From assembly GCA_039680175.1 (NCBI GenBank), contig JBDKTO010000067.1, positions 62,001-126,000 of the forward strand: DNA of 64,000 bases. Reading direction: 5' to 3'. Shown here one piece after another: positions 1-64,000 of this stretch. A model generated the notes under the pieces. That model made no database searches. It worked only from the letters and a program-made list of their open reading frames with translations, and was not told the DNA's origin. The position numbers were made by a program, and so were the translations under genes. Each line of letters opens with the position of its first letter. Positions within the stretch are counted from its first letter, which is position 1. The DNA is from Veillonellales bacterium. Lineage in GTDB: Bacteria > Bacillota > Negativicutes > JAAYSF01.

Positions 1-1677
1 ATCGCCGACTTTTGTCAAACCTCCCGGATTATCGCACATCATAGTAACAACCTGACCCAGATTCCGCTCCTGGCCATTGGTAAATTTGCCAACGATTACC
101 CCATTTGAATCAATCACCGTATTATTCAATTTGCCATCGCTATAGCCATTAGCGTCACTGGTAACCGAGGTAGCAGATGAGAACTGGGTTAATCCGGTCA
201 TATCCACAGTCAGAGTCGAACTGTTTGCGCCATTGGTAAAGGAAAGCGGCAGATTCCCGCCACCAGTGGAATAACCCCCATTCTGGGTAAAGGTAACCTT
301 ATTGGCCGGAGGAAGCGGACTGGTAACTGTCATTCCCGAATCAGAACTATTGGCTGCCCAGTACCAAGTATTTGCAGCGGGCGGTGCCGTATTGGTTGGA
401 GTCGCGGCACCGGCTGCATACGTTCCGTGCCCGGAATACACGAGATTAAAGTTGATATTCTTGCCATCGTTAATATTTATACCAGTACCTGTGGTCATGT
501 CGGCTACACTCTGACTGTTTAAGGTCGTTATCGTGGCCCCTTTTTCATCTTTCACTGTAATATTCCAGGTAGGTCCCGTAGCTGTAGCAATTGTAACATT
601 CAAGTTTCTTGTTACTCCTCGATCGTCGAGAACCTTAATTGTTTCATTGTGAGTGCTACTGAGAGTATCATCAAGCGTAGTACTATCGGAAACTGAAGTT
701 GTCTTTATCGGTTCCGCATCGGTATAGGCCACAGTACCTGCTTTGTAGCTGCCAACACCGGCCCCAGGATAAGTTAATGTAAAATCAAGGTCTCCCGCTT
801 TAATACCCAAACCCGTACTGTTCATTTGCGCTAATGTTTGTCCAGTCAACGTAGTAAGTGTCGCACCATTCTCTTTCACCGCTACATCCCAGGTTTGCGG
901 CGATGCGGCAGGGTTCGGCGTGACTTCAATCGTCAATGCATGCAATACTCCATTTTTATCACCAACATAAATTTGCTGGCTGGATGGAGTAGTCGAAGTG
1001 TTATCCAAAGTCGCGCCGTTAAATTGCACCGCACTGGTGATCATGGGTTTAGCAAAAACCGTGTCAACCGAATAGGCATTGCCCTTAGCGTCGTACACTT
1101 CTTTCGTTGTCGCAAATTCACGGGTACCGACTGCATCCTTGTCCGATAAATTAGCTTTAATGGTCAGCGCATCGGTTGCCTTGGCAGGAACAGTCGCCGA
1201 AGTCGGTATTTTAATCGGCACAATTGCTGACCTATCAATAACTCCGGTATCGACATTCCCCAAATACCCCATTACATGTTCACCTGTACCAGGAACAACA
1301 AAATTACCCGAAGTATCAAAGTTGAAATTGCCTGCACGAGTGTAATATGTATCCCTACCATTCTGAATCGCAAAAAAGCCCTGCCCGTTTAAGCATAAAT
1401 CCGTTGGATTGCCTGTTGGCTGCGGGCTGCCGGGAGTAAACACGGTATCGACACTAGCAACACCCATGCCGAGACCAATCTGCATCGGATTCGAGCCGCC
1501 GGTGGTGGCGCTCCCACCTGAAGCTCCTTGCAATGTTTGGCTCAAAGTATCCTGAAAAGTAACCCGGCTGCCTTTAAAACCAATTGTATTAACATTGGCA
1601 ATATTATTGCCGATAACATCCATACGGGTTTGGTGATTTTTCAATCCGGAAACAGCGGAAAATAAAGAACGCATCAT
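1..1677 (-). CDS. flgE: Flagellar hook protein FlgE (partial, 3' end beyond window)
   Basis: This is the subunit of the flagellar hook, the flexible joint between basal body and filament, exported by the flagellar type III apparatus. The N-terminus has the rod/hook signature (SLFSAVSGL, then IGNNIANVNTIGFKGSR around residues 22-38) and the FlgE-type stretch NGQGFFAIQNG near residue 98. 559 codons are visible and the frame is still open at position 1. Residues about 224-314 and 335-425 look like two copies of one module of about 90 residues, both ending in an F-x-L-x-Y segment followed by a glycine-rich turn, so this hook protein seems enlarged by an internal duplication. The start is the first of two adjacent ATG codons; a GGGAGG lies 10 bases upstream. 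It is the last gene of the operon visible here. Confidence 0.95.
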   Translation of the reverse strand, partial: MMRSLFSAVSGLKNHQTRMDVIGNNIANVNTIGFKGSRVTFQDTLSQTLQGASGGSATTGGSNPMQIGLGMGVASVDTVFTPGSPQPTGNPTDLCLNGQGFFAIQNGRDTYYTRAGNFNFDTSGNFVVPGTGEHVMGYLGNVDTGVIDRSAIVPIKIPTSATVPAKATDALTIKANLSDKDAVGTREFATTKEVYDAKGNAYSVDTVFAKPMITSAVQFNGATLDNTSTTPSSQQIYVGDKNGVLHALTIEVTPNPAASPQTWDVAVKENGATLTTLTGQTLAQMNSTGLGIKAGDLDFTLTYPGAGVGSYKAGTVAYTDAEPIKTTSVSDSTTLDDTLSSTHNETIKVLDDRGVTRNLNVTIATATGPTWNITVKDEKGATITTLNSQSVADMTTGTGININDGKNINFNLVYSGHGTYAAGAATPTNTAPPAANTWYWAANSSDSGMTVTSPLPPANKVTFTQNGGYSTGGGNLPLSFTNGANSSTLTVDMTGLTQFSSATSVTSDANGYSDGKLNNTVIDSNGVIVGKFTNGQERNLGQVVTMMCDNPGGLTKVGD

Positions 1678-1764
1678 AATAAAACAACCTCCCTATGATT
1701 TCATTTTTATCGTTGCTGCCTCAATCAGTCGGCAGCCTGCAGGGCTTCCTCGAGAGGTCCGGCC

Positions 1765-2163
1765 CTAAACAATTACAGCACTGTCAATATTGGTAAAAAC
1801 ATTATTCTTCATACTGGCTCCATCCATCGCGGTAATCACGGTTTTGTTTTTGACGCTCACCACTAACGCCAAGTTGTTATTCATCAGCACCAAGGATTCC
1901 CTGGCGCCCTTTTGTGCCGCTTTTTCAACTGCAACATTCAGCTTATTGAGTTCCGCCTGATCAAACTGAATGTTACGGCTCTCCAACCGCTGCAACGCAT
2001 GCTGAGAAAACTGAACGCCGCTGATTTCCTGCTGAAGGACTTGAGCAAAGGCCAGTCCGTTGGCGACTTGGGATTTGGCTGATTTATCCGGTTGATTGAT
2101 GCTGCTGGATTTCTGTAAGGGAAAAACCGGCTGCTGGGGATAATAAATGCGATTACCAGCCAT
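1765..2163 (-). CDS. Small flagellar operon protein (TIGR02530-type)
   Basis: The 132-residue protein lies between flgD and flgE, the usual place of the clostridial and bacillar flagellar operon protein family TIGR02530. The core VQFSQHALQRLESRNI (about residues 50-65), followed by a helical segment and a C-terminal LVVSVKNKTVITAMD strand, matches that family as I remember it. No enzymatic residues are evident and its exact role is unknown; position suggests a part in hook assembly. The start ATG lies 5 bases after the flgD stop, with an AAGGA-type ribosome site inside the end of flgD, so the two are probably translationally coupled. Confidence 0.8.
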   Translation of the reverse strand: MAGNRIYYPQQPVFPLQKSSSINQPDKSAKSQVANGLAFAQVLQQEISGVQFSQHALQRLESRNIQFDQAELNKLNVAVEKAAQKGARESLVLMNNNLALVVSVKNKTVITAMDGASMKNNVFTNIDSAVIV

Positions 2164-2168
2164 AGAAA

Positions 2169-2600
2169 TCAGCTTCCTTTCGGCGGGGTAGGAGTAGGCG
2201 CATTCTCAACCATTATGACTTGGGATAAATCGACGCTAATCGCTGCCTTATCCAAATCACCAACCATTAGCGAAGGTGTTCCATTGGTCACTTTAACAGC
2301 CGAAACAACGCCATAATATACTTGCCCGTCACTCCCGTTCCAGGTAATCTGTTTACCGATCATACTGTTGGCTTGGGTTGAAATCATGGAAGAATTCATA
2401 TTTTGCATCTGCTCCAAGCTGGTGAACTGTGCCATTTGTGAAACAAACTGGGTATCATCCATTGGTTTCAGCGGATCCTGGTACTGCATCTGGGTAACCA
2501 AAAGCTTTAGAAAATCATCCTTACCAAGGGTAGATTGTTTATTTGTGACTTTTGGGGCCGCTGAAGTCCCGGAATTCGACTGTACAGAAATGTCTGACAT
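2169..2600 (-). CDS. flgD: Flagellar hook assembly scaffold FlgD
   Basis: FlgD caps the growing hook and is needed for hook subunit assembly. The N-terminal segment LGKDDFLKLLVTQMQYQDPLKPMDDTQF (about residues 26-53) is the classic FlgD motif, and the protein ends after the short beta region found in Firmicutes versions. I place the start at ATG 2600 (143 residues). An in-frame GTG nine bases upstream at 2609 overlaps the AAGGAG ribosome site and is unlikely. The gene follows fliK closely and belongs to the flagellar operon. Confidence 0.93.
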   Translation of the reverse strand: MSDISVQSNSGTSAAPKVTNKQSTLGKDDFLKLLVTQMQYQDPLKPMDDTQFVSQMAQFTSLEQMQNMNSSMISTQANSMIGKQITWNGSDGQVYYGVVSAVKVTNGTPSLMVGDLDKAAISVDLSQVIMVENAPTPTPPKGS

Positions 2601-2615
2601 GATTTTCACTCCTTT

Positions 2616-4316
2616 CTATATACGGTAATCTACACCTGATGCTGCGGCTGAGGATTGTGGACTGCCCGCCGCCTCCACCGCCTGAATAAACTCTTCGCTA
2701 ACCGGCTGTCGCTTGTTTTGACTTTTCATTGTCGGCTGTTGCTGAAAATTTTCCCGCGAACCGTCGGAAAAAGATTGTCCCAGCTGGGCCGATACTCCTA
2801 CATAATCAATTTTAATTCCCTGATCCGCCATTTCTTGTTTTAACTGGGGTATGGCAGATTCCAACATGCTGCGCACTTCCGCATTGCCGGAATGAAAGGT
2901 AGTACTGACTGTGCCATTTTCTACTGCCACTTTAAGGGTCAATTCTCCCAGGTGTTCCGGCTTTAGTTGGATAATCATTTCAGAATTGTGACCATTCTTT
3001 AGCAAATGAGCCTGCTGAACGATCTGTGATGTGATATCGTAAGGATCATGAACGGAATTTTGATCGGGCTGACTTGGATTGGCCGACTGCATCGCAATTT
3101 TGCCGGTAATATTCTGCTGATCGAGCAAGCCCTGAAACGCAGTAGTCGATGCGGAATTGCTATCAGACAAAGAATCCGTATTCTGCCCTGGCAAATGTTC
3201 CTTCTGACCGGTAAGCTGACCTCCGTCCTGATAAGCAGTATCATTGGCATTTGTACTATTTTTAACTATTACAGTAGATGCCTCATTAAAAATAGAATTT
3301 TTCAAATCGTCATCTTTCGCTAAAGTAGCATTACTGCCAGTTGCCATGCTAACAGAGAGTACGTGAGCATGCCCAGGCTGATTTTCTTTTTGGTCAACAA
3401 CCGTCTGCTTTTGTCCAGCAGCTGATTCCTTCTGTTCGCCATTGGCTGCAACAGCTGATACAACTAAATCCTGATTGCCGCCAATTACTTCCGTTGGCTG
3501 CGCTTGTGTGACATCGAATTGTTGTGTCGTCAAAGCAGCTTTGGGCAAAATCGCAGCCTCTTGCTTTACCAATTGAAAAGGTATTGAGGGATCATTGTTA
3601 CCGGTCGCCTGGGGTTGCTGCTGACTCACTGTCGATATCTGAGCATTACCGGTCGCCTGGGGTTGCTGCTGACTCACTGTCGGTATCTGAGCATTACCGG
3701 ACGCCTGGGGTTGCTGTTGACTCACTGTCGATATCTGAGCATTACCGGTTGCCTGGGGTTGCTGCTGACTCACTGCTGAATCAGAAACCACTGCCCTGTC
3801 CATTGCAATAAGTTGTTGTCCGACTATACTGTTTTTCCCTTCAGGCGATGCTGCATTTTTACCCTGCCGCATCGTCGGTAACAACTCTACAATCCCCCTA
3901 GCAGGAGATTTAAGTTGTCCATTCACAGCGGCAGTAGTTTGAATTACAGTTTTTTTCTCACCAGCACCAACTGTTGAGACTTGCGGTATTGCCCCCGATA
4001 AGGAACCCCCTATTATCGGTGCGGTACCCAATAAAGCGCTGGAAACGGAACCCTTGCCATCCACTAACAGCTTTTTGTCTTTTTCGTCCTGTTCCGGTGA
4101 ATCAGCCTGCTCTTTAGAATCATCCGAATTCGCTTTCCCTTTAGCTGAAGAATTCTTTGCCGTCGGTGATGATTCCCTGGCAGCACTCAAAATGCCGGCA
4201 AAACTTTGATCGGTTTTAGCAGCTTCTTCCGTAGATTGGAAACCAGAACCTTTGTCAGATAATGCTGTTTTCGAAGTCTGAATTTTTATTGGAATCATAG
4301 CCGCCATCGCATTCAT
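2616..4316 (-). CDS. fliK: Flagellar hook-length control protein FliK
   Basis: FliK is the secreted ruler that switches the flagellar exporter from hook to filament substrates. The 566-residue protein has a long low-complexity Gln/Ser/Ala/Thr-rich N-terminal part and the folded C-terminal Flg_hook domain around residues 450-520 (MIIQLKPEHLGELTLKV and a following HSGNAEVRSML segment), which recognises FlhB in characterised homologues. Residues about 180-240 are made of nearly identical 16-residue repeats of the TVSQQQPQATGNAQIS type. The start ATG has a strong AAGGAGG seven bases upstream. Operon position between the MotE-like gene and flgD matches Bacillus subtilis order. Confidence 0.92.
   Translation of the reverse strand: MNAMAAMIPIKIQTSKTALSDKGSGFQSTEEAAKTDQSFAGILSAARESSPTAKNSSAKGKANSDDSKEQADSPEQDEKDKKLLVDGKGSVSSALLGTAPIIGGSLSGAIPQVSTVGAGEKKTVIQTTAAVNGQLKSPARGIVELLPTMRQGKNAASPEGKNSIVGQQLIAMDRAVVSDSAVSQQQPQATGNAQISTVSQQQPQASGNAQIPTVSQQQPQATGNAQISTVSQQQPQATGNNDPSIPFQLVKQEAAILPKAALTTQQFDVTQAQPTEVIGGNQDLVVSAVAANGEQKESAAGQKQTVVDQKENQPGHAHVLSVSMATGSNATLAKDDDLKNSIFNEASTVIVKNSTNANDTAYQDGGQLTGQKEHLPGQNTDSLSDSNSASTTAFQGLLDQQNITGKIAMQSANPSQPDQNSVHDPYDITSQIVQQAHLLKNGHNSEMIIQLKPEHLGELTLKVAVENGTVSTTFHSGNAEVRSMLESAIPQLKQEMADQGIKIDYVGVSAQLGQSFSDGSRENFQQQPTMKSQNKRQPVSEEFIQAVEAAGSPQSSAAASGVDYRI
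3601..3775 (-). repeat. 48-bp in-frame tandem repeats within fliK
   Basis: Units begin at 3601, 3649 and 3697, with a partial fourth at 3745. They differ by only a few bases and keep the reading frame, coding for a 16-residue Gln-rich unit. High identity suggests recent expansion or slippage-prone sequence in the ruler part of FliK. Confidence 0.9.
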
Positions 4317-4360
4317 TATTTCACCTCCTTTCCCAGTTCATTTATAATAAAAGGCTGATA

Positions 4361-4960
4361 CTATCTGCCTCTCATCATCGATTGGGTCAAACGAGCAGCA
4401 CGGCTGCTATCCATCAATGCCAAAATTTTAGCCACCTGCTCATCTTCCATTTTACTTAAAATCGCAATTACAGTATTGTCATCCATTTTATTCAAAATAC
4501 TAACGGCCTCTTCCGGTTTCATGGCACCATATAACCTAGCCATTTTAGAAATTCGTTTATTTTCTTCCTGCTGCAGTTTCTGCATGGCCAATTTTTCCTG
4601 TTTTTCTTTTTCCGGATCCACCGGGATTGGCGCAACCGGTGCAAGAGGCAGCGCCGGCTCCACCGGCTGCAGCCCGGGAACTTGATTCTCGTCCGGCAAG
4701 CCGTCTAAATCCACCGGTTCAAAGTTAGTCTGTGGTTTGGTAAAGTATTGACCGATAATTGGGTAATTATATAATTTCCAATTATTTCCCATTCCTTGTA
4801 AATCCACTAATTTTAAATAAACGCCTGCAGCAAAACCAAGCCCGCTAAGAATAACTAAAACTAAAACAACAATTCCTATTTTAAAAAATACTCTGGAAGA
4901 TTTTTTTGGAGGGGAAACGGATTTTTCTTTTTCTGCAAGTTTTGCATTTTTTTCGGCCAT
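4361..4960 (-). CDS. MotE/YlxF-like flagellar membrane protein
   Basis: The 199-residue protein has a basic cytoplasmic N-terminus, one transmembrane helix at about residues 25-50, a proline-rich linker, a coiled-coil segment (EKEKQEKLAMQKLQQEE, about 112-128), and a C-terminal MgtE-N-like helical repeat domain (MKPEEAVSILNKMDD, then similar ILSKMEDEQ and ILALMDSSRA repeats). This is the layout of MotE and of Bacillus YlxF, which occupies the same place between fliJ and fliK. By analogy it may act at the motor periphery or as a chaperone for periplasmic motility proteins; no catalytic function is apparent. A G-rich site, AAGGTGGG, lies somewhat far (about 13 bases) from the ATG. Confidence 0.75.
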   Translation of the reverse strand: MAEKNAKLAEKEKSVSPPKKSSRVFFKIGIVVLVLVILSGLGFAAGVYLKLVDLQGMGNNWKLYNYPIIGQYFTKPQTNFEPVDLDGLPDENQVPGLQPVEPALPLAPVAPIPVDPEKEKQEKLAMQKLQQEENKRISKMARLYGAMKPEEAVSILNKMDDNTVIAILSKMEDEQVAKILALMDSSRAARLTQSMMRGR

Positions 4961-5026
4961 CTTCTATGTTAACCCACCTTGCCTAAATTGCGATGCATTC
5001 TCAGATAAAATAATATAATGATCACA

Positions 5027-5569
5027 CTATTGATTATATAAGGACAGCACCTTTGCCACATACGACTGGGTTTCCGAATAGGGCGGAACTCCGCCGTAAT
5101 TTTTTACAGCCTGCGGCCCGGCGTTATAAGCGGCGACCGCTTTAGTCATATCCCCATTAAACTCAGTCAGAAGCTGTCCCAGATATTGTACTCCCCCGTC
5201 GATGTTTTCCCGGGGATCCCGAATATTGCGGACACCCAGAGATTGGGCAGTTGACGGCATAAGCTGCATAACTCCTACCGCACCGGCAGAAGAAACCGCA
5301 TCGGGAGACAAATTGGACTCTGCCGTAGCCACGGCCAACGCCAGCTTGGGATCCACACCATATTTTTTTGCCGCTAAATAAAGCATTTTTTTAATATCAC
5401 TATCGTTAGCCGCGGTAGAAACTGAACTTGAAGTAATAGCTTGTCCCTGTGCTCCCGCCAAAGCCTGGGGAAAATTGCCGCTGGAGTTACTGCTGCTGGA
5501 TCCTATTGAGCGTGAAAAGCGCTGCTCAATAGTATGAATCCGCTGTATTACTTGTGTCATTCCATCCAT
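5027..5569 (-). CDS. Flagellar-operon lytic transglycosylase (SLT domain)
   Basis: The C-terminal 120 residues form an SLT-type muramidase domain: the catalytic glutamate sits in AVATAESNLSPDAVS (about residues 80-94), followed by GAVGVMQLMPSTAQSLG and the AAYNAGPQAV motif. The enzyme would cleave peptidoglycan with 1,6-anhydro product formation. The N-terminal 55 residues are Ser-rich with no clear signal peptide, so export may use the flagellar apparatus, as for FlgJ or SltF; that is inference. The ATG directly abuts the fliJ stop codon and an AGGTGAT sequence precedes it. Its place in the operon suggests local wall opening for rod passage. Confidence 0.85.
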   Translation of the reverse strand: MDGMTQVIQRIHTIEQRFSRSIGSSSSNSSGNFPQALAGAQGQAITSSSVSTAANDSDIKKMLYLAAKKYGVDPKLALAVATAESNLSPDAVSSAGAVGVMQLMPSTAQSLGVRNIRDPRENIDGGVQYLGQLLTEFNGDMTKAVAAYNAGPQAVKNYGGVPPYSETQSYVAKVLSLYNQ

Positions 5570-6025
5570 CTAATCACCTGACCCTGTTTTTCGCGCATAT
5601 TGCTGAGCGCCAATTTCATCAAGACATTTCTGTTCTTCCTGTAAAACTGTGATTTGATATTGCTGAAACCGTTTTTCCCGTAACTTTTCTACGGCCTCAC
5701 AGTTTTTCGCCGCTTCTTCGAAAATTTGAAGACATTCCTGGCGATTCTTTTCCGCTGCGGCAACAAAATCCTTTTGCCGCAAAATGTCCTTATTTATTTT
5801 ATCGATATAATTGTGAAAGCTCTTAAATAATTCAACCGTGACTTTCTGACACTGGCGCTGGCAAAAAAGCTTTTGATATTGCGACAATTCTTCTTCAAAT
5901 TTAGTAAGAACCTTAACCTCTTTATGATATTGCAAAGTTGCCATAGCAAACTGGGACTGAGCCTGCTCTTTTTTCATTTTGCGAAAATTAAGCAATGCTT
6001 CTAAACGGAAAGTAAAACGCTGCAT
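5570..6025 (-). CDS. fliJ: Flagellar export protein FliJ
   Basis: The 151-residue protein begins MQRFTFRLEALLNFRK, the typical FliJ start, and is almost entirely a charged, glutamine-rich coiled coil. FliJ works with the FliI ATPase and FlhA in type III export. I choose ATG 6025 because a GGGGGGG run lies six bases upstream; an ATG eight codons further up (6049) has no ribosome site. It sits directly after fliI. Confidence 0.85.
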   Translation of the reverse strand: MQRFTFRLEALLNFRKMKKEQAQSQFAMATLQYHKEVKVLTKFEEELSQYQKLFCQRQCQKVTVELFKSFHNYIDKINKDILRQKDFVAAAEKNRQECLQIFEEAAKNCEAVEKLREKRFQQYQITVLQEEQKCLDEIGAQQYARKTGSGD

Positions 6026-6056
6026 CCCGGTCCCCCCCGTCGATCTCATTCAAGCA

Positions 6057-7370
6057 TCAACCGACTAACGTCAGCAACCTGGAGATACTCTCCTCCATGG
6101 TTGTATTATCATAAACATCTTGCCGCAAAAACTGCTTGATTCCGCCAATTAGTCGAATTGCCTGATCAATACTGGGGTTACTTCCGGCTGCATAGGCTCC
6201 AATATTAATTAAATCCGCTGCTTCCCGGTAGGTCGCCATAATAGAGCGAACTTTTTGTGCCGCCTCATAATGTTCTTTTTGAACAACTTCCAGCATAACC
6301 CGGCTCACACTGGCTAATATATCAATAGCAGGGTAATGATTTTGCGCGGCGATGTTCCGAGACAAGACAATATGCCCGTCCAGGATACTTCGTACCGCAT
6401 CCGCTATTGGTTCGTTCATGTCGTCGCCATCGACCAATACCGTATAAATTCCGGTAATGGATCCCCGGTCACCGTTACCGGCCCGTTCTAAAAGTTTAGG
6501 CAGCACAGCAAACACGGAAGGAGTATAACCTCTGGTAGCCGGCGGCTCGCCTACTGTCAGGCCAACTTCCCGCTGCGCCATAGCAAAACGAGTAACCGAA
6601 TCCATCATAAGCATAACATTGGAGCCCTGGTCTCTAAAATATTCGGCAACCGCAGTGGCTGTCATTGCTCCTTTGATTCGGACCAAAGCCGGTTGATCGG
6701 AGGTAGCCACTACAACTACCGACCGCTTCAAACCTTCTTCTCCTAAGTCCCGTTCAATGAATTCGCGGACTTCCCGGCCCCGCTCACCAATTAAAGCAAT
6801 GACGCTGATGTCGGCTTCCGTATTACGAGCCATCATGCCTAATAAAGTACTTTTCCCTACGCCGCTGCCGGCCATGATGCCTACTCTCTGCCCGCGGCCT
6901 AAGGTCAATAACCCGTCGATTGCACGAACTCCTACCGATAATTTCTCGCTTATGCGCCGGCGTGACAAAGGCGGCGGCGGTGCAGCATGCAACGGATATT
7001 CCAATTCAACTCCCAATGGTCCCTTTTCATCAATTGGATTGCCTAACCCATCAAGAACGCGTCCCAACAACTGCTTGCCCACTTTGACCTTTAAAGTCTG
7101 CTGAGCGGAAATCACTTCGCATCCCGGCCCGATTCCCTGCATTTCGCCAATGGGCATTAACAGCACCCGATCCTGACGAAAGCCGACAACTTCAGCCGGA
7201 ATGAACGGCGTATCGTTACGGGGACACACATAACATAATTCTCCCAAATTTACACTGGGACCATGGGCTTCAATCACAAGCCCGATAATTTGCGTGATTT
7301 TCCCACTCAGCTTCATAGTATCTAGATTATTGATCGCATTGATATATCGGGCTGTATCGATCTGCTTCAT
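6057..7370 (-). CDS. fliI: Flagellum-specific ATPase FliI
   Basis: FliI is the ATPase of the flagellar type III export gate. The 437-residue protein shows the Walker A loop GSGVGKSTLLG at about residues 169-179, a Walker B strand ending in LMMDSVTRFA, and the F1-like GEPPATRGYTPSVF segment. Length is normal for the family. The ATG overlaps the fliH stop codon by four bases (ATGA), indicating translational coupling. Confidence 0.96.
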   Translation of the reverse strand: MKQIDTARYINAINNLDTMKLSGKITQIIGLVIEAHGPSVNLGELCYVCPRNDTPFIPAEVVGFRQDRVLLMPIGEMQGIGPGCEVISAQQTLKVKVGKQLLGRVLDGLGNPIDEKGPLGVELEYPLHAAPPPPLSRRRISEKLSVGVRAIDGLLTLGRGQRVGIMAGSGVGKSTLLGMMARNTEADISVIALIGERGREVREFIERDLGEEGLKRSVVVVATSDQPALVRIKGAMTATAVAEYFRDQGSNVMLMMDSVTRFAMAQREVGLTVGEPPATRGYTPSVFAVLPKLLERAGNGDRGSITGIYTVLVDGDDMNEPIADAVRSILDGHIVLSRNIAAQNHYPAIDILASVSRVMLEVVQKEHYEAAQKVRSIMATYREAADLINIGAYAAGSNPSIDQAIRLIGGIKQFLRQDVYDNTTMEESISRLLTLVG

Positions 7371-8113
7371 GGCAGCAGCCCCTGCAACACCTGCTGAACA
7401 GCCGCAAACTGAGTATCCAGCCTGGCATCCACTGTCCCATTAGGAGTTTCAATCATACAGCCGCCAATATCCACAGCCTGATCCGCCGTAATTCTCAGTC
7501 CCTGCTCTCGCCCAATCATCTTTTGCAAATCCTGCTTTGCCTGCAAGACCATGTCAAAATCCTCTTGATTCACCCGGATCACAACCTGATCCTGATCCCG
7601 TACTTTATCTAATGCAGTCTTTACAATCGGCAAAACGGCCATGGGATTTTCCTCTATCTCCCTAGCCAAAATTTTACGGGCAATTGCCATGGCAATATCA
7701 ATAACCTGACGTTCGGCGGAAGCAATCATTTCCTTTGCTTCCTGATCCGACATAGCTAAAACATGCTCTGCCTTCGCGACGGCGTCATTCAAACCTTGCT
7801 GCATTTGCTCCAATGCCGCTTGTTTTCCCTGCTGCATACCTTCCTCGTAGCCCTGCTGACGGCCAGTTGTCGCGGCTTGCTGTGTGATAATCTCAATCTG
7901 CTGATTTGCTTCTTCAATACAAGCGTTTGCTTTTGCCTTGGCGTCGGTGATGATTTTATTCGCCTCTGCTTCTGCTGCTCCAACCATACCAGTAGTTTCC
8001 GGGGAATCAAATTCCGGCTCTTCCACCGGCGTTGAAATGTCAGGCATAGAAAAATTACTAGTAATAATAACCGGATCATCCTGCAGCGATACAGATTTTA
8101 TAATTTTAAACAA
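7367..8113 (-). CDS. fliH: Flagellar assembly protein FliH
   Basis: FliH is the stator-like regulator of the FliI ATPase. The protein has a central Gln/Ala/Glu-rich helix with the GYEEGMQQGKQAALEQ motif and the C-terminal FliH/HrpE domain. I place the start at TTG 8113 (248 residues): AAAGGAG lies nine bases upstream, and the TTG overlaps the fliG stop by eight bases. The longer frame to 8164 would run deep into fliG without a ribosome site. Confidence 0.88.
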   Translation of the reverse strand: MFKIIKSVSLQDDPVIITSNFSMPDISTPVEEPEFDSPETTGMVGAAEAEANKIITDAKAKANACIEEANQQIEIITQQAATTGRQQGYEEGMQQGKQAALEQMQQGLNDAVAKAEHVLAMSDQEAKEMIASAERQVIDIAMAIARKILAREIEENPMAVLPIVKTALDKVRDQDQVVIRVNQEDFDMVLQAKQDLQKMIGREQGLRITADQAVDIGGCMIETPNGTVDARLDTQFAAVQQVLQGLLP

Positions 8114-9116
8114 TGATTTCGTCTCCTTTGCCACGGGAAACAATAATTTCACCGGACTCTTCAAGACGACGGATTACATTTACAATTTTCTGCTGTGCTT
8201 CCTCGACATCACGGATACGAACCGGTCCCATATATTCAATTTCCTCCCGGAGATTGTCGGCAGCCCGCTTAGACATGTTTTTATATATTTTGTCACCCAC
8301 TTCACTGGAAGACGCCTTAAGGGCCAACGCCAAATCTTTCGAATCAATTTCCCGCAATACCAGCTGCAGGGAGCGATCGTCAAGCAGCACAATGTCTTCG
8401 AAAACAAACATGCGGCGCTTGATTTCCTCCGCCAGTTCCGGATTCTGGACTTCCAAATTTTCAATAATGGTACGTTCCGTCGTACGGTCAACCCGATTCA
8501 GTACTTCAACAATGGAATCCACACCGCCGGCAGCCGTAAAGTCCTGGGTTGCCAGCGACGATAATTTACGTTCCAATATACGCTCCACATCTTTTAATAC
8601 ATCCGGCGAAGTCCGGTCCATAGTGGCAATTCGTTTTGCCACATCCACCTGACGATCCGGCGGTAAGGCGGAAAGAATAGCAGCAGACTGTTCCGGATTC
8701 AAATAAGCCATGATCAAAGCAATCGTTTGAGGATGCTCATTCTGGATAAAATTCAATAATTGAGCCGGGTCTGTTTTTCGGGCAAAATCAAAAGGACGAA
8801 TTTGAAGACTGGAAGTAAGCCGGTTAATAATCGCTACTGCCTTTTCTGTTCCCAGTGCTTGCTCCAAAATCTCTCGGGCATAGTCCAAGCCGCCGGAGGA
8901 AAGATACTCTTGCGCCAAGGCCATTTGGTGAAATTCAGTTAAAACTTTGTCCTTTTGCTCTTGTGTCACTTGCCGCTGATTGGCAATTTCTAATGTTAAT
9001 TTTTCAATTTCATCTTCCCGCAAATGCTTAAACACCTGGGCGGAAATTTGAGGTCCAAGAGCGATCAAGAGTATTGCTGCTTTTTGTTTCGTCGTCATCT
9101 CATTTGATTGATACAC
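8106..9116 (-). CDS. fliG: Flagellar motor switch protein FliG
   Basis: FliG links the MS ring to the C ring and transmits torque from the stators. Diagnostic segments are QKAAILLIALGP near the N-terminus, the EHPQ motif at mid-protein (IQNEHPQTIALIMAYL), and the C-terminal charged torque helix with VFEDIVLLDDRSLQLVLREID. The start is ambiguous: GTG 9116 has a GGGGGGG run six bases upstream, while ATG 9140, overlapping the fliF end by eight bases, has no visible ribosome site. I prefer the GTG, but the ATG version (344 residues) is possible. Confidence 0.93.
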   Translation of the reverse strand: MYQSNEMTTKQKAAILLIALGPQISAQVFKHLREDEIEKLTLEIANQRQVTQEQKDKVLTEFHQMALAQEYLSSGGLDYAREILEQALGTEKAVAIINRLTSSLQIRPFDFARKTDPAQLLNFIQNEHPQTIALIMAYLNPEQSAAILSALPPDRQVDVAKRIATMDRTSPDVLKDVERILERKLSSLATQDFTAAGGVDSIVEVLNRVDRTTERTIIENLEVQNPELAEEIKRRMFVFEDIVLLDDRSLQLVLREIDSKDLALALKASSSEVGDKIYKNMSKRAADNLREEIEYMGPVRIRDVEEAQQKIVNVIRRLEESGEIIVSRGKGDEIIV

Positions 9117-9132
9117 CTTGTTCCCCCCCTGT

Positions 9133-10677
9133 TTACTCATCAGCTAGCCATGACTTAATTAATTGGGCAACATCTTCTGGTTTCGATTTAGCCAGTTTTT
9201 CAATTTCTTCCCGCTGTTCAATTCTTTCTCTTTCCTGTGGGCTGAGTTCATTTTCGTTCTGAATATTCAATTCCTGATCACCAGGCAAAGTAGCTGCTAT
9301 TTCTTGCAGTTCCTCTTCTCTTTCCCGCCGCCGGGCAACCATTCGGATGATATATAAAACCGCGGCCAGCGCCAATACACCTAGCCCGATTTTAAGCCAC
9401 AAGGCGTGAGTCTGCTGTCTTTGATTTTCTTCTTCTTCCTTCTTCTGCTTATCAGCCAATTCCGTATTGAAGGCAATGCTTTCCACAGAAATCGTATCTC
9501 CCCGGGTAGGATTGATCCCTATCGCCGAAGAAACCGTTTTCATAATACTGTCCTGCTGGTTTCGATTGATATCGGCATCAACCAGCACTGCCACTGTCAG
9601 CCGTTTTATCGACCCCGGTGTTGCCACCACTTTTTCTTTGGTTTCGTTGATTTCATAATTTCGCGTTGCTTCTTTCTTTTCATAATTGGACTGAGGATTG
9701 TTGTTAGTATTCGCCACATATCCCGGTATATTGGAGGTTGTGCCAGGAGGGCCTCCCTGGCCTGTCCCGCCGCCTTTATAGCTTTCATTGATATCCTGAG
9801 AGCTTCTGATAATTCCTTTATCATCCACCACCGGTTCAAAAGTCTGCTTGTCCACAGTCCGCTGATCAAAGTTAAGTTCCACATTGACCCGGACTGCCGT
9901 CTTCCCGGACCCCAATACCTGTTCCAGCAGAGTTTGAACATTCTTTTGCAAGTCATCCTGGACTTTCTTTGTCATTTCAATTTGTGTTAAACTTCCCGCG
10001 CTGGTTACTCCCATAGGATCAGCCGGATCATTCAGCACACGAGCATCACTATCAACCACAGTCACATTTTCCGGTTTAAGTCCCTGAATGCTATGAGCCA
10101 CAAGGTTAACGATACCTTTTACCTGTTCCCGCGATAACTGAGCCGAAGGCCGCAATTTTAACATAATGGAAGCCGTTGCCGGTTTTTCATTCTTTTTATA
10201 CAAGCTGTCTTCCGGTAAGACAATATGTACTCTGGCTTTTTCTACTTCCGACATTTGTTCTATCGTGCGGGTAAGTTCTCCTTGCAGTGCCTGAAGCAGA
10301 TATACCTTATTTTGAAATTCCGTGGCACCGAACTTATTTTGGTCAAATATTTCAAAACCTTTATTGCCCCGGGGTAACCCCTGACTGGCCAAATCCAGCC
10401 GAACGCGATAAACATCCTTTGACGGAACTAATATCGTCGTCCCATTGCCGCTTATTTCATTCGGGATCTTCATTTCTTTTAGTTTTGCCACAACTTCACC
10501 TGCGTCTTTAGCTTCCAAATTAGTAAATAAAGGCACATAATCCGGCCGTCCGCCCCACCAATAACTCCAGGCTACTATAACAGCAAAAATTAGCACGGCT
10601 GAACCAACTATGAGATACCTTTGTTTTTTACCAAGGTTTTGCCATAGGCGCAGAGACTGTTCCTTCCATTCGGCCAT
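9133..10677 (-). CDS. fliF: Flagellar MS-ring protein FliF
   Basis: FliF forms the membrane-embedded MS ring. The 514-residue protein has a transmembrane helix at about residues 23-44 (YLIVGSAVLIFAVIVAWSYW), the secretin-like YscJ/FliF domains with LTRTIEQMSEVEKARVHIVLPE, a Gly-rich loop, a second membrane helix around 425-447, and the acidic C-terminal tail that binds FliG. The start is ATG 10677, nine bases after AAAGGG; a GTG three codons upstream sits on the ribosome site. Confidence 0.95.
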   Translation of the reverse strand: MAEWKEQSLRLWQNLGKKQRYLIVGSAVLIFAVIVAWSYWWGGRPDYVPLFTNLEAKDAGEVVAKLKEMKIPNEISGNGTTILVPSKDVYRVRLDLASQGLPRGNKGFEIFDQNKFGATEFQNKVYLLQALQGELTRTIEQMSEVEKARVHIVLPEDSLYKKNEKPATASIMLKLRPSAQLSREQVKGIVNLVAHSIQGLKPENVTVVDSDARVLNDPADPMGVTSAGSLTQIEMTKKVQDDLQKNVQTLLEQVLGSGKTAVRVNVELNFDQRTVDKQTFEPVVDDKGIIRSSQDINESYKGGGTGQGGPPGTTSNIPGYVANTNNNPQSNYEKKEATRNYEINETKEKVVATPGSIKRLTVAVLVDADINRNQQDSIMKTVSSAIGINPTRGDTISVESIAFNTELADKQKKEEEENQRQQTHALWLKIGLGVLALAAVLYIIRMVARRREREEELQEIAATLPGDQELNIQNENELSPQERERIEQREEIEKLAKSKPEDVAQLIKSWLADE

Positions 10678-10712
10678 CGTCTCCACCCTTTCAAGTGACG
10701 AATTACTCTATA

Positions 10713-11012
10713 TTATACCTGCATTCGCATAACTTCCTGATAGGCATCGACAACTTTATTACGTACCTGCATGGTTAATTGTAGTGCAATCGTCGCCTTT
10801 TCAGCCGCAATCGTTACTTGAGAAATATCCTGTATCTTTCCTGCCGCTAAATCCAAAGAAGCCTGAGCGGAATCATTCTGTAATTTATTTACATCGTTCA
10901 ACGCATCAGTAAGAAATTGACCAAAGTCCTTAGTGCCGACTGCTGCCGCTGAACCTGATTCGCTAGTAGATTTTCCCTGCACCGGCAGTAATTTCAATGG
11001 TGCAATACCCAT
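10713..11012 (-). CDS. fliE: Flagellar hook-basal body complex protein FliE
   Basis: The 99-residue protein is the MS-ring/rod junction protein. It has the typical C-terminal helix, here AEKATIALQLTMQVRNKVVDAYQEV at about residues 70-94, and a Ser-rich N-terminus. It lies between flgC and fliF, the standard order. A GGGAGG sits upstream of the ATG. Confidence 0.93.
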   Translation of the reverse strand: MGIAPLKLLPVQGKSTSESGSAAAVGTKDFGQFLTDALNDVNKLQNDSAQASLDLAAGKIQDISQVTIAAEKATIALQLTMQVRNKVVDAYQEVMRMQV

Positions 11013-11028
11013 AATTTATCTTGCCTCC

Positions 11029-11463
11029 CTACTTGCCTATTTCTAACGCTTTCATTGCCATACTTTTCGCTGCATTCACCGCAGTAACATTCGCTTCATA
11101 AGCTCGGGTGGCAGTAATCATATCCACCATTTCGGACACAATATTCACATTTGGCATCTCCACATAGCCATCCTGATTCGCATCAGGATGATTTGGATCA
11201 TAAACCCTGCGGGTAGGTGACTTATCCTTTTCTATACCGGTTACCCGAACGCCCGAACCGCCATCCAGCTCCTGGGAAAGCATCTGAGAAAATGCCATTT
11301 CCCCGGAACGGGGTTCAAATATGACGATCTGCCGGCGATAAGGACCGCCTTCTGCCGTCCGGGTCGTATTGGCATTGGCAATATTATTGGAAATCACATC
11401 CATACGCAGGCGCTCGGCAGTCAGACCGGAAGCCGAAGCGTCAATAGCGCCAAACATTCCCAT
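11029..11463 (-). CDS. flgC: Flagellar basal-body rod protein FlgC
   Basis: The 144-residue proximal rod protein carries the N-terminal rod motif (IDASASGLTAERLRMDVISNNIANANTT) and the C-terminal MVDMITATRAYEANVTAVNAAK segment shared by rod and hook proteins. The ATG follows AAAGGGAG. Fully typical in length and place, directly downstream of flgB. Confidence 0.95.
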   Translation of the reverse strand: MGMFGAIDASASGLTAERLRMDVISNNIANANTTRTAEGGPYRRQIVIFEPRSGEMAFSQMLSQELDGGSGVRVTGIEKDKSPTRRVYDPNHPDANQDGYVEMPNVNIVSEMVDMITATRAYEANVTAVNAAKSMAMKALEIGK

Positions 11464-11499
11464 TATTAACGTCTCCCTTTATTGAAAATTTCACTTAAT

Positions 11500-11904
11500 T
11501 TAACTTCCTTTAATAGCGGATTTAAGATTGGTAAAATACGTGCCTAACTGTTGAGCCACCGCATCATAATAGATACTGTTCTTAGCAAGGCCGGCCATTT
11601 CCACGTCAATATCCACGTTATTTCCGTCTGTTCGAAAGGCAGTACTGTCATCGGTGCTAAGCAGCGGTAAAATTTTATCATTCCCCGGTGTTGGTATATG
11701 CTGTTCTTGCGTCCTTGTAAGTTGCAATTTCCCACCATTTACCGCATCCTGCAATAAATCCTCAAAAATAACAGTGCTCTTTTTAAAACCTGGCGTATTG
11801 ACATTGGCAATATTATTACTGATTACTTTTTGTCTGAGTGAAGCTGCGCTAAGTGCTTGTTCTAACACAGAAACTTGTGATGATGCTAAAAGTGATCTTA
11901 GCAC
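11500..11904 (-). CDS. flgB: Flagellar basal-body rod protein FlgB
   Basis: The 134-residue rod protein opens the operon. The N-terminal LEQALSAASLRQKVISNNIANVNTPGFKK motif and the C-terminal YYDAVAQQLGTYFTNLKSAI helix are diagnostic. It starts with GTG at 11904, seven bases after GGAGG. The region just upstream carries a candidate promoter and an inverted repeat (separate entries). Confidence 0.94.
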   Translation of the reverse strand: MLRSLLASSQVSVLEQALSAASLRQKVISNNIANVNTPGFKKSTVIFEDLLQDAVNGGKLQLTRTQEQHIPTPGNDKILPLLSTDDSTAFRTDGNNVDIDVEMAGLAKNSIYYDAVAQQLGTYFTNLKSAIKGS

Positions 11905-11916
11905 GACAAATCCTCC

Positions 11917-11942
11917 AATATTTTACGTAAAAATATTTTACG
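11917..11942 (-). promoter_or_regulatory. Inverted and direct repeat in the flgB leader
   Basis: The stretch holds an AT-rich near-palindrome (arms AATATTTT at 11917-11924 and AAAATATT at 11930-11937) and a direct repeat of ATATTTTACG at 11918 and 11933. It lies between the candidate promoter and the flgB ribosome site, a place suited to an operator. The bound factor is unknown; codY is the adjacent upstream gene, but the sequence is not a convincing match to the B. subtilis CodY box. Confidence 0.45.
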
Positions 11943-11949
11943 CATTTTT

Positions 11950-11978
11950 ATCTTACCCATTTCTACATTCTTTTCCAA
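11950..11978 (-). promoter_or_regulatory. Candidate sigma-A promoter of the flagellar operon
   Basis: On the minus strand, TTGGAA (11973-11978) and TAAGAT (11950-11955) are separated by exactly 17 bases, each matching 4 of 6 consensus positions. This would start transcription near 11943. I see no convincing SigD-type promoter in the same interval. Confidence 0.4.
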
Positions 11979-12002
11979 AATCCTTTAAAATAGTGGCTTA
12001 GC

Positions 12003-12050
12003 TTCAAAAAATGGGGCTGTCGTACTAAGAAATTAGTGCGACAGCCCCAT
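12003..12050 (-). terminator. Rho-independent terminator after codY
   Basis: On the minus strand a 12-bp perfect stem (12011-12022 with 12039-12050, core GGGGCTGTCG) is followed by a run of six T. It lies 12 bases past the codY stop and separates the codY unit from the flagellar operon. Confidence 0.88.
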
Positions 12051-12061
12051 GCAAAAGCGCC

Positions 12062-12838
12062 TTATTTTTTTAACTTATTAAGTTCCTCTAACAATCGATC
12101 ATTCAGAACCTTTATATAGGTTCCTTTCATTCCCAAAGATTTCGACTCAATCACACCGGCACTTTCAAATTTCCGTAACGCATTGACTATGACGGAGCGG
12201 GTAATACCAACCCGATCCGCGATCTTACTGGCGACCAACAGCCCCTCATTGCCGTCCAGCTCGTTTAAAATGTGCATTACGGCTTCCAGTTCCGAATAGG
12301 ATAAAGTTCCCAAGGCCACCTGTACCGTTGCTTTTTTCCGAGCTTCCTCCTCAATCTTCTCACTGCGATCCCGTAGAATCTCCATTCCTACAACTGTAGC
12401 GCCATATTCTGCCAACACTAAATCATCATCATTCATTTCATCATTAAATTTTCCGACAATCAAGGTGCCGATTCGTTCCCCTACGCCATGGATCGGCACA
12501 ATACTAGTATATTTATCACTAAACATGCAGGCAACACCCTCGCTAAATGCGCACATCCCTCTTTTTAATCGCAAATTAGGCGAAGTTTCGGTCACTTTAA
12601 GCAGCCATTCAACATAATACTCGGGGAAATGCCCCAGCTGCAAAACACGCTCCCGCATCAAATTGCATTCAAAATCATCCTGTAAAGCATACCCCAGAAC
12701 ATCTCCCGTTTTACTTGCAATGTAAACATTAGCGCTGATAACGCTGCTTAATACCCGAGATATTTCATCGTATTCTACCTTTTCCGATTTCTGTAACAGT
12801 TTATTTATTTTTCGAGCGCGGTCCAACATTATCGACAT
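12062..12838 (-). CDS. codY: GTP- and branched-chain amino acid-sensing repressor CodY
   Basis: CodY is the global nutritional regulator of Bacillota, sensing isoleucine/valine/leucine and GTP and controlling amino acid, motility and sporulation genes. The 258-residue protein has the N-terminal GAF ligand domain starting [15 protein letters not shown] and the C-terminal winged helix-turn-helix ([26 protein letters not shown], about residues 205-230). ATG 12838 is chosen because AAAGGTGG lies seven bases upstream. It follows hslU as in B. subtilis codVWXY. Confidence 0.95.
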
Positions 12839-12892
12839 GAATAATCCACCTTTCTCTAGGCTGTTCACCTATCATAATCTTTTAAAACAAAC

Positions 12893-14296
12893 TTATAAAA
12901 TAAACCGGCTCAAATCCTGATTTACCACTATATGAGCCAATTTTTCATTTACATAAGCACGATCAATAACAACCACTTTGTCCGATACATCCGGTGCATC
13001 AAACGCCAGATCTTCCAATAACTTTTCCATAATGGTATGCAACCGCCTGGCACCGATATTTTCGGTTTGCGCATTAACCTCACAAGCAATATTTGCTATT
13101 TCATCAATAGCATCTTCGGAAAATTTAATTTTTATTCCTTCTGTTTCCAGCAGCATAATATATTGCTTTATCAAGGCATTTGCCGGTTCCGTCAGTATTT
13201 GGCGAAAATCATCCTTCGATAAGCTGGTTAACTCCACCCTGATAGGGAAGCGTCCTTGCAATTCCGGTATCAGGTCGGATGGTTTGGAAATATGAAATGA
13301 ACCGGCAGCAATAAACAAAACGTGATCGGTTTTCACCGGGCCATATTTGGTCATAACGGTTGATCCTTCAACAATCGGCAGTATATCACGCTGCACACCT
13401 TCCCGTGAAACGTCTGGCCCTGAAGAATGGCCGGGGCCGGAAATTTTATCAATTTCATCAAGAAAAATAATGCCGTAATTCTCCGCCAAATTGATAGCAA
13501 CCGTATTCACTTCATCCATATCAATTAATTTTTGGGCTTCCTCCTGGATAAACAGTTTCCGAGCGTTAGCTACCGTAACCTTGCGCTTCTTCTGCTTCCG
13601 GGGCAAGAAATTGCCCAGCATATCCTGAATATTCATTCCCATCTCTTCAACGCCGGACCCGGCAAACATGCCCAGCATCGGATTGGAAGTGTCCTCTACA
13701 GTAATCTCAATTAAACTGTCTTCCAGCTCGCCATTATTCAGCTTTTTCTGCCACTCTTCCTGACTTTTATCCGGATTAGGTGAAGGCTCCGGTGCCTGAG
13801 CTTCTTGCTGCTTCTCAATACCGCTGCTGGCGGAAAATAACATTTCAAACGGATTCTTAGACGACTCTTTCTTTGTCGCTGGCCGAAAATATTCCAGTAT
13901 TCTCTCATCCGCCAATTTACGTGCCTGATCATTCACCGCCAGCATTTTTTGCTGCTTGACGATGCGAATCGCAGTTTCAACCAAATCCCGTATCATCGAT
14001 TCAACATCCCGTCCTACATAACCCACTTCAGTGAATTTTGTTGCTTCTACTTTAACAAAAGGAGCATTCACTAATTTGGCCAGCCGTCGGGCGATCTCAG
14101 TTTTTCCCACTCCGGTTGGACCGATCATGAGAATGTTCTTAGGGATTATTTCCTCTTTAAATTCGGCAGGCAGTTGTTTGCTGCGCCAGCGATTGCGCAA
14201 GGCTACGGCTACGGATTTCTTAGCCTGCTGTTGACCAACAATATATTTGTTCAATTCAGCCACAATCTGTTTAGGCGTCAGTTCGATCAACTTCAT
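12893..14296 (-). CDS. hslU: HslUV protease ATPase subunit HslU (ClpY/CodX)
   Basis: This AAA+ unfoldase feeds the HslV peptidase. Visible motifs are Walker [17 protein letters not shown] (about residues 55-70), the inserted I domain (roughly 110-240), Walker [14 protein letters not shown], and the sensor-2 region [19 protein letters not shown]. The start is uncertain: ATG 14296 directly abuts a GGGGGG run, whereas TTG two codons later (14290) is spaced six bases from it and is the better candidate by spacing. The gene lies nine bases after hslV and before codY. Confidence 0.96.
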
Positions 14297-14305
14297 CCCC
14301 CCTAA

Positions 14306-14836
14306 TCATAATTCCTCTACCATAATGTGATCGTTTGTGTAAATACAAATAGCTGAGGCAATTTCAATTGCTTCCCTGGCAATTTCAGCCGCCGATAAAT
14401 CAGAATGCTTGATCATCGCCCGGGCGGCCGATAGCGCATAAGCTCCACCGGAACCGATGGCAGTTACCCCGTCATCAGGCTCAATCACTTCGCCATTACC
14501 GGATATAATTAACATATGCTCTGCATCAGCAACAATAAGTAATGCCTCTAATCGTCGTAATACCCGATCCATACGCCACTCTTTCGCCAGTTCAACAGCC
14601 GAACGCATCATATTGCCGTTAAATTCCTCAAGTTTGACTTCAAATTTACTAAAAAGGGTAAACGCATCGGCAACTGAGCCGGCAAATCCGGCTAAAACTT
14701 TCCCGTGATACAAACGGCGAACCTTTTTTGCGTTATGCTTCATCACCGTATTGCCTCCAAAAGTAACTTGACCATCGCCAGCAATCGCAACTTTATCTCG
14801 GTGATGAACCGCGACGATTGTTGTAGCATGAAACAT
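14306..14836 (-). CDS. hslV: HslUV peptidase subunit HslV (ClpQ/CodW)
   Basis: HslV is a proteasome-like N-terminal nucleophile peptidase. The protein starts [27 protein letters not shown]; the conserved TT pair and GDGQVTFG match the family, as do [18 protein letters not shown] and the C-terminal [14 protein letters not shown] 14836 (176 residues) is spaced eight bases from AGGAGG; the upstream GTG overlaps that site. The three residues before the Thr pair resemble B. subtilis CodW (which has a Ser there after processing), so it is not obvious which residue becomes the mature nucleophile. Confidence 0.95.
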
Positions 14837-14896
14837 AAAGGTCACCTCCTAAGCGCCTAGATTGGTATACTGACTGCAATCTCTTTTAAATGTCTC

Positions 14897-15102
14897 CTAT
14901 TTCCCAAATTCATAAGCTAAGAATGAATCAGCAGCAACGTCACATTTGCAAAAAGCGCCTCACCAACATCTTGCGAAATTGCAAATACGACGAAACATTC
15001 AATATCTGCGTAAGTTCGTAAGGGTGTGCTGTGAAGCGTTCTGTTCAATCGATAGATATGGAGGAACTGCTGTATTGGCTGAGTCAATTTTTTCGGCCAC
15101 AC
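14897..15102 (-). pseudogene. Relic of tyrosine recombinase gene xerC (codV position)
   Basis: This 310-base gap sits where xerC/codV lies between trmFO and hslV in many Bacillota. Three overlapping minus-strand frames carry successive pieces of a XerC core-binding domain. One frame gives PIQQFLHI and later ADIECFVVF and ANVT. A second gives YLSIEQNASQHTLTNLRRY at 15002-15058, closed by TGA. A third gives SFLAYEFGK at 14900-14926, closed by TAG. Joined, they read like a XerC N-terminal domain broken by small indels. The catalytic domain (normally about 200 further residues) is absent. A 61-codon open frame here is not itself a credible gene. Confidence 0.72.
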
Positions 15103-15156
15103 TTTAAAGCGAACTGTAACAAGATATGCTAATTTATACTAGCATAGCCAAGAAAA

Positions 15157-16476
15157 TTATGCAAGAATATTGTCGAATTTTTCTTTAAATTTCCTCAAAT
15201 TTGTCATTGAGCGCTCTGCGATAAGACTGTTCTTGACCTTTTTATCCTTAATCCGCTGCTCCAGCGGTATCATTAAACCGAAATTAATATTCATCGGCTG
15301 AAAGTGGGAAGGATCTGCCTCCGTAATATACCGGCTTAAAGCGCCGTGAGCTGTTTCAGCGGGAAACACAAGGGGCTCTTTCCCTTTAGCCAGGCATAGC
15401 GCATTAATTCCTGCCATCAGACCGGATGCGGCAGATTCCACATAGCCTTCCACTCCGGTAATCTGACCGGCAAAAAAGATATCCGGTCGGATTTTCATTT
15501 GCATAGTGGACTGCAAAATTCGCGGCGAATTAATAAAAGTATTGCGGTGCATCACGCCAAAACGAAGAAACTCCGCCTGCTCCAAGCCGGGAATCAAATG
15601 AAATACCCGTTCCTGCTCCGGCCATTTTAAATGAGTTTGAAAACCGACAAGATTAAACAGTGTCCCGGCAAAATTGTCCTGCCGCAATTGAATAACCGCA
15701 TAAGGAATTTTCCCTGTGGACGGATTGATTAATCCCACCGGCTTTAGCGGTCCAAACCGCAATGTGTCTATTCCCCTTGCCGCCATTTCCTCTACCGGCA
15801 TACAGCCTTCAAAGAAAACGGTCTTCTCAAAATTTTTAACCGGTGTTGTCTGCGCTTGAGTCAATTCATTCCAAAAATTTTCATATTCTACTTTATTCAT
15901 CGGACAATTGAGATAATCTTCGTCCCCCTTGCCATAACGGGAAGCCCGAAATATTTTATTCATATCCAGGGATTCTCCTGTTACTATTGGCGCTGCGGCA
16001 TCGTAAAAATACAAATAATCCTGTCCGGTCAGTTCTCCGATCGCTTGTGATAACGCCGGCGAAGTTAACGGCCCACTGGCAATAATCAAAAGCTCGCAGC
16101 GGGGAATGTCGGTAATTTCCTCATGAATTACATTCACCCGGGGATGAACGGTCAATGCATTCGTTATGTAAGCACTAAATGATTGGCGATCAACTGCCAA
16201 CGCTCCTCCTGCCGGTACCCTGCTATTGTCTGCCGCCTTCATGATCAAGGAATCAAAGCGCCGCATTTCTTCTTTCAATAGCCCGACTGCATTTTCAACT
16301 GCAGTTGCCCGCAGGGAATTGCTGCAAACCAATTCGGCAAACTGATCCGTATGGTGGGCAGGCGGCATGACCTTAGGCCGCATTTCGTATAACTCAACGT
16401 CAATTCCTGCCTGAGCAATTTGCCAGGCGGCCTCGCTTCCGGCCAAACCGGCTCCAATCACAGTTACCTTAGCCAC
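15157..16476 (-). CDS. trmFO: tRNA (m5U54) methyltransferase TrmFO, FAD/folate-dependent
   Basis: TrmFO methylates U54 in the T-loop of tRNA using methylenetetrahydrofolate and reduced FAD. The 439-residue protein starts with the FAD-binding dinucleotide fold ([14 protein letters not shown], residues 8-21) and has the GidA-like segments [17 protein letters not shown] and the C-terminal FAD site [16 protein letters not shown]. It begins with GTG (CGGAGG upstream) and overlaps the topA end by eight bases, so it is probably co-translated with topA. Confidence 0.96.
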
Positions 16477-18658
16477 TTTTCTTCCTCCGATTCGCCGATT
16501 GCTTAGTTTTCGCTTTCTTTGTTCCTGCTTTTTTCGTTTCTTTCGAATTTGCTGTTACTTTACTTGTTTCCTTCGCCAAATCAGCCTGCCTAGTTGGACA
16601 AGCATCATTACTGCAAATCGTTACAAAGCGGCCATTTTTAAAATTATGACGAGTCATAAACGAACCGCAGGTTTGACAACTCTCCAGCAGCGGCACATCC
16701 CAGGTAACAAAATCGCATTCAGGATAATTTTTGCAGCCATAAAACACTTTACCGCGTTTTGTGCGCCGCTCGACAATCGCTCCGGCGCATTTGGGGCACT
16801 TCACTCCGGTATCTTTTAAAATAGGTTTCGTATTGCGACAATCGGGAAACCCGGGACAAGCCAGAAACTTTCCATAGCGTCCGTGCTTAACAACCATATA
16901 CCGGCCGCATTTCTCGCAGGGAACGTCGGAAACTTCCACCGGGATTTCCGCGTCGCCGATTTCTTCTTCCGCATGAGCTAACGTGGCGGCAAAAGGTTCA
17001 TAGAATTCTCTCAACAGTTGAATATGGGATCCCTGTCCTTCGGCAATTTCATCTAATTGATCCTCCATACCCGCCGTAAACTCAACATCGACAATAGCTT
17101 TAAAATATTGCTTTAACAGGTCAACGACAACAAATCCCAGTTCCGTCGGCTCAAACCTTTTTTCTGTTCGAATCACATACCCCCGGGCCAGAATGGTCTC
17201 AATAATTGGTGCATACGTGCTGGGACGTCCGATTCCCTTCTCTTCCAATGTCTTTACCAAAGATGCTTCACTAAATCGGGACGGCGGCTCGGTAAAATGC
17301 TGCTGGGAAACCAGCTTATACAGTCTCAGCTTCTGACCTGCCGTTAATTCCGGCAGTGTCGTTTCTTTTTCTTTTTCCTGACTCTCTTTGCTTTCCGTAT
17401 AAACAGCCATAAATCCGTCAAATTTAATTTTTGATCCGTTAGCCCGCAACTTGTAGCATCCTGCCCCAATGTCTACGGTAACTGTATCATACACAGCAGC
17501 CGCCATTTGGCTGGCAATAAACCGCTCCCAAATGAGCGTATATAATCTCAACTGATCACGAGATAAATGAGCTGCGATCTTCTGTGGCACTGCGTCAAAA
17601 CTGGTGGGGCGAATCGCTTCATGAGCATCCTGCGCTTTTTTCTTTACCGAATATACCGGCGGTTTATCCGGTAAATAGGAACCGCCGTAACCAAGTTCGA
17701 TATATTTACGGGCATCTTCCTGGGCTGAATCCGCAATTCGGGTGGAATCGGTACGCATATAGGTAATTAATCCGACCGTTCCCGCTTTACCAATATCCAA
17801 TCCCTCGTATAACTGCTGCGCGACCATCATTGTTTTCCTTGTTGTAAATCCCAGCTTACGGGATGCGTCCTGCTGCAAACTGCTGGTTGTAAAAGGCGCT
17901 GCCGGATTGCGGCGTCTTTCCCGACGTTTCACCGTCAAAACGGTAAACTCTGCTTGTTCAAGCTCGGATTTTATCTGTTCGGATTGTTTTTCGCTGACAA
18001 TTGATATTTTCTCCCCATCCTGCAAAATCAGTTGAGCATCAAACAGGGCTGACCTGGGTTTTTCCCGCAGTTTTGCCGTCATAGTCCAATACTCTTCCGG
18101 AATAAAAGCCTGAATTTCTTTTTCCCGGTCACAGATAAGCCGTACGGCAACCGACTGTACTCGTCCGGCGCTAAGCCCTTTACGAACCTTGCGCCACAGC
18201 AGCGGGCTTAATTTATAACCGACAATCCGATCCAGGATCCGTCGAGCCTGCTGGGCGTCAACCCTGGCCATATTAATCGACCGGGGATGTTTCACAGCAT
18301 TTTGAATAGCCGGTTTGGTAATTTCATTAAATTCTATGCGACAATTTTCTGTGGGAGGTATGTCTAAAATATAGGCCAAATGCCAGGCAATAGCCTCGCC
18401 CTCCCGATCCATATCAGACGCCAGATACACAACATCAACCGTCTTTGCCGCCGTTTTTAAACTTTTTATAATATCGCCTTTACCGCGTATATTAATATAT
18501 TTAGGCGTAAAATCATTTTCAACATCCACGCCAAACTGACTTTTGGGTAAATCGCGCAAATGCCCCATAGAAGCCCGGACAATATAATTTTTCCCTAAAA
18601 ATTTCTCAATTGTTTTTGCTTTTGCTGGAGACTCCACAACAACAAGCGCTTTACTCAA
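16469..18658 (-). CDS. topA: DNA topoisomerase I
   Basis: This type IA topoisomerase relaxes negative supercoils. The TOPRIM domain opens the protein ([19 protein letters not shown]) with the acidic triad [13 protein letters not shown] near residue 80, and the catalytic tyrosine lies in [12 protein letters not shown] around residue 300. The C-terminus has three four-cysteine zinc ribbons (CEKCGRY...CPGFPDC; CPKCAGA...CKNYPEC; CQTCGSF...CSNDAC) and a Lys-rich tail. The start is TTG 18658 with GGGGAGG upstream; it overlaps the dprA stop by four bases. 729 residues, a normal length. Confidence 0.96.
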
Positions 18659-19746
18659 CTGACTCCCTCCCCGGCAGCACGGACGTAGCACTGACCGCTG
18701 CATTCCGTCACCAGCCCACGCAATTCTAATTGCAATAATATATATGTAATCGTAGTTGGTAACCCATTTGTTTTAAGAATAATTTCTTCAATTCCCAAGG
18801 GAGTGTCGTAAGAAAGAACAGCGTAAACATTCTTTTCTTCATCCGTAAGAGACAATTCAGCCTTCTTATTGCGCCTATCCTCCGGCTGCAGATGATATTC
18901 TTCCAGAACATCATCTGCAGAATCAATAATTTTTGCGCCTTGCTTAATCAGCCGGTGAGTGCCCTTACTCTGCGAAGAAAAAATACTGCCGGGAACAGCA
19001 AATACATCCCGTCCCTCTTCCAATGCATAATCGGCAGTAATCAATGCCCCGCTCTTTTCCGCAGCCTCAACAACAATAACTCCCTGCGACATCCCGTTGA
19101 TAATCCTGTTTCTGGCGGGAAAATGACCGGGATGAGCCATGGTTCCGGGGGCGTATTCAGAAATTACAGCACCTTTCTCGGCAATTTCAGCCAGCAAGCG
19201 ACCATTTTCCGGCGGATAATTCACATCTACCCCACACCCCAGTACCGCAACAGTAGACCCTTTTGTCAGGGCGCCGGTATGAGCCGCAGTATCAATCCCG
19301 CGGGCGGCGCCACTGACGATGCAAAAACCAGCTTGAGCCAATTCAGCGCTCAGCATCCTAGCAGCATTTCTGCCATATGCTGAAGCCTGCCGCGCACCGA
19401 CAATAGCGATTATATTTTTTACCTCAGGCAGCCTTCCCCGATAAAATAATACCATAGGGGGATTGTAAATATTGCGCAGGAGAAACGGATACTCCGCATC
19501 GTCAATCGAGCATATTTGTATACCCTGTTTTTCCCATTGCCGTACTGCTGTATGTATATTTATATTTTTCCGCTGTACCAACAATTTACTACAGGTATTC
19601 CGATCAAGACACCCCGACGACAGCAGATCTTTTTCATCAGCCTGCCAAACCTGTTGCGCACTGCCAAAAAAATCGAACAGCTGTCTCGTCCGCGTTGCCC
19701 CAATTCCCGGTATCATTTGCAAAGCCGCCAAATACAACTTGTTCAT
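18655..19746 (-). CDS. dprA: DNA processing protein DprA (Smf)
   Basis: DprA loads RecA on incoming single-stranded DNA in transformation. The 363-residue protein has an N-terminal helix-hairpin-helix-like segment (LQMIPGIGATRTRQLF), the Rossmann-like DprA core (IVGARQASAYGRNAA near residue 115; SGAARGIDTAAHTGAL; VLGCGVDVNYPPEN) and a C-terminal winged helix (about 300-355). GGGAGG lies 14 bases before the ATG, a rather long spacing. It heads the dprA-topA-trmFO unit. Confidence 0.94.
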   Translation of the reverse strand: MNKLYLAALQMIPGIGATRTRQLFDFFGSAQQVWQADEKDLLSSGCLDRNTCSKLLVQRKNINIHTAVRQWEKQGIQICSIDDAEYPFLLRNIYNPPMVLFYRGRLPEVKNIIAIVGARQASAYGRNAARMLSAELAQAGFCIVSGAARGIDTAAHTGALTKGSTVAVLGCGVDVNYPPENGRLLAEIAEKGAVISEYAPGTMAHPGHFPARNRIINGMSQGVIVVEAAEKSGALITADYALEEGRDVFAVPGSIFSSQSKGTHRLIKQGAKIIDSADDVLEEYHLQPEDRRNKKAELSLTDEEKNVYAVLSYDTPLGIEEIILKTNGLPTTITYILLQLELRGLVTECSGQCYVRAAGEGVS

Positions 19747-19849
19747 TTTCGTCTCTGCAACCTCCCTCTTTGCCCTTTATCAGCACGAGTTAACGGTAAT
19801 TATAGCATATTTCAGCAATGTATACCATGGAAACCACCGTTTTCCTGTC

Positions 19850-20980
19850 TTATCCCGAAAAAAAATCAGAATAAATTCGGTCGGCAATCACTTCAGCGGC
19901 TGCCGGATGTCCTAACCCCAATGCCTGCTGCTTTAAAAAGATTAATCGCTCGGGGTGCTGTACCAGTAAATCGATTAGCAATGATTTGAGTTCCGACAGG
20001 GAATCGGCTCGGAGAGCCGCCTTTTGTTCTAATAAATATTGGGTATTGGCTTGCTCCTGTCCGGGAATGGGATGATAAATCAGCATCGGCAGCCCGCGGC
20101 TCAACGCTTCTGCCGACGACATGCCCCCTGGCTTGGATATCAGCACATCCGCTGCCGCCATAAATTCATGAACATTATCAACAAAGCCTTCTATTCGCAG
20201 ATGATGCTGGGGCGCAAGCGGAATACGCCGCAGTTTCTCATACATTTTTGTATTGTTGCCCGTAACTGCAATTATTTGCAACGGAATATCCAAGGTATCG
20301 CACAAAGCGATGATCTCGTCGATTGGCAGCATACCGGCACCGCCGCCCATGATCAGGATTGTTTTAATATTGTGTGCGAATTGAAGTTTTTCTTCCATCT
20401 GCTGCCGGTCAAAGGGTTGGCCAAAAACCAAATCTACCGGAATTCCGGTAGTTTGGCTTTTGGCCGGCCCAATGCCATATTGCTGCAAATATTCCTGCAT
20501 CTTTGATCTGGCAACAAAATAATAATCCAACTCCGGATATACCCACAAACGATGTACGACAAAATCAGTAATAATTGCGACAGAAGGAATATGAATCTCC
20601 TGTCTATGTAATAATCGTGCTACCAATCCGGCCGGAGTAGCATGGGTACAAACAATGACTGCCGGGTTACATGCCGAAATAAAGTGCTTCATCCGCCGAG
20701 CCAAAAAGTAGCTGATCACTTCCCGCCCGAAGAGAGCCAGTGAACCATCATTGCCCCATTGATACATTCGGCCGTAAATTTGGGGAAACACCGCCAGTAG
20801 CTTTAAATACATTTTCAAAATTGTATTCCCCAGCCATGGACTAAAAAAGTCAAAAACATTGACAATTTGGACGTCGGCCTGATATTTTAAACGAAAAACG
20901 CGAGAAACTGCTTGAGCAGCCCGAATGTGTCCTGAGCCAATGGGAGCGGTAATGAATAGTACCTTAAAAGGTCTGTCCAT
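19850..20980 (-). CDS. Glycosyltransferase of the MGDG synthase / MurG-like family
   Basis: The 376-residue protein begins VLFITAPIGSGHIRAAQAVSRVF, the MGDG-synthase N-terminal motif seen in plant monogalactosyldiacylglycerol synthase and bacterial UgtP. It ends with the GT28 nucleotide-sugar domain: LIMGGGAGMLP near residue 215 and DVLISKPGGMSSAEALSRGLPMLIY near 300. The likely reaction is transfer of a hexose from a UDP-sugar to diacylglycerol or a related lipid at the membrane face. The acceptor cannot be read from sequence. AGGAGGGG precedes the ATG; it follows folK by 11 bases and may be cotranscribed with the folate genes. Confidence 0.82.
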   Translation of the reverse strand: MDRPFKVLFITAPIGSGHIRAAQAVSRVFRLKYQADVQIVNVFDFFSPWLGNTILKMYLKLLAVFPQIYGRMYQWGNDGSLALFGREVISYFLARRMKHFISACNPAVIVCTHATPAGLVARLLHRQEIHIPSVAIITDFVVHRLWVYPELDYYFVARSKMQEYLQQYGIGPAKSQTTGIPVDLVFGQPFDRQQMEEKLQFAHNIKTILIMGGGAGMLPIDEIIALCDTLDIPLQIIAVTGNNTKMYEKLRRIPLAPQHHLRIEGFVDNVHEFMAAADVLISKPGGMSSAEALSRGLPMLIYHPIPGQEQANTQYLLEQKAALRADSLSELKSLLIDLLVQHPERLIFLKQQALGLGHPAAAEVIADRIYSDFFSG

Positions 20981-20991
20981 GACTTCCCCTC

Positions 20992-21492
20992 CTAATCATG
21001 CCAAAATCCGTCTCTGATTTTATAAAGTTTTACTTTCTGCGTGTCAACCGTCTGTTTTAATAAATTCATAGGCGTCAACCCTCGCGTAATAATCTCATCG
21101 CCGGCAATCTCTACTAAAGGAACTAAAACAAACCGTCTTGCCGCTAAGCGGGGATGCGGTAGAATTAATTCCGGTACATTTAACTCTACCGTCTCATAAA
21201 CGAGAAGATCAATATCAATATTTCGCGGCCCCCATCTGGTTACGCGAACTCGTCCCATTCTCTTCTCAATCCCGAGACACACCGCCAGTAACTCTCGTGG
21301 AAGCAATTGAGTACGAATCCGGATAACCGCATTTAAAAATTCGGGCTGTTCCTTCACACCGACAGGCTCTGTTTCATACAAAGAAGAAACCGCATCAATC
21401 AAAATGTTCTTGTGTGCTGCCAGCAATTGAATAGCAGTTACAATATTGCTCTCACGCTCACCAACGTTTGAGCCCAATCCCAGCGCAATCAA
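20992..21492 (-). CDS. folK: 2-amino-4-hydroxy-6-hydroxymethyldihydropteridine pyrophosphokinase
   Basis: FolK transfers pyrophosphate from ATP to 6-hydroxymethyl-dihydropterin in folate synthesis. GLGSNVGERESNI at the N-terminus and the signature RWGPRNIDIDLLVYE at about residues 87-101 identify it; the two Asp of DIDL bind magnesium. The 166-residue length is normal. It starts with TTG overlapping the folB stop codon by four bases. Confidence 0.95.
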   Translation of the reverse strand: MIALGLGSNVGERESNIVTAIQLLAAHKNILIDAVSSLYETEPVGVKEQPEFLNAVIRIRTQLLPRELLAVCLGIEKRMGRVRVTRWGPRNIDIDLLVYETVELNVPELILPHPRLAARRFVLVPLVEIAGDEIITRGLTPMNLLKQTVDTQKVKLYKIRDGFWHD

Positions 21493-21860
21493 TTCTTACC
21501 CCTGCTCCGGTTAATTTCTACTTGTACATAATCAATCGGACCAGGAATCGGTACTGCCGGTTTTCGCAGCCGCACCGTAACAGCCGTCACTGCGTTCCAA
21601 TTAGCGAGAAGCATGTTGGCGATACGGGTTCCTAAAGCTTCCAGCAATTGAAATCTGTGATTTTCAACAATTTCTTTAATCTGACCGTATACAATGCTAT
21701 AGTCAATTGCTTGTTTAAGGTTATCGGTTTCTCCCGGAACGGCAGCATCGGTATGCAATTCTACATCAATATAAAACCGCTGCCCCTGTTCTCGTTCATA
21801 TTCGTAAACCCCATGAAAACCATAAAACATCATATTTTTCAATAAAATTTTATCGCTCAT
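21489..21860 (-). CDS. folB: Dihydroneopterin aldolase
   Basis: FolB cleaves dihydroneopterin to 6-hydroxymethyl-dihydropterin and glycolaldehyde. The 123-residue protein has the FYGFHGVYEYEREQGQ N-terminal motif with the pterin-binding Glu, and the LLEALGTRIANMLL segment. Its ATG lies within the last codons of folP (overlap of 11 bases), behind AAGGGGAG, so the three fol genes are tightly coupled. Confidence 0.95.
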   Translation of the reverse strand: MSDKILLKNMMFYGFHGVYEYEREQGQRFYIDVELHTDAAVPGETDNLKQAIDYSIVYGQIKEIVENHRFQLLEALGTRIANMLLANWNAVTAVTVRLRKPAVPIPGPIDYVQVEINRSRGKN

Positions 21861-23055
21861 CGAAACTCCCCTTTAGCATGCTATCTGTCATTTTAGCAAT
21901 TCTGGCCATTTCCCGTACGTCATGTACCCGAATAATATTGGCACCTTTGGTTATGCCTAAGGCAACTGTAGCCCCGGTACCTTCCAGCCTGTCTTCCACC
22001 GGCAGGTTCAGCACCTCGCCGATAAACCGTTTGCGGGATGTGCCAAGCAACATAGGACAACCAATTGTCTTCAATTCCTCCAACTGCGACATCACTTGCA
22101 AATTCTGTGCAGAGGTTTTCCCAAAGCCTATTCCCGGATCAATAATGAAATTTTCAAACGGAATGCCGGCAGCCCGTCCAACTTCAATACTGCGATATAA
22201 AAAGGAACTTATCTGTGATAATATGTCCTTCGCATAATTTGTTCCTGTCTGATTGTGCATAATAATGACCGGCACCTGGTATTGGGCAGCGACTTCCGCC
22301 ATTCGCGGATCACCCTGCAGCCCCCAAATATCGTTAATAATATGTACCCCCAGTTTTAAGGCAGCTTCAGCCACGCCTGCCTTATAAGTATCGACTGACA
22401 CAGGCACCGAAGATACCGAAAGAATCTTTTCCAGCAAAGGCAGCAGCCGTTCTTTTTCCTTCGCCTCCGACACAGTTTCAGCCCCATGATACGGCCTGGT
22501 CGATTCGGCTCCGACATCAATAATGTCTGCTCCAGCATCAATCATTGCCTGAACATGCTGCAATGCCCTATCAGTAGTATTAAATTCCCCCCCATCGGAA
22601 AAAGAATCGGGAGTAAGATTTAAAATTCCCATGACCAGTGTTCGATGCGGAAGAATGGACAATCGTTTTCCCGGCCATGAATAATCCCGTCGGGGAAATG
22701 CTTGAACGGCATTTAGGACGCTCTCAATCTCGTTTGCCAGCTGCGGCAACCCCCATGGCTGTAATTTCAGCTGCGCTAAAGCTAACCGGTATTGTTTTAT
22801 GGTTGCACAAATAAGAACGTCGGTATGCGAAATGCTTAGATCCGCTGCCCCTCTGGCTATAGCCACCTCGCCGCCCTTCGCCAGAAAGGTTTGTTTTAAA
22901 AGATTGGCCGTCTTTGTTGGCAGTCCCTCTATTTTTATCGTTTTGAATACCGCCTTAGGTGCCATAATAGTAGTGCCCATTTCATCACAATTCAATTTGT
23001 TCAGTTCATAGCAAGCCTGCTCCAAATTCTCTATGAATAAAATTCGTGGATTCAA
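21850..23055 (-). CDS. folP: Dihydropteroate synthase with N-terminal extension
   Basis: The C-terminal 265 residues are a standard dihydropteroate synthase TIM barrel: VMGILNLTPDSFSDGGEF near residue 143, DVGAESTRPY, IINDIWGLQGDP, and LLGTSRKRFIGEVL near 345. The enzyme joins p-aminobenzoate to the pterin. About 135 residues precede it, much more than in E. coli or B. subtilis FolP; this region shows no motif I can name and resembles extensions in other anaerobic Bacillota. It starts with TTG, ten bases after GGGGG, and leads the folP-folB-folK cluster. Confidence 0.92.
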   Translation of the reverse strand: MNPRILFIENLEQACYELNKLNCDEMGTTIMAPKAVFKTIKIEGLPTKTANLLKQTFLAKGGEVAIARGAADLSISHTDVLICATIKQYRLALAQLKLQPWGLPQLANEIESVLNAVQAFPRRDYSWPGKRLSILPHRTLVMGILNLTPDSFSDGGEFNTTDRALQHVQAMIDAGADIIDVGAESTRPYHGAETVSEAKEKERLLPLLEKILSVSSVPVSVDTYKAGVAEAALKLGVHIINDIWGLQGDPRMAEVAAQYQVPVIIMHNQTGTNYAKDILSQISSFLYRSIEVGRAAGIPFENFIIDPGIGFGKTSAQNLQVMSQLEELKTIGCPMLLGTSRKRFIGEVLNLPVEDRLEGTGATVALGITKGANIIRVHDVREMARIAKMTDSMLKGSFDER

Positions 23056-23105
23056 CGTTTTTTATCCCCCATTGCAACAAAATATGATTTTATTGTACCA
23101 TAAAT

Positions 23106-23134
23106 AGTATACAAGAATAAAATCAGCTATACAA
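23106..23134 (-). promoter_or_regulatory. Candidate promoter of the folP unit
   Basis: On the minus strand TTGTAT (23129-23134) and TATACT (23106-23111) are 17 bases apart, about 50 bases upstream of folP. The -10 is good (5 of 6) and the -35 weak. Confidence 0.35.
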
Positions 23135-23227
23135 ATTTAAGTGTGAAGACCGTTATGCGAATGACGAAATCGCGGTCAGGAAAACCGTCATGACATTGGG
23201 ACGAAACTGCAGAAAAGCCGCCAGCTT

Positions 23228-23547
23228 AATTCCGAGGCCACTGAAAAAGTCCCTTAGATGCAAAAAAAGGTATAGTTCCTCAAGAAAATGAGGATGCTGT
23301 ACCTTTTCCTGTATAATTAAGGTATCAAAGGGAGTAGGTTAGTTTATGATATAACAACAACAGTGCAGATTCCTCATTCTCTGGCTAAAAACGCATCTTG
23401 CCATGGCTAAATGAAGGTAAAACGGTCATTGGGGATACTGCTTACTCTGAAAAAATACCATCATTTAACCAGGAACAATCACATCGAACTCATCGCTACG
23501 TTCAATCCTCTGATTACGCGAGAGAACCGAAAAAATGGGGACGGCAT
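23228..23547 (+). pseudogene. Decayed IS1182-like transposase relic
   Basis: An ATG at 23346 opens onto a stop after two codons. A neighbouring frame then gives TTVQIPHSLAKN, which looks like the start of an IS1182-type transposase. After an apparent internal deletion one frame gives GKTVIGDTAYSEK (the region around a DDE Asp), and another gives NNHIELIATFNPLITRENRKNGDG before ending in TAA near 23547. These pieces are in the right order for one transposase but in three frames, so the element is dead. The family name is from memory of such motifs. Confidence 0.6.
23262..23310. terminator. Terminator-like hairpin at the IS relic end
   Basis: Imperfect stem of AAAAGGTA...TTCCTC with GAGGA...TACCTTTT around an AAGAAAAT loop. 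Such hairpins often guard transposase genes from outside transcription. It has short T and A runs on its two sides. Confidence 0.5.
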
Positions 23548-23829
23548 TTAATTTTCTTCAGCTGAAAAATTTTTCCCTAGTTTACCAATCGCCCTCTTCT
23601 CAATTCTGGACACATAGGAGCGAGAAATTCCCAACATCTGTGCAATGTCCCTCTGCGTTTTTCGACTGCCATCCGGCATTCCAAAACGCATCTCTAACAC
23701 CCACTTCTCCCGGCCGCTAAGACGGTTGATCTGCTTATTCAGTCGTTCACATTCACACTGATTTTCCACAGTTTCCGCAACCACATCAGGTGCCGTTCCC
23801 AATACATCAATTAAAGTTATCTCATTTCC
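23548..23829 (-). pseudogene. 3' fragment of sporulation sigma factor gene sigK
   Basis: The frame reads GNEITLIDVLGTAPD, then a region-4 helix-turn-helix ending KTQRDIAQMLGISRSYVSRIEKRA, which is the C-terminal part of a sigma-K-type factor (SRSYVSRIEKRA distinguishes it from sigma-E). The whole N-terminal part (regions 1.2 to 3) is missing. Homology stops just upstream of the Gly-Asn-Glu codons, and the frame closes at 23841. No start codon with a well-placed ribosome site is present. It is either a truncated relic or the downstream half of a split sigK, as in species where a skin-type element interrupts the gene. Confidence 0.78.
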
Positions 23830-24096
23830 TCCATGTATTTATCCGTATATTTTTATTGCATCATTACTATATTCGTTGTGGAATTTTACTTCCTTTGTAA
23901 CATACAAAACCGTTACCATCAAGTACCGTACGTAACATGCTTCTCCGGAAGAATATTATTCCGCTGCCTTAGCGTCGTGTGAAATAGGGAGCAATCTTTG
24001 CGTTTTGACTGTCTACTTCGCGGGGGACGCCGCACCCTAGTTTTGTATAATTTTATGTGTTAGTTTGTTTAGTGACATAAATAAATTTTAACACGC

Positions 24097-24133
24097 AATC
24101 CTCAGGCTGTTTAGTCTGGGGATTATTTTTTTC
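24097..24133 (+). terminator. Orphan terminator-like hairpin
   Basis: AATCCTCAG (24097-24105) pairs with CTGGGGATT (24116-24124) with one G-T pair, followed by a T-rich run on the plus strand. No plus-strand gene precedes it apart from the dead transposase. Confidence 0.5.
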
Positions 24134-24134
24134 A

Positions 24135-24192
24135 TAAAAAGGCTGCTGCATCTAAGCAGGTTAATTTCTGCTTAGTGCAACAGCCCCTTTTT
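24135..24192. terminator. Bidirectional terminator downstream of the fusion gene
   Basis: A long stem (GGCTGCTGCATCTAAGCAG at 24141-24159 with its near complement at 24168-24185) is flanked by AAAAA and TTTTT, so it can work in both directions. On the minus strand it ends the 24293-26824 transcript. Its arm GGGGCTGTTGCACTAAG resembles the arm of the codY terminator. Confidence 0.8.
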
Positions 24193-24292
24193 AAGTAGTT
24201 TATCTTATTATCTAGGAAAGCGCAGCGGTTTTCCAGGTTAAAAAAATTTATTGACATTCGAGATGACAGATATACGGCTTGAATAGCGCCTG

Positions 24293-26824
24293 TCATGCGG
24301 TCTCAATTTGGTCATCTGTCTGCAAGCCTAATTTTGCGATTGCCTGTTCGCGCATCTTATATTTCATAATCTTTCCGGCGGCATTCATCGGGAATTCAGT
24401 AACAAAATCAATGTAGCGGGGAGTTTTATGTTTGGCCATATGAGAACGAATATAATCCTTAAGTTCGTCCTCAGTTATTGTCATTCCCTCTTTGAGAATC
24501 ACACACGCCATAATTTCCTCACCATACTGCTTGTCTGGCACGCCTATTACCTGAACATCCTTGATTTTAGGATGTGTATAGATAAAATCCTCAATTTCCT
24601 TAGGGTAGATATTTTCACCACCTCGTATGATCATGTCCTTGATACGCCCGGTAATTTTATAGTATCCATTTTCGTCACGCCTTGCCAAATCGCCGGTGTG
24701 AAGCCATCCATCTTTATCAATTGCAGCTGCTGTTGCTTCGGGCATTTTGTAATAACCCTTCATGATGTTGTAACCGCGGGCTATAAACTCGCCGTCCACA
24801 TTGTCGGGTAAATCGTTACCGCTCTCGGGATCGACAATCTTGCACTCAACGCCAGGCAGCGGACGGCCTACGGTATTAACTCGCAAAGCAACAGAATCAT
24901 CCACGCGGCTTTGGGTACAACCGGGTGCAGATTCGGTTTGCCCGAATACAATTGTAATCTGAGTCATGTTCATCTTTTCTATGACATTCTGCATTACCTT
25001 GGTAGGGCAAGGGCTACCGGCCATAATGCCTGTCCTCATATAAGTAAAATTTGTCGTAGAAAAATTCTTATGCTCCAGCATGGCAATAAACATAGTAGGA
25101 ACCCCGTGGAAGCAGGTTATCTTCTCCCGATTAATGCACTCCAGCGATACCCTGGGAGAGAAATAAGGTATCGGTGACATGGTGACGCCATGAGTCATCG
25201 CAGCAGTCATGGCAAGCACCATACCAAAACAATGAAACATCGGCACATGTATCATCATGCGGTCGGCTGTAGAAAGGTCCATACAATCGCCAATGCTTTT
25301 TCCATTATTCACTACGTTATAATGAGTAAGCATGACACCCTTCGGGAAACCGGTAGTTCCTGAAGTATACTGCATGTTGCATACATCGTGTTTGTTAAGA
25401 GAACGTTCGCGGCGATAAACTTCTTCGAGAGGAATTTTACTGGCTATGGCTAGGGCATCCTCCCACGTTAGACAGCCTTTCTGCCTTGAATCAACCGTAA
25501 TGATATTGCGCAGAAATGGCAGACGCTTTATGTATAATGGTTTATCCGCTTCGGCGGTTTCAAGCTCTGGACAGAGTTCCTTCATAGTACGGACATAATC
25601 AGAATCCTTATATCCGTCTATCATCACCAGCGTATGAGTATCTGATTGGCGAAGAAGATACTCCGCCTCATAAATCTTATAGGCTGTGTTTACAGTGACA
25701 AGCACTGCACCAATTTTAGTCGCTGCCCAAAAAGTAATGAACCACTGAGGTATATTAGTTGCCCAGATCGCAACGTGATCACCCGGTTTAACACCCAATA
25801 CAATGAGAGCACGGGCGAATGTATCGACATCATCCCGAAATTCCGAGTAGGTTCGTGTATAATCCATTGTAGTATACCGAAAAGCATACTGATCGGGAAA
25901 CTCTGTAACCATGCGGTCAAGTACCTGGGGAAAGGTCAAATCAATGAGCGTATCCTTTTTCCAGATATATTTTCCCGTCTTGGTGTTATTATCAAATAGG
26001 CGGCCTTCACTTGCATTATTTTTAATAAAGCGTTCCATATAGTTGACAAAATTTGAAAAAACAACGCCTGCATCATCAAAATCAGCAGCCCAGCGCTTGA
26101 CCCATTCCAGCGAAACATAGCCTTCATAGTTAATTGAGTTTAAGGCCAGTATGAACTTATCAATCGGTAAATCACCTTCGCCCATTACCCGGTATCGGAT
26201 GATGCCATTTTCCACAACGGAATCCTTAATATGCACATATTTAATATATGCACCAAGGTTTTGTACCGTCTGTCCGGGTGTTTCACCCGCAAATCGGTAA
26301 GGATGATGTATGTCCCATAAAGCGGCCACCGCGTCGCTTGCCACTTGATTAAGCAGTCTGCACAATCGGGCAGTATCCGAATAAACGCCATTCGTTTCTA
26401 CCAGCAAGGTTACGCCCTTTTCTTCGGCAATTGGAATCAAGCGTTTTAATGCGTCAAGCACAACTCCGTCATCCATATCATCGTTGGACTGAGGCTCAAG
26501 ATCTGCCAGAATGCGGATATAGGGAGTGGAAAGCTTGGCCGCCAGCAAAATATACTGCACGATCTCTTTATGGTTTTCTTCAGCTTTTTCCGTGAACTTC
26601 AAGCAACAACCGGAAGAAAGGCAAGGAATTTCGAGATGCAGCTCCGACAATTTTTTTACCGTTTGCGGAATCTGCGCTGCGGTGAAAGGGTGTGCGTAGG
26701 TGGGAAATATTTCGTTACCAAGTCCGTGAATTTCAATGCCGTCAAAACAAAGATCCTTGGCCATAGAATAGATATCTGCCCAGCTGAAATTGGGACAACC
26801 AAGAGTAGAAAAAGCAAGTTTCAT
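24293..26824 (-). CDS. Fusion of xylose-isomerase-like TIM barrel and AMP-forming acyl-CoA ligase
   Basis: Residues 1-275 form a sugar phosphate isomerase/epimerase-like TIM barrel with plausible metal ligands E143 (VETNG), D171 (WDIHHPY), H198 (YVHIKDS) and E240 (VSLEW). Residues 295-835 are an ANL-family acyl-CoA synthetase: P-loop YTSGTTGFPKG at 486-496, the GRIKDMIIRGGENIYPKEIE hinge region, and the adenylation lysine motif AAGKIMKYKM near 820. The ligase half would activate a carboxylic acid with ATP and CoA; the barrel half may isomerise, hydrate or otherwise process a related hydroxy- or oxo-acid. The substrate is unknown. The frame is continuous with no internal start site of note. 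Start ATG follows AAGGAGAGG. A leucine-type T-box leader and its terminator lie directly upstream, so expression should rise when uncharged tRNA-Leu accumulates. Confidence 0.88.
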   Translation of the reverse strand: MKLAFSTLGCPNFSWADIYSMAKDLCFDGIEIHGLGNEIFPTYAHPFTAAQIPQTVKKLSELHLEIPCLSSGCCLKFTEKAEENHKEIVQYILLAAKLSTPYIRILADLEPQSNDDMDDGVVLDALKRLIPIAEEKGVTLLVETNGVYSDTARLCRLLNQVASDAVAALWDIHHPYRFAGETPGQTVQNLGAYIKYVHIKDSVVENGIIRYRVMGEGDLPIDKFILALNSINYEGYVSLEWVKRWAADFDDAGVVFSNFVNYMERFIKNNASEGRLFDNNTKTGKYIWKKDTLIDLTFPQVLDRMVTEFPDQYAFRYTTMDYTRTYSEFRDDVDTFARALIVLGVKPGDHVAIWATNIPQWFITFWAATKIGAVLVTVNTAYKIYEAEYLLRQSDTHTLVMIDGYKDSDYVRTMKELCPELETAEADKPLYIKRLPFLRNIITVDSRQKGCLTWEDALAIASKIPLEEVYRRERSLNKHDVCNMQYTSGTTGFPKGVMLTHYNVVNNGKSIGDCMDLSTADRMMIHVPMFHCFGMVLAMTAAMTHGVTMSPIPYFSPRVSLECINREKITCFHGVPTMFIAMLEHKNFSTTNFTYMRTGIMAGSPCPTKVMQNVIEKMNMTQITIVFGQTESAPGCTQSRVDDSVALRVNTVGRPLPGVECKIVDPESGNDLPDNVDGEFIARGYNIMKGYYKMPEATAAAIDKDGWLHTGDLARRDENGYYKITGRIKDMIIRGGENIYPKEIEDFIYTHPKIKDVQVIGVPDKQYGEEIMACVILKEGMTITEDELKDYIRSHMAKHKTPRYIDFVTEFPMNAAGKIMKYKMREQAIAKLGLQTDDQIETA

Positions 26825-26894
26825 TGTAACCTCTCCTTGTAAACCTTTTTAAAACCGCTCATAATCGGTCTGTTTTTTGAGCTATACGCAGTAA

Positions 26895-27160
26895 CAAAAA
26901 AAGCTTTCGTCTCTTAGCATTTCTGCTAAGAGACGAAAGTACTAGACTTCCGCGGTACCACTCTTGTTGATATACAACATATCCACTCGGCAGCATTATC
27001 AAAATGACGAATGCAATTCTCACGATAACGGCGAGAAAGCCGTTCACACTTACTCACTTCCGCTTTCAGTTGACTGCTCAAGGGTGAGTTTCTCCACTGC
27101 GCCGCGCGCTGTTTCTCAGCAATCAACAGTTCTCTGGAGCGTCATATCGCAGTGTTTTTT
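26895..27160 (-). promoter_or_regulatory. T-box riboswitch leader, leucine (CTC) specifier
   Basis: On the minus strand the base of Stem I pairs ACTGC with GCAGT, then CTCCA with TGGAG around the specifier loop. The loop reads GAGAAACTCACC; the CTC at 27086-27088 is followed by A, as required opposite U33, giving a leucine specifier for anticodon GAG. The T-box sequence GAGTGGTACCGCGG lies at 26947-26963, and its TGGT bulge fits the A73-CCA end of tRNA-Leu. The terminator is a 16-bp perfect stem (26904-26919 with 26924-26939) followed by seven T. The leader ends about 70 bases before the fusion gene start. Confidence 0.9.
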
Positions 27161-27195
27161 CCCTATCAATGCATTTCATTATTTTATTTACCTAA

Positions 27196-27201
27196 ATTAT
27201 A
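27196..27201 (-). promoter_or_regulatory. Candidate -10 box of the T-box transcript
   Basis: A perfect TATAAT on the minus strand lies about 45 bases upstream of Stem I. I see no good -35 box at 16-18 bases. Confidence 0.4.
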
Positions 27202-27357
27202 GTTCGAGATGAATTCACCGATTTCCTGGTTTTATTGGATTTTGAGTAAACTTTTCTTTGACTTTTTTCTGGCATTCCACTCCTATATCCTTTTTACTCT
27301 ATATAGGGATAGAATAAAAAAGCTAAAGGTGCGGAACAGAATGCAAATCTTCCAATA

Positions 27358-27390
27358 TAAAAAGCTTACCGGCAAGGCGCCTGTAAGCTA
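27358..27390 (-). terminator. Terminator after the tRNA-Leu pair
   Basis: On the minus strand AGCTTAC pairs with GTAAGCT (27383-27389 and 27363-27369), with an inner GGC-GCC, followed by TTTTTAT. It separates the tRNA genes from the T-box leader. Confidence 0.8.
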
Positions 27391-27406
27391 CATAATTTTT
27401 ACATTA

Positions 27407-27492
27407 TGGTGCGGTAGAATGGATTTGAACCATCACGAGGTTGCCCTCACCAGCCCCTCAAGCTGGCGCGTCTGCCGTTCCGCCACTACCGC
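27407..27492 (-). tRNA. tRNA-Leu (anticodon GAG)
   Basis: Minus strand, 86 bases including encoded CCA. The acceptor GCGGTAG pairs with CTACCGC, the anticodon stem CCAGC/GCTGG encloses TTGAGGG with anticodon GAG, there is a long class II variable arm, and the T-loop is GGTTCAAATCC. It reads CTC/CTT codons and matches the specifier of the T-box about 250 bases downstream. Confidence 0.96.
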
Positions 27493-27506
27493 GAATCTTT
27501 ATTTTA

Positions 27507-27592
27507 TGGTGCGGCCGAGTGGATTTGAACCACCACGAGGTTGCCCCCACTAGCTCCTGAGGCTAGCGCGTCTGCCGTTCCGCCACGACCGC
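27507..27592 (-). tRNA. tRNA-Leu (anticodon CAG)
   Basis: Minus strand, 86 bases with encoded CCA. The anticodon stem CTAGC/GCTAG encloses CTCAGGA with anticodon CAG, reading CTG. It has the long variable arm and is very similar to the neighbouring tRNA-Leu(GAG), 14 bases away, suggesting duplication and anticodon change. Confidence 0.96.
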
Positions 27593-27704
27593 ATTTACTG
27601 TTATGCCGCTCCAAGCGACATAGTTATATTACCATAACACCAAAACATCGTCAAGCAATTTTTAAAAATTATCTTCTTCAGTTTCAGAGATTAAAAATCA
27701 ACTT

Positions 27705-29336
27705 CTAATTTGTATAAAAACCCCATTCCCAGGCATTCCACAAATTACCTGCCGGAGTAGGATTAGGTCGATAGTTAGCTACCGTTTTCTTCACTACATC
27801 AATATTAACTCGAAAGTAAAGAGGAACAACCGGACATTCCTGGATAATCAATTCCTGAATACGAAAATAAATTTGCTTACGAGCTTCTATATCCACTGTT
27901 GCAATGCCCTTTTCCGTTAGATTATCGACTTCAGAATTGTGCCAGCCGGGGAAATTATGACCGTCGTATCCATTGGATCGAGTTGGTATCCTTTTAGAAT
28001 GCCATAAATCAATGTTGTCCGGATCCACGCCACCTACCCAGGCATACATTGCCATATCAAACCGGCGATTTTTTAAAATATCAGCAAAAAAAGCGGCTGT
28101 CTCTACCGGCCTGATTTCCACCCCAATTCCTGCTTCTTTAAGTTGCTGAGCAATCGTCTGGGCAACAAGCTCGCGGATTTTATTCCCGGCGGTAGTCGTA
28201 AGAGTAAAAGATAATTTTTTTCCATCCTTAGAAAAAATTCCATCCGCCCCCTGAGACCAGCCAGCCTCAGTTAAAAGTTCTTTAGCGGCATTTATATCTC
28301 GCGACGCCGGTTGCAGCGTGGGGTTATAAGCCCATGACAAAGGGGACTGATCCGCTGCTGCCGGACTTGCTGCGCTCTTTAATACACTGCTGATAATAGC
28401 CCGACGATCAAGTGCCAGAACAATGGCCTGACGCACCCGTACATCCTGGAAAATGGGGGTGTCCAGGTTGTAATCCAAATGCTCCCAAATCATATTGGGC
28501 GTAATCACTGTGTTCATTCCAGCAACGGTTTTCACCTGATCCAATTGAGCAAAGTGAATATTGGTTACAAGATCAACTTCTCCTGCTTTTAGTTGCGTCA
28601 ATAAAACATTAGGATCCGGTATCACCTTGTAAATAATTCCATCCAATTTTGGTTTCCCGCGAAAATAAGCAGGATTTGCCTCCAGTACAACCGCCTCGGC
28701 AACACGCCATTCTTTAAATTTAAACGGTCCTGTTCCAACCGGTGCACGATTGAACGATGCTTTATTAATATCCTCCTCAGCTCCCAAAAGATGCTGCGGC
28801 AAAATTGTGGAAAACAAGGTTAGATAAGGCGCATAATATTCGCGAAAATGAATAACCACCGTATATGGATCGGGAGTGTCAATCGAAGCAATTTTGTCAT
28901 AGCCCTCCCGCTGCACAATATTCACTTTCCGATTCATGATGATCTGCCAGGTGAATTTCACATCGGCCGCGGTAAATGGTGCTCCATCATGCCAGCTGAC
29001 TCCCTGATGAAGTCGATAGGTTATTGTGCGCCCATCGGGACTGACCCCGCCGTTTTGCACGGTCGGGATGTCTAACGCTAAATCCGGTATCCATTCTCCC
29101 TTGTCATTAGTAATCACTAAACCGCTAAATATCAGGCTGCTGACCTCGGCCGTAGCTAGTACATCGGACAACAATGGATTCAATGTGTTTGGCTCCTGTA
29201 AGCTGCCGAAAGTTAACTGGCCGCCGGTTTTTATCTCTTTCGCCGGATTCTGCGGTAAAGCTTTTTGTCCACAGCCGGTCATGAGTACAATATTAACTAA
29301 GAGAATCGCAAGCATAAAAATAGTTCGGATACGCAA
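27705..29336 (-). CDS. Peptide/solute-binding lipoprotein, ABC family 5 (SBP_bac_5)
   Basis: The protein has a lipoprotein signal (hydrophobic stretch at residues about 7-20 and lipobox LMTGC) and the family 5 binding-protein fold: GGQLTFGSLQEPNTLNPLLSD, YRLHQGVSWHDGAPFTAADVKFTW, VGTGPFKFKEW and RVRQAIVLALDRRAII. Such proteins deliver oligopeptides, nickel or other solutes to an ABC permease. No permease or ATPase gene is adjacent, so the partner is elsewhere. TTG 29336 is spaced five bases from GGGAGGAG, and I take it as the start rather than the upstream TTG at 29351. Confidence 0.9.
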   Translation of the reverse strand: MRIRTIFMLAILLVNIVLMTGCGQKALPQNPAKEIKTGGQLTFGSLQEPNTLNPLLSDVLATAEVSSLIFSGLVITNDKGEWIPDLALDIPTVQNGGVSPDGRTITYRLHQGVSWHDGAPFTAADVKFTWQIIMNRKVNIVQREGYDKIASIDTPDPYTVVIHFREYYAPYLTLFSTILPQHLLGAEEDINKASFNRAPVGTGPFKFKEWRVAEAVVLEANPAYFRGKPKLDGIIYKVIPDPNVLLTQLKAGEVDLVTNIHFAQLDQVKTVAGMNTVITPNMIWEHLDYNLDTPIFQDVRVRQAIVLALDRRAIISSVLKSAASPAAADQSPLSWAYNPTLQPASRDINAAKELLTEAGWSQGADGIFSKDGKKLSFTLTTTAGNKIRELVAQTIAQQLKEAGIGVEIRPVETAAFFADILKNRRFDMAMYAWVGGVDPDNIDLWHSKRIPTRSNGYDGHNFPGWHNSEVDNLTEKGIATVDIEARKQIYFRIQELIIQECPVVPLYFRVNIDVVKKTVANYRPNPTPAGNLWNAWEWGFYTN

Positions 29337-29381
29337 TTTATCTCCTCCCAAATGCCATAAAAACTCGTAACAGATTCCACA

Positions 29382-29951
29382 CTATTTTATATATAATTCT
29401 TTGTAATGCTGCCTACTGTTTAGCACCCTTATAACATATTCCCTGGTTTCCTGAAATGGTATTTGGTTTACATCAGAAAAAGACATCGTCCATCCATACT
29501 GGCGCATCCATTGTTTTACATTCCCCCGCCCGCCATTATAAGCTGCCAGCACCAAAATTTCGTTATTATTAAATTCTTTTTTCAATGATGCCAGATACCA
29601 GGTTCCCAGCCGGATACTCACTTCCGGATTTTCCAGATCCCTCGTAGAAAAATTAGGGTAATCCATTTGATCTGCAACCCATTGGGCAGTCTCCGGCATC
29701 AATTGCATCAATCCCATTGCCCCTTTGGGCGAGCGGGCCTGATTATTGAATTTACTTTCAGTTCGTATCACTGCTGCCACCAAAAAAGGATCGATATGAT
29801 TTCTAGCAGCATAATGATAAACAAGACTCTGATAAGGAAATGGATAAGAATATTTTTTTTGGAACCAGTGACTGTTATAACCGAAGTAACCGAAAAATAA
29901 AGAAACTAGTAAGCCAAATACCAGGATTCTCATCCAGGTTAGCATATGCAA
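29382..29951 (-). CDS. Membrane-anchored lytic transglycosylase
   Basis: A short N-terminal hydrophobic segment (about residues 8-24) anchors or exports a single SLT domain: catalytic Glu in AAVIRTESKFNNQARS, then GAMGLMQLMPETAQWVA and the LAAYNGGRGNV motif. It cleaves peptidoglycan glycan strands outside the cytoplasmic membrane. The gene follows coaE; coaE with a transglycosylase next to it is a common pairing in clostridia and Negativicutes. Start may be TTG 29951 or the ATG two codons later. Confidence 0.9.
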   Translation of the reverse strand: MHMLTWMRILVFGLLVSLFFGYFGYNSHWFQKKYSYPFPYQSLVYHYAARNHIDPFLVAAVIRTESKFNNQARSPKGAMGLMQLMPETAQWVADQMDYPNFSTRDLENPEVSIRLGTWYLASLKKEFNNNEILVLAAYNGGRGNVKQWMRQYGWTMSFSDVNQIPFQETREYVIRVLNSRQHYKELYIK

Positions 29952-29981
29952 AACAGATCACTCCACAATACAAAATCAAAA

Positions 29982-30599
29982 TCATTCAATTGTACACATC
30001 GCTGTTTTTTTCTCCAGCCGCTGCCAATTTTCCCATACCTGCCGGCGAGTAGCAGCCAAATCACCGTTATTATCAATTATAACATTGGCAAGCCGGACCT
30101 TTTCCGTTAGTTGCATTTGAGAATGGATCCTTGCCAATGCCTGCTCAGCAGAAAGGCAGTTTCGCTTTATCAACCGCTGTAGCTGCACTGAATCATCCAC
30201 GTAAACGACCCATACTTCATCAGTCAGCTTTTGCCAGCCAACTTCAAATAAAAGCGGCACATCCAAAACTACAATTTGTTTTCCCTGTTGGCTTGCAGTT
30301 TTGATTTCTGCCAAAACCCTTGCTTTAATATTCGGATGTACAATATCTTCCAGATGCTGTCGCGCAGTTTTATCATTAAATACGATATCTCCTAATTTTT
30401 CCCGGTCAATACTGCCGTCCGGCAGTAGGATGGATGGCCCAAATCGGGCCATAATTTCTAGCCATGCCGGCTGTTTTGGTAAAACCACAGCACGAGCAAG
30501 CTCATCTGCATCAACAATATATGCGCCAAACTCTCGCAGCATGCCGCTGACAGCGCTTTTACCGCTGGCAATACCACCGGTCAGACCAACAATATACAT
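29982..30599 (-). CDS. coaE: Dephospho-CoA kinase
   Basis: CoaE phosphorylates dephospho-CoA in the last step of CoA synthesis. The P-loop GLTGGIASGKSAVSGML at residues 5-21, VDADELARAVV, and the lid region DVPLLFEVGWQKL mark the family. 205 residues, normal. GGAG lies before the ATG. It follows mutM and polA in a DNA-repair and CoA cluster. Confidence 0.95.
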   Translation of the reverse strand: MYIVGLTGGIASGKSAVSGMLREFGAYIVDADELARAVVLPKQPAWLEIMARFGPSILLPDGSIDREKLGDIVFNDKTARQHLEDIVHPNIKARVLAEIKTASQQGKQIVVLDVPLLFEVGWQKLTDEVWVVYVDDSVQLQRLIKRNCLSAEQALARIHSQMQLTEKVRLANVIIDNNGDLAATRRQVWENWQRLEKKTAMCTIE

Positions 30600-30649
30600 A
30601 AGTAAACTCCAACCTTCTATTAAGAAAGTAAGTCATTGCCGACAAAATA

Positions 30650-31474
30650 CTATCTTTGACAAGTGGGACAAAAATGAGTTCCCCGTCCGCCCACTATAGA
30701 CTTAACGATAGGCGTACCACAAATCCGGCATGGCTCATCTTTACGGCCATATACTCGGAGATGATATTGATGCTTACCACTGCGTCCGGCTCCATCCCGG
30801 TAGTCGCGAAAAGTAGTACCGCCATCCTCAATACCGGCTGTAATGACCTTATTGATCGCTTGAAATAATTTGTCTGTTTCCAGCTCGGTCAGGCTACCCC
30901 CATCTCGTTCCGGGTGAATCCCTGCAATCGCCAAACTTTCATCCGCATAAATATTCCCCAAACCACCAATAATCTTTTGATTAAGCAGCAATGATTTGAT
31001 TTTCCCTTTTCTATCTCTTAAAACATCGCGTAAATAAAATACAGTAAAATCCGCTGATAAAGGTTCTGGTCCCATTGTCGCTAACCCGGAAATACGCCAT
31101 AATTCTTCTGTCGGCATCGCATATATTGTACCCAAAGTTCGAATATCGGCATAAACCAGTTGATCACCGGTATCCATTGTAAATACGATTCGTACATACT
31201 TTTCCTGTTCTTCCCCCTGGCGAATGTAGTACAGTCTACCGGTCATCCGCAAATGTACTACCATCACCAGCCCATCAGTCAGATAAAATAAAAGATATTT
31301 ACCGCTCCGGCTCAGCCTCTTAATCGTCTTATCCGTAATAATGGCCTGAAACCGAGCGGCATCCGGCCATTTAATTAAACGGGGTAAAAGCATTTCCACT
31401 CGGATGATTTTACGCGCTGTTACCTTATCAACAAGGGTACGTCTAATTGTTTCAACTTCCGGCATTTCCGGCAT
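30650..31474 (-). CDS. mutM: Formamidopyrimidine-DNA glycosylase (Fpg/MutM)
   Basis: The enzyme removes 8-oxoguanine and cuts the abasic site. The start MPEMPEVETIRRTL gives the catalytic Pro2 and Glu3 after Met removal; ATG 31474 follows GGGGGATCGAA. The helix-two-turn-helix has IGGLGNIYADESLAIAGIHPER, and the C-terminal zinc finger has CRICG and FCPTCQR. 274 residues. It lies 13 bases after polA, an ordinary repair pairing. Confidence 0.96.
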   Translation of the reverse strand: MPEMPEVETIRRTLVDKVTARKIIRVEMLLPRLIKWPDAARFQAIITDKTIKRLSRSGKYLLFYLTDGLVMVVHLRMTGRLYYIRQGEEQEKYVRIVFTMDTGDQLVYADIRTLGTIYAMPTEELWRISGLATMGPEPLSADFTVFYLRDVLRDRKGKIKSLLLNQKIIGGLGNIYADESLAIAGIHPERDGGSLTELETDKLFQAINKVITAGIEDGGTTFRDYRDGAGRSGKHQYHLRVYGRKDEPCRICGTPIVKSIVGGRGTHFCPTCQR

Positions 31475-31487
31475 TTCGATCCCCCAT

Positions 31488-34115
31488 TTATTTTGCTTCA
31501 GCCCAACTTTTTCCCCATTTGACATCAACTGTCAAGGGAACAGCCAGCTGTACTGCCTGTTCCATAGCCTCTTTAACAATTGCGGCCACTTGATCAACTT
31601 CTTCTTGAGCAACCTCTAAAACTAGTTCATCATGAACCTGCAGCAGTATGCGGCTGCGCAAATTTTTTTGATTTAACGCCCGATATACTTCAATCATCGC
31701 TTTCTTGATCACATCGGCGGCTGTCCCTTGAATAGGTGTATTCATTGCTGTACGCTCGGCAAAGGATCTCTGGTTAAAGTTACTGCTCCTAATATCCGGC
31801 AGATACCGTCGCCGGCCAAACAAAGTGGTCACATACCCTAACTGATGGGCCTCTGTTACCACCCGATTCATAAATTCTTTTACACCAGGATATCGGGTGA
31901 AATATTTGTCAATATACTTCCCGGCTTCCTTCCGGGTAACACCAATATTCCGTGATAAGCCGTAATCGCTTATGCCGTAAACAATACCGAAATTAACGGC
32001 CTTGGCACGTGAACGCATCTCAGCCGTAACCTGATCCATATCCACGCCAAAGACCTCTGCCGCAGTGCGAGCATGGATATCCTTCTCTTGTATAAAGGCC
32101 TCGATTAAATTAGCATCGGAGGAAATGTGGGCCATTATTCTCAGCTCTATTTGGGAGTAATCAGCAGACATTATATATTCATAGCCTTCCCCCGGCACAA
32201 ACAGTTCTCTGATCTTTCGCCCGATCTCTGTACGAATGGGGATATTCTGTAAATTAGGCTCGGAACTACTAAGCCGCCCCGTCGCTGTAACCATTTGATT
32301 AAAGTTCGTATGGACTCGTCCGCTGCTGGAGCTGATTAATTGCTGCAAGCCATCAAGATAGGTGGATTTCAGCTTGGTCAATACACGATATTCCAGCAGT
32401 TTGTCCACTATTGGATGAATACCAATTAACTTTTCCAACACTTCGGCATCAGTAGAATAGCCGGTTTTGGTTTTTTTAATCACCGGCAAACTTAATTTTT
32501 CGAACAAAACGTTACCTAATTGCTTAGTTGAATTCACATTAAAAGTTTCTCCGGCCAACAGCTGAATTTCGCTTAACAGCTGTTCAATTTGAGCAGCAAT
32601 GGTCACCGACATCTCCTGAAGATAACCTTTATCAACCTTGATTCCGCAACCTTCCATAGCTGCCAAAACCTCAATGAGCGGCAGTTCAATTTCATAAAAT
32701 AAAGATTCCAAACCATTTTCCTGCAGACGCTGTTTCAATACCGGATACAACACATGAACTACACTGCAGGACCAGGCGGCATAATCAGGTGCCGGAATTT
32801 CTTCTTCTCTCTGCAAGTTGCTGTGTTTACCTATATATTGTTCTTGCAATGATACCAGCGGATAACCAGCTGCTGTTGGATCTAATAAATAGGCCGCAAG
32901 CATGGTATCAAAAATGACTCCACTTAAAATAATTCCCTCAAAGGCACAGGCATTATACAAAATTTTGGCATCGTGGGTTACTTTCTGTACCGAACCATCT
33001 GCCATTAGCGCCATAACCTTGCCCCATCCCGGGCTTTTGGGAGAAATATATACCGTAGTATCAGCCCTGCCGACAATTGCCAATCCCTTCATTTGCACAC
33101 GAGGCACTTGCCCTGTAATTAAAGGAAAAATTACCATAAATGACTGGATATGGATATACTGGCATAATTCTTCCAATTCCGTATCATTAGCAAGCCAAAC
33201 CGCTTTCGGTAAATTTTCTTTCATTTCCGTTTTGGGGAGAACACTTTCTGGAAAAATAACATCCATTCTGGTTAATAAGCTTTTAAATTCAAACTTGGAA
33301 AATAGTTTCCGGATTTTATCAACGTCTGGCTGTAGCGTAAACAATTCCGGTGAAAATCTAAGCGGCATATCACACACGATAGTTGCCAATTGTTTAGACA
33401 AAATAGCCAGCTCAGCGTTATCCCTCAACCTTTCCTGCAGCTTTTTACCGGAAACTTTATCAATATTGGTAACTAGTTGTTCCACCGTTCCAAACTCAGT
33501 AAGAAGCTTCACGGCCGTCTTCTCTCCAACTCCCGGAACACCGGGAATATTATCTGAGCTATCACCCATTAATCCTTTTAAATCGATAAGTTGAGTCGTC
33601 TTTACTCCATACTTGGCCTCAAATGCTTTGGCATCGAATATTGCCAAATCCGATATACCTTTTTTCGTCAGCATAACCCTCGTTCGCGGTCCAATCAATT
33701 GGAGAGCATCCCGATCACCAGTCACAATAATAACTTCAAATCCGGCTTCTGCCCCTTTCGTCGCCAAGGTGCCTATAATATCATCGGCTTCGTAGCCCGC
33801 TTCTTCTAAGGTAGTAATGCCAAATCCAGTTAAAAGTTCCTTTACCAAAGGGAACTGCTCAGACAGTTCTATTGGTGTTGCTTTCCGCTGGGCCTTATAT
33901 TGTGAATATTGCTCATTACGGAAGGTGATCCGCCCTTTGTCAAAAGCAACTGCAGCAGCATCCGGCTTAATTTCATCCAGCAATTTTACCAGCATCATCG
34001 CAAAGCCGTATACCGCATTCGTATACTGCCCATTGGCTGCAGTCAGCAGCGGCAATGCATAAAACGCCCGGTACACCAGGCTGCTGCCATCAATAATTAG
34101 AAATTTAGGGGACAT
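31488..34115 (-). CDS. polA: DNA polymerase I
   Basis: 875 residues. The N-terminal 5'-3' exonuclease has FLIIDGSSLVYRAFYALP and ITGDRDALQLI, and the C-terminal polymerase has motif A YIMSADYSQIELRIMAH, the RRxxKAVNFGIVYG motif B and LQVHDELVLEV motif C. The middle 3'-5' exonuclease domain lacks the metal-binding Asp-x-Glu motif (VIFPLITG is found there), so proofreading should be absent, as in B. subtilis and Taq enzymes. ATG 34115 follows a GGGGTGGTGGG run; the longer open frame upstream lacks a ribosome site. Confidence 0.96.
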   Translation of the reverse strand: MSPKFLIIDGSSLVYRAFYALPLLTAANGQYTNAVYGFAMMLVKLLDEIKPDAAAVAFDKGRITFRNEQYSQYKAQRKATPIELSEQFPLVKELLTGFGITTLEEAGYEADDIIGTLATKGAEAGFEVIIVTGDRDALQLIGPRTRVMLTKKGISDLAIFDAKAFEAKYGVKTTQLIDLKGLMGDSSDNIPGVPGVGEKTAVKLLTEFGTVEQLVTNIDKVSGKKLQERLRDNAELAILSKQLATIVCDMPLRFSPELFTLQPDVDKIRKLFSKFEFKSLLTRMDVIFPESVLPKTEMKENLPKAVWLANDTELEELCQYIHIQSFMVIFPLITGQVPRVQMKGLAIVGRADTTVYISPKSPGWGKVMALMADGSVQKVTHDAKILYNACAFEGIILSGVIFDTMLAAYLLDPTAAGYPLVSLQEQYIGKHSNLQREEEIPAPDYAAWSCSVVHVLYPVLKQRLQENGLESLFYEIELPLIEVLAAMEGCGIKVDKGYLQEMSVTIAAQIEQLLSEIQLLAGETFNVNSTKQLGNVLFEKLSLPVIKKTKTGYSTDAEVLEKLIGIHPIVDKLLEYRVLTKLKSTYLDGLQQLISSSSGRVHTNFNQMVTATGRLSSSEPNLQNIPIRTEIGRKIRELFVPGEGYEYIMSADYSQIELRIMAHISSDANLIEAFIQEKDIHARTAAEVFGVDMDQVTAEMRSRAKAVNFGIVYGISDYGLSRNIGVTRKEAGKYIDKYFTRYPGVKEFMNRVVTEAHQLGYVTTLFGRRRYLPDIRSSNFNQRSFAERTAMNTPIQGTAADVIKKAMIEVYRALNQKNLRSRILLQVHDELVLEVAQEEVDQVAAIVKEAMEQAVQLAVPLTVDVKWGKSWAEAK

Positions 34116-34255
34116 AAGCCCACCACCCCAGATAACATATTTCTGTATAACCATTTTAATATTGGCTAATATTCCAAGAATTCCTCTATAGTTTTTAAAT
34201 ATCTGTCGCTCTTTATGTAATTCGCTGTTATTTTCCAATCTATATTGTTGTAAAA

Positions 34256-35194
34256 TCAGTTCAATACCACTTCCAGAATATTTTCAGCCGGTTTCCAGAT
34301 TTCCTGACATCCGAATAGCTTCTGCAGATTATCCATCGTCACATATACAATATCTCCTTTTACCAGCCCCGGAACAGCACATTTAGGGCCGCGCACCAAA
34401 TGGTCTTGCTCATCCCAAAGAATATTTGTTTTCAACCCGCTTGCCACCGGCCAAACCGGTACATATAACGTATTATTCGTCAATACTCCTCTTTCATTTT
34501 TCTGCTGATCATTAATCTTTAAACTAAAGTATTGGGCAAATGTGACTTGTTTATCACTTCCCTGTTCGATTAACTGTTGTACAAAATTCTCACTGATCCA
34601 ACCGTTCAAACCAAACTGGGCTAACTTATTGTATACATCGGCCACCGTAATCTGCTGATAGCCATAAATATCCGGATAAACTGCCAGAGAAACCTCTCCT
34701 TTGCCGTTGACCCTGATTTTAATACGTTCATAAGTGACCTGTACCGGTGTACCGCAGCCAATAATTTCAAACAATTCTTCGGCATCCGCTTCATTCATAC
34801 GGACACAGCCATTTGATACTGCCAAGCCAATAGTCCATGCTGCGTTCGTTCCATGAATACCATACAAAGGCAAAAATCCCATCCACCGATATCCCAGGGG
34901 ATTGTCCGGCCCGGATTCTACAACGTAACCTCGTCCAGGAGGAATCCAAACCGGATTCACCTCCATATTAGTAATCGAATAGCTGCCTAAGGGCGTTTGG
35001 GTCGATGGTTTGCCAATTGCAATGGGGTATTCCTTAACCAAGGTAGTCCCTGAATACAATTCCAATGTCCGGCTGGGCAGATTAATAACAATTCCCGGTG
35101 ATTCTATAACAGCCATCCGGGCATTGACCGGAGCCAAGGACAGAAATAAAAATAAAGCAGCGTAAACTGCCTTTTTAAAAATAGACACAAGCAT
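34256..35194 (-). CDS. L,D-transpeptidase (YkuD) with C-terminal copper amine oxidase-like domain
   Basis: After a signal peptide (about residues 5-25, ending VNA) comes a YkuD domain with the catalytic motif HGTNAAWTIGLAVSNGCVRM around residues 110-130, where the His and Cys are the active residues. The enzyme would form 3-3 cross-links or attach proteins to peptidoglycan. The last 120 residues have repeated short strand motifs (NNTLYVPVWPVASGL, VTMDNLQKLFGC) like copper amine oxidase N-terminal repeats, probably wall- or self-associating. ATG 35194 is close to AGGAAGGG; GTG 35188 is an alternative. Confidence 0.88.
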   Translation of the reverse strand: MLVSIFKKAVYAALFLFLSLAPVNARMAVIESPGIVINLPSRTLELYSGTTLVKEYPIAIGKPSTQTPLGSYSITNMEVNPVWIPPGRGYVVESGPDNPLGYRWMGFLPLYGIHGTNAAWTIGLAVSNGCVRMNEADAEELFEIIGCGTPVQVTYERIKIRVNGKGEVSLAVYPDIYGYQQITVADVYNKLAQFGLNGWISENFVQQLIEQGSDKQVTFAQYFSLKINDQQKNERGVLTNNTLYVPVWPVASGLKTNILWDEQDHLVRGPKCAVPGLVKGDIVYVTMDNLQKLFGCQEIWKPAENILEVVLN

Positions 35195-35276
35195 CCCTTC
35201 CTCGCAAAAAATTAGACACATTACACATATATGAAGAACGGCTCAGGGTTATGCTATGTCTGTACTCTTATTTATA

Positions 35277-36416
35277 TTATTGTAAATTAAGAATTTGCTG
35301 ATGGAGTACCGATATTTGATTCAGTCGATCATCGACGATTGGCAGATAGACATGAACTTTTGTTCCGCCCTTATCGCCAGCACTAATATTAATAAAACCA
35401 CCATGTTCAGCGACAATTCGATGGGCGATCGGTAATCCGAGTCCAAAACGATCCAGCTTAGTTGTATAAAAAGGCTCAAAAACTCTAGGCAAAATTTCTT
35501 GCGAAACCCCGGAACCGGTGTCGGAAATAGATATTACCAGCATATTGAGGTCAGCGTTTAACCATGATTTAAGCGTTAAAATCCCTTCGTCTGCCATAGC
35601 CTCCATGGCATTTTGAATAATATTTACCAGAGCCTGCTCCAGTAAATTTCCATCGGCTGTTATTGTCGGTAATGACGGATCCAGCTGCTTATGAATCGCA
35701 ATTTTTTCACCGCCAAATTGCTTGAAATTAAGCAATAATGCCTTTTCTATGCGAAGATTCATATTCACTTCAGGAATTTTTTCAACCGTTGGTTTGGCAA
35801 ACAGCACCAATTCTTTTACTACGTCATTAATATAAGAAACCTCACCCAGTAGCATCTCCAATATATCCCGTCGCACCGTATATTGATCGTCTTTCAACCG
35901 TGTGAGCATCACCTGTAAATAGCCACTGATAGTAGTCAATGGCGTCCGGACATGATGGGCCACCCCGGCAGCCAATTCACCCAAGGACATTAACATTTGA
36001 GTTGTTTGAATCTGTTTAATGGCAGCACGAACGGCAGATACATCCTGTATAATCACAATCATGCCGCTAACCCGTCCCGTTGAATCTAATAACTTTAATG
36101 TATCTACGTGCAAATACAATACTTGCTCTTTTATGGTCAATTTTAAACTTGTAGTTTTTATATCATCATGCTCAGGAAAAGAAAATATCTTTAAAAAGCT
36201 GGCCCCATAGTCTCGAAAGACGTCTTCAACCCGTTTTCCCATTACGTTGGCGCGTTCAATCCCACAAACCCGTTCCGCTTCCCGATTCAAACTTTTTATA
36301 CGCAAAAAACTGTCCAGACACATAATGCCGTTGGTCGTTGTTTCAAAAAACTCTTTATATTCATCATCACGGGACAGATAAATTACTTTGTCATGGAGTG
36401 ACTCGGCAAAATGCAT
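35277..36416 (-). CDS. Cytoplasmic PAS-domain sensor histidine kinase
   Basis: There is no membrane segment. A PAS domain (TNGIMCLDSFLRIKSLNREAERVCG, about residues 28-52) is followed by a dimerisation/phosphoacceptor helix with AAGVAHHVRTPLTTISGY (first His phosphorylated by analogy). The HATPase domain has N box NIIQNAMEAM, DTGSGV, FEPFYTTK and GLGLPIAHRI. The layout is that of sporulation kinases such as KinA, KinE and relatives. No response regulator gene is adjacent, so it is an orphan kinase, consistent with feeding Spo0A (inference). The start at ATG 36416 has AAGGAG nine bases upstream. A SigH-like promoter precedes it. Confidence 0.9.
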   Translation of the reverse strand: MHFAESLHDKVIYLSRDDEYKEFFETTTNGIMCLDSFLRIKSLNREAERVCGIERANVMGKRVEDVFRDYGASFLKIFSFPEHDDIKTTSLKLTIKEQVLYLHVDTLKLLDSTGRVSGMIVIIQDVSAVRAAIKQIQTTQMLMSLGELAAGVAHHVRTPLTTISGYLQVMLTRLKDDQYTVRRDILEMLLGEVSYINDVVKELVLFAKPTVEKIPEVNMNLRIEKALLLNFKQFGGEKIAIHKQLDPSLPTITADGNLLEQALVNIIQNAMEAMADEGILTLKSWLNADLNMLVISISDTGSGVSQEILPRVFEPFYTTKLDRFGLGLPIAHRIVAEHGGFINISAGDKGGTKVHVYLPIVDDRLNQISVLHQQILNLQ

Positions 36417-36425
36417 ACTTTCCAT

Positions 36426-36744
36426 CTCCTTTTCTCCTAATATGTAAGGTGATACATAACATTCTTGTAAATATTTGTATTTCCTGCTAAAAATGCCGAA
36501 TTACTTTTCGTAAAAATGTGACACTTTCTTCTAATTTGAAATTTCAACTGTCGAATTATATGACAGAATGCTAGGAGACTTTGAGTTTCCTGATTTCATC
36601 TACCACTCATTTTCGACAATAACCTTACGATTTCAGGTAGCTCACTTTTACCAATAGATATCAGCCGGCAATTATTTACATATTTTATTTATATTTACAT
36701 ATATTTACAATATATAAGCGTTAAATTTTTTTATGTCTCTATCA
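36426..36744. other. AT-rich intergenic region upstream of kinase and tRNA
   Basis: About 320 bases separate the divergent kinase and tRNA-Leu(CAA) genes. No coding frame is credible. Positions 36671-36717 repeat the unit TTTACATAT several times in different spacings, just upstream of the tRNA promoter, where it might act as an UP element. The part next to the kinase holds the SigH-like promoter. Confidence 0.5.
36461..36485 (-). promoter_or_regulatory. SigH-like promoter of the histidine kinase
   Basis: On the minus strand AGGAAAT (36479-36485) and AGAAT (36461-36465) are 13 bases apart, matching the B. subtilis SigH pattern (AGGAwwT, 12-14 bases, hGAAT) closely. It lies about 45 bases upstream of the start codon. 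Confidence 0.45.
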
Positions 36745-36773
36745 TTGACAATAATCCTTGTCAATGATAAAAT
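36741..36773 (+). promoter_or_regulatory. Strong sigma-A promoter of tRNA-Leu(CAA) inside an inverted repeat
   Basis: TTGACA (36745-36750) and TAAAAT (36768-36773) are exactly 17 bases apart. A perfect 10-bp inverted repeat (TCATTGACAA with TTGTCAATGA) covers the -35 and the spacer. Transcription would start near 36780, about 26 bases before the tRNA. Confidence 0.8.
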
Positions 36774-36805
36774 ACTATTTGTCCGCACGATACGCAACAT
36801 AAAAT

Positions 36806-36893
36806 GCCGAAGTGGCGGAATTGGCAGACGCACTTGACTCAAAATCAAGCGTAGTTACCCTACGTGCCGGTTCGAGTCCGGCCTTCGGCACCA
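36806..36893 (+). tRNA. tRNA-Leu (anticodon CAA)
   Basis: Plus strand, 88 bases with encoded CCA. The acceptor GCCGAAG pairs with CTTCGGC, the anticodon stem CTTGA/TCAAG encloses CTCAAAA with anticodon CAA (reads TTG), there is a class II variable arm GCGTAGTTACCCTACGT, and the T-loop is GGTTCGAGTCC. Confidence 0.97.
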
Positions 36894-36902
36894 CGTAAAT
36901 CA

Positions 36903-36940
36903 AAGCTTTCAAGGTTTTCACCTGAGGGCTTATTTTTTTA
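36903..36940 (+). terminator. Terminator of tRNA-Leu(CAA)
   Basis: AAGCTTTCA pairs with TGAGGGCTT (two G-T pairs), followed by ATTTTTTTA on the plus strand. Confidence 0.65.
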
Positions 36941-36998
36941 TCTGTACAGCAACTCAAGAACTCGATTATGGTTCGGTCCTTTCTGAAAAAGCTTCCAG

Positions 36999-37040
36999 TA
37001 CTAAAAAAAACCACATCCATGGATGTGGTTTTTTTTAGTA
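36999..37040. terminator. 42-bp perfect palindrome, bidirectional terminator
   Basis: The sequence is its own reverse complement over 42 bases (core CCACATCCATGGATGTGG) and flanked by eight A and eight T. It ends the minus-strand gene that stops at 37042 and can stop read-through from the tRNA side. Confidence 0.88.
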
Positions 37041-37041
37041 T

Positions 37042-37824
37042 TCATTTATTCGCTTCCTGATTGAAATAAAATGCTTGAACTTGTTTCACATTTTTGTCAA
37101 GCTGATTGGATACGTGAGGAATGGAATACCCAATAAATAGTGGCGACGTAACAAACCGGGGCATAATTTTCGCAATAATCTGCTCTTTCACTTGGTAAAA
37201 AAAGATATTATAACTGTTGCATTTCTTATGAAAGTGATTTAATAAGTAATGAGCAATAATCTGAATATAGTCAGCCATTTGATCAATGTAAGCCAAATCA
37301 TCTAAAATTACATTAAACTCAGTGAACCCCACTTTAGGCTTTGTAGTCAGATTCAGTTCCACGCCTGACCGCCTGTCAACTACTATCCCCTGAAAGGATT
37401 CTTCCGGTACCCGTTCCTGGCAATCAATATACTGTAACCCTACGATCTGCATGTGTGGGTGTCGAATCGTTCCGCCGGAAAAAGGCCCATGGTTTTTAAA
37501 AAAAATAACGGAGGTATAGTTCTTACTTTGTATCATTTCCAGCCACTTTTCCACTCCAAACCGAATAACTGCGTGCAACTGTTCCTTAGAGTACCGGGAT
37601 AGTTCGGAACAGCAATCCTTCGTCTCGATAATTACGGTCTGAAAAGCATCCTGCAGTACAGGGTACTTATTTTTGATCCATAAAATATCGCCTCGCTGTT
37701 CAAGAATACCTTCCAGTTTGCTACGATCACAAAAAGGACACTTTGCTTCCGTATGAATAATATTTTCCGGTTTTAGACTGCCAATATCCGAATTAAAACA
37801 AAGATGACTGCCAAGACTGCGCAT
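37042..37824 (-). CDS. DUF4931 protein, HIT/GalT-like
   Basis: The 260-residue protein resembles galactose-1-phosphate uridylyltransferase folds: an N-terminal CPFC pair (probable zinc site, about residues 29-32), NKYPVL, FFKNHGPFSGGTIRHPHMQIVGL with the HIT-type H-x-H-x-Q core around residues 126-132, and a second half with KVGFTEFNVILDD. This pattern fits DUF4931, a family common in clostridia with no assigned reaction; a nucleotidyl transfer or hydrolysis is plausible. AAAGGAG precedes the ATG. A GAGATAG/CTATCTC hairpin (37839-37858) sits just ahead of the ribosome site. Confidence 0.72.
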   Translation of the reverse strand: MRSLGSHLCFNSDIGSLKPENIIHTEAKCPFCDRSKLEGILEQRGDILWIKNKYPVLQDAFQTVIIETKDCCSELSRYSKEQLHAVIRFGVEKWLEMIQSKNYTSVIFFKNHGPFSGGTIRHPHMQIVGLQYIDCQERVPEESFQGIVVDRRSGVELNLTTKPKVGFTEFNVILDDLAYIDQMADYIQIIAHYLLNHFHKKCNSYNIFFYQVKEQIIAKIMPRFVTSPLFIGYSIPHVSNQLDKNVKQVQAFYFNQEANK

Positions 37825-37903
37825 AAATTGACTCCTTTGAGATAGTTTTTTCTATCTCTTTAAAATATTCAACTTTCGACGTGCAGATACCTGCTAATCG
37901 TAC

Positions 37904-38221
37904 TCATTTTATCTGTCCGTGTACCGCCAGCCAAATACAAGGCGGATTATTGGATGTCCACTCTACCCGATGCCGCTGATGTGCCGGAATCAATACCCAA
38001 TCGCCTGGACCTATGTCGCGCACATGACCGTCTTCCCAACTCATCCGTGCCTGCCCTTGAAGCAAGGCGACCCATTCATCCCTCTCTTGGTCATACCAAA
38101 AACCGGGTGGGGATGATTGACCAGTAGAAACTATGCGTTCAATTAAAATTCCTTTATCCGGAAGAATAGGTTCGACAACCTCCCGTTCCGGCAAATCTGG
38201 CGACAACTCAAAAAGATTCAC
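37904..38221 (-). CDS. Small cupin-domain protein
   Basis: The 105-residue protein has a single cupin barrel: PPGFWYDQERDEWVALLQG, the Gly-rich DIGPGDWVLIPAHQRHRVEW, and a final strand. One Glu and the H-x-x-H pair could bind a metal. It has the look of a storage or regulatory cupin of unknown substrate. GTG 38221 follows AAGGGAATC and fits better than upstream ATG codons, which lack ribosome sites. Confidence 0.75.
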   Translation of the reverse strand: MNLFELSPDLPEREVVEPILPDKGILIERIVSTGQSSPPGFWYDQERDEWVALLQGQARMSWEDGHVRDIGPGDWVLIPAHQRHRVEWTSNNPPCIWLAVHGQIK

Positions 38222-38428
38222 GGCTGATTCCCTTCTTCTCATGACTATCTTAGTGATACTATTTTCATAGCAACACAAACCTATTCCGCTATTGCTGTCA
38301 ATTTATTATAATTTTTCTTTTTGTTCTATATTTCCTGCTTGTTATATTCCCCTTTTATGAAAATTAAGCAGGAAAACGCAATTCAATGACCAATTCATAC
38401 TTAAATACAATTATGAGGAATACTGAAT

Positions 38429-39157
38429 ATGCAATATATTACTCTTTTCGAACATCTTTTGGAATACAGCGTCACCTATCAAAAAAGGCGAAAAACGCTC
38501 CGTATCAAACTATTGGATAAAAACAAATTAGAAATAACGGCTCCCTTTAACTATTCTAAGGCCGATATTCGAGAAATTATTCAGAGTAAGCAAAAATGGA
38601 TTCTGACTCAAGTAGAAAAATTGACCGCTATTGAAAATAATCCGGTCAATAAATCAGTAAACCACGGATCTTCTATTTTATTTTTAGGCAAACCTTATAC
38701 CCTTTCTATCTCTTACTATCAAAGTCAGAAACCAAGGGTAATAGAACAAGAAAATAACATTTTTTTACAGTTGCCTTCTGCAACAGCAGGAATTGGAACA
38801 ATGAATCCCGAATTTGTATTAAAGCAATGGTATGTAGAATCCGCCGGAAAAATATTGGCTGACAAAACAGCAGCCTGGGCAGCTAAAATCGGCGTTTCGC
38901 CACAGCGCATCTGCATTAAAGAGCAGAGAACCCGCTGGGGCAGCTGTTCCACCAGGGGCAACATCAACTACAATTGGCGAATTATTATGGCCCCACCGCC
39001 GGTAATTGATTATCTGGTGATCCATGAACTTTGTCACTTACTGGTACTCAATCATTCAAGCCAGTTTTGGCAGCAGGTAGCAAATTACTTACCTGAATTC
39101 AAACAACATCGGGATTGGTTGCGAATCAACGGCCGGCTGCTAACCGGAATTCTATGA
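38429..39157 (+). CDS. YgjP-like (M48 family) metal-dependent hydrolase
   Basis: The 242-residue protein has the YgjP layout: an N-terminal beta part with RRKTLRIKLLDKNKLEITAPFNYS, the RTRWGSCSTRGNINYNWRI signature near residue 170, and the zinc motif VIHELCHLLVLNHSSQFW (HExxH plus a later His, about 197-214). It is cytosolic with no signal peptide. Function in the family is poorly defined; a peptidase activity is assumed. A GAGG sits before the ATG. It is followed 16 bases later by an oxidoreductase gene. Confidence 0.85.
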   Translation: MQYITLFEHLLEYSVTYQKRRKTLRIKLLDKNKLEITAPFNYSKADIREIIQSKQKWILTQVEKLTAIENNPVNKSVNHGSSILFLGKPYTLSISYYQSQKPRVIEQENNIFLQLPSATAGIGTMNPEFVLKQWYVESAGKILADKTAAWAAKIGVSPQRICIKEQRTRWGSCSTRGNINYNWRIIMAPPPVIDYLVIHELCHLLVLNHSSQFWQQVANYLPEFKQHRDWLRINGRLLTGIL

Positions 39158-39173
39158 CGACTGGAGGAAAATA

Positions 39174-40274
39174 ATGAGTGTTTTATTTGAACCAATTTCC
39201 ATCGGATCAATGGTAGTGAAAAATCGTTTTGTCCGCTCAGCAACTCAGGACACTCTTGGCAACGAAGATGGCAGCATTTCCGAAAAGGAGATATTACTCT
39301 ATCGCCGCTTGGCAGAAAATGACGTCGGCTTAATCATCACGGCCCATTCTTATGTTCAACATCCCCTAGGCCGGGGAAGCATCCGCCAAAATGGCATCTT
39401 CAACGACTCCTTAATCGAAGGCTATCAACGACTTGCCGCCGCCGTACACCCCTACGGCAGCAAATTAGTCCTGCAGATTTCTCATGCCGGACGCCAAACT
39501 GCCGTTGACTTACCTGCCGGGGAGCAAGCTATAGCACCGTCGGCGGTAACAGACAACAGTACCGGTATAACTCCACGGGCGATGACAAGCGACGAAATCA
39601 GCCAGCTGATTCATGCTTTTGTCGAGGCTATGGTACGGGCAAAACGCTCCGGCTGTGATGGTGTACAGCTCCATATTGCCCATGGTTATTGTCTTTCCCA
39701 GTTCTTATCCCCCTACACGAACCGGCGAACCGATGAATGGGGCGGCTGCATCAAAAATAGAACCCGAATTTTAAAAGAAATCATTCTACAAGGCAAACAG
39801 CTTATCGGTGACGATTATCCCGTTCTGGTCAAACTTAACTCCACCGACGGCTACAGCGGAGCCGGGTATCTTTGCCTGCAGGATGTGCTATATACAGCCA
39901 GACTTTTAGAAAGCTTGGGAGTATCCGCTATTGAAGTGAGCGGCGGTATTCGCGAGTCAAAAAAAGTAATGTCCCAGCCAAATATCCGTCAGCCGGAACA
40001 GGAAGCCTACTTCGCTCCGGCGGCAAAAAAAATAAAAGCCGTAGTAAACATCCCGGTTATCTTGGTAGGCGGTATCCGTTCCCTGTCTGTCATGGAAGAT
40101 TTAATCACAAGGCAGACTACCGACTTAATCTCTTTAAGCCGGCCTTTTGTCAAAGAACCTGATTTGGTAAACCGGTTGCGCCATAGCCAGACCAAAGCTG
40201 CCTGTGTATCCTGCAATGCCTGTTTTAGCCCAAACGGACTACAATGCTATTATACCGGAGGAATAAATAAATGA
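39174..40274 (+). CDS. NADH:flavin oxidoreductase, old yellow enzyme family
   Basis: The 366-residue TIM barrel binds FMN: FEPISIGSMVVKNRFVRSATQ at the N-terminus, LQISHAGRQT, the catalytic/active region GCDGVQLHIAHGYCLSQFLSPYTNRRTDEWGG at about residues 158-190, and the phosphate-binding end VILVGGIRS. The C-terminus has CVSCNACF, a partial cysteine cluster reminiscent of iron-sulphur members but lacking the full four-cysteine site and the extra domains. It likely reduces activated alkenes or related compounds. AGGAG precedes the ATG. Confidence 0.9.
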   Translation: MSVLFEPISIGSMVVKNRFVRSATQDTLGNEDGSISEKEILLYRRLAENDVGLIITAHSYVQHPLGRGSIRQNGIFNDSLIEGYQRLAAAVHPYGSKLVLQISHAGRQTAVDLPAGEQAIAPSAVTDNSTGITPRAMTSDEISQLIHAFVEAMVRAKRSGCDGVQLHIAHGYCLSQFLSPYTNRRTDEWGGCIKNRTRILKEIILQGKQLIGDDYPVLVKLNSTDGYSGAGYLCLQDVLYTARLLESLGVSAIEVSGGIRESKKVMSQPNIRQPEQEAYFAPAAKKIKAVVNIPVILVGGIRSLSVMEDLITRQTTDLISLSRPFVKEPDLVNRLRHSQTKAACVSCNACFSPNGLQCYYTGGINK

Positions 40275-40978
40275 GATGGAGTAAAATTGCAACACTGTTG
40301 TTAGTATTGCTACTGTTAAGTTCTGTAGCCCAAGCCAAAGATATCCCCGCCGTCAGTACGGTGACTGTGCAAGGTACTGGTGAAATGGATGTTATCCCGG
40401 ATCAGGCAATGATTAAAATCGGCATCGTCTCGAATGCGGATACTGCTGAAGCAGCGCAAACTGATAATGCCCGGTTGACTACTGCTGTCCTGCAAAAACT
40501 GCAATCAATAGACAGCGTGAATCAAGCTAAACTACGTACAGCCTCATATGGTTTTTCCCCTGTGTATGGCACAGACCAGGACAAAAGCAAACCGCCGCTT
40601 ATTATCGGCTACCGTGCCAGCAATACGATTATGGCGGTTATTGAAGATCCAGCCCAGGTTGGCAGTGTCATTGATGCTGCGCTGACATCTGGCGCCAATC
40701 AAATTTCCGGAATCCAGTTTCAGGAAAAAGATGAGTTCCAGATAAAACAGGCAGCGCTACAATTAGCAGTTAAAGAAGCTGCCGCAAAAGCGGAAGCTAT
40801 CGCCGCTGCCATAGATAAACATCTGGGCCGGGTAGTCGAAATCAATGAAGGCGGGGTAAGCATGCAACTGCCGGAAAATGATCGGTTCCTTTTAAAGGCG
40901 AGTGCAGCAGCCACCCCGGTGCTTCCCGGTACAATCCATATGAATGCTTCCGTTACTATCGTTTATGAGCTTCAGTAA
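40271..40978 (+). CDS. SIMPL (DUF541) family exported protein
   Basis: A clear signal peptide (hydrophobic core at about residues 8-18, cleavage after AQA) precedes a SIMPL/DUF541 domain: VTVQGTGEMDVIPDQAMIKIGI, then IIGYRASNTIMAVI and a helical AVKEAAAKAEAIAAAI segment. The family is periplasmic or surface-associated with unclear role. The ATG overlaps the preceding oxidoreductase stop by four bases. Its 3' end overlaps the convergent membrane gene by seven bases. Confidence 0.88.
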   Translation: MRWSKIATLLLVLLLLSSVAQAKDIPAVSTVTVQGTGEMDVIPDQAMIKIGIVSNADTAEAAQTDNARLTTAVLQKLQSIDSVNQAKLRTASYGFSPVYGTDQDKSKPPLIIGYRASNTIMAVIEDPAQVGSVIDAALTSGANQISGIQFQEKDEFQIKQAALQLAVKEAAAKAEAIAAAIDKHLGRVVEINEGGVSMQLPENDRFLLKASAAATPVLPGTIHMNASVTIVYELQ

Positions 40979-41490
40979 CTAGTCAGTCTTTTTACTCTTC
41001 GACTAACGATTGTCGCCAAGAATCCCCCTGCCAGGGTAGTCACAAGCTGCGGCCAGCTCATAACAAACAGGATTCCAGCTGCAATTTTGGGTGGAATAGC
41101 AATAAACGATAAAAGCCAGACAAAAGATACATACAAAAACAAAGTTTTACCTAAAGCTGCCAGAGAAACGCTCTGCCAGCTTTTCCATTTCCCGCCTAAC
41201 CAAAACAGTCTGCTGTACAAGATGTTACCAATCGCCACTGGTAGAATGAATACCGGCAGCGGCAGCAGTTGTTGAAAATAAGCAACGCAGGGTGCCAACA
41301 GCGAAATCAGTAATGCACCCCGTAACCCCGTTGTTTCAACAGCCACCAGCAAACAGGCGTTTACCAGACTGCCGATAATAAAAGTAGTAGCAAATACCGG
41401 CAACGGCAACAATAGCCTAAGTGACTGAAATAATAATGTCAATGCCAGCAGCAATGCAGTTCTGGCCAAGCGTTTATTTCCTGCTACCAT
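40972..41490 (-). CDS. Integral membrane protein, ECF S-component-like
   Basis: The 172-residue protein consists of about five or six hydrophobic helices with short loops and a Lys/Arg-rich C-terminus. Size, the basic N-terminal LARTALLLALTLLFQ and the small-residue-rich helices resemble the substrate-binding S component of ECF vitamin transporters; the ligand cannot be read. No ECF ATPase or T component is nearby, so a shared module elsewhere would be needed. An inverted repeat CTTAAAC/GTTTAAG lies in its upstream region at 41526-41547. Confidence 0.6.
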   Translation of the reverse strand: MVAGNKRLARTALLLALTLLFQSLRLLLPLPVFATTFIIGSLVNACLLVAVETTGLRGALLISLLAPCVAYFQQLLPLPVFILPVAIGNILYSRLFWLGGKWKSWQSVSLAALGKTLFLYVSFVWLLSFIAIPPKIAAGILFVMSWPQLVTTLAGGFLATIVSRRVKRLTSY

Positions 41491-41562
41491 TTTCCCACCA
41501 TCTCTCTGTTATAAAAATCCCATTGCTTAAACATTATGTAGTTTAAGTGCCAATCTAATTTT

Positions 41563-41600
41563 AGAAAAGCGCCGTACTCGCTAGAGTACAGCGCTTTTCT
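41563..41600 (-). terminator. Hairpin ending the small membrane protein gene
   Basis: A 17-bp stem (41563-41579 with 41584-41600, one mismatch) with a four-base loop begins at the stop codon of the gene to its right. The T-rich part lies inside the 3' arm (GCGCTTTTCT). Confidence 0.7.
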
Positions 41601-41928
41601 ATTTATGCCATTTATGCCGCAGTGTAACCCTTCTGCCCCTATTATTCTTGCCGCCAAACATCACCCAGGCAACTAAGGCTAAAGCAGCTAAATTTCCTAA
41701 TAATCCATCCAATATATTAATATCAACCAAAATATTAATAAGCGTCAGTCCACCTAAAAACATCATGCTTTTTTTCAAATTTATGAATGAACAGCGCCGT
41801 AATAGAATATAAGAAATCCCTAATACAATAAAATCGACGGCTACCCATATCCAACTATTTACTATAAAGTATTTGACAATCGCACCACAAATCATAGCCG
41901 TAAAAACCTGCAGCCAAACTTGATCCAA
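41599..41928 (-). CDS. Small membrane protein of unknown function
   Basis: The 109-residue protein has three or four hydrophobic helices and ends with a basic tail (NNRGRRVTLRHKWHK). I recognise no family. TTG 41928 is placed ten bases after AAAGGAGG; the TTG at 41952, upstream of that site, is unlikely. It stands alone between the ECF-like gene and a divergent small gene. Confidence 0.6.
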   Translation of the reverse strand: MDQVWLQVFTAMICGAIVKYFIVNSWIWVAVDFIVLGISYILLRRCSFINLKKSMMFLGGLTLINILVDINILDGLLGNLAALALVAWVMFGGKNNRGRRVTLRHKWHK

Positions 41929-42126
41929 AAGATATCTGCCTCCTTTATACAATCTCAGACTAAAACATAGTTTATTATTTATTATCCTATCATTGGTCTA
42001 TTAGATAAGTCAAACGAAAGTAAAAGTTGATAAACACAAATAAATAATTTTTTTACAAATATATCATATAGTTTCCCAATATTGAGCATACTTTACTATA
42101 AATAATTAGTTTTAGGAGTGATATGG

Positions 42127-42471
42127 ATGGATTTCTCGTTTACCTTATTTGAACCCCATAGAGAACGAAATGAAAGGCCTGCCGAACCTATTGTGGCAAT
42201 AGGACCAAACGGAAGAATCGTTTTCAATAAAAAAGCGACAGAAATGTTAAATGGTCAGCAGTTTTGCATGCTAGGGTATGATGGAGAAAATAACACAGTG
42301 GGCCTGCTTCCTTTGCTTGATAGAAAAACAAATGCCTTTCCCATTCGTTATGCCGCAAAGGGAGCTTATATTGGTGCTAAAAAATTCTTTACTCATTTTA
42401 ACATTTTGCCAACTCAATTGGTAGAAAATAGCCCCCTTCCTGCCGGTAAATTCATTGGGATAAAATTATAG
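42127..42471 (+). CDS. Conserved small protein of unknown function
   Basis: The 114-residue soluble protein contains IVAIGPNGRIVFNKKATEMLNG, then MLGYDGENNTVGLLPLLD, a pattern I associate with small uncharacterised proteins that have a beta-rich core like the AbrB or plasmid-partition type, without a firm match. ATG 42127 is eight bases after AGGAG. A strong terminator follows, so it is a single-gene transcript. Confidence 0.65.
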   Translation: MDFSFTLFEPHRERNERPAEPIVAIGPNGRIVFNKKATEMLNGQQFCMLGYDGENNTVGLLPLLDRKTNAFPIRYAAKGAYIGAKKFFTHFNILPTQLVENSPLPAGKFIGIKL

Positions 42472-42488
42472 CCCACATTTCAGTATCA

Positions 42489-42522
42489 AACGAACGAGGA
42501 ATTTTCCTCGTTCGTTCTCTTT
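42489..42522 (+). terminator. Terminator after the 42127 gene
   Basis: A 12-bp perfect stem AACGAACGAGGA / TCCTCGTTCGTT around ATTT, followed by CTCTTTTG on the plus strand. Confidence 0.85.
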
Positions 42523-42640
42523 TGTGATTTTTTCTTTCCCCAATTTAAAATTCAAAAACAATTTGCTATTTTTTTATATAATGTTGTAGTATATTACTGC
42601 AGAAACTGTACAAACATTCATTATTTTGGAAGGAGTTCCC

Positions 42641-43774
42641 ATGTCAAAACAACGAGTTATAGCCATTGAATATATTCGCGGAATATCCATGCTTGGAGTC
42701 GTCGGTATTCATACCGGCGCCTACTCTCTGACTAACCCTCTGGTAAATGTTCATTTATTTGCTTTATTTGATATTTTTACCCGGTTTAGCGTACCGATAT
42801 TTTTCTTTGTATCGGCATTCGGCCTTTTTTTTAACCACAAGTTAGAAGAGAGCTTAGATTATTTAAGTTTCATGCAGCGCCGTCTACGAACGGTATTACT
42901 GCCCTATCTGTCCTGGTCGTTTCTGTACATGATTCATTACACGCTTATCAGCGGCGACAACTCAATTTGGCATCCCGTTCTATTATTAAAATATTTTATC
43001 TTTGGACTGGCATCTTACCAATTATATTTTCTCGTAATTCTGTTGTGGTTTTACGCTCTAATGCCTTGCTGGCGTTCAATTCTGCGTTACATAATCAAAA
43101 ACCCCATCCGCAATTTAGCTATTCTGCTGGCAATTCAAATCGTCTTCAACTATTATTCAAGTTACTTGCTGCGCCCGATATTCAGCAATCATTATTTAAA
43201 CTTAGCGATACAATACCGATTAAGCTATTGGGTCATCCATTATGTCTTTATTTTCCTCTTGGGTGCCATATGCGCTTTAAAGTATCAGGACTTCAAATTA
43301 TTTCTTGATCGATACCACCGCACCACCATTTTATTTTTCGGTCTGACTCTTGCCGGAATGCTGCTCTTTTATTATTACCTGCTGTATCATCTCGGTTATA
43401 CTCCGGAAGAAGCGGTAAATACCGACCATCAGCTTAGCCCTATCGGTGTCTTATATACGTTAGCCGCTTCGCTGTTCTGGTTCTTGCTATTTTGCAAAAG
43501 CGACCTGCCACAGGCTGTCAAAAGCATACTAAATCAATTGGGAAAACATTCTTACATAGTATATTTGGTACATCCTCTATTTATGTACTATCTGGCGAGC
43601 TGCCTAACGGGGCATGGTATTATCATGACTGCTGCCGTAACTATTTTCTTTTACCTGATAACCGTATGCCTCAGCCTGTTCTTTGCGCTAATGGTCCAAA
43701 AAGTCAGTAAGTCAATCCCTATACTGAGCACGATTCTAATCGGCAGTCGTTTACAAACAAAGAAATCCGGGTAA
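42641..43774 (+). CDS. Membrane acyltransferase (acyltransferase 3 family)
   Basis: The 377-residue protein has about ten transmembrane helices. It opens with AIEYIRGISMLGVVGIHTGAY, where the early Arg and His are the family's conserved residues, followed by FSVPIFFFVSAFGLF and RRLRTVLLPYLSWSF. Family members O-acetylate or succinylate exopolysaccharide, lipopolysaccharide or peptidoglycan from cytoplasmic acyl donors; the target is not evident here. AAGGAG lies five bases before the ATG. The stop codon TAA sits in the loop of the following terminator. Confidence 0.88.
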   Translation: MSKQRVIAIEYIRGISMLGVVGIHTGAYSLTNPLVNVHLFALFDIFTRFSVPIFFFVSAFGLFFNHKLEESLDYLSFMQRRLRTVLLPYLSWSFLYMIHYTLISGDNSIWHPVLLLKYFIFGLASYQLYFLVILLWFYALMPCWRSILRYIIKNPIRNLAILLAIQIVFNYYSSYLLRPIFSNHYLNLAIQYRLSYWVIHYVFIFLLGAICALKYQDFKLFLDRYHRTTILFFGLTLAGMLLFYYYLLYHLGYTPEEAVNTDHQLSPIGVLYTLAASLFWFLLFCKSDLPQAVKSILNQLGKHSYIVYLVHPLFMYYLASCLTGHGIIMTAAVTIFFYLITVCLSLFFALMVQKVSKSIPILSTILIGSRLQTKKSG

Positions 43775-43796
43775 TAACCCGGATTTCTTTGTTTGT
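43753..43796. terminator. 20-bp perfect hairpin between convergent genes
   Basis: ACAAACAAAGAAATCCGGGT (43753-43772) pairs perfectly with 43777-43796 around a four-base AATA loop that contains most of the acyltransferase stop codon. It can terminate both convergent transcripts. Confidence 0.85.
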
Positions 43797-43819
43797 TATT
43801 GATTTATCGGCTTTAGAAT

Positions 43820-45193
43820 TCACAATCCTAACTGTTTTCTGTCCTGCTTGGAAAGCAATACAGGTTCAACAAGTTCTGGAGCCAATAACGGTATACTGCG
43901 TTTTGCTTCACGTTGACGAATTCGCTGCCAAAACAGCAGCAATAATTGGCAATACTTCTTAATCGCTTTTTGACTGCAGTTTGCCTGCGGATAAATAACC
44001 CAGCAATGATAAATCTCGGCAATTACCTCGCCGACAGAAATAGTCATACTCTGACGTGCTTTTAGTTCAGCCAGCATTATAGTTTCTCTGAGGACGATAA
44101 ACAATTGCTGCAAGCGAAATCCATCCCCATACTGACCGAATTTCAACTCTGCTGTCAGTAATTTTCTGCCGCTGTCCAATAATGGAAACAGCATAGAAAA
44201 GGCTTCTACAATTCCATGACGGGTCGCCGCTAAGGCTGATACTTGGCCGACCATCTTAATTGCTCTGTTCCAAACCGGAATGTCGGCCCGTACTCCCGCA
44301 GCTTCAATCACCACTAAAAATATTTGAGTTGCCAATTCGCTCTTGGGGTTAAGGCATGCCGCTCCCGCAGCCTCTCCCCACTCGCGAAACAGGATACTCA
44401 GAGCATCATCGGTAAGAACATCACATTCTATCAGTTTATGCACCAGCGGCGTAATAATTTCAAACGGCGTCATTCCATTATATCTGATGATCCTATAAAG
44501 CCAGGCAGACAATACGCCAACAATAGTTCCAGACGCTGAACTTTGCGGAATTTCGGTAATCCACCCGGACATTCTAACAACCAATTCACGCCATAAGTCA
44601 GCATCCTGCCGGCGTAAGGCAAGAATGCCGGTAACCTGCAGAGCCTGAAGTATAGCGACCCCCGCAGGATTGTTATCACACTTCGTCCGATCGGCAAGAG
44701 CAAATATACATGTAACAGCTTTCGAAAGTATAAATGAATATTTCTTTTTTACTGCTGTGGTACTAATTACAGTCAACTGTTCTGCCGCATCAGGCAAAGC
44801 CTCTGCGGGCAAACACCGAAACAAAGGATGAAACCCGTCCATAATAATGCCGGCGAGTTCCGGCTGCCTGTTGTGAATTGCAACAACACAAAGTGACATT
44901 AGACGAGCTGCCTCATCAACCCGGAATAATTGAGAACCAAAGGCAAGTTTCAATAAATCCACCAACTGATAGGTAACAGAAGCATCCCCAGCGGCGATAC
45001 TAGTATGAAGGAGACTATATAACTGACGTAAGAGCTTCGTTTCCGCCTTTTGATCCCGCTGTCGCCGCTGTATCAGTTTGTTCAATTTTGCAGCCGCAAG
45101 TTTAATCTTCCAATTCCACCTGCGGCTGCGATGCCACAATGCTGCAGCAGCCAAAAGCAGAATGCCGGTAACGGATACTATCCACAGCTCCAT
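43820..45193 (-). CDS. Membrane-anchored alpha-helical protein of unknown function
   Basis: The 457-residue protein has one N-terminal transmembrane helix (about residues 4-20), a basic stretch (RSRRWNWKIK), and a long, all-helical cytoplasmic part with no motif I recognise. The helical part is rich in Leu, Ala and Ile and could be a repeat (HEAT- or TPR-like) scaffold, though I cannot see a regular period. It lies just downstream of pyk on the same strand, 40 bases away. Probably lineage-specific. Confidence 0.7.
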   Translation of the reverse strand: MELWIVSVTGILLLAAAALWHRSRRWNWKIKLAAAKLNKLIQRRQRDQKAETKLLRQLYSLLHTSIAAGDASVTYQLVDLLKLAFGSQLFRVDEAARLMSLCVVAIHNRQPELAGIIMDGFHPLFRCLPAEALPDAAEQLTVISTTAVKKKYSFILSKAVTCIFALADRTKCDNNPAGVAILQALQVTGILALRRQDADLWRELVVRMSGWITEIPQSSASGTIVGVLSAWLYRIIRYNGMTPFEIITPLVHKLIECDVLTDDALSILFREWGEAAGAACLNPKSELATQIFLVVIEAAGVRADIPVWNRAIKMVGQVSALAATRHGIVEAFSMLFPLLDSGRKLLTAELKFGQYGDGFRLQQLFIVLRETIMLAELKARQSMTISVGEVIAEIYHCWVIYPQANCSQKAIKKYCQLLLLFWQRIRQREAKRSIPLLAPELVEPVLLSKQDRKQLGL

Positions 45194-45233
45194 AAAAGCC
45201 CCCGCTTTTCTCTCATTTGATCAACTGATAGCT

Positions 45234-46988
45234 TTATCTGGCATTAATTTCTCCCTGATATACAATACCTTGCATGGCATCCACAGTAACTATCATGCCA
45301 TCGCTTAGGCATTTCGTAGCAGACTCCACACCAACTATTACCGGCATTCCATAGCTTACGCCCACAATGGCGGCCTGGGAGGTCAAACCGCCTTCTTCGG
45401 CAACAATGGCCGCTGCCTTGGCAGCAAAGGCAGCCGTTTCTTCATCCACACTGGACAGTACCAGGATATCGCCTGGCACAAATTTTTCTTCAAAATCCTT
45501 TAATGTCCGGGCAACACAGACTTTTCCGGTTACTGCTCTATGGCAGATTCCAGTTCCCCGCAGCAGGATGTTGCCTACGACATGTACCCGAATCATATTC
45601 GTTGTTCCCACTGTCCCCGCCGGCACACCGGCCGTGATCACTACCAAGTCGCCATCTCGAACTGCACCGGCCTTTAAAGCGCTGTTTACCGCATTGCTGA
45701 CCATATCATCCGTATTGCCGAAGCTCTGACCCAAAATCGGATGTACGCCCCATAAAAGCAGCATCCGCCGCACCGTTTTCTCATTCGGCGTCACGGCAAT
45801 AATTTCAGCTTGCGAACGATATCTTGAAACCATTCTGGGAGTATGGCCGCTTTCTGTTGCAGTAATAATCGCAGCAGCTCCCAGTTCATGAGCAATCTGG
45901 ACAGTGGCATGACTAATCGCATCCGTAGTTGTATGCTGCGGCAACCTACCTTTAGCCAGCAATATAGTCCCATAATTCAAAGCCGCTTCGGTACGAACTG
46001 CAATCTTTGCCATCATCTCCACCGCTTCTACCGGATACTTGCCGGAAGCAGTTTCTCCGCTCAGCATGATTGCATCCGTTCCATCCATAATGGCATTGGC
46101 AATATCACTAGCTTCGGCTCTGGTTGGACGGGGATTGACCACCATAGACTCCAGCATCTGAGTAGCCGTAATAACCGGCTTACCGGCTTTATTACATTTT
46201 TCAATTAACATTTTTTGCACAAGAGGCACTTCTTCAGTAGGAATCTCTACTCCCAGATCACCCCGGGCCACCATAATCCCATCAACAACTTTTAAAATTT
46301 CATCAATGTTTTTTACGCCCTCAGCGTTTTCAATTTTGGCTATAATATCCATTGCGGCCCCGGCCTCTTCCAAAACTTTCCGAATAGCCAGGACATCAGC
46401 CGCTCGCTGCACAAACGATGCTGCGATAAAATCCATATTATTCTGTACGCCAAATAAAATATCCGCCGTATCCTGTTCCGATAAAAACGGCAAATTTACA
46501 CTCACCCCCGGTACTGCGACCCGTTTACGATTGCTCATCTCGCCGCTGTTCAGCACCGTTGTGATAATATTCTGGCCTTCAATCGCGTCCACATGGAGAC
46601 TAACCAAGCCGTCGGAAAGCAATATTGTATCTCCCCTGCTGACTTCCTGCGGCAGCAAATTATGATTGACTGATGCAATATCTTTAGAGCCATCAATATC
46701 GCTGCTTGTTAATACAAATTTCTGACCTTGAGATAAAAGCACTTTTCCGTTAGTAAAATTCCCTAAACGCATTTCCGGCCCCTTGGTATCCAGCAAGAAG
46801 GCTATCGGCTTTCCTGCCTGCTGCGCTGTCTCCCGCACCATAGCGATCCGTTTGGCCTGTTCCTCATGTGAACCGTGGGAAAAGTTAAACCGCGCCACAT
46901 TCATGCCGGCCTTTATCATCGCCGGCAATATTCCTGCTTTATCGGTACTGGGCCCCATTGTACAAATAATTTTCGTTTTTTTAAACAT
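45234..46988 (-). CDS. pyk: Pyruvate kinase with C-terminal PEP-utilising-like domain
   Basis: Residues 1-475 are a full pyruvate kinase: MFKKTKIICTMGPSTDK, NFSHGSHEEQ, the substrate/metal region MVARGDLGVEIPTEEVPLVQK around residues 243-263, and TATQMLESM. The remaining 110 residues form the extra C-terminal domain seen in Bacillus and Geobacillus enzymes, which is related to the PEP-synthase phosphohistidine domain. Here the motif reads GGLTSQAAIVG, with Gln where the catalytic His of true PEP synthases lies. 584 residues. AAGGAGAG precedes the ATG. Confidence 0.95.
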   Translation of the reverse strand: MFKKTKIICTMGPSTDKAGILPAMIKAGMNVARFNFSHGSHEEQAKRIAMVRETAQQAGKPIAFLLDTKGPEMRLGNFTNGKVLLSQGQKFVLTSSDIDGSKDIASVNHNLLPQEVSRGDTILLSDGLVSLHVDAIEGQNIITTVLNSGEMSNRKRVAVPGVSVNLPFLSEQDTADILFGVQNNMDFIAASFVQRAADVLAIRKVLEEAGAAMDIIAKIENAEGVKNIDEILKVVDGIMVARGDLGVEIPTEEVPLVQKMLIEKCNKAGKPVITATQMLESMVVNPRPTRAEASDIANAIMDGTDAIMLSGETASGKYPVEAVEMMAKIAVRTEAALNYGTILLAKGRLPQHTTTDAISHATVQIAHELGAAAIITATESGHTPRMVSRYRSQAEIIAVTPNEKTVRRMLLLWGVHPILGQSFGNTDDMVSNAVNSALKAGAVRDGDLVVITAGVPAGTVGTTNMIRVHVVGNILLRGTGICHRAVTGKVCVARTLKDFEEKFVPGDILVLSSVDEETAAFAAKAAAIVAEEGGLTSQAAIVGVSYGMPVIVGVESATKCLSDGMIVTVDAMQGIVYQGEINAR

Positions 46989-47020
46989 AACACACTCTCC
47001 TTGGCTCTCATATCAAATTT

Positions 47021-47221
47021 TTACTTGACAATATTTTGACATAAAATTACCTGCGCTTCGTCAGCTTCCGACTCTAAAACCAGAATTTCATACGACCCGT
47101 CGCCAAGCATAGACATGACACCTATCGGCCTGATCTGGGCAAGAATTCCCTCGCTATCAAGAAGATTTTTCAGCATCTCGGCCTGGGTACGATTTTGTGC
47201 AATATAGATAACCGTCCACAT
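47021..47221 (-). CDS. DUF2007-like small protein
   Basis: The 66-residue protein has the ferredoxin-like-fold pattern of DUF2007 (putative signal transducing protein): MWTVIYIAQNRTQAEMLKNLLDSEGI followed by a short beta segment and EADEAQVIL. These proteins are sometimes mislabelled as glutamate decarboxylase. Function is unknown. AGGAGG lies before the ATG; it is 32 bases upstream of pyk and is probably cotranscribed. Confidence 0.78.
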   Translation of the reverse strand: MWTVIYIAQNRTQAEMLKNLLDSEGILAQIRPIGVMSMLGDGSYEILVLESEADEAQVILCQNIVK

Positions 47222-47365
47222 TATATTTCCTCCTGTAGCCTAATTTATTAGATACAATTGCTTTTCTTCATATTAAACTGTATTCCTGCTAAAAATAAGA
47301 TTATATGGCGAACTCGTTCAGCTAAAGCCGAACTGCCGCTTATAGAAGGATCAGCCCTGTGCTGT

Positions 47366-47412
47366 GAATAAAGGGTCCCGGTTAGCAGCAAACAGCTACA
47401 CAGGACCCGTCC
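47366..47412 (-). terminator. Terminator after etfA
   Basis: On the minus strand GGGTCC pairs with GGACCC at the base and GTAGC with GCTGC above, followed by TTTATT. It begins a few bases past the etfA stop. Confidence 0.75.
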
Positions 47413-47417
47413 GGATA

Positions 47418-48611
47418 TTATTGTTTGCCTTTTTTTATTTCCTGAATCAGTGCCGGCAATACCTCCAGCACATCGCCGACAATTCCATAATCCGCCACTT
47501 TAAAAATTGGCGCATTTTCGTCTTTGTTGATCGCGATAATAATATCGGCAGAACTAATTCCTGCCATATGCTGAATCGCCCCGGAAATACCACAGGCGAA
47601 ATACACTTTGGGGCCAACGGTTTTCCCTGTTTGCCCGATTTGATACAGCGCCGGCTTCCAGCCCGCATCAACCGCTGCTCTTGATGCTCCGACCGCCCCG
47701 CCAAGGACAGCGGCCAGTTCTTCGATCAGAGCGAAATTCTCCGATTTTCCTAAGCCCCGTCCACCGGAAACAATAATTTCCGCCTCTTCCAAATTGCAGG
47801 ATGCCGTACAAACCTGAATAGTTTCGATGAATTTAGTCCGAATATCCTGAGAAGTAACTTTACTGGGAACCCGGATGATTTCACCGCTGCGGCTTTCAGC
47901 CGGAATTGGGCGTTTGAAGACTTTAGGACGCACCGTACCCATCTGCGGGCGATGATCCGGGCACAAAATAGTTGCCATTATATTACCGCCAAAAGCCGGC
48001 CGTGTCCATGCTACCAGTTTTGTTGCCGCATCAACCCCTAAATCAGTGCAATCCGCCGTTAAACCCGTACCAAGCCGGCAGGCTACCCGCGGTCCCAAAT
48101 CCCGGCCGTCTACAGTTGCTCCCAGCAGCACAACCGCTGGCTTATAAGTACGGATCAAGTTGGTAAATGTAATTGTATAGCCGTCGGTATTATAATGTTC
48201 AAATTCTTTACCTTCTACCAGATACACTTTGTCGGCCCCGTTAGCAAAAGCCGCTTTGGCCAGCTGCTCCACCTGATAACCGACAATGACGGCCGCCAGT
48301 TTCTGTTGCAATGCATCAGCCAGCTTACGGCCCTGTCCCAGCAGTTCATAGCCCACACTTTTTGCCTTACCGTTATTTTGTTCTATATAAACCCAGACAC
48401 CCTGGTAGTCGCGTTTATCCATAGTAACAATTTTATCTTCAACTTCACGCCGGATGGCCTTCACCGGACAAACATCAATGCAAGCACCGCAGGCCGTACA
48501 AACCTCGGTAATAACCGCCTGGCTCCCATCCATAGCAATTGCACCGAACGGACACGTACTGACACAGGCACCGCAGCCGCTGCAAGTATCCTTCTTTACA
48601 TTCACTGCCAT
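47418..48611 (-). CDS. etfA: Electron transfer flavoprotein alpha subunit with N-terminal ferredoxin domain
   Basis: Residues 5-62 carry two four-cysteine clusters (CSGCGACVSTCPFGAI and CTACGACIDVCPVKAI), a 2[4Fe-4S] ferredoxin domain. After it comes the EtfA body with GATVDGRDLGPRVACRLGTGLTADCTDL and the C-terminal FAD-binding segment GGRGLGKSENF, GASRAAVDAGW and SGAIQHMAGISSADIIIAINKD. Ferredoxin-fused EtfA occurs in electron-bifurcating complexes of anaerobes (caffeyl-CoA reductase, lactate dehydrogenase). ATG 48611 follows GGGGG. Encoded 13 bases after etfB; no dehydrogenase partner is in the window. Confidence 0.95.
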   Translation of the reverse strand: MAVNVKKDTCSGCGACVSTCPFGAIAMDGSQAVITEVCTACGACIDVCPVKAIRREVEDKIVTMDKRDYQGVWVYIEQNNGKAKSVGYELLGQGRKLADALQQKLAAVIVGYQVEQLAKAAFANGADKVYLVEGKEFEHYNTDGYTITFTNLIRTYKPAVVLLGATVDGRDLGPRVACRLGTGLTADCTDLGVDAATKLVAWTRPAFGGNIMATILCPDHRPQMGTVRPKVFKRPIPAESRSGEIIRVPSKVTSQDIRTKFIETIQVCTASCNLEEAEIIVSGGRGLGKSENFALIEELAAVLGGAVGASRAAVDAGWKPALYQIGQTGKTVGPKVYFACGISGAIQHMAGISSADIIIAINKDENAPIFKVADYGIVGDVLEVLPALIQEIKKGKQ

Positions 48612-48624
48612 TTTTTTACCCCCG

Positions 48625-49410
48625 TTATATAATTTTTGCATCCATGAGTTTTTTAACCAAAAGCGCTGCCGCACCTTTAGCCGTATCCGCCTGGATCATT
48701 TCTCCCTGCACACGCCGCTTCGGGGTAAATATGCGCCGTACCTGAGTCGGCGATCCCTTGATTCCGATACGCTGCCGATCCACGCTGACATCCTCGCTGG
48801 TCCATACGGGAATTTCTTGTCGATTAGCCCGCATGACTCCCTTTACACTGGAATGGCGGGGCTCATTGATTGATTTGACAACTGTGATTAGCAGCGGGAA
48901 AGGGGCTTCGATCATTTCATAGCCATCTTCATGCTCCCGTTTTATTCGGGCAATACTGCCATTTACCTCAATACCTGCCGCACAGGTAACCTGAGGAATT
49001 CCAAGATGTTCGGCCAATTCGGGACCGACCTGAGCCGTATCGCCATCAATCGACTGCTTCCCGCAAATAATCAGATCATATCGGCCAAATTTCCGCAATC
49101 CTGCGGCTAATGTCTCACTGGTAGCCAGCGTATCCGCTCCGCCAAAGCCGCGATCACTCATTAAGATGGCTGCGTCCGCTCCCATCGCCAAACATTCTTT
49201 CAGCGCGTCCTTCGCCTGAGGCGGCCCCATAGAAATAACCGTGACATGTCCACCATGCTGTTCTTTTAATTGAAGCGCCGTCTCAACAGCATTCTTGTCA
49301 AAAGGGTTAACAATACTGGGAACACCTTGCCGAATTAAGCTGTTCGTCTTGGGATCAATCTTTACCTCTGTAGTATCAGGCACTTGCTTAATACAAACTA
49401 CTATTTCCAT
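48625..49410 (-). CDS. etfB: Electron transfer flavoprotein beta subunit
   Basis: The 261-residue protein begins MEIVVCIKQVPDTTEVKID and has NPFDKNAVETALQLKE, the MGPPQAKDALKECLAMGAD nucleotide-binding region and DLIICGKQSIDGDTAQVGPELAEHLGIPQVT. It forms a heterodimer with EtfA, binding a flavin or AMP. ATG 49410 is seven bases after AGGAGG. The upstream part of the longer open frame lacks a ribosome site. Confidence 0.95.
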   Translation of the reverse strand: MEIVVCIKQVPDTTEVKIDPKTNSLIRQGVPSIVNPFDKNAVETALQLKEQHGGHVTVISMGPPQAKDALKECLAMGADAAILMSDRGFGGADTLATSETLAAGLRKFGRYDLIICGKQSIDGDTAQVGPELAEHLGIPQVTCAAGIEVNGSIARIKREHEDGYEMIEAPFPLLITVVKSINEPRHSSVKGVMRANRQEIPVWTSEDVSVDRQRIGIKGSPTQVRRIFTPKRRVQGEMIQADTAKGAAALLVKKLMDAKII

Positions 49411-49504
49411 CCGAAATCCTCCTATATGGCTAAAGTTCAAAATAGAACAATTACAGCAAAACATGATATACTAAGAATAATAACACAATCCTGGGAGGAG
49501 TGTC

Positions 49505-50083
49505 ATGAATTTTACCATAAAATTAAGGCATTATTTACTCATGCTTACTATCTTTATCCTGTTGGTCATCGAACTTCCGATTATAACTGCCGGATTCCTG
49601 GTAAAGCCGGAACCCGGCGATACCATTATCGTCCTCGGCGCAAAATTAATTGGCGGAGAGCCAAGCACAATGCTCCGCCTGAGACTCGATGAAGCCGTCA
49701 AATTATATAATCAAGGTTATGCATCAACCGTAATTGTCAGCGGGGCTCAAGGAGCCGATGAAGAATCCAGTGAGGCGCTTGCCATGCAGAGCTACTTAAT
49801 TTTTCATGGTATCCCCATGAAAGATATCTTACTGGAAGACCAATCCTTCAATACATATCAAAACCTTACAAATTCGCAGGCCATCATGCGTGAACATGGC
49901 CTGAAGCAGGCAATTATCGTGTCTAATGCATCTCATATCCACCGTGCCTTAGTCCTGGCGCATCATTTGGGAATCACCGCTACCGGCGCTCCTGCGCCTA
50001 TGGCTCATAATACCTACCTCACGGCAAAACAATATGCCCGGGAAGGAGCCGCTATGGTTGCCCTGCTGGTGTTTAACAAATAA
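49505..50083 (+). CDS. DUF218 (YdcF/ElyC/SanA-like) membrane-anchored protein
   Basis: An N-terminal transmembrane helix (about residues 12-30) precedes a DUF218 domain: DTIIVLGAKLIGGEPSTMLRLRLDEAVKLY, TVIVSGAQGADEESSEALAM, LLEDQSFNTYQNL and AIIVSNASHIHRALVLA. Relatives ElyC and SanA affect envelope integrity; chemistry is unknown, with a possible link to undecaprenyl carriers. GGGAGGAG precedes the ATG. It ends six bases from the convergent dnaE gene. Confidence 0.88.
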   Translation: MNFTIKLRHYLLMLTIFILLVIELPIITAGFLVKPEPGDTIIVLGAKLIGGEPSTMLRLRLDEAVKLYNQGYASTVIVSGAQGADEESSEALAMQSYLIFHGIPMKDILLEDQSFNTYQNLTNSQAIMREHGLKQAIIVSNASHIHRALVLAHHLGITATGAPAPMAHNTYLTAKQYAREGAAMVALLVFNK

Positions 50084-50089
50084 GCGGAC

Positions 50090-53000
50090 TCACCACAGAA
50101 CTGTAACGGCTCCTTTCCCCAAAATATTTTCCAAATCGCCGATTGCTTCCGGTGAAGGAGCAATCCAGAATTGTCTTTCCGTTTTAATCACACGATGGCT
50201 GTCGACGAGATGGAGATAAACGATGGCCGCGCCATGATATTTTGCAAAGCTTTCTTTTATCTTAGCAAATATCACTTCATTCTCCTGGTGCTTACGAATT
50301 TTTATCTGCACCTCGCCGCCTGCTTTTTCCAATAATAAAACAGTATCCGCCATAATTTTAACACTGTCTTCACTAGCGTTCAGCCGGCCTGCCACAATCA
50401 CCGGCATATCGGGAATCAGCAGCCGGTTGACTTTATTAAATACTCGGGGAAAGGCAATGATTTCGATAGCGTCAAAAAAATCTTCCAGCGTAGCAAAACA
50501 CATCATATCGCCGGCTTTAGTCGTAATTCGCTTGGCGCCGGTAATCAGTCCGGCCACTCTGACCACTTTACCGTCTTCATATTCCCCGCTAAGCAGTTCT
50601 TTTATCATCGGAAATTTTTTCATTTGTTCACGAAATTTATCCAGAGGATGACCGGTTATATAGAAACCGGTCATTTCTTTTTCCAGATTCAGCCTCTCCT
50701 CCTGTGGTAGTTCCGGAATATCAGGCAGCACAATATCATTAATACCAGTTAATGTTTCTTCACCAAACAAGTCCATTTGTCCACTGGCTAAATCACGCTG
50801 TCTTACTGCCGCAGCATCTACCGCCCGGTCCAGCACGGCCAAAAGCTGAGAGCGCCGGGCAGCAAAGGAATCAAACGCACCGCATTTTATCAAACTTTCG
50901 ATCACCCGTTTATTCACAACCCGCATATCAACCCGGGTACAAAAATCAACTAAGGAACTAAACTTATCCGCCTTGCTGCGAGCTTCGATAATATTTTCAA
51001 TAGCATTATCCCCAACATTTTTTACTCCTGCCAAGCCAAATCGTATCGCGTCACCATCAACTGAAAAACTTGCCTTACTGGCATTGATATCCGGCGGTAA
51101 AACAGGGATTTCCATGCGTTTACATTCCTCAATATAAAAACCGACCTTTTCATTGGCCCCGCCCATAACACTGGTCAATAAAGCCGCCATAAATTCCTGG
51201 GGATAATGAGCCTTGAGATAGGCTGTCTGATAAGCAACAAGAGCATAAGCAGCGCTATGGGATTTATTGAACCCATAATCAGCAAAGTGCGTCATCAGCT
51301 CAAAAATTTCAATCGCCAGTTTATCTTCAATATTTCTTTCTCTGGCCCCCCGCAAAAAATCATCCCGCTGGGCAGCCAGGACTTCGTGTTTCTTCTTGCC
51401 CATGGCCCGGCGCAGTAAATCCGCTTGTCCTAAGGTAAAACCAGCCAAAGTCGAAGCAATCTGCATAACCTGCTCCTGGTACAAAATGACGCCAAACGTA
51501 TCCTGCAATATTGGTTTCAGTATGGGATGCAAATAAGTTACCTGTTTTTCTCCATGCCGTCCATTGATAAAGTCGGCTACCATCCCGCTGCCCAAAGGGC
51601 CAGGCCTGTATAATGCCACTAAGGGTATAAGATCGGCAAAACTTTCCGGTCTTAGCTCCTTTACCAAATTCGTCATGCCGCTGGACTCCATTTGAAAAAC
51701 ACCAGCAGTATCTCCGCTTGCCAGCATATTGCAAGTTTTTTCATCGGCAAGGGGAATATGATCCATATCTACAGTCTCCCCCCGGTTTGACCGAATCAGC
51801 TCCAGGGTATCACCTATAACCGTCAGCGTCCGCAGCCCCAGTAAATCCATCTTCAGCAACCCGATTTCCTCAATGCGGTCTTTATCATACTGAGTCGTCA
51901 AAAATCCTTCCGCTGAATTCTGCAACGGCACATAATGCGTCAGAGGCTCTTTGGCAATGACAAGACCGGCGGCATGGGTAGAGGCATGACGGGGCAATCC
52001 TTCCACCGCCATCGCCAAGTCCAATAATTTTTTCACTGCCGGTTCCGCTTGATAAGCAGCTTTGAGTTCGGCATTGACGGTTAATGCTTTCGCCAAAGTA
52101 ATGCCCAGTTCATTCGGCACCAGTTTGGCAATACGGTCAACTTCTCCATAAGGCATGTTGAGGGCACGCCCCACATCACGAATTGCCGCCTTGGCCGCCA
52201 TGGTGCCAAAAGTAATAATCTGCGCTACCCGATCCGCTCCATAGCGTTTCGCTACATAATCAATCACTTTACTTCGCTTCACATAGCAAAAATCAATATC
52301 AATATCCGGCATCGTGACCCGCTCCGGGTTTAAAAACCGTTCGAACAGCAACCCGTAGCGCAAAGGATCAATATTGGTAATGCCCAGTACATACGCGACA
52401 ATACTTCCCGCCGCCGACCCGCGTCCGGGACCAACGGGAATGCCGTTGTGGCGGGCGTAATTAATAAAATCCCACACAATTAAAAAATAGCTGGAATAGC
52501 CCATCTTTTGAATTACCGCCAGCTCGTATTCCAGCCGCGACTTCACTGTCTCATCTACTGTTTTATACCGTCCGGGCAGCCCCTCACGACACAGCTGACG
52601 TAAATATTCGTCATCGGTAAGTCCCTGGGGAACGGGAAATTCAGGTAGGAGCAAATGACCGAATTCAAACTTTACATTACAGCGTTCAGCAATTCGCCAG
52701 GTATTTTCCAGTGCTTCCGGAATTTCTCCAAAAAGGCCGGCCATTTCTCCGGCACTTTTTAAATAAAACTCATTATTGGGAAACCGCAGTCTCCCCGTAT
52801 CATCCACCGTTTTCCCCATTTGAATACAAAGCAGAACATCATGGCATTCCCCATCGGTTTTATTAATATAATGCAAATCGTTCGTTGCGACTAAACCAAT
52901 ACCCGTTTTCCTGGCGATTTCAATAAGACGGCCATTTACCTGCTGCTGCTCCGGCAAGCCATGATCCTGTACCTCCAAAAAGAAATTATCGGCGCCAAAA

Positions 53001-53521
53001 ATAGAGCGGTACTCCTCAGCTAATGCTCCGGCACCGGCAAAATCACCTTTGAGCAGCAGTGAGGGAATTTCACCGGCAATACAGGCGCTAAGACAAATCA
53101 AGCCCTCGCTGTATTGCCGCAGCAGTTCTCTGTCGATCCTCGGCTTATAATAAAATCCTTCCGTATACCCCCGGGAAACCAGCTCGATCAGATTCCGGTA
53201 ACCCTGATTGTTCTCAGCCAGCAGAATCAAATGATAATAGGATTCCCCTTCCACCGCGCTTTTTTCCAGCCGTGAGCGGGGAGCCACATAAACTTCACAG
53301 CCAATAATAGGCTTGACACCTTGCTTTTCGGCCTCCTTATAAAAATCAATCACTCCGTACATCGCACCATGATCAGTAATAGCCACTGCCGGCATACCCA
53401 ATTCTTTTACACGCTGAATCAATTTATCAATCCGGCAGGCTCCGTCAAGCAAACTATATTCGGTATGAACATGAAGGTGGACGAACCGACCGTTATAATC
53501 ATCTTTCATTGTATGTTGCAA
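50090..53521 (-). CDS. dnaE: DNA polymerase III alpha subunit DnaE
   Basis: The 1143-residue replicative polymerase has an N-terminal PHP domain (HLHVHTEYSLLDGACRID, ITDHGAMYG), the catalytic palm motifs GPGRGSAAGSIVAY and MPDIDIDFCYVKR, the finger segment QEQVMQIASTLAGFTLGQADLLRRAMGKKK, tandem HhH, and a C-terminal OB fold (VRVAGLITGAKRITTKAG). It starts with TTG 53521, nine bases after GGGGAGG; an ATG four codons later is possible. Firmicutes usually pair DnaE with PolC, which is not in the window. Confidence 0.96.
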   Translation of the reverse strand: MQHTMKDDYNGRFVHLHVHTEYSLLDGACRIDKLIQRVKELGMPAVAITDHGAMYGVIDFYKEAEKQGVKPIIGCEVYVAPRSRLEKSAVEGESYYHLILLAENNQGYRNLIELVSRGYTEGFYYKPRIDRELLRQYSEGLICLSACIAGEIPSLLLKGDFAGAGALAEEYRSIFGADNFFLEVQDHGLPEQQQVNGRLIEIARKTGIGLVATNDLHYINKTDGECHDVLLCIQMGKTVDDTGRLRFPNNEFYLKSAGEMAGLFGEIPEALENTWRIAERCNVKFEFGHLLLPEFPVPQGLTDDEYLRQLCREGLPGRYKTVDETVKSRLEYELAVIQKMGYSSYFLIVWDFINYARHNGIPVGPGRGSAAGSIVAYVLGITNIDPLRYGLLFERFLNPERVTMPDIDIDFCYVKRSKVIDYVAKRYGADRVAQIITFGTMAAKAAIRDVGRALNMPYGEVDRIAKLVPNELGITLAKALTVNAELKAAYQAEPAVKKLLDLAMAVEGLPRHASTHAAGLVIAKEPLTHYVPLQNSAEGFLTTQYDKDRIEEIGLLKMDLLGLRTLTVIGDTLELIRSNRGETVDMDHIPLADEKTCNMLASGDTAGVFQMESSGMTNLVKELRPESFADLIPLVALYRPGPLGSGMVADFINGRHGEKQVTYLHPILKPILQDTFGVILYQEQVMQIASTLAGFTLGQADLLRRAMGKKKHEVLAAQRDDFLRGARERNIEDKLAIEIFELMTHFADYGFNKSHSAAYALVAYQTAYLKAHYPQEFMAALLTSVMGGANEKVGFYIEECKRMEIPVLPPDINASKASFSVDGDAIRFGLAGVKNVGDNAIENIIEARSKADKFSSLVDFCTRVDMRVVNKRVIESLIKCGAFDSFAARRSQLLAVLDRAVDAAAVRQRDLASGQMDLFGEETLTGINDIVLPDIPELPQEERLNLEKEMTGFYITGHPLDKFREQMKKFPMIKELLSGEYEDGKVVRVAGLITGAKRITTKAGDMMCFATLEDFFDAIEIIAFPRVFNKVNRLLIPDMPVIVAGRLNASEDSVKIMADTVLLLEKAGGEVQIKIRKHQENEVIFAKIKESFAKYHGAAIVYLHLVDSHRVIKTERQFWIAPSPEAIGDLENILGKGAVTVLW

Positions 53522-53756
53522 GCGAGTAATCCTCCCCTGGGAATGAATGATTTATGAATGCCAGGAACTCTGTTTCCTTTACAAAAATTCAACAAAATAA
53601 CATGATACTCCTGCACTTGACCGTCTGAAACGCCCTATTCTTTATAAAGAGGAAAGTGCAAACCCAATTATGCTTTGACTTTGCAACTATCGGCAGGTAT
53701 TCTCTTCTCTATGTGGAAATTATAATGGTTAGAAATGTTTAAAGAGGTGTTGTTCC

Positions 53757-54626
53757 TTGTATCAAATTGGTATTTTACAACTCACCCAGAACCTTGATGA
53801 CGCGGTTCAGGGGTTTAAACAGGGTTTAAGCAAATATGGACTGCAAGCCGAATTCCATTATTTGAATGCTGACGGCAATACAGTGGCATTGCCGGATTTA
53901 GCAAAAGCGCTGATGAAGCGGCAGGTTGATCTTATTTTTGCCTGTTCGACACCGGCCGCCAAAGCCGCAGCCAACCTTCCCGGAAACATTCCCGTAGTGT
54001 TTACCCCTGTGTTTGACCCTGTAGGCGCCGGGCTAGTCAATAATATGGCATTGCCCGGCGGCAAAATTACCGGCGTATCCGGCATGGTGAAATCAACGGA
54101 TAAAATTGCTTTTATCCACCGTTTACTGCCGAATGCCAAAACGATTGGCGTACTTTATCACACCGGCGACAGCAATGCCCAATTAGAACTTACCCATTTT
54201 CAACAAGCGGCACAGGATGAGCTGGAACTGCGGGAACTGCCGGTTCATCAACCGGAAGACCTCTCAAAGCTTTCGGAGCTTTTGCCGGCGGAATTGGATG
54301 CTCTCTTTCTGCCAATTGGCCGGATTATTGAAGAAAACTTTGCCACTGTCGTCTATTATACCGATGCCGTCAAGTTACCTATTATAGCCTCGCATGCCCC
54401 TAACGTTTCCTTTGGTGCTCTAGGAGCACTGGTTGCCAATCACCATTGTCTGGGAGTAAATTGCGCCGCCAAAGCGGCACAGATTCTTAGCGGCACTGCT
54501 CCTGGCTCTATCCCTGTCGGTGTTGTCGAGGAACCTGAAATTCTGCTCAATGATTTTACCGCGCAAAATTTAGGGATTAAACTGCCAATCAGTCTGAAGC
54601 TGGCCGCCAAAGAAATTTACGAATAG
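53757..54626 (+). CDS. ABC substrate-binding-like protein lacking a signal peptide (TrpX-like fold)
   Basis: The 289-residue protein matches the ABC_sub_bind (TrpX-type) family: YQIGILQLTQNLDDAVQGFKQGL, IFACSTPAAKAAAN, PVVFTPVFDPVGAGLV, TGVSGMVKSTDKIAFIHRLLPNAKTIGVLY and IIEENFATVVYYTDAVKLPIIASHAPNVSFGALGAL. Such proteins normally bind aromatic amino acids or similar solutes outside the cell, but this one has neither signal sequence nor lipobox, starting directly at the first beta strand (TTG 53757 behind AGAGGTG). It may be an intracellular ligand-binding protein or sensor. Confidence 0.8.
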   Translation: MYQIGILQLTQNLDDAVQGFKQGLSKYGLQAEFHYLNADGNTVALPDLAKALMKRQVDLIFACSTPAAKAAANLPGNIPVVFTPVFDPVGAGLVNNMALPGGKITGVSGMVKSTDKIAFIHRLLPNAKTIGVLYHTGDSNAQLELTHFQQAAQDELELRELPVHQPEDLSKLSELLPAELDALFLPIGRIIEENFATVVYYTDAVKLPIIASHAPNVSFGALGALVANHHCLGVNCAAKAAQILSGTAPGSIPVGVVEEPEILLNDFTAQNLGIKLPISLKLAAKEIYE

Positions 54627-54661
54627 GATTATTTTTACCTTTTGATTTGGAGATGAAAAAT

Positions 54662-56611
54662 GTGATTTTAACCCAAAATTCTCTTGAACTCCTGGCCCCT
54701 GTCGGTACCTGGGAAGTATTGGAGGCCGCAATTTCTGCCGGTGCCGATGCCGTTTATCTTGGTGGTAAACGATTTAATATGCGGATGCATCGGACCGATG
54801 TGAACTTTGACGACGAAATGCTGGAACACGCTATTGAATATGCCCACGCCCACAATGTCCGTTTATATGTCACAGTAAATAACTTGATTAGCGACCATGA
54901 GCTGGAGACGATGCGCTCTTATCTGCAATTATTAGAAAAGTTACAGCCTGATGCCTTAATTGTCCAGGATTTAGCAATTTTGGAACTCGCCCGCAATTTA
55001 AAACTTACGGTTCCCCTGCATGCATCGGTGATGATGAATACTCATAATGAATATGCCGTCCGCACCTTGCAGGATTATGGAATTACCCGCGTGGTAGCCA
55101 ATCGGGAGATGACGTTAGCTCAGCTTGCTTTATTAAAAGAAAAAACCGGCATCGAAATTGAATACTTTATTCACGGCGATATGTGTATCGCTCACAGTGG
55201 TCAATGCATCCATTCCGGTGTCCTATTCGGCCAAAGTTCAAATCGGGGCCGCTGTTTGAAACCATGCCGCTGGCCCTATCAGTTGGTTGATGGGGAAACC
55301 GGTGAATTAATTTCCGCTGAGGACCCCGGTCCCTATAAGCTGGCTCTTAAGGACATGTGCATGTACCGGAATTTACCGGAGCTGATTCAGGCCGGTGTCT
55401 GCTCCTTTAAAATTGAAGGCAGAATGCGCACCGCTGATTTTGTCAGAAAAATTGTCCGGGTTTATCGTCGGGCTATTGATCGCTATATCGCCGATCCTAC
55501 CGGCTATACAATTGACGAAAATGATTGGGATGAACTTTATAACCACCGTTCCCGTGATTTTTCAACTTGCTACGCCTTGGGTAACCCCGGAGCGAACGCA
55601 ATCGGCTACAGCGGTAAACGGGAACCCCGCTTTTTCAGTCAGGCAGTAAAAGAGGCAGGCATGCCGCTTTCTTCCACAGCTTTGCCAACGGCTTCTCCAC
55701 AACCGGACTTTCACCCAACCCTGGCGGTACGAGTAGCCAACATACAGAGTTTGACTGCTGCTTGTCAAAATGGAGCCGACATTGTCTATATCGCTGGCGA
55801 AGCTTTCCGGCCGCAAAAGCCCTGGACTTTGACAAAAATTCAAGAAGCTATCCGGGAAGCCGCTAACTACCAATGCCAGGTAGTCGTCTCTACTCCCAGA
55901 GTGACCATGGAACAGGAATGCGGTGAATACACTCAGTTCTTTCATGCTCTAAGCAGGCTTCAGAATAAACCTCAGGGTCTCATGCTCAGTAACATCGGCA
56001 TGCTGCGGCTTGCTCGTCAGCTTTCCAATGTTCCGGTACAGACCGACTTTTCGTTGAACGTATTTAACCATGTTACAGTAAACTGGCTAATGAACAATGG
56101 GGCAAGTAAAGCGACCATATCACCGGAAGCATCGCTTGAACAAGTCCTGGCTTTAGCTGCCAAAAGTCCCTTGCCCTTGGAAATGATTATTCACGGCCCT
56201 TTGGAGGCGATGGTTGTGGAACATTCCCTGCCTGCGGCAATACTGGGCCATGACGTGTTCGATAACAGTGCTGCTCTCTTAGATCGTCCTTATGCCTTAC
56301 TGGATACTGCCGGTCAGCGTCATCCCATCCGCATTGATCAATATGGCCGCAATCATATCCTGTTTGCCAAAGATCTTTGCCTTTTGCCTTATCTGAGCAC
56401 ACTATCCGGTGTAACCCACTTCCGGATCGAGGGGCAGCATTATTCGTCTTCCCAGGTCGGTGCTATTACAGCCATCTACCGGCAGGAACTCACTACTATA
56501 AAAGAACAGGCTGCCGATTATCGATTTAACTCTAATAGTCTGGACAAACTGGCTGCCATTAACCCCAGAGAACTGGGCATTGGCGCATTTCGCTACCGGG
56601 TATCCCGATAA
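54662..56611 (+). CDS. U32 family peptidase / tRNA-rRNA hydroxylation-type protein
   Basis: The 649-residue protein has the U32 signature: LLAPVGTWEVLEAAISAGADAVYLGGKRFNMR at the N-terminus, and EYFIHGDMCIAHSGQCIHSG then SNRGRCLKPCRWPY around residues 170-205, giving the conserved cysteines. A C-terminal half repeats a related barrel. E. coli relatives (RlhA, TrhP) act in RNA hydroxylation with prephenate-derived chemistry, others are called collagenases. GTG 54662 is nine bases after GGAG; the in-frame TTG at 54647 lacks spacing. Confidence 0.88.
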   Translation: MILTQNSLELLAPVGTWEVLEAAISAGADAVYLGGKRFNMRMHRTDVNFDDEMLEHAIEYAHAHNVRLYVTVNNLISDHELETMRSYLQLLEKLQPDALIVQDLAILELARNLKLTVPLHASVMMNTHNEYAVRTLQDYGITRVVANREMTLAQLALLKEKTGIEIEYFIHGDMCIAHSGQCIHSGVLFGQSSNRGRCLKPCRWPYQLVDGETGELISAEDPGPYKLALKDMCMYRNLPELIQAGVCSFKIEGRMRTADFVRKIVRVYRRAIDRYIADPTGYTIDENDWDELYNHRSRDFSTCYALGNPGANAIGYSGKREPRFFSQAVKEAGMPLSSTALPTASPQPDFHPTLAVRVANIQSLTAACQNGADIVYIAGEAFRPQKPWTLTKIQEAIREAANYQCQVVVSTPRVTMEQECGEYTQFFHALSRLQNKPQGLMLSNIGMLRLARQLSNVPVQTDFSLNVFNHVTVNWLMNNGASKATISPEASLEQVLALAAKSPLPLEMIIHGPLEAMVVEHSLPAAILGHDVFDNSAALLDRPYALLDTAGQRHPIRIDQYGRNHILFAKDLCLLPYLSTLSGVTHFRIEGQHYSSSQVGAITAIYRQELTTIKEQAADYRFNSNSLDKLAAINPRELGIGAFRYRVSR

Positions 56612-56634
56612 GCATTTTAAAGAGGGTGATTTTG

Positions 56635-57927
56635 ATGGAAAACTATATTGGCCCATCTGAAATTTTACGTAAAAAAAAGGAATACATGATTCCTTGCGTT
56701 TATCATTATTATCATCAACCTATGCAATTAGTGCGAGGAGAAATGCAGTATTTATATGACCATACCGGCAAACAGTATCTGGATTGTTTCGCCGGTGTCT
56801 CCGTCATGAATTGCGGACATTGCAATCCTGAGATTACCAAAGCAATCTGCCAACAAGTAAATACCTTGCAGCATACTTGTACCATCTACCTAACCGAAAA
56901 TATCGTAAACTTAGCCGAACGCTTGGCTCAAATTACTCCGGGGCGTTTACAAAAATCTTTTTTTTGCGCCAGTGGTACAGAAGCAAATGAAGGTGCCGCA
57001 CTTCTCGCCTCCATTTTTACCGGTCGTAATGAATTTCTAAGCTTACGCCAGGGACTTCATGGCCGGACGAAATTGACCATGAGCCTAACCGGCCTAAGCC
57101 TCTGGCGGACCGATACCGCTCCCGTAGGCGGCATTAGCTTTGCTCCTAATGCTTACTGCTATCGCTGCCCCTTTCACAAGCAATATCCGGAATGCGACCT
57201 TGCCTGCGCCAATGAAATTGAAACAATCATAAAAACTTCCACATCCGGACAAGTAGCCGCTTTATTTGCCGAACCCATTCAGGGAAATGGCGGCATCATT
57301 ACCCCGCCTGCCGGCTACTTTAAACGAGTAAAAGAAATCTTAGAAGCTTATGGGATCCTTCTGGTGGTCGACGAAGTGCAAACCGGATTTGGCCGGACCG
57401 GTAAAATGTTTGCAATTGAGCATTACGATGTTGAGCCTGATATTATGACTATGGCCAAAGCATTAGGAAACGGCACCCCTGTCGGGGCATTTATCTCCCG
57501 GTCTGAAATCGCTGATCAATATACCCGTCCCGGTGCGTCTACCTTAGGCGGCAATCCGGTGACATCTGCCGCAAGTCTGGCCACTTTAGCTTACATCGCT
57601 GAGCACAATCTGCCTGACCGAGCTGCTAAATTAGGGAACTATCTAAAGGATGGATTGTACAAGCTGCAAAAAAAGTATCCGATAATTGGCGATATCCGCG
57701 GCTTAGGACTGATGGTAGGCGCTGAACTGGTGCTGCCTGGAAAACTGCCGGCCTTTGAACAGGTGGATATCATACTGGAAAAAATGAAAGACCGGGGCTT
57801 TTTAATTGGTAAAAACGGACCCAATCGCAATGTCCTGGCCTTTCAACCACCGCTTGTCATCACCTATACTGACCTTGATGACCTATTTAATAATCTGGAT
57901 TTTGTACTGGCATCCATGCATATCTAA
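56635..57927 (+). CDS. Class III PLP-dependent aminotransferase
   Basis: The 430-residue enzyme has the class III fold: YLDCFAGVSVMNCGHCNPEI, FFCASGTEANEGAALLAS, AALFAEPIQGNGGIITPP, LLVVDEVQTGFGRTGKMF, and the PLP lysine in TMAKALGNGTPVGAF (about residue 280). It resembles alanine-glyoxylate aminotransferase 2 and related omega-amino acid transaminases; the amino donor is unclear. A cysteine-rich insert YCYRCPFHKQYPECDLAC lies at about residues 176-193. AGAGGG precedes the ATG. It may be cotranscribed with the U32 gene (23-base gap). Confidence 0.88.
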   Translation: MENYIGPSEILRKKKEYMIPCVYHYYHQPMQLVRGEMQYLYDHTGKQYLDCFAGVSVMNCGHCNPEITKAICQQVNTLQHTCTIYLTENIVNLAERLAQITPGRLQKSFFCASGTEANEGAALLASIFTGRNEFLSLRQGLHGRTKLTMSLTGLSLWRTDTAPVGGISFAPNAYCYRCPFHKQYPECDLACANEIETIIKTSTSGQVAALFAEPIQGNGGIITPPAGYFKRVKEILEAYGILLVVDEVQTGFGRTGKMFAIEHYDVEPDIMTMAKALGNGTPVGAFISRSEIADQYTRPGASTLGGNPVTSAASLATLAYIAEHNLPDRAAKLGNYLKDGLYKLQKKYPIIGDIRGLGLMVGAELVLPGKLPAFEQVDIILEKMKDRGFLIGKNGPNRNVLAFQPPLVITYTDLDDLFNNLDFVLASMHI

Positions 57928-57934
57928 GCTGCGC

Positions 57935-58228
57935 TTACCCTCGCAGCATTCGCCCGGTTCGTACACTTTTCTGTGTGCGAACTGTTTTTTTTAGCATCTC
58001 TGCATGGAAAATATTGTATTGGCGCTGCCGAACTTTTTTTACCCGCTTGGCATGAGCAATAAATACGGTAATAGCTGCCAATGCCCAGACAACAGCAAAT
58101 ATACGGCCAACGGTTGATGCCAGGAATTCCGGTATGGCGATTGAAAACAATGCGAGCATTGCCATTATAGCGATCAGACTAATTAACGAACCAAACTTGC
58201 CGGTCTTTTCTTTAAATAATGGTTTCAT
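57935..58228 (-). CDS. Small two-helix membrane protein of unknown function
   Basis: The 97-residue protein has two hydrophobic helices (about residues 17-35 and 42-60), preceded by KPLFKEKTGKFG and followed by a basic tail (RVKKVRQRQYN and a final RTGRMLRG). I recognise no family. GAGGAG lies seven bases before ATG 58228. It is convergent with the aminotransferase gene and eight bases from it. Confidence 0.6.
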   Translation of the reverse strand: MKPLFKEKTGKFGSLISLIAIMAMLALFSIAIPEFLASTVGRIFAVVWALAAITVFIAHAKRVKKVRQRQYNIFHAEMLKKTVRTQKSVRTGRMLRG

Positions 58229-58318
58229 CGCTGCACTCCTCATATAATAGTTTCTATTGTAGTATATTATTTTATAGCATTAGCTATTACCAGGATTATG
58301 CAATTATATGCATGAATA

Positions 58319-58347
58319 AGAAAGAACACTCCTTAAGGAGTGCCCCG
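58319..58347 (-). terminator. Terminator after sepF
   Basis: On the minus strand GCACTCCTTAAGGAGTG forms a hairpin followed by TTCTTTCTTATT, 30 bases past the sepF stop. Confidence 0.7.
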
Positions 58348-58376
58348 ATTAACTTACATCGCTATGTAACGCAACA

Positions 58377-58781
58377 TCATTCCGACTGTTTTACATAAGT
58401 TGGAATAGAATAGGCACAAAGTTTTTTATTAATTTCAACTGTAGCCGGAACATACAACAAAACACGTTCGGAAATTTTTTCTACTGTACCGTCAATAACA
58501 TAACACACACCATCAAGAAAATCACTCATGGACTGTTGCGTAGCATAATCCGTAGCTTCAAAATTAACAATGATTGCAACATTTGTTTTTAAATGGCCGG
58601 CACAAAGACGGACGTCCTCATATTTGTGAGGCTCTATCACAATCATTCTCAATTCTTCCGGCATATTGGAATGCACCCGTAAATGCGCCGGTTTGCTTCT
58701 TGCGCGTGAAGTCGACGATTCAACGGGCTCTTCAATTGGCATTAAAAAATTTGTCAGTTTATCAAGCAAGCCAACTGCCAT
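58377..58781 (-). CDS. sepF: Cell division protein SepF
   Basis: SepF anchors FtsZ to the membrane and bundles filaments at the septum. The N-terminal membrane-targeting helix GLLDKLTNFLM is present, a Ser/Arg linker follows, and the globular SepF domain has MIVIEPHKYEDVRLCAGHLKTNVAIIVNFE and DFLDGVCYVIDGTVEKI. ATG 58781 gives 134 residues; a GTG seven codons upstream is possible. It is a single gene here, away from the ylm cluster. Confidence 0.93.
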   Translation of the reverse strand: MAVGLLDKLTNFLMPIEEPVESSTSRARSKPAHLRVHSNMPEELRMIVIEPHKYEDVRLCAGHLKTNVAIIVNFEATDYATQQSMSDFLDGVCYVIDGTVEKISERVLLYVPATVEINKKLCAYSIPTYVKQSE

Positions 58782-58943
58782 ATCTCCATCATCCCCCGAC
58801 ACATCATTATATTAATTACCATATTTTAGTAATAATTCGACATATTTTAAATAATTCCTGCATTATAAGAATTTTTTTAATAATCTTGCCGAAATTTTTA
58901 ATAGTAAAGGATTACTGGTAATTTTAATATTGACAGTTCACAG

Positions 58944-60755
58944 TTAAGAATTATTCTTTCGTTCCCGTCCCCGGATATGCCGGTCAAGAATCGACTTGCG
59001 TAAACGGATACTCTTCGGGGTTACTTCCACAAGTTCATCTTTATTAATATACTCCAAGGCCTGTTCCAAGCTGAGAATTCGCGGTGAAACTAACCGGATT
59101 GCTTCATCGGCAGCACTAGAACGCATATTGGTGACATGCTTTTTCTTGCACGGATTTACATCCATATCCGTTTCCCGGGAGTTTTCCCCGACAATTAAGC
59201 CCTCATAAACAGCTTGTCCCGGTACAACAAACATGATTCCCCTGTCCTGTACGCTATAAATTCCATAACCAGTCGTTTCTCCCGCTTCAAAAGCGACCAA
59301 TGCGCCCCGGGTACGTCCTGGTATATCGCCTTTATAAGGCGCATAGCCATGGAATACGTGATTCATAATTCCATTCCCTTTAGTATTGGTTAAAAATTCC
59401 GACCGAAACCCGATAAGCCCGCGAGCCGGAATTGTAAATTCCATCCGCAAATATCCGGCCAGCTCTGTCATATTGACTAAATCAGCCTTTCTGGTTCCCA
59501 GTCCTTCCATGACAGTGCCCATAAATTCCTGAGGAACCTCAATCGTTAAAAACTCCATTGGTTCACAACGCTGACCATTAATATTTTTATAAATTACCTC
59601 CGGTTTCCCTACCTGAAATTCAAAACCTTCCCGCCGCATAGTTTCAATAAGGATCGACAGATGTAGTTCACCCCGTCCGGCCACTTCAAAGGTATCCGGA
59701 CTGTCCGTTTCATTGACCCGCATGCTGACATTTGTTTCAACTTCCTTAAACAATCTTTCCCGCAGGTGACGGGATGTTACAAACTGACCTTCTCTTCCGG
59801 CAAAAGGACTATTGTTTACACTAAAAGTCATCAATAAGGTTGGCTCATCAATATTAATGCTGGGCAATGCCTCAGGATGTTCCGAATCGGCGATGGTTTC
59901 ACCAATATTCACGTTTTCCAAGCCGGTTATGGCGACAATCTCGCCTAAAGCAGCTTCCTGTGCTTCCACTCGCTTTAAGCCTTCATACGTATATAACCGG
60001 CCAATCTTCGCCTTGGTCTGGGTCTCGCCGTTTAAAATTGAAACATTCTGGCCGTAAAACACCCGGCCGCGAATAATTCTGCCAATGGCAATTCTCCCCA
60101 CATAATCATCATAATCCAACGTAGTAACCATAATCTGCAAAGGTCCTTCAATATCGCCTTGAGGGGCAGGAATTTCGTTGACTAAAAGTTCAAACAACGG
60201 AGCCAGATTTTGACTGTCATCTTCCATTTTCAGCTTGGCAATACCATCTCTGGCGGCACAATATACTACCGGGAAATCCAGTTGATCATCATTGGCATCC
60301 AATTCCATAAACAATTCCAGCACTTCATCCAGCACATCATCTACCCGCTGATCCGGACGATCAATTTTGTTAATGACGACAATTGGCTTTAATTTTTGTT
60401 CCAGTGCTTTTCGCAATACATATTTTGTCTGGGGCATCGGTCCTTCAAACGCATCCACTAACAGCAATACTCCGTCAACCATGTTTAAGACCCGCTCTAC
60501 CTCACCGCCGAAGTCGGCATGACCGGGAGTATCGACAATATTGATCTTGATGCCATCATGCATGATGGAAGTATTCTTCGATAATATGGTGATTCCACGT
60601 TCCCGTTCCAAATCATTAGAATCCATCACCCGTTCGGCGACCTGCTCATTGGCGCGAAATACGCCGCTTTGTTTTAGCATGGCATCCACTAATGTCGTTT
60701 TGCCATGGTCAACGTGGGCGATAATAGCAATATTGCGTAAATCATTGCGTTTCAT
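58944..60755 (-). CDS. typA: Ribosome-associated GTPase TypA/BipA
   Basis: The 603-residue translational GTPase has G1 [15 protein letters not shown], the G2 ERERGITI, G3 [12 protein letters not shown], and NKIDRPDQR at G4, followed by the EF-G-like domains and the TypA-specific C-terminal domain ([27 protein letters not shown]). It aids ribosome assembly and stress adaptation. AGGAGGG precedes the ATG. Confidence 0.96.
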
Positions 60756-60778
60756 AATAACCCTCCTAAAAAAATAAA

Positions 60779-60812
60779 GAAAAAGGATGCTGCACTTACA
60801 TGCACCCTTTTT
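60779..60812 (-). terminator. Terminator after the beta-CASP hydrolase
   Basis: On the minus strand AAAAAGGGTGCATG pairs imperfectly with GTGCAGCATCCTTTTT, with T runs at the end. It lies between that gene's stop (60874) and typA. Confidence 0.75.
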
Positions 60813-60873
60813 AGTGTCACATACACTTCAATATAATATACTACCACTAAATCGGTAATTATAAAAGAAATTT

Positions 60874-62481
60874 TTACAAATTCTTCAGCTTTTTGCGGAT
60901 ATAATTATAAATTTCCGTCATCTGAGCAACTGCTTCCGGAATTTTCGCCGCATCCGTAGCTGCTAATCGCTCTAACCGCTTCCGGTAGAGGCGGTACTCT
61001 GCTTCCATTTGTTCCAGATACTCGTACATTTGTTTGACTGCGGTATCAACCGGTACAATTTCTGATTCCACAATACGCCATTCACGGCCTTGAATCATTG
61101 CCGTATCACCATAGCGGGGAAGGAAAGTCGGATAATGTAAGCGTGACTCGATCTCGGCAGAAAACGGCTGGGACATATCATATTCCCCATGAACAATAAA
61201 TACATTAGCCGGCTTAGTTTTAAAATTAGCTAACCATGCCAGCAACTGTTCTTTATCGGCATGAGCGGAAAAGCCTTCCAGGTTATGAATTTGCGCTTTA
61301 ACGCTGATCTCTTCCCCCATAACCTTAACCCGTTTAGCGCCTTCCAACAACCGCCGCCCCAAACTGCCCTGAGCCTGATAGCCGACGAAAACGACACTGG
61401 ATTCCGGCCGCCACAAATTATGTTTCAGATGGTGAAGAATACGCCCGGCATCCGCCATGCCGCTGGCGGATATAATAATGGCAGGATCGTCCAAATTATT
61501 CAACGACCGGGATTCCTCCGCTGTTTTGGTAAACGTCAATTTAGGAAGTTTTAACGGATTATCCTTTTCCTTAACTAACAATTCACTTGCTTCCGTATCA
61601 TAATCCTGGGTATTCTGCATAAAAATATCGGTAGCGGAAATCGCCAGCGGACTATCAATAATAACCGGTATATCGGGAATTTTGCCTGCTTTAAGCAGTT
61701 TATGAAGATAATACAGAATGGTTTGAGTCCGTCCCACGGCGAAAGAAGGAATAATGATATTGCCGCCTTGCTTCACTGTATCCTGCACAATCTGGGCCAA
61801 ACGTTCTTCTTTACTGTACTGCTCATGAATACGGTTCCCGTAAGTCGACTCGGTAATGATATAATCTGCCTCTTCTACATGGGTAGGATCTTTCAAAATC
61901 GGCTGATCCGGCTGGCCCAGATCGCCTGAAAATAACAACTTAACCTTTTTATCCTGCTCGGTCACCCATATCTCCAGCACGGAAGAACCTAGAATATGAC
62001 CGGCATCCTGAAAACGAACGGTAACTTCCGGCGACAAGTTTAATTCACTATTATAAGCTACGGGAGAAAATTGCGCCAAACACGCATACGCATCATCTAC
62101 AGTATAAAGCGGCTCTACCGGAGTTCTACCGGCTCTCTGCCCCTTGCGGTTGGCGATAGCTGTATCGAACTCTTGAATATGTGCGCTGTCAGGCAGCATA
62201 ATACGACACAGCTCTGCCGTTACTTTCGTCGTATAGATAGGACCCTTAAACCCGGCTTTACACAATTTAGGAATTAACCCGCTATGATCAATATGAGCAT
62301 GACTAAGCAATACAAAATCAACAGAACCGGGATCATAGAAAAAATCACGGCGATTTAACGCACTGATAGACTTCGCGCCTTGAAACATTCCACAATCCAC
62401 CAAAAATTTTATATTGCCTGTTTCCAACAAATAGGACGAACCGGTTACCATTCTAGCTGCTCCTAAAAAAGTTAGCCGCAT
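60874..62481 (-). CDS. Metallo-beta-lactamase fold beta-CASP hydrolase
   Basis: The 535-residue protein has the zinc motif LLSHAHIDHSGLIPKLC at about residues 57-73 and the beta-CASP motifs: motif A (TESTYGNRIH), the PSFAVGRTQTILYYLHKLL region, SASGMADAGRILHHL, and HNLEGFSAHADKEQLL with a late HGE. This is the RNA-processing exonuclease-like family found in bacteria and archaea (CPSF73-like), with RNA cleavage the likely activity. The last 70 residues are a Glu/Arg-rich coiled segment. AAGGAG precedes the ATG. Confidence 0.9.
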   Translation of the reverse strand: MRLTFLGAARMVTGSSYLLETGNIKFLVDCGMFQGAKSISALNRRDFFYDPGSVDFVLLSHAHIDHSGLIPKLCKAGFKGPIYTTKVTAELCRIMLPDSAHIQEFDTAIANRKGQRAGRTPVEPLYTVDDAYACLAQFSPVAYNSELNLSPEVTVRFQDAGHILGSSVLEIWVTEQDKKVKLLFSGDLGQPDQPILKDPTHVEEADYIITESTYGNRIHEQYSKEERLAQIVQDTVKQGGNIIIPSFAVGRTQTILYYLHKLLKAGKIPDIPVIIDSPLAISATDIFMQNTQDYDTEASELLVKEKDNPLKLPKLTFTKTAEESRSLNNLDDPAIIISASGMADAGRILHHLKHNLWRPESSVVFVGYQAQGSLGRRLLEGAKRVKVMGEEISVKAQIHNLEGFSAHADKEQLLAWLANFKTKPANVFIVHGEYDMSQPFSAEIESRLHYPTFLPRYGDTAMIQGREWRIVESEIVPVDTAVKQMYEYLEQMEAEYRLYRKRLERLAATDAAKIPEAVAQMTEIYNYIRKKLKNL

Positions 62482-62586
62482 TTTTCTACTCCTTTATTGA
62501 GTTTTAGTACTTTATTCCACATCAGAATACATTTTCCTGCCTAAAATTCAGCCCGACCGCCACGCTTTACGATTCTGCTTGGAAAA

Positions 62587-62625
62587 TAAGAACGGAACGG
62601 GGCTTAAAAGCCTCGTTCCGTTCTC
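62587..62625 (-). terminator. Terminator after murB
   Basis: A 16-bp stem with one mismatch (GAACGGAACGGGGCTT at 62590-62605 with 62608-62623) is followed by TTATTTTCC on the minus strand, six bases past the murB stop. Confidence 0.8.
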
Positions 62626-62630
62626 ATGCA

Positions 62631-63554
62631 TTATTCCCCTAAAATTCGCACTTCCGGCTGTAGCTTTACGCCGGATTTTTCATAAACACGACGCTGGACC
62701 TCCTCGATTAGCGACAATACATCCTGAGCGGTTGCCCCTCCGGCATTGACGATAAACCCGGCGTGTTTTATTGAAACTTGTGCTCCGCCGATCTTAAGAC
62801 CTTTTAACCCGGCCTGATCAATCAACGTTCCTGCATAGTGACCGGCCGGCCGTTTAAAAGTGCTGCCTGCACTCGGCATCTCCACCGGCTGCTTTGTCTT
62901 CCGCTTAAGGGTGTAATCGCCCATTTTCGTATGAATATGAGTATGCTCGCCCTTGTATAATGACAGCTCCACTTCACAAATCACACAACCGTTATGTTGG
63001 AAGATACTATGTCGATAAGAAAACCCGCTCTCGCTTTTGTTAAACCGCTGCATTCTTCCATCCGGACATACTGCCGATACAGCCGAAACCACACCGCCCA
63101 TTTCACCTTCATAAGCACCGGCATTCATAAAAACAGCTCCACCTATGCTGCCGGGAATACCGACAGCAAATTCCATTCCACCTAGTCCCTGCTCAGCCGC
63201 ATAACGGGATACCCGCGCTAGTAAGGCCCCTGCACCGGCAATGACTGTAGTGCCTGCATGTCTGACATATCCCATGTCCCTGCCAAATTTTATTACCATG
63301 CCGCGAATCCCTTTATCTCTAACCAAAATATTTGATCCATTTCCCAGAACAATAACGGGAACTTCACACTTCTTGGCAATATCCAATGCCGCCGCTACTT
63401 CTCCGACAGAAGCCGGCAACACCAAAAAGTCAGCCGGCCCGCCTATTCTAAAAGTAGTATGGCGAGACATAAGTTCATCAGTCAACAATCGCTGCGGCGG
63501 TATAACTGTTTGTAATTGTAGTAAAAATTCTTTCGGCCAACTATTCTTTTGCAA
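62631..63554 (-). CDS. murB: UDP-N-acetylenolpyruvoylglucosamine reductase
   Basis: MurB reduces the enolpyruvyl group to make UDP-MurNAc, using FAD and NADPH. Motifs are TTFRIGGPADFLVLP, VIVLGNGSNILVRD, GMEFAVGIPGSIGGAVFMNAGAYEGEMG, SYRHSIF, and PSAGSTFKRPAGHYAGTLIDQAGLKG with the catalytic Ser, then the late Glu region LQPEVRILGE. Type II size. TTG 63554 behind AAGGA is my preferred start; the longer frame to 63587 overlaps the upstream ylbF-like gene by 47 bases. Confidence 0.94.
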   Translation of the reverse strand: MQKNSWPKEFLLQLQTVIPPQRLLTDELMSRHTTFRIGGPADFLVLPASVGEVAAALDIAKKCEVPVIVLGNGSNILVRDKGIRGMVIKFGRDMGYVRHAGTTVIAGAGALLARVSRYAAEQGLGGMEFAVGIPGSIGGAVFMNAGAYEGEMGGVVSAVSAVCPDGRMQRFNKSESGFSYRHSIFQHNGCVICEVELSLYKGEHTHIHTKMGDYTLKRKTKQPVEMPSAGSTFKRPAGHYAGTLIDQAGLKGLKIGGAQVSIKHAGFIVNAGGATAQDVLSLIEEVQRRVYEKSGVKLQPEVRILGE

Positions 63555-63891
63555 AAAAATCCAATCCTTCGGCAACAGACTCGCCAATAATTTTGTACAG
63601 ATCTGCCATCACACGCTGAAACCGCATATGGGCCTGCAGGAAATCCCGTGCTTTACTGTTATAGGCTAATAAATCATACATCTTTTGCAGTTGTTCTGTC
63701 TTGGCTTTATCTTCCGCTTTGCCTGACATTCTTTCATACTCAATTTCCATTTGCTTAGCAACGAAATCTTTCACCATTTTTTTTGCTGTCGCGTCATCCT
63801 CGATTCCCTGTTTCGCAGCCAAAAAGGCACAGTACTCCTCAGAATTTTTAAGAGCCTGTGCCAATTCATGAGTTTTATCATAAATATTCAT
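63541..63891 (-). CDS. YlbF/YmcA family protein
   Basis: The 116-residue helical protein matches the YlbF family: MNIYDKTHELAQALKNSEEYCAFLAAK, a charged middle, and LLAYNSKARDFLQAHMRFQRVMADLYKIIGE. B. subtilis YlbF, YmcA and YaaT form a complex affecting RNase Y, competence, biofilm and sporulation. Whether this paralogue joins such a complex is unknown. ATG 63891 is eight bases after AGGAGG. It overlaps the murB start. Confidence 0.88.
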   Translation of the reverse strand: MNIYDKTHELAQALKNSEEYCAFLAAKQGIEDDATAKKMVKDFVAKQMEIEYERMSGKAEDKAKTEQLQKMYDLLAYNSKARDFLQAHMRFQRVMADLYKIIGESVAEGLDFFAKE

Positions 63892-63961
63892 CAACATATC
63901 CTCCTATCCATACCTTTTATCCTATGCCTGCTGCCGTATTTTCATACACATTAACTTCCTT

Positions 63962-64000
63962 TTAGCGCAGCAAAAATACCCGTTCGCTGCCTATTGCTGT
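63962..64000 (-). CDS. Possible C-terminal end of a gene entering from the right edge
   Basis: The minus strand is open from the edge and reads TAIGSERVFLLR then TAA. Twelve residues are too few to name a family, and the reading frame is only a guess from position: it lies upstream of the ylbF-like gene on the same strand. Confidence 0.3.
   Translation of the reverse strand, partial: TAIGSERVFLLR

Follow-up and report, generated by a model that had tools for sequence, protein, structure and literature searches.

A Conserved Terminator-Type RNA Hairpin Within the xerC Remnant Ahead of hslVU-codY in a Veillonellales Bacterium

Introduction

The tyrosine recombinase XerC (CodV) works together with XerD to resolve chromosome dimers. 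Single-recombinase Xer systems, i.e., XerS/difSL and XerH/difH, have been described as well (PMC5357621). Intrinsic terminators are found in leaders or inside open reading frames, as 3'-end mapping in E. coli demonstrated (PMC7815308), and ribosome coupling suppresses terminators within open reading frames (PMC5021804). Furthermore, a protein gene can give rise to a regulatory RNA, which applies to 5'tnpA of IS200 (PMC12594629).

Here, we analyzed a stretch of 64,000 nucleotides from a Veillonellales bacterium (assembly GCA_039680175.1, contig JBDKTO010000067.1, positions 62,001 to 126,000), referred to as the window, with a focus on the gap between trmFO and hslV. Its content resembles XerC (CodV; NCBIfam TIGR02224) in position, in a recognizable N-terminal core-binding sequence, and in the last codons, but lacks the catalytic domain and an open frame; in four relatives, XerC is full-length but lacks the catalytic tyrosine. 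The gap also contains an RNA hairpin, which shares with intrinsic terminators and attenuators the G+C-rich stem with an immediate U run, the position between promoter and gene, and, in some genomes, the location inside an open reading frame. It differs from them by a branched or internally paired loop of ~70 nt with conserved sequence, which is long for a classical terminator, and from terminator-type attenuators in that no antiterminator was recognized and in that it persists after its host open reading frame is gone. As in 5'tnpA, an RNA structure with its own role lies in a coding region; however, the RNA described here would act in cis within the leader of an operon, and several lineages deleted the gene around the hairpin. 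A terminator-type leader RNA that is embedded in, and then outlives, a protein gene is unusual. As in the XerS and XerH systems, one Xer recombinase is left per chromosome, but here it is a canonical XerD.

Results and Discussion

The trmFO-hslV Gap Contains a Remnant of xerC

The minus strand of the window shows the gene order dprA-topA-trmFO-[310 bp]-hslV-hslU-codY (Table 1), and the trmFO-hslV gap (310–320 bp) is devoid of a gene-sized open reading frame. Relatives of the class carry a xerC open reading frame of ~300 codons at this place, abutting hslV, in line with the synteny from which an earlier note on this DNA had predicted xerC. We built a profile from the XerC proteins of 12 relatives and searched it against six-frame translations of the gap. 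It matched one minus-strand frame at profile positions 8–89 and, more weakly, a second frame. The homology proposed in the earlier note was thereby confirmed, and all four peptides that it quoted were found in the order given. Just ahead of hslV, a short C-terminal scrap is the best match to the final 20 residues of XerC, with none of 300 shuffles being as good. The N-terminal remnant together with this C-terminal trace points to an internal deletion that retained both ends of the gene. Judged by homology and by the trmFO-xerC-hslV synteny of relatives, the gap is a true xerC remnant after deletion of most of the gene. The interval 14897–15102 assigned to it before does hold remnant sequence, but ends too early to include the C-terminal trace.

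An open frame of ~300 amino acids with core-binding and catalytic domains is absent from the gap; frames are broken, and neither the catalytic domain nor the catalytic residues R-K-H-R-H-Y of XerC occur there, so that the catalytic half is lost as previously stated. An accidental GTG-initiated open reading frame of 61 amino acids (14917–15102) spans the main-frame remnant and the hairpin.

Table 1. Positions of features at the trmFO-hslV locus within the window.
Feature	Position	Strand	Evidence or remark
trmFO, upstream neighbor	15157..16476	-	
-35 hexamer TTGCAT, overlapping the trmFO stop codon	15159..15164	-	read from sequence, nearly class-wide motif
Extended -10 (TGC-TAGTAT) of the same putative promoter	15136..15141	-	class conservation
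N-terminal XerC remnant, main frame (PKKLTQPIQQFLHI...ADIECFVVF...VGEALFANVTLLLIHS)	14917..15102	-	XerC profile, E = 2.1e-9
N-terminal XerC remnant, second frame (YLSIEQNASQHTL)	15020..15058	-	XerC profile, E = 2.6e-4
Conserved RNA hairpin and T run, terminator-type element, 92 nt	14950..15041	-	fold, covariance model, covariation
Hairpin 5' arm GCTTCAC	15031..15037	-	
Hairpin 3' arm GTGAGGC	14957..14963	-	
T run (TTTTT) immediately 3' of the hairpin	14950..14954	-	kept in all fossils
C-terminal XerC remnant RLQSVYQ (relatives: RLKSVYxxAHPRA-stop)	14862..14882	-	match to last 20 XerC residues, p = 0.003
hslV, first gene 3' of the hairpin element	14306..14836	-	start ATG 14836; GGAGG 14845–14849
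hslU	12893..14296	-	
codY	12062..12868	-	

The Core of the Remnant Is a Conserved RNA Hairpin

We aligned 12 xerC-derived gaps, i.e., those of the genome under study, nine Pelosinus-family genomes, and two genomes of family f18. All share one block of ~92 nt that ends in a T run, and the limits of this retained core are identical in all fossil lineages, while the flanks differ. In f18 and f6.g38, the flanks are largely gone and the stretch between promoter and hairpin has been lost, but the hairpin was kept. A single long hairpin is the fold of this block in all fossils (z-scores of −2.3 to −5.1 in those folded), and the minima of sliding-window stability fall on the element in eight of eight fossils scanned. 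In the genome under study, the fold reaches −24.8 kcal/mol (z = −2.31; 3 of 200 shuffles equally good), and the element scores 79 bits against our covariance model R1. Folding of the piece 14960–15056, in which the 3' arm is cut off, revealed no structure. The description as a fossil thus holds with regard to xerC, but not in the sense of a mere fossil, as the 92-nt core, missed by the earlier note, is a conserved RNA hairpin.

Identity of the element between genomes is 65–82% overall, where fourfold-degenerate sites reach only 24–46%. This applies to the fossil pairs L018/L028 (0.82 vs. 0.27), L041/L047 (0.81 vs. 0.38), and L012/L015 (0.80 vs. 0.46), as well as to the genome under study compared to Pelosinus (0.71 vs. 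0.24); for the latter pair, a third-position excess between the remnants shows that conservation was partly established while both were coding. Individual fossils retain 13–16 of 16 consensus pairs and all keep T5; the genome under study retains 14 of 16 (p = 0.012 under neutral decay), and retention of its hairpin energy under neutral decay was not significant (p = 0.21). Taken together, the fossils hold 130 pairs compared to 90 (sd 5) expected by neutral decay, although these rows are not independent. More generally, the alignment rows are related by descent, and counts overstate their independence. The element is dispensable, as families f2, f5, f13, and f17 lost the hairpin together with xerC.

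Features of an intrinsic terminator are present, including a stable stem-loop on the transcribed strand, a U run right after the stem (T5–T7 in all fossils), and a location downstream of a promoter, known by conservation, and upstream of a gene. A scan for consensus promoters and terminators made no call at either the promoter or the hairpin; the loop is longer than the 3–8 nt allowed by the scan, and the −35 hexamer departs from consensus. No competing antiterminator fold or regulatory input was apparent in the leader fold, and the leader as a whole is of ordinary stability (z = +1.6). Within 14500–15500, no Rfam match reached any gathering score, and a literature search yielded no description of the element. 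As a side observation, two additional hairpins that resemble terminators and carry T runs follow the xerC-derived one in locus L028 (f18.g20), ahead of hslV.

The Hairpin Is Spelled by xerC Codons in Relatives

At the equivalent place, xerC codons spell the hairpin in f1.g2, f1.g3, f10, f32, f24.g33, f27, and f30, and it is present in both intact and catalytically dead xerC genes. The earlier note had regarded conservation of the interval as non-coding sequence in relatives as speaking against a xerC origin; both apply here, since the hairpin is conserved with and without xerC alongside the homology to this gene. We compared the stability of the embedded hairpin to 500 synonymous shuffles that kept the protein and used the gene's own codons. 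The best five genes showed z-scores of −4.6, −4.5, −4.0, −3.8, and −3.7, with 0–1 of 500 shuffles being as stable. The hairpin was the most extreme window of xerC in seven of ten genes scanned and ranked fourth or higher in the remaining ones. It was absent from most xerC genes examined in f23, f26, f8, f19, and f20.

Covariation further supported the structure. Over 19 sequences, 10 cells had changed on both sides compared to 3.9 (sd 1.5) in shuffles, with 0 of 500 shuffles as high, and pairing fell from 93% to ~40% when the partner was shifted by 1–3 columns. An alignment of 29 sequences fitted to the model agrees, although more weakly. The outer stem GCCTCAC/GTGAGGC, for example, is replaced by GCTTCAC/GTGAAG in f18 and f10.g30, and the genome under study represents the U-G intermediate. 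G-U cells outnumber A-C cells by 60 to 5, which places the RNA on the sense strand of hslV. The hairpin therefore predates the death of xerC and is under selection at synonymous positions wherever genomes still bear the open reading frame.

The Element Occurs Once per Genome Downstream of a Conserved Promoter Motif

Of 300 class genomes searched with the covariance model, 42 contain the element, once per genome and always at the trmFO-hslV locus. Matches in other Firmicutes were weak and probably reflect coding similarity of xerC. Upstream of the hairpin, a promoter-like motif (TTGCAT-N17-TAGTATAAAT, −10 TAGTAT; 15136–15164, minus strand) is located, and almost every class member compared, fossils included, has its general form TTGCAT-N16/17-TAGTATAAAT. 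Promoter function of TTGCAT/TAGTAT is putative, and a transcript would start near 15129. The order on the minus strand is promoter motif, hairpin with U run, and hslV-hslU-codY.

At the loci L032 and L033 (f7.g9), the trmFO-hslV gap contains an unrelated hairpin of 78–80 nt with a T run (z = −7.7 and −5.15), in genomes that lack XerC or XerD matches at E < 1e-25. A different hairpin at the same place suggests that a terminator in the hslV leader is useful in itself.

A Leader Attenuator That Outlived Its Gene Is the Favored Explanation

In our view, the hairpin is probably an attenuator of the intrinsic-terminator type that belongs to the (xerC-)hslVU-codY operon, was embedded in xerC codons, and outlived the gene. 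Polymerase would start at the promoter by the trmFO end, transcribe ~90 nt, and then produce the 92-nt hairpin and U5 before reaching hslV-hslU-codY. The hairpin would thus be met within ~180 nt of the start, and U5 after the G+C-rich stem base has the form of an intrinsic terminator, at which transcription may end in a regulated manner. In xerC-bearing genomes, where the hairpin lies in codons of the core-binding domain, it could serve as an early terminator or attenuator that translating ribosomes override; ribosomes on the first 55 xerC codons would open the stem, and operon expression would follow xerC translation. After loss of xerC, the hairpin would remain as a leader terminator of hslVU-codY, damping the operon either constantly or under separate control. 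The wider history, in which a structured RNA arose inside recombinase codons, survived the loss of catalytic residues and independent gene deletions in at least two or three lineages, and now is a stand-alone leader attenuator of hslVU-codY, is one to which we give about even chances.

Plain pseudogene decay, with xerC recently and independently deleted in each lineage and the hairpin being leftover coding sequence, would account for the broken frames, the differing deletion junctions, the C-terminal scraps, and the third-position excess between the own and Pelosinus remnants, and retention of the N-terminal part is partly explicable by the need to keep the promoter. We consider it unlikely and already weakened, as every lineage retained a core with identical boundaries that stops at the T run, the hairpin survived in f18 and f6.g38 despite loss of the sequence between it and the promoter, identity of the element between two fossil genomes lies far above that of fourfold sites, pairs and T run are retained beyond neutral expectation, and synonymous sites are under selection where the open reading frame still exists. 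A similarly low probability applies to the view that the hairpin terminates the dprA-topA-trmFO transcript coming from upstream, with hslVU using a separate promoter downstream of it. Its place after trmFO, its terminal T run, and the different hairpin with T run at the equivalent place in f7 genomes fit this idea, but a conserved promoter intervenes between trmFO and the hairpin, the hairpin lies within xerC in genomes where this gene abuts hslV, and we noticed no conserved promoter in the segment from the hairpin to hslV.

Two further possibilities concern the product itself. Promoter, defined length, T run, and conserved loop sequence would also suit an independent trans-acting small RNA of ~180 nt ending near 14950, and small RNAs derived from open reading frames and 5'-UTRs exist (PMC7815308; PMC12594629). 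Conservation is, however, limited to the hairpin, and since the promoter-hairpin segment varies in length and sequence, it offers no conserved seed, which renders this option quite improbable. A short peptide from the 61-amino-acid frame (14917–15102), which is open from GTG across the hairpin, has hardly any probability, because a good ribosome-binding site is missing and the frames of relatives are broken at different places; a conserved peptide was rejected from these frames.

If the favored attenuator reading is correct, one DNA stretch carried two messages that were separated naturally, with the protein message erased and the RNA message kept, and it would allow one to test cleanly if terminators within open reading frames are real regulators. 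The locus would also add an undescribed RNA element for an operon of a protease and a nutrient sensor (hslVU-codY), and it cautions that "pseudogene remnants" include cases of functional RNA.

XerD Is the Sole Xer Recombinase of the Genome

The sole Xer recombinase of the genome is a canonical XerD with all catalytic residues (G000:C45:31495-32379). TIGR02225 is its best NCBIfam model (406 bits; cutoff 329.6), and the XerS model yields 143 bits, below its cutoff of 267, so that the protein belongs to neither XerS nor XerH. No further match to this XerD at E < 1e-25 was found anywhere in the genome, which rules out a relocated xerC, and its further tyrosine recombinases resemble phage enzymes or integrases. 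The idea that dimer resolution relies on another recombinase is therefore sound. Guessed palindromic XerD half-site patterns gave scattered, inconsistent matches and no consistent dif site. With the own XerD as query, neither XerC nor XerD was found at E < 1e-25 in genomes of families f4, f7, f12, and f14, and f12 genome G013 has only a 32% identical protein.

The xerC Locus Exists in Four States

About 70 trmFO-hslV loci of the class could be sorted into four states. The first comprises active XerC, which applies to f3, f8, f10.g12, f19, f20, f21, f23, f24, f26, f27, f30, and f32. Full-length XerC without the catalytic tyrosine is found in f1.g2, f1.g3, f10.g30, and f31.g62, fossil gaps of 220–345 bp in the genome under study, Pelosinus and a sister genus, and f18, and clean loss of xerC in f2, f4, f5, f12, f13, f14, and f17. 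The XerC proteins of L011, L016, L017, and L042 are full-length with intact frames, having lost Tyr and at least one catalytic His. A comparison of the dead XerCs L011 and L016 (dS ~1.4, dN ~0.27, pN/pS 0.36) with an active pair at similar dS (pN/pS 0.24) shows that dead XerCs are not decaying and that these two are under purifying selection; the dead XerCs could act as structural partners of XerD or serve a different function. As full-length, catalytically dead XerC occurs in genomes of the same family, catalysis may have been lost prior to the gene. A five-protein tree (FastTree), with weak support for its deep branches, places fossil, dead, and active lineages next to each other, which indicates that loss of catalysis and of the gene happened repeatedly. 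With all four states existing beside a highly conserved XerD, dimer resolution by XerD without a catalytic partner becomes testable.

Two additional loci caught our interest. In XerC of L255 (G017, f16.g18; 303 amino acids), Gln takes the place of the first catalytic His, and the motif preceding Tyr is altered; the xerC gene carries the hairpin (46 bits), and the genome has no HslV match at E < 1e-40. XerC of L053 (G134, f23.g29) has Gln instead of the first catalytic Arg (with YINV following the nucleophile region), which could hint at another inactive copy.
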